A stretch of 20,537 bases of DNA from a virus. The translations under genes were made by a program, and so were the position numbers. Location of the stretch: positions 1-20,537 of the IMG/VR virus record IMGVR_UViG_3300046751_000094; one strand, 5' to 3'. The notes beneath the pieces were generated by a model, which ran no database searches, was not told the origin of the DNA, and worked only from the letters and a program-made list of their open reading frames with translations. This document shows, piece after piece, positions 1-20,537 of this stretch (position 1 is the stretch's first letter; each line of letters opens with the position of its first letter).

Positions 1-48
1 TCTGTGACAGATGTCATATATGTAAGATGTAGAGAGAGAGGAAACACT
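1..48 (+). promoter_or_regulatory. Leader with dyad operator, copy 1
   Basis: A leader of about 48 bp precedes the first gene and recurs almost unchanged at 733-782. It holds the perfect dyad TGACA-GA-TGTCA (5-16), an AT-rich stretch (17-25) that could serve as a weak -10 element, and the purine run GAGAGAGAGG just before the ATG at 49, which acts as ribosome binding site. No good -35 hexamer is visible, and the element may start before the window. I infer a repressor or activator site overlapping a promoter. The repetition is seen; the regulatory role is inferred. Confidence 0.55.
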
Positions 49-234
49 ATGAACAAATTTTCAGTCACTTATGAAATCGGTGAAAAAAATAACCCCGATA
101 CAATTTGCACCCGCTTTGTAAAAGCAGAAGATGCTGACATGGCAGTAGTAAAAGTTTTGGCAGAAAAAACCGAAGATGGTTATCCGTTAAGCACAGTCAT
201 CATGCTTCGCATCACAAAAGTGGAGCGCGTGTAA
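49..234 (+). CDS. Small phage protein of unknown function (61 aa)
   Basis: I do not recognise the family. The frame is open from a GTG at position 4, but the ATG at 49 is preferred because it sits just after the GAGAGAGAGG ribosome binding site of the repeated leader. The protein is small and acidic to neutral, with predicted beta strands at both ends (FSVTYEIG near the start, VIMLRITKVERV at the end) around a central helix (AEDADMAVVKVLAEK). It has no cysteine pairs beyond one Cys and no membrane segment. Its stop overlaps the next start as TAATG, so it is translationally coupled to the papain-like gene and probably shares its regulation. It is likely an early or middle gene. Confidence 0.6.
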   Translation: MNKFSVTYEIGEKNNPDTICTRFVKAEDADMAVVKVLAEKTEDGYPLSTVIMLRITKVERV

Positions 235-713
235 TGACTAAACCTTTAGGCGACATTTTAGCAGAGTTCGTGAGAGAGTGTGAAGAGGAAGAGCAGTTTG
301 CTCTTCCCAAAGACGCCAAGCGCGGCAACCACTGTGGCGTTCAGGCTGTGGCCGTTGTAGCTCAAAAGCTGCTTGGAGAAACAATGGAAATCTTCAAGGC
401 TCAATGCTCGCGCATCAAAAAGAAAAAACGCTGGGCTGGAGGCACAACGCATCCAGAGCGCGTCAAGGTTCTGAAATTTTTGGGCGTCAAGTTCAAAGAG
501 CTGAACACCAGCTACACCAATGGCGTGACCTTGCAGCGTTTTGTCAAAGACATTGCCAACCCCAACTTCACATATATCGTGACCACCACCTCGCATGTGC
601 AGCTTGTCAAAGGATCTAAGATCCTCGACCAGCAAGGCAAAGTAGAAATCTCAGACTTCTGGGGTCGCCGCAAGAAAATCTACAAGCCTGTGCTGCAAGT
701 GATTAAAGAATAA
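234..713 (+). CDS. Predicted papain-like (C39-like) cysteine peptidase-fold protein
   Basis: This 159-aa protein has the layout of a small papain-like cysteine peptidase. A Cys (C34) lies at the start of a hydrophobic helix in GNHCGVQAVAVVA. A His (H121) follows in TTSHVQLVKG, and an Asp (D132) lies ten residues later in KILDQQG. The Cys, His, Asp order with strands around His and Asp is that of C39/NlpC-like folds, including many short phage and plasmid proteins of unknown role. The middle is basic (IKKKKRW, residues 61-67). There is no signal peptide, so it should act in the cytoplasm. GGAG lies 8 bp before the ATG, which overlaps the upstream stop. Substrate is unknown: it could cleave a host or phage protein, or be an inactive relative. 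The fold call rests on motif order only. Confidence 0.5.
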   Translation: MTKPLGDILAEFVRECEEEEQFALPKDAKRGNHCGVQAVAVVAQKLLGETMEIFKAQCSRIKKKKRWAGGTTHPERVKVLKFLGVKFKELNTSYTNGVTLQRFVKDIANPNFTYIVTTTSHVQLVKGSKILDQQGKVEISDFWGRRKKIYKPVLQVIKE

Positions 714-732
714 TTGCTTGCGGCTATTGTAA

Positions 733-782
733 TCTGTGACAACTGTCATTATATAATGGGTGTAGAGAGAGAGGAACTTAAC
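733..782 (+). promoter_or_regulatory. Leader with dyad operator, copy 2, with TATAAT
   Basis: This is the second copy of the leader at 1-48. TCTGTGACA and TGTCAT are identical, the two central bases differ (AC instead of GA), there is one single-base insertion, and the TGTAGAGAGAGAGGAA ribosome-binding stretch is identical. The dyad TGACA-AC-TGTCA is at 737-748. A consensus TATAAT lies at 752-757, so a bound protein would sit between the -10 and -35 positions. TTGTAA at 727-732 is only a poor -35 at 19 bp spacing. It reads as a repressible or activator-dependent promoter for the 189-aa and 63-aa genes. The role is inferred. Confidence 0.6.
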
Positions 783-1352
783 ATGGCATACGACCCGACA
801 CACGAATATGAGCATCACTACCACCCAGCGATTGAGTCGCGCAAGATGGCCAATGCTGCCACCACCAAGCGCCGTAACTGGATCGCCACTGATGATCGCG
901 CTCAAGAGATCATCGATTTTGTAGCTGACTACAGCCCAGAAGGTGATGGCTTTTTCTCAGCTTGCAACAAAGGCATCTGGCAGTTTGGATCACTTACACC
1001 CAACATGCGTAACGCTATGGTTAAAGTGCTGGACAAACGTGCCGCACAAGCCGCTGAGTGGGCCACCAGAGATGGCAAGTGTGAGTTTGTTGGTACAGTG
1101 GGCGAGCGTCAGGCTTTCGAAGTCACAGTGAAGCATATCGTGGATCTGGAAGGCATCTATGGCACATCACACCTTCACATCTGCCGTGACGCTGATGACA
1201 ACGTGATCATCTACAAAGGCACACAATACTGGGGCAAAGGCGCTCAAGTGACTTTTATGGCCAAAGTCAAAGAGCATGGCGTCCGTGGTGGCGTAAAGCA
1301 AACCATCATCCAGCGCCCCACAAAAGTAAAAGTAAATGGGGAGGATTACTAA
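783..1352 (+). CDS. Phage protein with probable C-terminal OB-fold (single-stranded DNA binding-like)
   Basis: The frame is open from 714, but the ATG at 783 follows the GAGAGAGAGGAA ribosome binding site and gives 189 aa. Residues about 38-92 form a helical module with FGSLTPNMRNAMVKVL, of the kind seen before small OB domains in phage proteins. Residues about 100-180 have an OB-like strand pattern: CEFVGTVGERQAFEVTV, then YGTSHLHICRDADDNVIIYK, then GAQVTFMAKVKEH and GGVKQTIIQRP. This closely follows a family I know from actinophages and marine phages as a hypothetical protein with an OB-fold. Binding to single-stranded DNA in replication or recombination is plausible but not shown. The N-terminus is His-rich (EYEHHYHP). 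It is coupled by TAATG to the next gene. Confidence 0.6.
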   Translation: MAYDPTHEYEHHYHPAIESRKMANAATTKRRNWIATDDRAQEIIDFVADYSPEGDGFFSACNKGIWQFGSLTPNMRNAMVKVLDKRAAQAAEWATRDGKCEFVGTVGERQAFEVTVKHIVDLEGIYGTSHLHICRDADDNVIIYKGTQYWGKGAQVTFMAKVKEHGVRGGVKQTIIQRPTKVKVNGEDY

Positions 1353-1543
1353 TGCCTAAATATGATACATCACACGGCTCTCCCTATGACAGAGGGAGGG
1401 CAGACGCCTACTACGGCAGGCAGTTAAACCCTCACCTGTGGCTTGATGGAATGGGTAGGCAAGTGGTCACCGATCTCACCAAAGAGCAGCGTGAGGCGTA
1501 TTACGCTGGCCACGATGAAGAGGATGATCGCAAAGAGTGGTAG
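1352..1543 (+). CDS. Small conserved phage protein, weakly ribosome modulation factor-like (63 aa)
   Basis: The ATG overlaps the previous stop (TAATG) and has a strong GGGGAGG site 7 bp upstream. The protein reads SPYDRGRADAYYGRQLNPH near the start and ends with LTKEQREAYYAGHDEEDDR. I know this arrangement from short phage proteins (PYDRG-x-AD-x-YYxR, then a P-H pair, then LT-x-E-x-x-AYxAG). The RG...GR spacing followed by an aromatic-A-G segment weakly resembles ribosome modulation factor (RMF), which dimerises ribosomes, but the resemblance is too short to assign that role. It is rich in Asp, Arg and Tyr with no membrane segment. It is the last gene of the rightward block, ending two bases from the end of the leftward operon. 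Confidence 0.6.
   Translation: MPKYDTSHGSPYDRGRADAYYGRQLNPHLWLDGMGRQVVTDLTKEQREAYYAGHDEEDDRKEW
1378..1400 (+). other. 8-bp hairpin in the start of the 63-aa gene
   Basis: CTCCCT (1380-1385) and AGGGAG (1393-1398) are perfect complements around a 7-base loop, ATGACAG. In RNA the stem extends by one U-G and one C-G pair to 1378-1400. It starts about 26 bases into the coding sequence and has no T-run after it, so it is not an intrinsic terminator. It could slow early elongation or protect the mRNA, or it may be a by-product of coding for SPYDRGR. Low certainty of function. Confidence 0.35.
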
Positions 1544-1557
1544 CCTTAGTTGGCTGC
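1540..1557. terminator. Weak hairpin at the convergent gene ends
   Basis: GTAGCC (1540-1545) pairs with GGCTGC (1552-1557), with one U-G pair and a six-base loop, and TTCTT follows on the + strand side. An outer AGAGTG/CACTCT pair (1534-1539 with 1564-1569) could extend it after a bulge. It covers the stop codons of both converging operons. It is a candidate bidirectional terminator but too weak and too poor in T to be sure. Confidence 0.3.
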
Positions 1558-3813
1558 TTCTTGCACTCTGGTTGAAACATTCGGGTCCATGCTTTCGATC
1601 AGGCTTTGTAACGCTGGTGAATCTGTTGTTTCAGTTTCCACAACTTCTTCAACTGGCATTGGCCCAACGCTGCCTTCATCTGTGGCTGCTGTCAGCAATG
1701 CAGTTTGCAGCCAGTTTCTGGGATCTGTTATTCCAACAGCTTTAGCAAAGCGTTTGTATGCTGGAGACTTGATCACCTTATCCATATTGGGCTGAGATGC
1801 ATCCATTGCCAAGCTTTTGAATGCTGGGCTGTTTAAGAAATCACCAGCAGCTTGAATTTTTTGCTTGTCAGTTTTTCGCAAAAACATTTCACCAACAGCA
1901 TCTGCCGCCATACCACCAGCAGGACCGCCAGCAGCTTGTCCAGCAGCGCCTCGAACAATCCTATTGCCCATTGTGGTGTTAAGAACAGACTTGACCAAAC
2001 CATCAGCAGTTATCGCCTGAACGAGAGCCTGATTTGATTTACCTGTTGGGCTGACCTTTCCACGCGCTTGTGTAATGCGTTTAGAAATTTCATTTAGATC
2101 CGCGAAAGTCTCAGCAGTTTCTGGCCCAAGAGCTTTCATGACGCGATTGTAAACTGCACCGTTTCTTTTCAGACCATCATAAATTTGAGCAAATTTTACA
2201 AAATCAAATGTGCCTTCGAAGCCAACGGCTGTCGAAGATGTCAGAGATCCAATCGCTGTTGCGATTGCTTCACGCTGAAGCTCTTGAGGAATAATCTTTA
2301 AAGTACGGTTCAGGTTGGCAATGTCGCCTTTCTTGCCGCTGTTGATTGCAGTAAAAAGCTTTGAGGCAATACTACCTTCGCCATCTTTTCCAAAAAATGA
2401 AGTTATTCTTTTTTGCAGCGCGATTTGTTTTGCAGCAGTTTGATTGGCCAGACGCAATGTTGAACGCGCTTGATCGCCACCAACTGATTGGGCTGTGTCC
2501 AAATAATCATCAGTCAGCGCAGCATAGATCCGCTTTGCTGTACCTGTGTCCATATCTGCATATTCGCCTTCACCTTGATTTAATGCTCGACCAATGCTGG
2601 TTCTAAACTTTTTCAAGGCGGCAAAAGTTAAAGGTGTGTCTGGATCTGTAAGTTTATCAAACAAAGCTTTTTCTTTGCCTGTTAAAGCCGCAACTCCACC
2701 AACTTCTTCGAGGATCTTATTGATTAGCATGACGCTGTTGCGTGGATCAACCAGTGAACTTGCAGGAACAAGCTGATCAACTTCTTTGTAAAGTGCGCTG
2801 GATGCTCTATCTAGCTCATTTCTAGTTTTCAAAACATCAGTTTTTAAACGCTCTGCAAAAGATGAAATATCTTTTCCTATATCCAACTCACTCATAATCT
2901 CATCTGCGCGTTGTGATGCGGCAACAACTGTATTTGAAAACGCTGCTTCTGCTTCGCTGCCAGCGAGAGAACGAGATAAGCCAGCCGCATTTCGTAGCTG
3001 CGTGTCATCACTTAGTACATCCGCTGGAACATCGATACCAAGACGGCGAGCTGCCGCTGCTGCTTCAGGGTTAATACGAGCAGCTTGTGCAATCGCTTCT
3101 GCTGCTGCTTGTGATCCACGTCCACCAGAAGAAGCGACTCTAATAAGTTCACCTAGTTTCTCTGGCGTTAAAGAAGAAACAGATGGGGGTGCTGCATTAG
3201 GAATCGGTTGAAATTGAACATTTTGTGCCGCTGACAACTCTTCAGGAGTAAATCTTCTAGCCACTCCTGCTTCACTTACACCTCCAACAGTTGGAGGTTT
3301 ACCTCCGCGTGGACGCATGAGAGATGATGGAGATCCAGCAAATGCATCTGGAAGAGCCATCATATCTCTTGCAAACCTTCTAGCTGTGCTTTCATTTACA
3401 CCAGCTTTTGTAAGAATATCAGCTACACCACCAACGACATAACCGTACCCAGCCATGCCATACCCGCCTGCTGTAGCCGCTGCATCACCAACAAACTCGA
3501 CTGCATCTCTAAATGCTTTTGGAAACTTAACTTGAATGTCTCCATATCCAAGTGGCATTTCTGTAGGGAGTTTTGTAACGCCATCACTTTTGTATGGGTT
3601 TAAACCTTTTTGAGCTTGCTTTGCCAATTCAAGGCCAGCTTCAGACATGGTAGAACGAAATTCTGTTGGTTTACTTTCAGTTTCTTCAGGCGCGAAGTCT
3701 TCTGAGTCAGCGCGAGGAACCATTGGATCAATGTTTTCAGCATTCAAAGCAGCTTTCTGCCGTGCTTTTGCTAGGCGTTTTCTTGCTTCTAAGCGGCGTT
3801 CTTCTTCAGTCAT
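1546..3813 (-). CDS. Large internal virion / DNA ejection protein (755 aa)
   Basis: A long, mostly helical, Ala-rich protein at the end of the late operon, where podoviruses keep internal core or ejection proteins. It opens with a charged helix (EEERRLEARKRLAKARQK), followed by a low-complexity acidic linker. A Gly/Ala-rich hydrophobic stretch lies at about residues 104-135 (AATAGGYGMAGYGYVVGG), a candidate membrane-inserting helix. The middle (about 220-330) resembles DNA injection proteins of other phages in its INPEAAAAARRLGIDVPAD and LSRSLAGSEAEAA segments. A second Gly/Ala-rich stretch (GAAGQAAGGPAGGMAAD) is near residue 640. I see no lytic transglycosylase motif. ATG is two bases after the previous stop. 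The ejection role is inferred from position and composition. Confidence 0.65.
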   Translation of the reverse strand: MTEEERRLEARKRLAKARQKAALNAENIDPMVPRADSEDFAPEETESKPTEFRSTMSEAGLELAKQAQKGLNPYKSDGVTKLPTEMPLGYGDIQVKFPKAFRDAVEFVGDAAATAGGYGMAGYGYVVGGVADILTKAGVNESTARRFARDMMALPDAFAGSPSSLMRPRGGKPPTVGGVSEAGVARRFTPEELSAAQNVQFQPIPNAAPPSVSSLTPEKLGELIRVASSGGRGSQAAAEAIAQAARINPEAAAAARRLGIDVPADVLSDDTQLRNAAGLSRSLAGSEAEAAFSNTVVAASQRADEIMSELDIGKDISSFAERLKTDVLKTRNELDRASSALYKEVDQLVPASSLVDPRNSVMLINKILEEVGGVAALTGKEKALFDKLTDPDTPLTFAALKKFRTSIGRALNQGEGEYADMDTGTAKRIYAALTDDYLDTAQSVGGDQARSTLRLANQTAAKQIALQKRITSFFGKDGEGSIASKLFTAINSGKKGDIANLNRTLKIIPQELQREAIATAIGSLTSSTAVGFEGTFDFVKFAQIYDGLKRNGAVYNRVMKALGPETAETFADLNEISKRITQARGKVSPTGKSNQALVQAITADGLVKSVLNTTMGNRIVRGAAGQAAGGPAGGMAADAVGEMFLRKTDKQKIQAAGDFLNSPAFKSLAMDASQPNMDKVIKSPAYKRFAKAVGITDPRNWLQTALLTAATDEGSVGPMPVEEVVETETTDSPALQSLIESMDPNVSTRVQEAAN
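3280..3298. repeat. 19-nt palindrome inside the 755-aa gene
   Basis: ACCTCCAAC and GTTGGAGGT flank a single A, a perfect 9-bp inverted repeat. In the late mRNA it would fold as an 8-bp stem with a 3-base loop and contains GGAGGT. It encodes PPTVGG, so it may simply follow from Pro-Pro and Gly-Gly codons. No function is claimed. Confidence 0.35.
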
Positions 3814-3815
3814 TT

Positions 3816-5240
3816 TTAAAGCCCCAGTTCATCCATACGTTTTTCCCAAGCCTCAAATTGAGCAGAATCTAAAGTATCAATATCAATTTCAAGAATTTGT
3901 CTTTTTGGCATATTAGGAAAATCATAATTTGTTCCAGATTGCCTGCGCTCTGCTTCTAATCTTTTTAATTCTTCTTGCTTCTCAGTTTGATTTCTGAGCC
4001 AATCACCAATTGTTTTATCACCATCAGATAAGAAAATTGCCTGCTCATTTAAATAAGCCATTAACTTATTCTGAGCATCAATTTTTTCTTGCAGCCAATC
4101 AATCAACTCAGGTTCTGGCATGTTTGTTGGCAATGCTGTATTAAGCGCCATGTTTAATTCGCTTTCGCTTAGTGCGCCGAAAGTAACAGATCCGACAACA
4201 TCTAAACCAAGACGGTTTTTGACGTTTTCAAGAGCAATTGTTGAGGCTTTCCAATTGGGCAATAGATCAGCAAGCTGACCAGAGTTTGCACCACCACCAC
4301 CTTGATCTTCTGGGGTAAGAAGTCTTTTGGCTTCTTCTAAATTAGCAATATTTGTTCTAATCTCACCAACTTTTTCAAACGCAGCAAGTGCAGTATCAAC
4401 ACCAACAGTGCCAGCACGTCTTGCACCTGATCGCTCACCTTGAAGCTCAATGCCACGCTCTTCAGCTTCTGTAATGGCTTTTTGCGCTTCTTCACCAGTT
4501 ACTTCGTTGCCAAGACCATCCACAACTTTGCGTGTGCCGTCTTTAAATGCATAAACTATTACGCCACCATCAAGTATTTTGCTTGCTTGAACTTCTGCTG
4601 CGTCTTCATTCGTATCCCCTTTGCTATCGGTCCAACCTTCAGGTGGCACAGCGTTCCAACCTTCATTTTCAAACAATGCTGCATCAGTTTCATTTTTAAC
4701 CACAACAGGATCAAAACCAGTTTTAAAAAATTTGCGTTCTTTGAAGGTTGCAGCTTTTGTTGTGTCTGCGATGTATGGTGTAGCACCTGTTCTTATAGCC
4801 TCAGACTCAGACATGAATTTGACGTTACCGTCTGCATCAACAACTTTGACTGCTTTTGTAGAACCAGCAACTGGCTTCGGCTTCAAGCTAGGAGCCAACT
4901 GCAACGCAGTCTGCATCCGCGCCTGATCTGTCTCGCGCTTTTCTTTTTTCTTAGCAGCAAGATAATCGGCTGGAGCTTGCATGGCTCCAACAGCAGATCC
5001 TAATACAGTAGCACCGGGCTGTGACGCCCCTTGGCCCATTGCCAAGAAGAATTGCAGCGCAGCCTCATAAGGATCAGCCTTGGGGGGATCTGGGTACATT
5101 TGCTGGGCAAAGTCGATAGCCATCTGACCGCCTTTTGAGCCGCCAGCCAAACGTCCTAAGATGGGCGTCAAAGCACCCATGTTTCCTAGATCATTTACAG
5201 TGCTTCCTGACGCTCCTAGAGGCTTATCATTTACTGCCAT
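3816..5240 (-). CDS. Internal virion protein, possible ejection component (474 aa)
   Basis: The ATG at 5240 has AAGGGG a few bases upstream. Residues about 56-95 form an Ala/Gly-rich segment (LQFFLAMGQGASQPG, then LGSAVGAMQAPADYLAAK) leading into a charged helix. Residues about 120-260 contain short beta repeats with GWNAVPPEGW and DGGVIVYAFKDGTRKVVDG. Residues about 315-400 match a pattern I know from internal proteins of many phages: SGQLADLLPNW, then FGALSESELNMALNTALP, then a long helix. The C-terminal part (412-474) is a charged helix rich in Glu, Arg and Gln. No enzyme motif is seen. It lies between two other large virion-type proteins in the same operon. The role in DNA ejection is inferred. 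Confidence 0.65.
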   Translation of the reverse strand: MAVNDKPLGASGSTVNDLGNMGALTPILGRLAGGSKGGQMAIDFAQQMYPDPPKADPYEAALQFFLAMGQGASQPGATVLGSAVGAMQAPADYLAAKKKEKRETDQARMQTALQLAPSLKPKPVAGSTKAVKVVDADGNVKFMSESEAIRTGATPYIADTTKAATFKERKFFKTGFDPVVVKNETDAALFENEGWNAVPPEGWTDSKGDTNEDAAEVQASKILDGGVIVYAFKDGTRKVVDGLGNEVTGEEAQKAITEAEERGIELQGERSGARRAGTVGVDTALAAFEKVGEIRTNIANLEEAKRLLTPEDQGGGGANSGQLADLLPNWKASTIALENVKNRLGLDVVGSVTFGALSESELNMALNTALPTNMPEPELIDWLQEKIDAQNKLMAYLNEQAIFLSDGDKTIGDWLRNQTEKQEELKRLEAERRQSGTNYDFPNMPKRQILEIDIDTLDSAQFEAWEKRMDELGL

Positions 5241-5250
5241 AATCTACCCC

Positions 5251-6726
5251 TTACTGATCATTTGCCATTCTGTAGGCGCTGTATCCAGCCCCAAGGCCGC
5301 TAATAAGCTGGCCATATACAGATGGATTTTGTGTGAAACTTGATCCCAACTGATAGCTGCGATTTCTGGTGCTGTATGGCGTACCAGACAATGCGCCCAG
5401 AGCGAAGTTGACCATTTCTTGCGGATACATTCTTTGATCCAGATAATCCGCATATGCCATGTCGAGTGCGCGTTGATCCAAAATACGCTGCGCTTCTCCA
5501 GAAGAAATAAGACCAGCCGCTGCTTGGTTTTGAAGATCCGTAACCAGAGTTCCCATATTCTGATATGCGTTCATCTGAGCTATGCGAGCTGCTTCGTCTG
5601 TTTCGAAACCTTGACGCCTTGCTTCTTCTGCTCCAAACCTTGCAGCACGTTCATCACCATAACGACCATACATAACGTCTTCTGCGCCAAATCGTGCAGC
5701 GCGATCTGCTTCTGCTTGTTGCCGCCGAATATCTTCTGCTGAGAACCGACCTTGGCGATCTTCCATAAACTGACCGCGCATGACATCTTCTGCGCCAAAA
5801 CGAGCCGCTTGATCTTCCATGAATTGACCACGCATGACATCTTCTGCACCAAAGCGAGCTTGACGGTCTTCCATGAATTGGCCGCGCATAACGTCTTCTG
5901 CACCGAAACGAGCCTGACGATCACGCTCTGCCTGTGCAACGTCTTGGTCATATCTCTGTGCTGCAAAGCCCAGCCCCTCACGCGCTGCTCTTGCGCGTAG
6001 ATCACCAGCCGCTGTTGCACCCTCTCCAGCCGCTGTGCCTTCCAAAATACCTAGTCGAGATCCACCGAATGCACCACCGCGAGCAGCAGCAGCGCGAGCT
6101 TGGTTTTGAGCCTGTATGGTTTGCTCTTCAATTTCTCGAATGGCTGGGTCCATAGACTGTTGATATATGTCCATGTACTCTTGAGCGTTTTCCATTGAGA
6201 ATGGATCTACGCCTTGTCCAAGTAATTCTTCGCGTGTCGCGCCTTGGTATTCGCCAAGCAAATCTTCGCGTGACGCGCCTTGATACTGGCCAAGCAGTTC
6301 ATCGCGTGTTGCACCTTGATATTGGCCCAGCAATTCATCTGCTGATAATCCTTGGAAATCGCCTTCCAGATAGCTTCTGCTTGCGCCACTATATGGGCTA
6401 CCCATCAACTCAGCACGGCTTGCAGCATCGTATCCTTGGCCTAGCGTGTTGGCTATGGCAGAGGCGCGGTTCATGTATGGCAAATAGTTTTCAGCACCAG
6501 AGCGAAGGATTTCCATGCCTCTGCGCTCATCTTCTGTTAATCTACTGCCTCCGTATGTGGCTGTTCTTTCGCCTGTGTAAATCGGATAGTCAGAGCCAGC
6601 TATACCTGTGGCGGCACTAAAGATTTCGCGGCCAGCAGCAGCAACCCATTCTGGTATTTCTGTGCCTTCAACTGTTTCTGTAGCCGCTGGCAACTCTGTG
6701 TATGATGGTGTGCAAAAACCGCCCAT
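5251..6726 (-). CDS. Repeat-rich internal virion protein (491 aa)
   Basis: ATG directly follows the GNAT stop (TAAATG) with GGAGG upstream. After an N-terminal region with a YGGSRLTEDERRGMEIL segment there are two repeat arrays. The first (residues 99-171) has six units of about 12 aa, consensus YQGATRDELLGQ. The second (270-377) has six units of exactly 18 aa, consensus RQARFGAEDVMRGQFMED. Between them is an Ala/Gly-rich helix (QARAAAARGGAFGGSRLGIL) typical of podovirus internal virion proteins. The C-terminus (LVTDLQNQAAAGLISSG, then NFALGALSGTPY) resembles the end of such proteins too. It is highly charged and coiled in character, with no catalytic motif. A scaffold-like or tube-forming role in the virion core is inferred. 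Confidence 0.7.
   Translation of the reverse strand: MGGFCTPSYTELPAATETVEGTEIPEWVAAAGREIFSAATGIAGSDYPIYTGERTATYGGSRLTEDERRGMEILRSGAENYLPYMNRASAIANTLGQGYDAASRAELMGSPYSGASRSYLEGDFQGLSADELLGQYQGATRDELLGQYQGASREDLLGEYQGATREELLGQGVDPFSMENAQEYMDIYQQSMDPAIREIEEQTIQAQNQARAAAARGGAFGGSRLGILEGTAAGEGATAAGDLRARAAREGLGFAAQRYDQDVAQAERDRQARFGAEDVMRGQFMEDRQARFGAEDVMRGQFMEDQAARFGAEDVMRGQFMEDRQGRFSAEDIRRQQAEADRAARFGAEDVMYGRYGDERAARFGAEEARRQGFETDEAARIAQMNAYQNMGTLVTDLQNQAAAGLISSGEAQRILDQRALDMAYADYLDQRMYPQEMVNFALGALSGTPYSTRNRSYQLGSSFTQNPSVYGQLISGLGAGYSAYRMANDQ
5596..5919 (-). repeat. 54-bp tandem repeat, six units (18 aa each)
   Basis: Encodes residues 270-377 of the 491-aa protein. The first three units are nearly identical at the DNA level (TCTTCCATGAATTG on the + strand recurs every 54 bp) and the last three have diverged while keeping ARFGAED. 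They are contiguous with no spacers. Eighteen residues equal five turns of an alpha helix, so equivalent side chains fall on one face. Confidence 0.85.
6214..6432 (-). repeat. 36-bp tandem repeat, about six units (12 aa each)
   Basis: Encodes residues 99-171 of the 491-aa protein. Four clear units (124-171) read FQGLSADELLGQ, YQGATRDELLGQ, YQGASREDLLGE and YQGATREELLGQ. Two more degenerate units precede them (YDAASRAELMGSP, YSGASRSYLEGD). Confidence 0.8.
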
Positions 6727-7161
6727 TTAAGCCTCCGTATAGAGCGAACCAACTTTGGATAAACCAAGGCGCTCATAAAATTTATCTTTCCGCTCACCAT
6801 CCCCCGAATAGACATGGCCCAACTTTATTTTGAACTGCGCTTCTTTTGCAATTCGCATAAAACTCTTGATCAACTTTGCCGCGATATTTGACCTTCTATG
6901 TTCTTTATAGACAAAAAACCACATATCAGCCAAATATTTTTCTTTAGACCACCAATCAGACGTTTCCACGCCTGCGATAGATCCAGCTATTTTACCGTTT
7001 ACATCAAAAACAATAACAACACCTTTGTGTAGGGCATTGTTTATTGCTGACGTTAATTTTTCAGAGTCGATTGGTGACGTGCCTTCAATAGTTTCTGAAT
7101 GCATGACGTTTAGCATCATGTATATTTCAGAAAGATCTTCGACTGTCGCCAATCTTATCAT
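6727..7161 (-). CDS. GNAT-family acetyltransferase (144 aa)
   Basis: The length and layout are those of a single GNAT domain: it starts IRLATVEDLSEIYMML (strand 1 and helix 1), has a central VVIVFDVNGKIAGSIAG hairpin, then motif A at about 81-101 (WFFVYKEHRRSNIAAKLI) and motif B with KFYERLGLSKVG (127-138), which carries the usual Tyr (Y129). The acetyl-CoA pyrophosphate loop, normally Q/R-x-x-G-x-G/A, reads RRSNIA here, so the usual Gly is Asn. Binding may therefore be altered but is not excluded. It lies inside the internal virion gene block, coupled by TAATG to the upstream gene. GNAT-like proteins are annotated at the same place in T7-like and other marine podoviruses. The acceptor is unknown. 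Confidence 0.8.
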   Translation of the reverse strand: MIRLATVEDLSEIYMMLNVMHSETIEGTSPIDSEKLTSAINNALHKGVVIVFDVNGKIAGSIAGVETSDWWSKEKYLADMWFFVYKEHRRSNIAAKLIKSFMRIAKEAQFKIKLGHVYSGDGERKDKFYERLGLSKVGSLYTEA

Positions 7162-7523
7162 TACGCCATTCCGCTTAATGCACCCATTTGTGGCCCAGCT
7201 TGTTGCGCTCTTGGCGCTGATCCAGCTTGACCGCTTTGTGCGATTGCTTCCATCAATGCGCCCAGTTCAGGTAACAGCATGAGAAGTGCTTTTGCAGCTT
7301 CGGGTGTAATTGCACGATCCAATTCAGCCAGTTGTTCTTCTGTCATGGCTCCAAGACGTGAAACCAAAACTGCTGCCAGTTGTGAAGATGGCCTCATAAT
7401 GTTTTGTTTTGCTGCGCCTAGTGTTGCTTCATCTACAGGCGATCCACCTTGCTGACGTGGCATGTTTGCCCCAGCCATGTCTGGCATGGGAGGCTGTTGG
7501 TTCATTTTTGGTTCTCTTGCCAT
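7161..7523 (-). CDS. Small Met/Gln/Pro-rich virion-region protein (120 aa)
   Basis: The ATG has AAGGAG at good distance. The N-terminal third is low complexity and rich in Met, Pro, Gln and Gly (MNQQPPMPDMAGANMPRQQ). The middle (about 45-95) is helical: AAVLVSRLGAMTEEQLAELD, then a leucine- and methionine-rich LLMLLPELGALMEAIAQ helix. The end is again Gly/Gln-rich. I do not recognise a named family, but short proteins with a disordered start and a TEEQLAELDRAITPE-like helix pair are common beside internal virion genes in marine podoviruses. It overlaps the GNAT start (TAATG). A structural or chaperone role is inferred from position only. Confidence 0.6.
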   Translation of the reverse strand: MAREPKMNQQPPMPDMAGANMPRQQGGSPVDEATLGAAKQNIMRPSSQLAAVLVSRLGAMTEEQLAELDRAITPEAAKALLMLLPELGALMEAIAQSGQAGSAPRAQQAGPQMGALSGMA

Positions 7524-7535
7524 GATTGGCTCCTT

Positions 7536-8414
7536 TTATATAAATTTAGACAGGAAGCGAACTACTTTACCACTGCCCGGTATAATTGCATCTGCCACAT
7601 AAGAAAGAACAGCAGTTTTACCCGCATCTTTCGCAGCATCCATTGGATCTGCGCCCATTGCTACCTGAGTGATAAAGTCTGCCCCTGCCGCGTAGCCAGT
7701 AATTTTTAAGTTTGCCATACCAGCATCTGTAGTTGGGTTTAAACGTCCTAACAGCCTATCTGAATAATTTGTGGACTGAATTAATCCTTCACCTATGGCT
7801 GGATTTGCAGAACCTGTAGCCATCATGCTTTGTCCAGCAGCTACAGCCTGTGCTGGTTCATTATTTTTATTTAAGAAGCTAAGTGGATTTACAGCATCAA
7901 ACCCTGCCGCAAATGCTGTTTCTGGGGCCGCTCCACCAACCATCGCAGCGCCAAAGGCAGATCCAGCAGCAGCACCAGTAGCGCCACCAAGTTTTTGGCC
8001 CATGCGCTCCATCTGAGCCATTTGCAATGCCTGATCAGCACTCATGCCATGCTCTGCCTCAAACTCTTGCCTAATTGTCTCCAACTCTTCTGGAGACATC
8101 ATATTGTCATCAGCAGGATCATAGGTGTATGTGCCTGTCTGTTGCGCCTCTATGAACTGAAACATTGGCATATACTTAGTGCCATAAATCTTTTGCATCT
8201 CACCCAAAGCAAGTCCGGGGTCGCGTGTCTTCATTTCAATGGTAGGCAAAGTAATTGTGCCATCTTCATTAGTAACGCCAGAAGGAATAACGCTGCCACC
8301 TACGTTAGCCAAAGCCCCAATGTTTGGAGCCAAATTGGGAATTAAACTAGCGCCCACACCGCCTATGTTTGACGTGTTGATGAGTTGTCCATCAGCGCCC
8401 ATAACTACAGCCAT
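7536..8414 (-). CDS. Gly/Ala-rich putative internal virion protein (292 aa)
   Basis: ATG overlaps the previous stop and is preceded by GGAGGT. The first 50 residues are glycine- and asparagine-rich low complexity. Residues about 60-100 contain RDPGLALGEMQKIYGTKY, and 107-140 form an acidic-to-amphipathic helix. Residues 142-172 are a small-residue hydrophobic stretch (GGATGAAAGSAFGAAMVGG) that could insert in a membrane, and the C-terminus (TAVLSYVADAIIPGSGK) is similar. Such glycine-zipper segments are frequent in podovirus ejection proteins that must refold in the host envelope. I do not recognise a named family. Its position, first of the internal virion block after two small structural genes, supports a virion role. 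Confidence 0.6.
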   Translation of the reverse strand: MAVVMGADGQLINTSNIGGVGASLIPNLAPNIGALANVGGSVIPSGVTNEDGTITLPTIEMKTRDPGLALGEMQKIYGTKYMPMFQFIEAQQTGTYTYDPADDNMMSPEELETIRQEFEAEHGMSADQALQMAQMERMGQKLGGATGAAAGSAFGAAMVGGAAPETAFAAGFDAVNPLSFLNKNNEPAQAVAAGQSMMATGSANPAIGEGLIQSTNYSDRLLGRLNPTTDAGMANLKITGYAAGADFITQVAMGADPMDAAKDAGKTAVLSYVADAIIPGSGKVVRFLSKFI

Positions 8415-8737
8415 TAGGTTACCTCCAAAAAACTTGCCACAACATGCAAGCGATCTGCCGTTGCTGCTGTCACTTTTACAATTTCATTTTCCTGAACCAC
8501 AAGGGGGGCTGTTAAAAGCTCCTCTGTCGCAGGCCCAGATATTGCTTTCACACTGTACACGCAAAACAGGTTGCTGTCAGCATCTGTTATTGTCACGGTT
8601 ATTGTGTCGTTATGTGCGCTGTCATTGCACACCAAAAATGACTTAAAAATAGCAGTAGTAGCGCCCGGACAAGTATACAGCGTTGTGGCAGTTGCCGCTG
8701 TTAAATCTAATTTTGCGTTTTTATAATTGTTTGCCAT
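8414..8737 (-). CDS. Small phage structural protein, beta-rich (107 aa)
   Basis: An in-frame ATG 15 bases upstream exists, but the ATG at 8737 overlaps the previous stop (TAATG) and gives the start MANNYKNAKLDLT that I know from this family. The protein is beta-rich and follows a recognisable pattern: LDLTAATATTLYTCPGATTA, then SFLVCNDSAHNDTITVTITD, then APLVVQENEIVKVTAATADR, ending LHVVASFLE. Similar 100-110-aa proteins are common in marine phage structural modules and are likely virion or tail surface proteins. Exact function is unknown. It is translated in a chain with the flanking genes. Confidence 0.65.
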   Translation of the reverse strand: MANNYKNAKLDLTAATATTLYTCPGATTAIFKSFLVCNDSAHNDTITVTITDADSNLFCVYSVKAISGPATEELLTAPLVVQENEIVKVTAATADRLHVVASFLEVT

Positions 8738-8925
8738 TACGCCATAAACCACGCTGTAGCTTCGGCCTGCTCAACTGCTGCCGTCAAACCAATAGACGCA
8801 GCAAAATATGTGGCTTGCTTTTCAAGTTCGAGTGTATTGGTTAAGCGAGCCATATAACCCTGATTATAATCTTCAGGAGGCGCTGGTAGCCTTAAAACAG
8901 CAAGGCCAGTTCCTGTTCTACTCAT
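8737..8925 (-). CDS. Small conserved phage protein (62 aa)
   Basis: The ATG overlaps the stop of the tail stabilisation gene (ATGA). The sequence LRLPAPPEDYNQGYMARLTN is a signature I know from short phage proteins that follow tail genes (LPxPPxxYxxxYMxxL), with a helical second half (TLELEKQATYFAASIG). No enzyme motif and no clear membrane segment are present. It is probably a structural accessory or chaperone of the tail knob, inferred from the constant position between the stabilisation protein and the beta-rich 107-aa protein. Confidence 0.6.
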   Translation of the reverse strand: MSRTGTGLAVLRLPAPPEDYNQGYMARLTNTLELEKQATYFAASIGLTAAVEQAEATAWFMA

Positions 8926-11045
8926 CTCAAACCGTCCACTCTTGTATTGATCCTAAAGTCTCCTAATGACCAATCATCTTGCGTTCCTGTAGTTTGGAAC
9001 TTTACACTTATCTGCCGACCTTTTGCGCGCACACTGACCTTTTCTGTCGATTGGGTCATTGCAAATGGGCCTTTGGTTGTTTCAGGCGCAGATGGATATT
9101 TGCGCGTGTTTAAATAAAGATCCATAGACGTGCTTGCCGACATATCTACGTTTGGCACAATTTTATCCACCATGTAAAGGTTTTCACCTTCAGCCGTGAT
9201 TTCACGCGGTGACGTTTCGATGTATGCATTCATCGCTGAACCATTGGCACTTGTGCCTGTTTCATGGTTGTACAGATATCCGCTTGGATCAAATGCGTAT
9301 GGATTATCTCTTACGCCAAAGCTGTCATGCCAAGTAGTGCGATCCATTGTGCCAATCGACCATGCGCCTTCGACATAGTTATATGTAACGTAGCTGTCAT
9401 TTTCTGGATTGATTGTGCCTGCCGTATTATCGTTGCTGACATACCACCAAGTTATTTCTTTGAATTTCTTATTGTGGCCAACCACAACTTTATCGATGTA
9501 GCGTTCCTGCATTCGATCAAAGACAAAATACTTCACTGGGCATGGCAGCTCTTTTACAATGCCGTCATATAAGAAGAAGTTTCGCTTTCCCATCCAGAAG
9601 ACATTGCCATCGATACTAATCATTGTGTTTAGACCAGCCGCTCCAGCGTCTGTGGCAAGCAGTCGGAATGAGAAGATAAACGGCGCACCCACAAAGGTCA
9701 TGCCGTATATGGCTTCATCTGTGGATATAATGGTTTCTTCACGCGCTGAAACCATCGATACGATCTTTGTACCAACTTGCAGGCGCTGATCGCCAGCAGT
9801 GTTTAGCGCAGTTGGGCCAAACTTGGTAAAGTCTTCCTGAGTTGACCAACGAATGAGCATGTCATCTACATCGCCCTGACCATCTGCCGCGTAAGCCTGA
9901 CAGCCACCAGCAATGAAATGCCGATCTGGGAATGACACTGTAGTAACACGCGCCACAGATGGAACGCTTTCAGCTCCAGCCAAAGAAGAGGCCAGAACAG
10001 CCCGATTGCCAATGCCGCCTGATGTATCCCAATAGTATATCGCACCGCCGCGAATAGTGGCAATAAGATCCTCGCCCCATAGGTTTAGGTTCCATGAGCT
10101 ATTGTCGAGGGCAACGTCTGCATTTGCGATAGAACGTGGATTGCCCCAAGCCTCATTACCCCAGCCGCCAACGCCCCAACCAAGTGCTGGATCTGAGCTT
10201 TGCGCTCCAAGCCCAGCCGCATTGCCGATCAGGTATTTGATTGTGACAGCGTTGCCACCGCCTGCTGCGACTGTTGATGTCGCGTCTGTTGGCACAGTTA
10301 TGGTGTAAGTATTGGGCGTTAAGACTGTTACTTGGTAGCCATAGTAATCATTGATTTCATCAGCCGTAATGCCACCGATTGCAGCAGATCCGCTGATCGC
10401 CACCCAGTCGCCAGTCAATGCGCCATGCGCTTCGTCTGTAACTGTAATGACTGCGCTGCCAGATGTGGTTGACAGTGGGTTTATAAGAGCCTGAGTAACA
10501 GCAGAGCCATCTGCGTGTGTTGCAGCAGAAGTTCCGTTTGTGCCTCTTGTGCAGCCTGTCAGAGTGAGTGTGCTAATACCTGTATAAGTGATGATTTCAC
10601 TATCGATTAGAACGGCTCCAGTGGCCGTTAATCCAGTAACGCTTGCCAAATCGATTTCTGTTTCTGTAGCATCCAACGCTTCTGTTGTAGTGGTGGCAGT
10701 GTTTGACACGTCACGCAGTGGCGTAATGTCATAAAGAGCGCCATTCTCAAGTATAAATAGGTGATTGTGTGTGCCAATCGCCATGTAATCTTCGCCAGTA
10801 GTAATTGCTCTCCAGAACGCAGTCTTTCTGGCAATACCAGTTAGAGTCACATAATTTTGAGTGATTGTTCCACTTGGGTCTAATCCAAGCATTCCATCGT
10901 TTTGCCAGCCGCCGATCTTAGTAGGGTATCCATTGCGAAAGCGAACTAAATTTCCATCAACCCAGAATGGGCCATTTTTACCAGCAGCATATTCTGTAAT
11001 GTCTTTGACAATACCGGGATCATATTTAAGAAGCTGTAAAGGCAT
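8922..11045 (-). CDS. Tail (packaged DNA) stabilisation protein, P22 gp10-like (707 aa)
   Basis: The start MPLQLLKYDPGIVKDITEYA followed by WVDGNLVRFRNGYPTKIGGW is typical of the phage stabilisation proteins that form the tail nozzle below the portal and adaptor. The C-terminal half continues the family pattern with VFWMGKRNFFLYDG (around residue 480), HNKKFKEITWWYVSND and VTYNYVEGAWSIG, consistent with a beta-propeller. Residues about 115-185 look like an inserted small beta domain (IITYTGISTLTLTGCTRGTN), followed by another (about 195-260, LTGDWVAISGSAAIGG). At 289-302 there is a Trp-Gly motif (GWGVGGWGNEAWGN). Length is above the roughly 470 aa of P22 gp10, explained by these insertions. 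It lies just downstream of the endolysin gene. Confidence 0.75.
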   Translation of the reverse strand: MPLQLLKYDPGIVKDITEYAAGKNGPFWVDGNLVRFRNGYPTKIGGWQNDGMLGLDPSGTITQNYVTLTGIARKTAFWRAITTGEDYMAIGTHNHLFILENGALYDITPLRDVSNTATTTTEALDATETEIDLASVTGLTATGAVLIDSEIITYTGISTLTLTGCTRGTNGTSAATHADGSAVTQALINPLSTTSGSAVITVTDEAHGALTGDWVAISGSAAIGGITADEINDYYGYQVTVLTPNTYTITVPTDATSTVAAGGGNAVTIKYLIGNAAGLGAQSSDPALGWGVGGWGNEAWGNPRSIANADVALDNSSWNLNLWGEDLIATIRGGAIYYWDTSGGIGNRAVLASSLAGAESVPSVARVTTVSFPDRHFIAGGCQAYAADGQGDVDDMLIRWSTQEDFTKFGPTALNTAGDQRLQVGTKIVSMVSAREETIISTDEAIYGMTFVGAPFIFSFRLLATDAGAAGLNTMISIDGNVFWMGKRNFFLYDGIVKELPCPVKYFVFDRMQERYIDKVVVGHNKKFKEITWWYVSNDNTAGTINPENDSYVTYNYVEGAWSIGTMDRTTWHDSFGVRDNPYAFDPSGYLYNHETGTSANGSAMNAYIETSPREITAEGENLYMVDKIVPNVDMSASTSMDLYLNTRKYPSAPETTKGPFAMTQSTEKVSVRAKGRQISVKFQTTGTQDDWSLGDFRINTRVDGLR

Positions 11046-11048
11046 TTA

Positions 11049-11684
11049 TTACTTCACCCATTCATATACTTTTTTAGTTTCTTTTATGCGATGATCTAAA
11101 CCTGTATGGCCACCGTTAATCTTTTTAGTCAGGCGCTTGATTGCATCATCATTAACACCTTCATCGCATATTTTCCATAGATTGTTTTTGTTGAAAAACC
11201 AGATGGCTGTATCCATCGCATAGTCTTCTTCCAACAACATTGGATTGCTTAAAACATCTGGAACGCGCATATCTGATGCAAAGGATCTGACGTTGTTATA
11301 CCCGGTCAATTGGATAAATCCGCGACCAATATATAGGCTGGCTTTTTCTTTGGTGTCGTTTCCAAGTTTGTAGTTTTTGCCACGATTTTCATCAAAATAC
11401 ACCAGCTCTGCTAGTGCCTTTGGGTTTCTAGAATATGGCTTTGCGCTTTCTTCAGTTGGAAATCTTTTAGGCCAAACGCGCATCATGGCCTCTACAGAAT
11501 AGTTTAGATTTTCGCGTGTCAGTTTAAAAGATCCACTTTCATGGATAACTTGACCTAGCAAATGCGCTCCACGCTCTGGTGACAGCTCATAATACTTTAC
11601 AATGCCACGCGCTGTGTTTGGGCCGAATGCCCCATCTGGTGAACATCCACATTTTTCTTGAAGTATTTTTAGTGCGTTGCTCAT
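11049..11684 (-). CDS. Endolysin, GH19 chitinase-type with N-terminal peptidoglycan-binding motif (211 aa)
   Basis: Degrades peptidoglycan at the end of infection by cutting the glycan chain. Residues 5-30 carry a peptidoglycan-binding pattern (ALKILQEKCGCSPDGAFGPN). The GH19 domain follows: the catalytic-Glu motif QVIHESGSFK with E49, ENLNYS (58-63, E58), and the substrate-cleft motif YIGRGFIQLTGYNN (118-131). The frame is open 58 codons further upstream, but the ATG at 11684 has AGGAAG just before it, lies one base after the holin stop, and gives the usual length of about 210 aa. There is no signal peptide, so release needs the holin encoded just upstream. Confidence 0.9.
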   Translation of the reverse strand: MSNALKILQEKCGCSPDGAFGPNTARGIVKYYELSPERGAHLLGQVIHESGSFKLTRENLNYSVEAMMRVWPKRFPTEESAKPYSRNPKALAELVYFDENRGKNYKLGNDTKEKASLYIGRGFIQLTGYNNVRSFASDMRVPDVLSNPMLLEEDYAMDTAIWFFNKNNLWKICDEGVNDDAIKRLTKKINGGHTGLDHRIKETKKVYEWVK

Positions 11685-11685
11685 G

Positions 11686-12075
11686 TTACTTCCTCTTAAA
11701 AAATGCTGTAGCCCCACGCACACCGAAACTGGCTGAAATTGCAATTCCAAGGCTGTAAAAATACCAGTCCGGCGCTTTTGAAAGCTGCTCAAATCCACGA
11801 TCAACCCAGCCTTCAGCACCGGGAATAAACGCCAATACAAGCGGGATCGACAGGACAATTACGAACCATTCGTCTTTCCAGCTAGACTTAGCACCCTCTG
11901 CCATGATGCGTTCCCAATCGGCAACGCTAGTCTTCTCAGAAAGAAGTATCTGGGCCTTCGCTTTTGCCTCAGTTAGCTTTAACTCTGCTTCGGCGGCGGT
12001 TTTGTCTGCCTTACCTTGCAACCATGATCCAGCAAGATTAGCTATTGGTCCTAATGCAGCAGTAAAGATACTCAT
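11686..12075 (-). CDS. Holin, 3TM / gene transfer agent-type (129 aa)
   Basis: The N-terminal half is an Ala-rich amphipathic helix (MSIFTAALGPIANLAGSWLQ, then KTAAEAELKLTEAKAKAQ). Two hydrophobic segments follow, WFVIVLSIPLVLAFIPGAEGW (about 70-90, allowing for its edges) and YFYSLGIAISASFGVRGATA (about 105-124). The KDEW...IP..L.FIP...WYFYSLG...ASFGVRG pattern is the one I associate with 3TM-type phage and gene transfer agent holins. It would form membrane lesions that let the endolysin reach the wall. The start overlaps the previous stop (ATGA) and its own stop is one base from the endolysin start, the classic holin-endolysin pair. Confidence 0.75.
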   Translation of the reverse strand: MSIFTAALGPIANLAGSWLQGKADKTAAEAELKLTEAKAKAQILLSEKTSVADWERIMAEGAKSSWKDEWFVIVLSIPLVLAFIPGAEGWVDRGFEQLSKAPDWYFYSLGIAISASFGVRGATAFFKRK

Positions 12076-12260
12076 TTCTCAGACCCCAACCAAACGGCAA
12101 ACGCGCCCGTCATGGCCCCAGAGCAAATCGAAATCATTGCGGATTGTTGCGTTGACAAATCGTCAAGGCTCATCCCCCACTCCAAAACGCGTATATACAT
12201 GATCGTCATCACCAGCATCATAAGACGCGGCATAATCTTCCAAGCCAGTATTTTTTCCAT
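12072..12260 (-). CDS. Small two-helix membrane protein, possible second holin (62 aa)
   Basis: Two hydrophobic helices are visible: IMPRLMMLVMTIMYIRVLEW (about 9-28) and a C-terminal one (SAMISICSGAMTGAFAVWLG, 40-59), joined by a short polar turn with STQQ. The pattern MPRLMMLVMT...STQQSA...GAMTGAFAVW recurs in small proteins of cyanophages and alphaproteobacterial phages beside lysis genes. GAGGT lies 5 bases before the ATG, and the stop overlaps the holin start (ATGA). It could be a holin, an antiholin, or part of a two-component holin with the 129-aa protein. The topology is clear, the role is inferred from position. Confidence 0.65.
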   Translation of the reverse strand: MEKILAWKIMPRLMMLVMTIMYIRVLEWGMSLDDLSTQQSAMISICSGAMTGAFAVWLGSEK

Positions 12261-12261
12261 G

Positions 12262-12486
12262 TCAAACCTCTATGTTTAACTTCGTTCCTTGCGGCCTATC
12301 CGCTGTTGTCTTGCGCCCAAACCTATCATAACTTTGCTGTAAGTCCAATCTTTGCTTCTGGAGCGCCTCTAAGTGGCTGTGGTTGGCTCTATGCTCTTTC
12401 TCCACCCTCTGCTCTACTAAATGCGTTTCTATGCGCTCACGCGCCCTTGTTTGGGCGTGTATGTCGCTGCCTACGTTGAAAGGCAT
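12262..12486 (-). CDS. Small charged coiled-coil phage protein (74 aa)
   Basis: Two starts are possible: GTG at 12516 (84 aa, preceded by GAGG) and ATG at 12486 (74 aa, MPFNVGSDIHAQTRARERI, preceded by CAGGTG). I prefer the ATG because the GTG overlaps the small ORF upstream by 8 bases while the ATG leaves room for its own site. The protein is a single highly charged helix (RARERIETHLVEQRVEKEHR, then EALQKQRLDLQQSYDRFG) with no membrane segment. I know similar proteins starting with FNVGSDI from marine phage lysis regions. The role is unknown; a spanin-like or fibre-associated role cannot be decided. Confidence 0.55.
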   Translation of the reverse strand: MPFNVGSDIHAQTRARERIETHLVEQRVEKEHRANHSHLEALQKQRLDLQQSYDRFGRKTTADRPQGTKLNIEV

Positions 12487-12508
12487 GTTGCTTACACCTG
12501 TCAGACCA

Positions 12509-12631
12509 TCAGCCACAGCCGCCTCGTTCTATAACCCACTCCGCTATTAATCGACTATGCGTAATAATCACAATCTTGCCTCGATCATCATATACAATCC
12601 ATCGCATCCTACTTACTTGTACTAACTTCAC
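12509..12631 (-). CDS. Small ORF of 40 codons with GTG start
   Basis: Found by reading the gap between two genes. The GTG overlaps the stop of the 155-aa gene as GTGA, and the frame runs to a TGA at 12511-12509. The product has MRWIVYDDRGKIVIITHSRL at its core and ends AEWVIERGGCG. The pattern of an aromatic strand, a DxxGKIVIIT hairpin and a following helix is that of a small folded beta-beta-alpha unit, and I recall similar short phage proteins. An internal ATG (codon 9) is an alternative start. The exact stop-start overlap and lack of other content in the gap support it. The function is unknown. Confidence 0.5.
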   Translation of the reverse strand: MKLVQVSRMRWIVYDDRGKIVIITHSRLIAEWVIERGGCG

Positions 12632-13095
12632 CCATTCGCCAACTTATCTACCCCCCATACCATAGCCGCAGTTCCAGCCAAGAAAATTGTAACTCCTAAC
12701 GCCAATGAAATACCCCAGAACAATCTGTCTCTAGCAGCAGCTTGGGCTTCTAATGCTTCTTTCTGACGTTTTCTAGCTTCGGCTTGCTCACGCACCACAA
12801 GATCCCACATGCCCGGTGGTCCATATAAGCGGCAATGGCTGCGAAGGGTTTCCATAGCTTCTTTGTGGGCCATTTTAGCCTGTGCTATGGCAAAGCCTTC
12901 TTCCTCACTGGAGGTTAGCCTTCCAAGTGGCCCTTTATGTTTGCCAGATTCTGCAATAGCTATATCGGCTTCTAGCTTTGCCAATTTTCCAAAATGCGGC
13001 AGAATAGAGTTCATATCCTTGCCTGCTTGAACGGCACTACTAATGCCACCCGCTATTTTAGTGACGGCTCCTGCTAAAGCTAAGACTTCTATCAT
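12628..13095 (-). CDS. Membrane-anchored helical phage protein (155 aa)
   Basis: ATG overlaps the upstream small ORF's stop (ATGA). The N-terminus (VLALAGAVTKIAGGISSAVQ) is a hydrophobic or amphipathic helix. A long helical region follows (LAKLEADIAIAESGKHKG, then SSEEEGFAIAQAKMAHKEAM) and a short conserved-looking turn with RLYGPPGMWDLVVREQAEAR. The C-terminus has a clear membrane helix (ISLALGVTIFLAGTAAMVWG, about 128-148). I have seen this arrangement in marine podoviruses and pelagiphages, always as a hypothetical protein near tail fibre or lysis genes. It may belong to the lysis set or be a virion protein with a membrane anchor; the sequence does not decide. Confidence 0.65.
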   Translation of the reverse strand: MIEVLALAGAVTKIAGGISSAVQAGKDMNSILPHFGKLAKLEADIAIAESGKHKGPLGRLTSSEEEGFAIAQAKMAHKEAMETLRSHCRLYGPPGMWDLVVREQAEARKRQKEALEAQAAARDRLFWGISLALGVTIFLAGTAAMVWGVDKLANG

Positions 13096-13256
13096 GTTTC
13101 ACGAAAGCTCCTTGGACAGTAAGAGTCAGGATCAACTCGATAAACACGTTTGTTATACATGCCGTCACATTGATAGTGACAGGCTTTGTAGAACCAACTG
13201 CCGTAGCCGTTTATGAACACATGCCCGTACCCTATGAATACGAGCGTGCAAAGCAT
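13092..13256 (-). CDS. Small Cys-containing ORF of 54 codons
   Basis: Found by reading the 160-bp gap between two genes. The ATG lies one base after the upstream stop (TAACATG) with GGAG 7 bases before it, and the TGA overlaps the next start as ATGA. The product starts MLCTLVFIGYGHVFINGYG, then has FYKACHYQCDG and YCPRS, so four Cys at 3, 26, 30 and 47. The CxxxC...YCP arrangement with aromatic residues is a pattern I know from short conserved phage proteins. The first 19 residues are hydrophobic but lack a basic start, so export is uncertain. The double coupling makes it a likely real gene. Function is unknown. Confidence 0.65.
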   Translation of the reverse strand: MLCTLVFIGYGHVFINGYGSWFYKACHYQCDGMYNKRVYRVDPDSYCPRSFRET

Positions 13257-13257
13257 G

Positions 13258-13491
13258 TTACCGCTCCATTAAGCGGTCTATTTTTTCTTCGATCCGATCA
13301 AACCGTGCGACGATTTGATTCATAACAGCAGAGCTATCAGTCTTTGTGACATACTCTTTTGCCATTTCTTCCCTTGTTTTATTCAAAAGAATTTGAACGC
13401 GCCCAAGTTCAGCGTGTTGTGTTTTTATCCACCAACCTAAACCACCGATTGCAGTGGTTAAGCCTAAGTTTATGAGCGCGTTCATTTCCAT
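13258..13491 (-). CDS. Single-pass membrane protein with C-terminal coiled coil (77 aa)
   Basis: The ATG overlaps the previous stop (TAATG). An N-terminal hydrophobic segment (MNALINLGLTTAIGGLGWWI, residues 3-22) is followed by a charged helical tail (RVQILLNKTREEMAKEYVTK, then QIVARFDRIEEKIDRLMER). This is the layout of XhlA/hemolysin-like or inner-membrane spanin-like phage proteins. Its place a few genes before the holin and endolysin supports a lysis role. However, no partner lipoprotein with a lipobox is seen downstream, so the spanin call is not secure. It could also anchor a virion or takeover function at the membrane. Confidence 0.65.
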   Translation of the reverse strand: MEMNALINLGLTTAIGGLGWWIKTQHAELGRVQILLNKTREEMAKEYVTKTDSSAVMNQIVARFDRIEEKIDRLMER

Positions 13492-13724
13492 TAGTTTACC
13501 ACTTCCGCCTCTTCGACTTCCTCTGGATTTTCCAGAGCGTCAGCCAAGAGTTCAACAAACTTTTCACGGCCTATAGCGAGCTGATCCAAATTAAAACGAG
13601 CGTTGTCCATTTTACGGCCAAGATCGTTCACATGGTTCAAGTATACCTTTTGTTTGTTCGTCATGTCTTCCACAAAGTATTCTTTGTCATTAACTGTGAT
13701 GGGGGTCTTTTCATTTTTACCCAT
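13491..13724 (-). CDS. Small coiled-coil phage protein, DUF6447-like (77 aa)
   Basis: Starts at an ATG preceded by AGGAG. The sequence PITVNDKEYFVEDMTNKQK, then LNHVNDLGRKMDNARFNLDQ matches the pattern I associate with the small phage family DUF6447: a short beta hairpin (ITVNxKEYxxEDM) followed by a long helix with LDQL. It ends with an acidic tail (NPEEVEEAEVVN). Members lie beside tail fibre genes in marine and cyanobacterial phages. No function is established. It overlaps the next start. The family name is from memory and should be confirmed. Confidence 0.6.
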   Translation of the reverse strand: MGKNEKTPITVNDKEYFVEDMTNKQKVYLNHVNDLGRKMDNARFNLDQLAIGREKFVELLADALENPEEVEEAEVVN

Positions 13725-13749
13725 GCTAGTCTCCTATTTTAAGGTTAAG

Positions 13750-14073
13750 TTATGACCACGGTAGGGGTTCTACAGTGGGGCTTACGGGAGGGTTAATCAT
13801 TGAGTTGATCTGCCCATCCACATTCGCTTGGTAGTTTGCAATACCGTTTTCACCAAGATCATCTTGCACCCAGCCTAAAACCTGTGCTTCTGTCAAGTTT
13901 GCATACGGTGTGAAGGTGTCTCCCTCTTGTGAAAATGTGCTGGTTCCAGAAATGCTTGCAGTGTTTGTACCGTCTGTGCCTGTGAGCGTCCACGATACGT
14001 TTACCACAAAGTCTGGTTCTGGTGTCGGCATTGTGGACATTCTGTCTATTGTCCATGTGTATGTAACAGCCAT
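13750..14073 (-). CDS. Fibre-adjacent beta-rich phage protein, DUF7936-like (107 aa)
   Basis: The ATG follows AAGGAGA. The protein opens AVTYTWTIDRMSTMPTPEPD, continues with a strand pair (VNVSWTLTGTDGTNTASISG), then has a helix with LTEAQVLGWVQDDLGENG, and ends in a Pro-rich tail with MINPPVSPTVEPLPW. This TWxIxxM...YxWxxTGTDG...LTExxVLGWVQ...LPW pattern is a recognisable phage family next to fibre genes, which I believe is DUF7936. The role is unknown, probably assembly of or attachment to the fibre or capsid surface, inferred from its neighbours (the long fibre and an XkdW-like protein). Confidence 0.6.
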   Translation of the reverse strand: MAVTYTWTIDRMSTMPTPEPDFVVNVSWTLTGTDGTNTASISGTSTFSQEGDTFTPYANLTEAQVLGWVQDDLGENGIANYQANVDGQINSMINPPVSPTVEPLPWS

Positions 14074-14094
14074 TTTTTTCTCCTTTTTTGATTT

Positions 14095-14406
14095 TTACGG
14101 TTTAGGGTATTTGTTTTTTATGGCTTGTATTTCAGCTTTCCAAGCATCAACCCCTTCGTGAAATATTTTATCTAACTGATCTGCATAAGAGGGATATTCG
14201 GCTTTGCGCTGCACCTGATAGTGTGTGTCTTGGTTAGACATATCATCGGCAATAGCATTGCCTTCGTCCAACCATGCTTGCAGCCTAGCCCAATTTGCAG
14301 ACCCGTCGTTTGTCATTGGAACGATGAAAAACAGATCATCTTCGTTCTGTAAGTGAACGCAGTAGGTATCACGTTCAAGTGTTATATTTGCGTGGTAAAT
14401 TGACAT
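14095..14406 (-). CDS. XkdW-like fibre-associated protein (103 aa)
   Basis: Begins twelve bases after the fibre stop with GGGGGG a few bases before its ATG. The C-terminal part (RKAEYPSYADQLDKIFHEG, then VDAWKAEIQAIKNKYPKP) is the hallmark I know from short phage proteins encoded after tail fibres: a YPxxxDQLDxIxxxG motif and an AIKxxYPKP ending, related to XkdW or the end of fibre assembly proteins. The N-terminal half has strands (YHANITLERDTYCVHLQNED) and WARLQAWLDEGN. A fibre assembly or attachment role is likely but not shown. Confidence 0.65.
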   Translation of the reverse strand: MSIYHANITLERDTYCVHLQNEDDLFFIVPMTNDGSANWARLQAWLDEGNAIADDMSNQDTHYQVQRKAEYPSYADQLDKIFHEGVDAWKAEIQAIKNKYPKP

Positions 14407-14417
14407 AACTAACCCCC

Positions 14418-17400
14418 CTAATATCTTTGTGATTTGTTTAGGACAATATTCATAGAAGGTGCAGCCGCCGACGCAGACGGTGCAACATTAGAATACACTT
14501 GAAGCCTCTTCCCAACACCCGAAACATTAGCAACTCTCATCCTAAAGTCTAAAGAACCTGCCTGTGTGTGAGTTGAATTAACAACTTGTAACTCGCCAAC
14601 AATTGAACCGTTTGTAGTGTATGAGTTTGTAGTCCCAATATATCCTGTATTTGAAGCAACACCTGCAAACTCTGCTTGTGACCTTGTATAGTATCCGTAA
14701 GTTGGGTTTAAAGAGTTTGTGAAAACAATAATTGTTATCACGCCGTCTGCATCAAAAATACCATCATTAAAGTTTACAGCAGTGATGGTTGTCCATGTAT
14801 TTACAGATGAGCTACTATCCCATCCTGTCGCTGCGCCTTGATAAAGTTGCTCTTGTACATAGAATCGTCCACCACTTTGTACAACATCATATGCAAGACT
14901 TACATAAGCAGGGTTTCCATCCCCATCAGATATAAGAGTGGCGTTGCTAACGGTTGTAAGATTGAGGCTGTTCTGGTTTCCGTTATGACCGCCAATGAGT
15001 GTATTACTAGAGCCTGTTGTTATTAATCCACCCGGACCTTGGTTAACTTGCCCTGCTGGGCCTATAAAGGTGTTATAGCTGCCTGAAGTTATATTAATCC
15101 CAGCAGACCGTCCCATTATTAAGTTACCTTGACCAGTATTTGGTCCGTAACCAGAAATGCCGCCAGCATTTGTGCCAATAATTACATTACTATTACCATT
15201 GCCTGAACTATTGGAAAACGCAGAAGAACCAATAATCACATTGCCTTGCCCACCTGTCATTTCGTCGCCAGCAGCAGAACCCAAAATCGTATTTTGGTCG
15301 CCAGTAGTAAGTTTCCAACCCGCAGTATATCCAATCGCGGTGTTGCTGTTTGCGGTAGAATCTATGCTATTAGACGGGCCTGCGGCATAACCCACAAAAG
15401 TATTGTATGCCCCTGTCGTAACATGAGCGCCTGAATTTGAACCCACCATAGTATTAAAACTGCCCAACGATCTGTAGCCAGTCTGAACCCCTACATAAGT
15501 ATTATTTGTCCCCGTGGATTGTAGGAATCCAGCTAAACCACCAAATGCCACATTGTTTGAGCCAATATTTGTGTATAGCGCCCTATCACCAAATGCGGTT
15601 AACCCAGACCCACCTGTGTTTGTGTAAAGTGCTTGTGAGCCTACAGCCGTATTTGTGTAGTCATCGTTGTGATAACCCGCCATAAAGCCGATAAAAACAC
15701 TGTAATCATCATCTTCGCCTAAGTAGGATGCTTGATAACCAATAGCAACTTTATAGTTTGCGTTGTTATTGACCGCTGTCTGATATCCAACAGTGGTTGC
15801 ACCAACCGCTGTAGTTGTCTGCGCAGCAGATTGTAGACCAACCGCAACATTGTAGTTGCCTGACGTTAGTCCAGCAAGAGCCTCATACCCCAAGCCCGTA
15901 TTATTAACTCCAGTGCTTTGTCCTGACACACCCCTTAATGCCTGATACCCAACAGAAGTATTTGAACCTCCTGAAGTAAGAAACCTTCCTGCTCTGTAAC
16001 CCATAGCCGTGTTATTATCGCCATTATTATTGGTTAAGGCTTGCCAACCCACGGCGGTATTTCCAGTCCCTGTGGATAATCCTGCGAGTGCTTGGGCTCC
16101 CACGGCAGCGTTATAATGACCTGTTCCTGTGATTTGTGGTCCTGCTCCATACCCAATAAATACTGAATCTGTACCTGAAGTGTTTCCATACCCAGCATGG
16201 TAACCAACACCTACATTGTTATTTCCAGTTGATTTTCTTAAAGCCTCACGGCCCAACGCCGCATTATTGCTTCCTGTTGTTAAGTATGCTGCTTCAAATC
16301 CCACAGCAGTGTTACTTGTTCCACTTACAAGGCTTGTTAACGCCGCCGCTCCCACTGCCACATTAGAATCCCCTGAAGTAACAGCATTAAGAGTAAAGTT
16401 ACCCAAACCTGTATTTGAATTTCCAGTAACTCCTGCGCTGTCGCGCATAGAGGCTCTTCCCAATGCGAGGTTTTCTGTTCCCGTTGTTATTGCCTTACCC
16501 GCTTGATGTCCAAAGGCAGTATTGTAACTCGCAGTATTAGAATACAGAGCCTGATACCCAACTGCGGTATTTAGACTAGAAGTTTGATTTGAGTATAATG
16601 CTGCATGGCCTAACGCAACATTGTAATTGCCGCTAGTATTTGAGAAAGATGCGCCAGCTCCGATTGCGTTATTTTGAGTGCCAGAAGTGTTTGATTTTAA
16701 AGCCTCTTTGCCAATAGCAACGGTTTCAATTCCAGTATGAACCCCACTTAATGCAAGTGATCCCAACGCGACATTGAAATTACTACTAACAGTAGCACTT
16801 AAAGCATTGTATCCAACCGCAACATTTTGATCTCCGGTTTGATTTAAAAGCATCGCTTGCATACCCACCGCCACGTTTGCCGCGCCAGAAGAATTTGTAG
16901 CCAAGGCTTTTCGACCTATGGCGACATGGTGGTTAGATGCTGTGTTTGCAGTCAAGGCTTGATGACCAATAGCAACATTGTTGTCGCCCGATACATTTGA
17001 ATCAAATGCCCCATCACCCAACGCCACGTTTTCCGTACCAACAGGATAATTCCCATCCAGCTTGATTGTGCCGCCATCGACTGACAGGTTGCCATTAATC
17101 TGTAATTTGTCTTCGCTTTCATCCCAAAGCATATACTTACCAGAAGTAGCGCCAAAGAATTTTACATCATATCCTGTATCATCAACGCCAACATTAATTA
17201 TGCCGTCAATATCAACATTTGTTGATGTAATTTCAATTTTAGTATCCGCATCAATGTCCAACTGACCATCTGCACTTGAGCTTATAGATAACGCACTGTC
17301 ACGAAATTGTAGCGTAGGAGCGCCACCACCAGTTTCAGTTAGCAATAATCCTGTATCAGCAACATGGGTAAGCTGTATTTCACTGTCAGAACCAAAATCA

Positions 17401-17903
17401 ATTTTTGCACCATCAGAATTCATAATGATGTCATGACCGACTGTCAGATCATCATCTACAAACAAATCAGCAATGGCCAAATCTTGCGTAAGCTCAACAA
17501 CATTAGATCCAGCACCAATGCCATCTGTGGCAATGATCTTGGTTGTGCCGTTGGCCAAAGTAACATTAGACCCAGATCCTGCGCTGATCGTAAGTGTCTG
17601 GCCACCGCTGGTGTTATTTTCAATAATCCAAACTTTACTGGTGGTATTTGGAGCCAGAGTAACAACTCTAGTGGTGGTTAAATCTTCACTGGAGTTTATT
17701 TTTAGAGCGAGAGAACGAGCAGCGTCAGCCGCACCATCAGCAATGGTAATAGTCGTATCTGCGTTAGCAATGGTTTCTGTGCCGTAACTAAACGCATCTG
17801 CGATTAATTCGAGGTTTGTATTGGTCTTCGTACCCCATGAGCCAGAGTTCTCCCCTGTGGCCATTTCTTCGAGGCGAAGGTCATTTTCATAGGTACTAGC
17901 CAT
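14418..17903 (-). CDS. Long tail fibre with YadA-like repeats (1161 aa)
   Basis: Likely binds the host surface. The N-terminus (ASTYENDLRLEEMATGENSG, then WGTKTNTNLELI) is the virion-attachment segment common to marine phage fibres. Residues about 45-145 form a beta-rich domain (LAPNTTSKVWIIENNTSGG). Residues about 150-285 are short beta repeats. From about 292 to 985 come about 40 repeats of the type NTAVGYQAL...N-S-G-x-x, the Hep_Hag/YadA-head pattern that makes a trimeric left-handed beta-roll. The last 175 residues are a non-repetitive beta-rich tip (VQEQLYQGAATGWDSSSSVN, then FDADGVITIIVFTN), probably receptor binding. I see no S74 peptidase motif. AAGGAT precedes the ATG. Confidence 0.85.
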   Translation of the reverse strand: MASTYENDLRLEEMATGENSGSWGTKTNTNLELIADAFSYGTETIANADTTITIADGAADAARSLALKINSSEDLTTTRVVTLAPNTTSKVWIIENNTSGGQTLTISAGSGSNVTLANGTTKIIATDGIGAGSNVVELTQDLAIADLFVDDDLTVGHDIIMNSDGAKIDFGSDSEIQLTHVADTGLLLTETGGGAPTLQFRDSALSISSSADGQLDIDADTKIEITSTNVDIDGIINVGVDDTGYDVKFFGATSGKYMLWDESEDKLQINGNLSVDGGTIKLDGNYPVGTENVALGDGAFDSNVSGDNNVAIGHQALTANTASNHHVAIGRKALATNSSGAANVAVGMQAMLLNQTGDQNVAVGYNALSATVSSNFNVALGSLALSGVHTGIETVAIGKEALKSNTSGTQNNAIGAGASFSNTSGNYNVALGHAALYSNQTSSLNTAVGYQALYSNTASYNTAFGHQAGKAITTGTENLALGRASMRDSAGVTGNSNTGLGNFTLNAVTSGDSNVAVGAAALTSLVSGTSNTAVGFEAAYLTTGSNNAALGREALRKSTGNNNVGVGYHAGYGNTSGTDSVFIGYGAGPQITGTGHYNAAVGAQALAGLSTGTGNTAVGWQALTNNNGDNNTAMGYRAGRFLTSGGSNTSVGYQALRGVSGQSTGVNNTGLGYEALAGLTSGNYNVAVGLQSAAQTTTAVGATTVGYQTAVNNNANYKVAIGYQASYLGEDDDYSVFIGFMAGYHNDDYTNTAVGSQALYTNTGGSGLTAFGDRALYTNIGSNNVAFGGLAGFLQSTGTNNTYVGVQTGYRSLGSFNTMVGSNSGAHVTTGAYNTFVGYAAGPSNSIDSTANSNTAIGYTAGWKLTTGDQNTILGSAAGDEMTGGQGNVIIGSSAFSNSSGNGNSNVIIGTNAGGISGYGPNTGQGNLIMGRSAGINITSGSYNTFIGPAGQVNQGPGGLITTGSSNTLIGGHNGNQNSLNLTTVSNATLISDGDGNPAYVSLAYDVVQSGGRFYVQEQLYQGAATGWDSSSSVNTWTTITAVNFNDGIFDADGVITIIVFTNSLNPTYGYYTRSQAEFAGVASNTGYIGTTNSYTTNGSIVGELQVVNSTHTQAGSLDFRMRVANVSGVGKRLQVYSNVAPSASAAAPSMNIVLNKSQRY
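14950..17030 (-). repeat. About 40 degenerate YadA/Hep_Hag repeats in the fibre
   Basis: Each unit has a core N-x-A-(V/I/L)-G-x-x-A followed by a turn with Asn, Ser, Thr and Gly. Spacing is mostly 14 to 20 residues. The order of examples is NVALGDGAF, NVAIGHQAL, NVAVGYNAL, NTAVGYQAL, then later NTFVGYAAG, NTILGSAAG, NVIIGTNAG. The array drifts from A-L endings near the N-terminus to A-G endings near the tip. Confidence 0.8.
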
Positions 17904-17922
17904 GTTGTACTATCCTTTTTTA

Positions 17923-18345
17923 TTAATCGATGCGGATCAAGCCAGCCGCGCCGGGTGATGGGAACACAATGCGGAATGTGCCTGACGTAACTGTAAAGTC
18001 ACCGCCGAAGTTTAGAACCGCAATGGCATTGTTGCCTGCCGTTGTGTCGTTATAAATCAAAGCGCCAGCCGTTGTGAATGATGCTGATGTCCACTCTGGG
18101 TTGTCAAAATCAACATACGCTGTTGTGCCACTTGTGCCAATTACTGGATTGGTGAGTGTCTCACCGCCTGTTGTATATCCATTTCCAGAAGCTACTTCGC
18201 CACTGGTTGTATATGCTGTTGTTCCTGCACCTAATGACGCTGATGAAGTATACAGCGCGATCTTGATGGTATCTGAATCCAGATCCTGTTCTTTTTGAAA
18301 CAAGTCTTCTTTAAAACTTGTACACATTGCTTGTGCGATAGCCAT
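17923..18345 (-). CDS. Conserved phage structural protein (140 aa)
   Basis: GGAGGT precedes the ATG, which overlaps the previous stop (TAATG). The sequence FKEDLFQKEQDLDSDTIKIA, then LYTSSASLGAGTTAYTTSGE, then GALIYNDTTAGNNAIAVLNF follows a widespread phage family of about 140 aa that lies next to fibres and adaptors. It is beta-rich and ends with a Pro-Gly turn (FPSPGAAGLIRID). I know it as a hypothetical structural protein, possibly part of the neck or tail surface. No enzyme motif or membrane segment is visible. Confidence 0.65.
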   Translation of the reverse strand: MAIAQAMCTSFKEDLFQKEQDLDSDTIKIALYTSSASLGAGTTAYTTSGEVASGNGYTTGGETLTNPVIGTSGTTAYVDFDNPEWTSASFTTAGALIYNDTTAGNNAIAVLNFGGDFTVTSGTFRIVFPSPGAAGLIRID

Positions 18346-18971
18346 TATAAACCTCCGTTATATTCTGCTGCGTAGTCTCGCTGCATCTCTTGTACAAATA
18401 ATTGCACTGCTTCGTCAAATTGTGTCTTATAAAGTGCTAAAGTTTCTCCAGCTTTTAAGAAAGCTGATGCTTCGTAAAGACACGCTGCTAATAACACATT
18501 TTCTGCGTTATCTCCAATCCAAGTATTCGCGTTACTTGAACTTAAACCTGTTTCTGGGGCGATATAATCAACTTGATAAGTTGATGTTGTAGCGTCTGGA
18601 GTGGGCGCAACAGTAAAAGTTGTGCCGCCAGTTGCCGCTGTTTTTGTGCTATACATTTCAGGAACGCCTTGAGTTGTGGCGTTTGGCCAATAATCACGCA
18701 AATATGAATCCACTCTGTGATTTAGGTATGACGTTACATTTGCAGTAATCACAGAAACTTGTCTAATCATTCGCGCAGACGGCACAGTATAATCTGTTGT
18801 ACCTTGCACCAGTGCTGCTGATGCATTTTTCCTAAAGCAAGGCAAATTTGGTAGGCGCTGAAAGATCATCTCTTCAGCCTGTGCTATGATTTGATCAATG
18901 GAAGTAGTCAGCTCCGCGCTGTCATCTTCCAGAAAGTTTTCGATGTTAGCTTTTAGCTGCGTATAATTCAT
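18345..18971 (-). CDS. Adaptor-like head-tail connector protein (208 aa)
   Basis: ATGA overlap with the previous gene. The layout is that of podovirus adaptors (P22 gp4 or SU10-type): N-terminal helices (YTQLKANIENFLEDDSAELT, then IDQIIAQAEEMIFQRLPNL), a beta section starting with the G-T-x-x-Y-T-V-P motif (VQGTTDYTVPSARMIRQVSV), a TFTVAPTPDATTSTYQVDYI strand pair, and C-terminal helices (NAENVLLAACLYEASAFLK). It shares this layout with the truncated gene at the right edge, so the two may be paralogues forming successive rings of the neck. No enzyme motif is present. The fold call is from pattern, not from a search. Confidence 0.65.
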   Translation of the reverse strand: MNYTQLKANIENFLEDDSAELTTSIDQIIAQAEEMIFQRLPNLPCFRKNASAALVQGTTDYTVPSARMIRQVSVITANVTSYLNHRVDSYLRDYWPNATTQGVPEMYSTKTAATGGTTFTVAPTPDATTSTYQVDYIAPETGLSSSNANTWIGDNAENVLLAACLYEASAFLKAGETLALYKTQFDEAVQLFVQEMQRDYAAEYNGGL

Positions 18972-19894
18972 AGCCCATTACCCCATGTTCCGTTACCCCA
19001 AGCATTGTTACCCCAACCTACTGCTAGATCCACAGATCCTATTGCCCCTGTACCAGCCAAGCCTGTTTCGCTTATTTCAGCTTCTGCCACTTCGCTGCCT
19101 GTTGTGCCTACGCCGCCAAGACCAGTAACTGGGCCAACAATAATATTGAAGTCACTGCCAGCCCCAGTTCCAATCACATGAACAGATCCAGTGCCAGATA
19201 CGCCAGAAACATCTATTTCAGACACGGCTGTTTCTGTGCCTATTGCGCCTGTTCCAGCTACGCCTGTTGGGTTTAGTATGCTTTCAATAACTTGCAGATT
19301 AACTGCGCCTGTTCCAGCAACACCTGTCTCTGTGATTTCTGCCTCTGGAACTTCAGTTCCAATTGCGCCTGTACCAGCCACGCCATCCGTAGTAGTAGCC
19401 GTGGCAAATACACCAAGAGCGCCTGTGCCGATCACACTGGTGACGTTTACATCTGTTGATATGATAACTTGATAATTACCAATTGCGCCTGTACCAGCCG
19501 CTGCATTGATAGCTGGGTTTGGATAAACAGTACCCACAGCGCCTGTACCAGCCACACCAGTGACCGAAACGTCCATTTCTATCACAGACCCATGCGAAAC
19601 CACTCCAAGGCCGTGTACGCCCACTGGAGGGCGATCTTGGACAGGCGTAAAGATGTCGAAGTTGTACCCTATAAATACCTCTGCATTTTCAGGATCATTA
19701 TCTGGACGCGGATTAAACAGCGCCGTGGCATCAACAACATTTTTGGCTGGTGTTAGCTGTGGTTGTTTTGGCTCCCAGTCATCTGGAGATACGCGCAATC
19801 CATCCCAAGTGGTCATAAGGTCCGTATATGGAACCTTTAGGCCACCTCTGTCGCTTATCGCTTGGGATTTTTTGCCTCTTGCGTATTTTGCCAT
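18968..19894 (-). CDS. Repeat-containing structural protein with GVAGTGAIGT repeats (308 aa)
   Basis: The N-terminus (ARGKKSQAISDRGGLKVPYT, then VSPDDWEPKQPQLTP) is a conserved start I know from marine phages, where it is encoded between the neck proteins. After residue 110 come nine repeats of G-V-A-G-T-G-A-I-G-T, spaced about 20 residues with strand-forming segments between. The end is a Trp-Gly-Asn motif (GWGNNAWGNGTWGN). There is no membrane segment or enzyme motif. TAATG overlap with the upstream adaptor. It is likely a virion decoration or neck/tail surface protein, inferred from position and repeats. Confidence 0.65.
   Translation of the reverse strand: MAKYARGKKSQAISDRGGLKVPYTDLMTTWDGLRVSPDDWEPKQPQLTPAKNVVDATALFNPRPDNDPENAEVFIGYNFDIFTPVQDRPPVGVHGLGVVSHGSVIEMDVSVTGVAGTGAVGTVYPNPAINAAAGTGAIGNYQVIISTDVNVTSVIGTGALGVFATATTTDGVAGTGAIGTEVPEAEITETGVAGTGAVNLQVIESILNPTGVAGTGAIGTETAVSEIDVSGVSGTGSVHVIGTGAGSDFNIIVGPVTGLGGVGTTGSEVAEAEISETGLAGTGAIGSVDLAVGWGNNAWGNGTWGNGL
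19034..19558 (-). repeat. Nine repeats of about 60 bp (GVAGTGAIGT) in the 308-aa gene
   Basis: The DNA core, GCGCCTGTACCAGC on the + strand, recurs with small changes about every 60 bases. Units begin near residues 113, 131, 153, 171, 191, 211, 231, 258 and 278. Four are almost identical (GVAGTGA) and the others have drifted (SVIGTGALGV, GLGGVGTTGS). Confidence 0.8.
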
Positions 19895-20537
19895 TAATAT
19901 AAATTCAGCGCAGTGGGCTGAACCCTCAGAGATACGCCATCATTGTCTGATGCCGCTGCAAAACTAAATGCTCTTTCGTACATTTCGTTTAGCATTGTAA
20001 ACTTCTCAACTGCAAATTTCATTGCCAACTTGCTTGCAAGCCCAGCGCAAATGCATTCATTCCAACGATATGGTATGTCTGCGTCTTGATTGGATGCCGT
20101 GACATCTTCAAGCTGCCTGATTGCCCAATAAACCATACTATATGTTGTTTTGTCTGGAACTTGCCAGAAATATGCAACAGGCGTGAATTGCTTGTCTAGC
20201 ATATACTGGCTTGGCTTGCCGCTAGAATCTTTGTTTGGCAGTTGGTTATAATCAGAAATAGATACGCGATTAATCATTTGATCAGAAGTATCTGTGCCAG
20301 AGCTATCGCGTATAACTGCGCTTATGATGTCGATTGTTCCTACTGGTAGTGTGTAAGACGCTGTGCCGTTCACCAGTGTGAGTGTTTGCTGTTCTACTGC
20401 CCAGTAGTTGATACCTCTGTTTGCCCACTCAGCGAAGAGTAGGTTAAGGCTGCGCCGTGCAGACACAGCCTTATCGCCAGTTTGTGTTTGGGTATCAATA
20501 CCGCAACGCTCAAATGCCTCAGTGATAATCTCTTCAA
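19894..20537 (-). CDS. Head-tail adaptor protein, P22 gp4-like, truncated by the window edge
   Basis: A GTG at 20466 could be taken as a start, but the frame stays open to the end of the window and the extra residues (EEIITEAFERCGIDTQTQTG just before ARRSLNLLFAEWANRGIN) are the usual N-terminus of this family. The gene is therefore 5'-partial with at least 213 codons present. The pattern continues with LTLVNGTASYTLPVGTIDII, RVSISDYNQLPNKDSSGKP, VPDKTTYSMVYWAIRQLED, and a helical end (CICAGLASKLAMKF). Such adaptors sit under the portal and receive the tail nozzle. It overlaps the 308-aa gene start (TAATG). Confidence 0.7.
   Translation of the reverse strand, partial: EEIITEAFERCGIDTQTQTGDKAVSARRSLNLLFAEWANRGINYWAVEQQTLTLVNGTASYTLPVGTIDIISAVIRDSSGTDTSDQMINRVSISDYNQLPNKDSSGKPSQYMLDKQFTPVAYFWQVPDKTTYSMVYWAIRQLEDVTASNQDADIPYRWNECICAGLASKLAMKFAVEKFTMLNEMYERAFSFAAASDNDGVSLRVQPTALNLY

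Follow-up and report, generated by a model that had tools for sequence, protein, structure and literature searches.

A modular tail fibre with a capped array of seventeen-residue repeats in a relative of roseophage CRP-902

Here we describe the tail-fibre gene of the window, that is, the whole stretch of 20,537 bases analysed, which comes from an IMG/VR virus record. The gene quite probably encodes a modular tail fibre of a CRP-901-type roseophage, with an anchored N-terminus, a spacer rod of about 40 turns, a cap, and a host-binding tip, subject to cassette exchange. The conserved N-terminal domain would fix the fibre to the virion (as its conservation suggests), some 40 turns of seventeen residues would stack into a beta-solenoid rod of about 19 nm (predicted fold, calculated length), a terminal A-G module with an SDGDGNP cap would close this rod, and the unique tip may bind the host surface. 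Between near-identical phages, all that follows the N-terminal domain is exchanged along with the small genes next to the fibre, and arrays differ by whole units. The design is ordinary and modular; the class of repeat plus cap is widespread and structurally unsolved. Fibre tips decide the host range of phages, and the exchange of a tip without breakage of the rod is a practical question. The conserved cap, arrays of 6 to 64 turns, and the existence of cultured carriers make both reach and tip exchange testable.

The features concerned are as follows, all on the minus strand:

14418..17903 (-): tail-fibre gene of 1161 aa, an intact single frame from ATG
17454..17903 (-): N-terminal part, residues 1-150, conserved across fibres
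17031..17453 (-): exchangeable middle part, residues 151-291, mostly absent in locus L024; identity to CRP-902 fades at about residue 188
15006..17030 (-): repeat units 1-39, residues 292-966, supported by motif chain, profile parser, and structure model
14910..15005 (-): unit 40 of the array with the C-terminal cap, residues 967-998 (NTLIGGHNGNQ...LISDGDGNP), supported by cap comparison
14418..14909 (-): orphan tip, residues 999-1161, without relatives; predicted receptor-binding domain
13491..14406 (-): three small genes (103, 107, and 77 aa) downstream of the fibre, which differ together with it

The fibre gene and its exchanged cassette

Judged by its sequence, the window phage is a CRP-901-type roseophage, a marine phage whose related isolates infect Roseobacter bacteria. 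In protein comparison, its gene order is collinear with that of the cultured Roseobacter phage CRP-902 from gp54 (tail adaptor) through gp40. The fibre gene lies within the virion structural cluster, matches PHROGs 6002, 4636, and 23837 (virion structural or tail spike; E 5.5e-77 to 1.6e-52), and occupies the place of gp50 of CRP-902 and CRP-901, two cultured CHAB-I-5 roseophages whose gp50 is called tail fibre in passages of the paper describing them (PMC10149686). The preliminary description had therefore rightly taken the protein for a phage fibre.

Most structural genes to either side of the fibre share 90-100% identity with those of CRP-902 (four upstream neighbours, 96-99%; the downstream genes compared, from 13258 to 3816, 83-100%). 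The fibre itself matches CRP-902 gp50 only over residues 1-188 (87% identity), and of the three small genes behind it one (14095-14406) has no match and the others reach 30% and 44%, against 83-100% for all other compared genes except the fibre. Because the drop in identity is confined to this region, we conclude that a cassette beginning inside the fibre gene and taking in the small genes has been replaced between near twins, of which it is the main difference over the compared region. The fibre is shared to about residue 188 and then replaced, so that what was swapped is probably a host-recognition cassette. In place of the array, gp50 of CRP-902 and CRP-901 has a motif chain of at most two units, and the tips differ as well.

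The N-terminal part had 459 relatives in IMG/VR, of which the best 80 were kept. Residues 1-130 are 90-98% identical in 16 other fibres (14 IMG/VR loci picked as closest, CRP-901, and CRP-902), and the shafts behind this shared N-terminus differ among the 16, except in one identical pair (L005 and L006); the array is common to the window fibre and L024 only. A conserved N-terminus thus stands before an exchangeable shaft and tip, and, because it is conserved, the N-terminal part would serve virion attachment. Over 3 kb of upstream genes and the N-terminus, L024 and the window are 94% identical in DNA. The middle part is mostly missing from L024, where residue 150 is joined straight to GNLSVDGGTIKLDGNYPVG; about six units at the start of its array match those of the window at 90.6% DNA identity, and the units after them are different. 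Several other, independent pairs likewise lose DNA identity within the N-terminal part, and two (L136/L138 and L150/L151) lose it inside the array. Counts of N-terminal families were set aside, as low-complexity stretches fall within the cut on which they were based.

The 103-aa product of the gene directly behind the fibre (14095-14406, minus strand) ends in YPSYADQLD, belongs with PHROGs of function not known (9114, 2687, and 1787), and has no match in the compared regions of CRP-902 and CRP-901; it is a candidate fibre-specific helper. The motif YPxxDQLD was considered as a general marker of a linked fibre chaperone and rejected, as it occurred with 2 of the 88 array genes that have 1 kb of downstream sequence. 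The 107-aa product of the next gene (13750-14073, minus strand) matches DUF7936 (E 1.5e-25) and, at 30% identity to its CRP-902 counterpart, has diverged along with the fibre.

The repeat array and its predicted fold

A motif chain recovers 40 units from residue 292, with 24 of the 39 gaps measuring 17 residues and eight measuring 16; shuffling the fibre protein 500 times gave chains of no more than eight (mean, 3.3). A trained profile-based parser of nine positions recovered 39 of the 40 units, and found no chain of four or more in shuffled segments. Including its last unit, the array spans residues 292-983. Earlier estimates of about 40 repeats making up some 60 percent of the fibre are therefore sound. 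At 4.8 Å per turn, the rise given for BpaC in passages of PMC9543794, the 40 units amount to approximately 19 nm (40 × 0.48 nm), so that ‘very long’, as the fibre had been called, does not apply. The DNA of the units is only modestly similar (mean core identity between neighbours, 0.485; best pair, 0.72) and Tandem Repeats Finder reported no DNA tandem array at the repeat region; the units thus show no trace of having been duplicated recently, and an assembly artefact has little scope here.

The core reads x-x-A-[hydrophobic]-G-x-x-[A/S], as in YadA, with A at position 3 in 24 and at position 8 in 32 of the 40 units; the G at position 5, present in all 40, carries no weight since the motif pattern demands it. 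With the YadA head (PF05658, a left-handed parallel beta-roll) the array shares this core motif with its invariant G and the logic of a repeat-built rod, but differs in period, in profile, and in anchor. The period is 17 residues in the window and its relatives and 14 in YadA loci, in agreement with the 14-residue layers of the YadA-type left-handed beta-roll (PMC9543794, in part). YadA_head scored 8.5 and 4.4 bits, inside the array or at its start, against a curated Pfam cut-off of 25, and gave no match in the fibre by hmmscan; as a yardstick, three of four genomes passed in a similar search, true YadA arrays reaching 39.7 bits. With hhalign, searching one profile, the local probability was 17.7% (E 0.0014), compared with 2.3% for permuted columns. 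Additionally, the protein lies in a phage gene neighbourhood, and Pfam gave no match in residues 985-1161 to a C-terminal membrane anchor of the kind found in trimeric autotransporter adhesins. Given the period, the score of 8.5 bits, and the low hhalign probability, we do not file the array as a YadA member despite its similar core, and the earlier label ‘YadA/Hep_Hag-type’ is not retained as stated; a 17-residue array may still work like a YadA head.

AlphaFold2, run on a single chain (residues 285-640) with ten relatives, returned a confident solenoid (pLDDT 85, pTM 0.81). No solved relative was found by sequence in the PDB, and a Foldseek comparison of the model with the PDB yielded nothing at E ≤ 0.001. 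VIA superposed the model best on chain G of 7akv (Z 19.2; 288 of 356 residues at 3.1 Å), and the VIA matches shown are dominated by helices that we take to be right-handed; YadA, BpaC, and UspA1 structures are absent among those listed, an absence that does not exclude them. In a toy calculation with ideal coils, equal handedness aligned the whole query at 2.4-3.3 Å and opposite handedness aligned only 34-43% of it. Given this calculation and the right-handed superpositions, the single-chain model is very probably a right-handed beta-solenoid. This speaks against the left-handed beta-roll proposed beforehand, a fold other than which had been named as grounds for abandoning the proposal, but it is not decisive, because AlphaFold2 can mislead on repeats: passages of PMC11795689 report confident false solenoids for perfect repeats and leave imperfect ones open.

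Two readings of the fold are possible, and to each of them we would give less than even odds. The first takes the array for a genuine trimeric left-handed beta-roll of the YadA type, with three additional residues in one loop of every turn. The common core [S/N]-[T/V]-A-[I/V/L/M]-G-x-x-A is consistent with it, as is the profile alignment, which places a three-residue gap after the core; passages of PMC9543794 give mostly 15 residues for the turns of UspA1, and PMC3909814, in the part describing it, reports a marine tail fibre whose variable region includes a YadA domain at the C-terminal end. The period, the YadA_head score, and the superposition on right-handed solenoids, which the toy coils tie to equal handedness, all count against it. 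The second, equally tentative reading makes the array another kind of beta-solenoid, either right-handed, as in the model, or a left-handed hexapeptide-type helix, with no more than a superficial likeness to YadA. The confident model with its right-handed superpositions and the lack of a solved relative by sequence argue for it, together with faint matches of some relatives to left-handed helix families (LbH_EIF2B in 4 of 11 sequences, best E 6e-4; LbH_GLGC in 2 of 11, best E 0.015), but these hints contradict each other on handedness, and the model is that of a single chain from 11 sequences, made by a program that can return such false solenoids (PMC11795689, in part).

YadA-like fibres in marine phages have been on record since 2014. 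The fibre of PMC3909814 resembles that of the window in having its YadA-like part in a variable region, a likeness by description, the portion of the description available containing neither a repeat period nor a cap; passages of PMC3728262 list yadA homologues in several phages. A literature search, a weak test, returned no paper on the 17-residue class, only these two YadA notes for phages.

The terminal module, the cap, and the tip

The preliminary description had noticed a gradual change from A-L to A-G cores along the array and had read it as ordered growth. The window does show the change (for G at core position 9 across its 40 units, Spearman 0.53, p 4e-4), and a positive trend is seen in 54 of 61 other complete clusters (62 with the window), comprising 40 of 41 other capped clusters and 14 of 20 without a cap, the latter not significant. 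Resolved by position, it forms a step, with G in 83-100% at each of the four units nearest the cap, in 51% at the fifth, and mostly in 10-30% earlier. An array has on average 5.3 units (s.d. 2.1) whose core position 3 is bulky; these scarcely increase as arrays lengthen (slope 0.07), the length being made up by the other units (slope 0.93). With the last five units removed, the trend is positive in 25 of 49 relatives, but the window fibre retains it (rho 0.57, p 4e-4). Given the step and the loss of the trend in the relatives, the sequences suggest that the change mainly reflects a conserved terminal module of four to five units beside the SDGDGNP cap and not a record of growth. Gradual change thus describes the window fibre, in relatives it is a terminal step, and ordered growth fails for the family; the longer gradient belongs to the window fibre alone. 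The CRP-7 cap query (523 IMG/VR relatives, best 80 kept) spans the last four units, so that the A-G content of that set is partly due to selection, yet loci found without it also show the trend (L030, L093, L095, and L097; rho 0.39, 0.56, 0.69, and 0.31). The opposite trend is seen in P-SSM2 (L099), SPO1 (L100), and some bacterial arrays.

After the last unit, the cap follows the pattern GNQ-x-x-[L/V]-[D/N]-[I/L]-x-T-x-SN-...-SDGDGNP, which is present in CRP-7, CRP-1, and L030 and slightly changed in a Manatee Spring phage. The cap region occurs in CRP-7, CRP-1, CRP-831, S-SCSM1, and two Manatee Spring phages (seven phage records by direct search), and the cap is present in 42 of the 62 complete array clusters.

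Tips behind the cap measure 111-277 residues. An S74-like end, as detected by our own profile, is found in 43 of the 62 complete array clusters and in 29 of the 42 with a cap; the window is one of the 13 capped clusters without it, and its tip is alone in its family. No Peptidase_S74 match was obtained in the window protein or its tip, with the same library that detected this domain in five of nine relatives scanned, and residues 985-1161 have no Pfam match and no usable relative in IMG/VR scans, the phage collection (tblastn), the PDB, or the fetched loci. Both the uniqueness of the tip and the lack of a visible S74 chaperone, as previously claimed, are thereby borne out. An AlphaFold2 model of residues 850-1161 with 59 capped relatives was set aside, as its pLDDT was 57 overall and mostly 40-55 within the tip.

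Variation, distribution, and role of the repeats

Applied to 192 sequences, the parser identified 127 array proteins (112 distinct, 68 with complete ORFs); besides phages in culture, the set takes in named phages from marine and fresh waters, IMG/VR contigs, and genomes of bacteria, chiefly Bacteroidota. Among at least 2792 gaps, 2244 measure 17 residues, 301 measure 16, and 96 measure 18. Complete ORFs contain 6 to 64 units, equivalent to calculated rods of 3-31 nm at 0.48 nm per unit. Arrays also differ by whole units: one alignment of the window with L024 contains gaps of 17 and 35 residues, and L136 and L138 differ by 34, both comparisons mixing replacement and length change, since the L136/L138 gap falls where their identity ends and the window/L024 gaps lie partly where those two diverge; a cleaner case is a gap of 33 residues between two copies in L102, which align over 643 residues with 87% identity. 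The number of repeats thus varies, in keeping with the variable length that had been anticipated.

Among cultured phages, CRP-1, CRP-7, HTVC111P, P-SSM2, and SPO1 carry the repeats. CRP-7 gp48, CRP-1 gp37, and CRP-831_29 share the 17-residue array, the terminal A-G module, and the SDGDGN cap with the window fibre, but have 24, 24, and 11 units, respectively, and another tip. The pelagiphage fibres HTVC111P gp52 and HTVC112P gp48 have 17-residue arrays of 33 and 30 units, but an S74-like end and no SDGDGNP cap that could be found. Bacteroidota and other bacteria have proteins with similar repeats, and the closest entries in BFVD (predicted structures) are proteins of Bodo saltans virus, chlorovirus-repeat proteins, and those of other viruses.

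In view of the replaced cassettes and the whole-unit differences, tip exchange and spacer length would be the variable elements of this fibre. The array is probably a spacer that holds out the unique tip; the tip may bind the receptor, the fibre may form a trimer, and host range may be affected. We also suggest, tentatively and with less confidence than we have in the modular fibre, that the 17-residue repeat and SDGDGNP cap might constitute a solenoid rod of a structure not yet described, ending in a standard socket. In such a rod, the A-G module and cap would accept unrelated tips and gain or loss of A-L units would set reach in steps of approximately 0.5 nm; the repeat would be common to phages of several groups, some bacteria, and giant viruses.

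Ligands are bound by the heads of trimeric adhesins, and the repeats themselves could accordingly bind the host surface, with unit number tuning avidity. The occurrence of similar repeats in bacterial and giant-virus proteins is compatible with this reading, but the array is common to phages with different tips, and we regard it as unlikely. That repeat numbers or junctions are assembly artefacts is highly improbable: most relatives are metagenome contigs, in which repeats are prone to misassembly, and L136/L138 identity stops inside the array, but window units are at most 72% DNA-identical over the core and form no DNA tandem array, and cultured CRP-7, CRP-1, HTVC111P, and HTVC112P have the same arrays, with 24 to 33 units.

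The two L102 copies, from a Flavobacteriales MAG contig, are large proteins with 36 and 38 such units and likely represent a recent duplication in a bacterium. Within the window, two further proteins are repetitive. The 308-aa virion-cluster protein encoded at 18968-19894 (minus strand) contains repeated VAGTGAIG-like segments, and a similar protein in L015 was caught by a looser motif chain. The predicted structural protein encoded at 5251-6726 (minus strand) has tandem repeats of 12 aa (YQGATREELLGQ) and 18 aa (RFGAEDVMRGQFMEDRQA); in alignments, it has one more 12-aa unit than its CRP-902 counterpart, and one more 12-aa unit and one more 18-aa unit than that of CRP-901.
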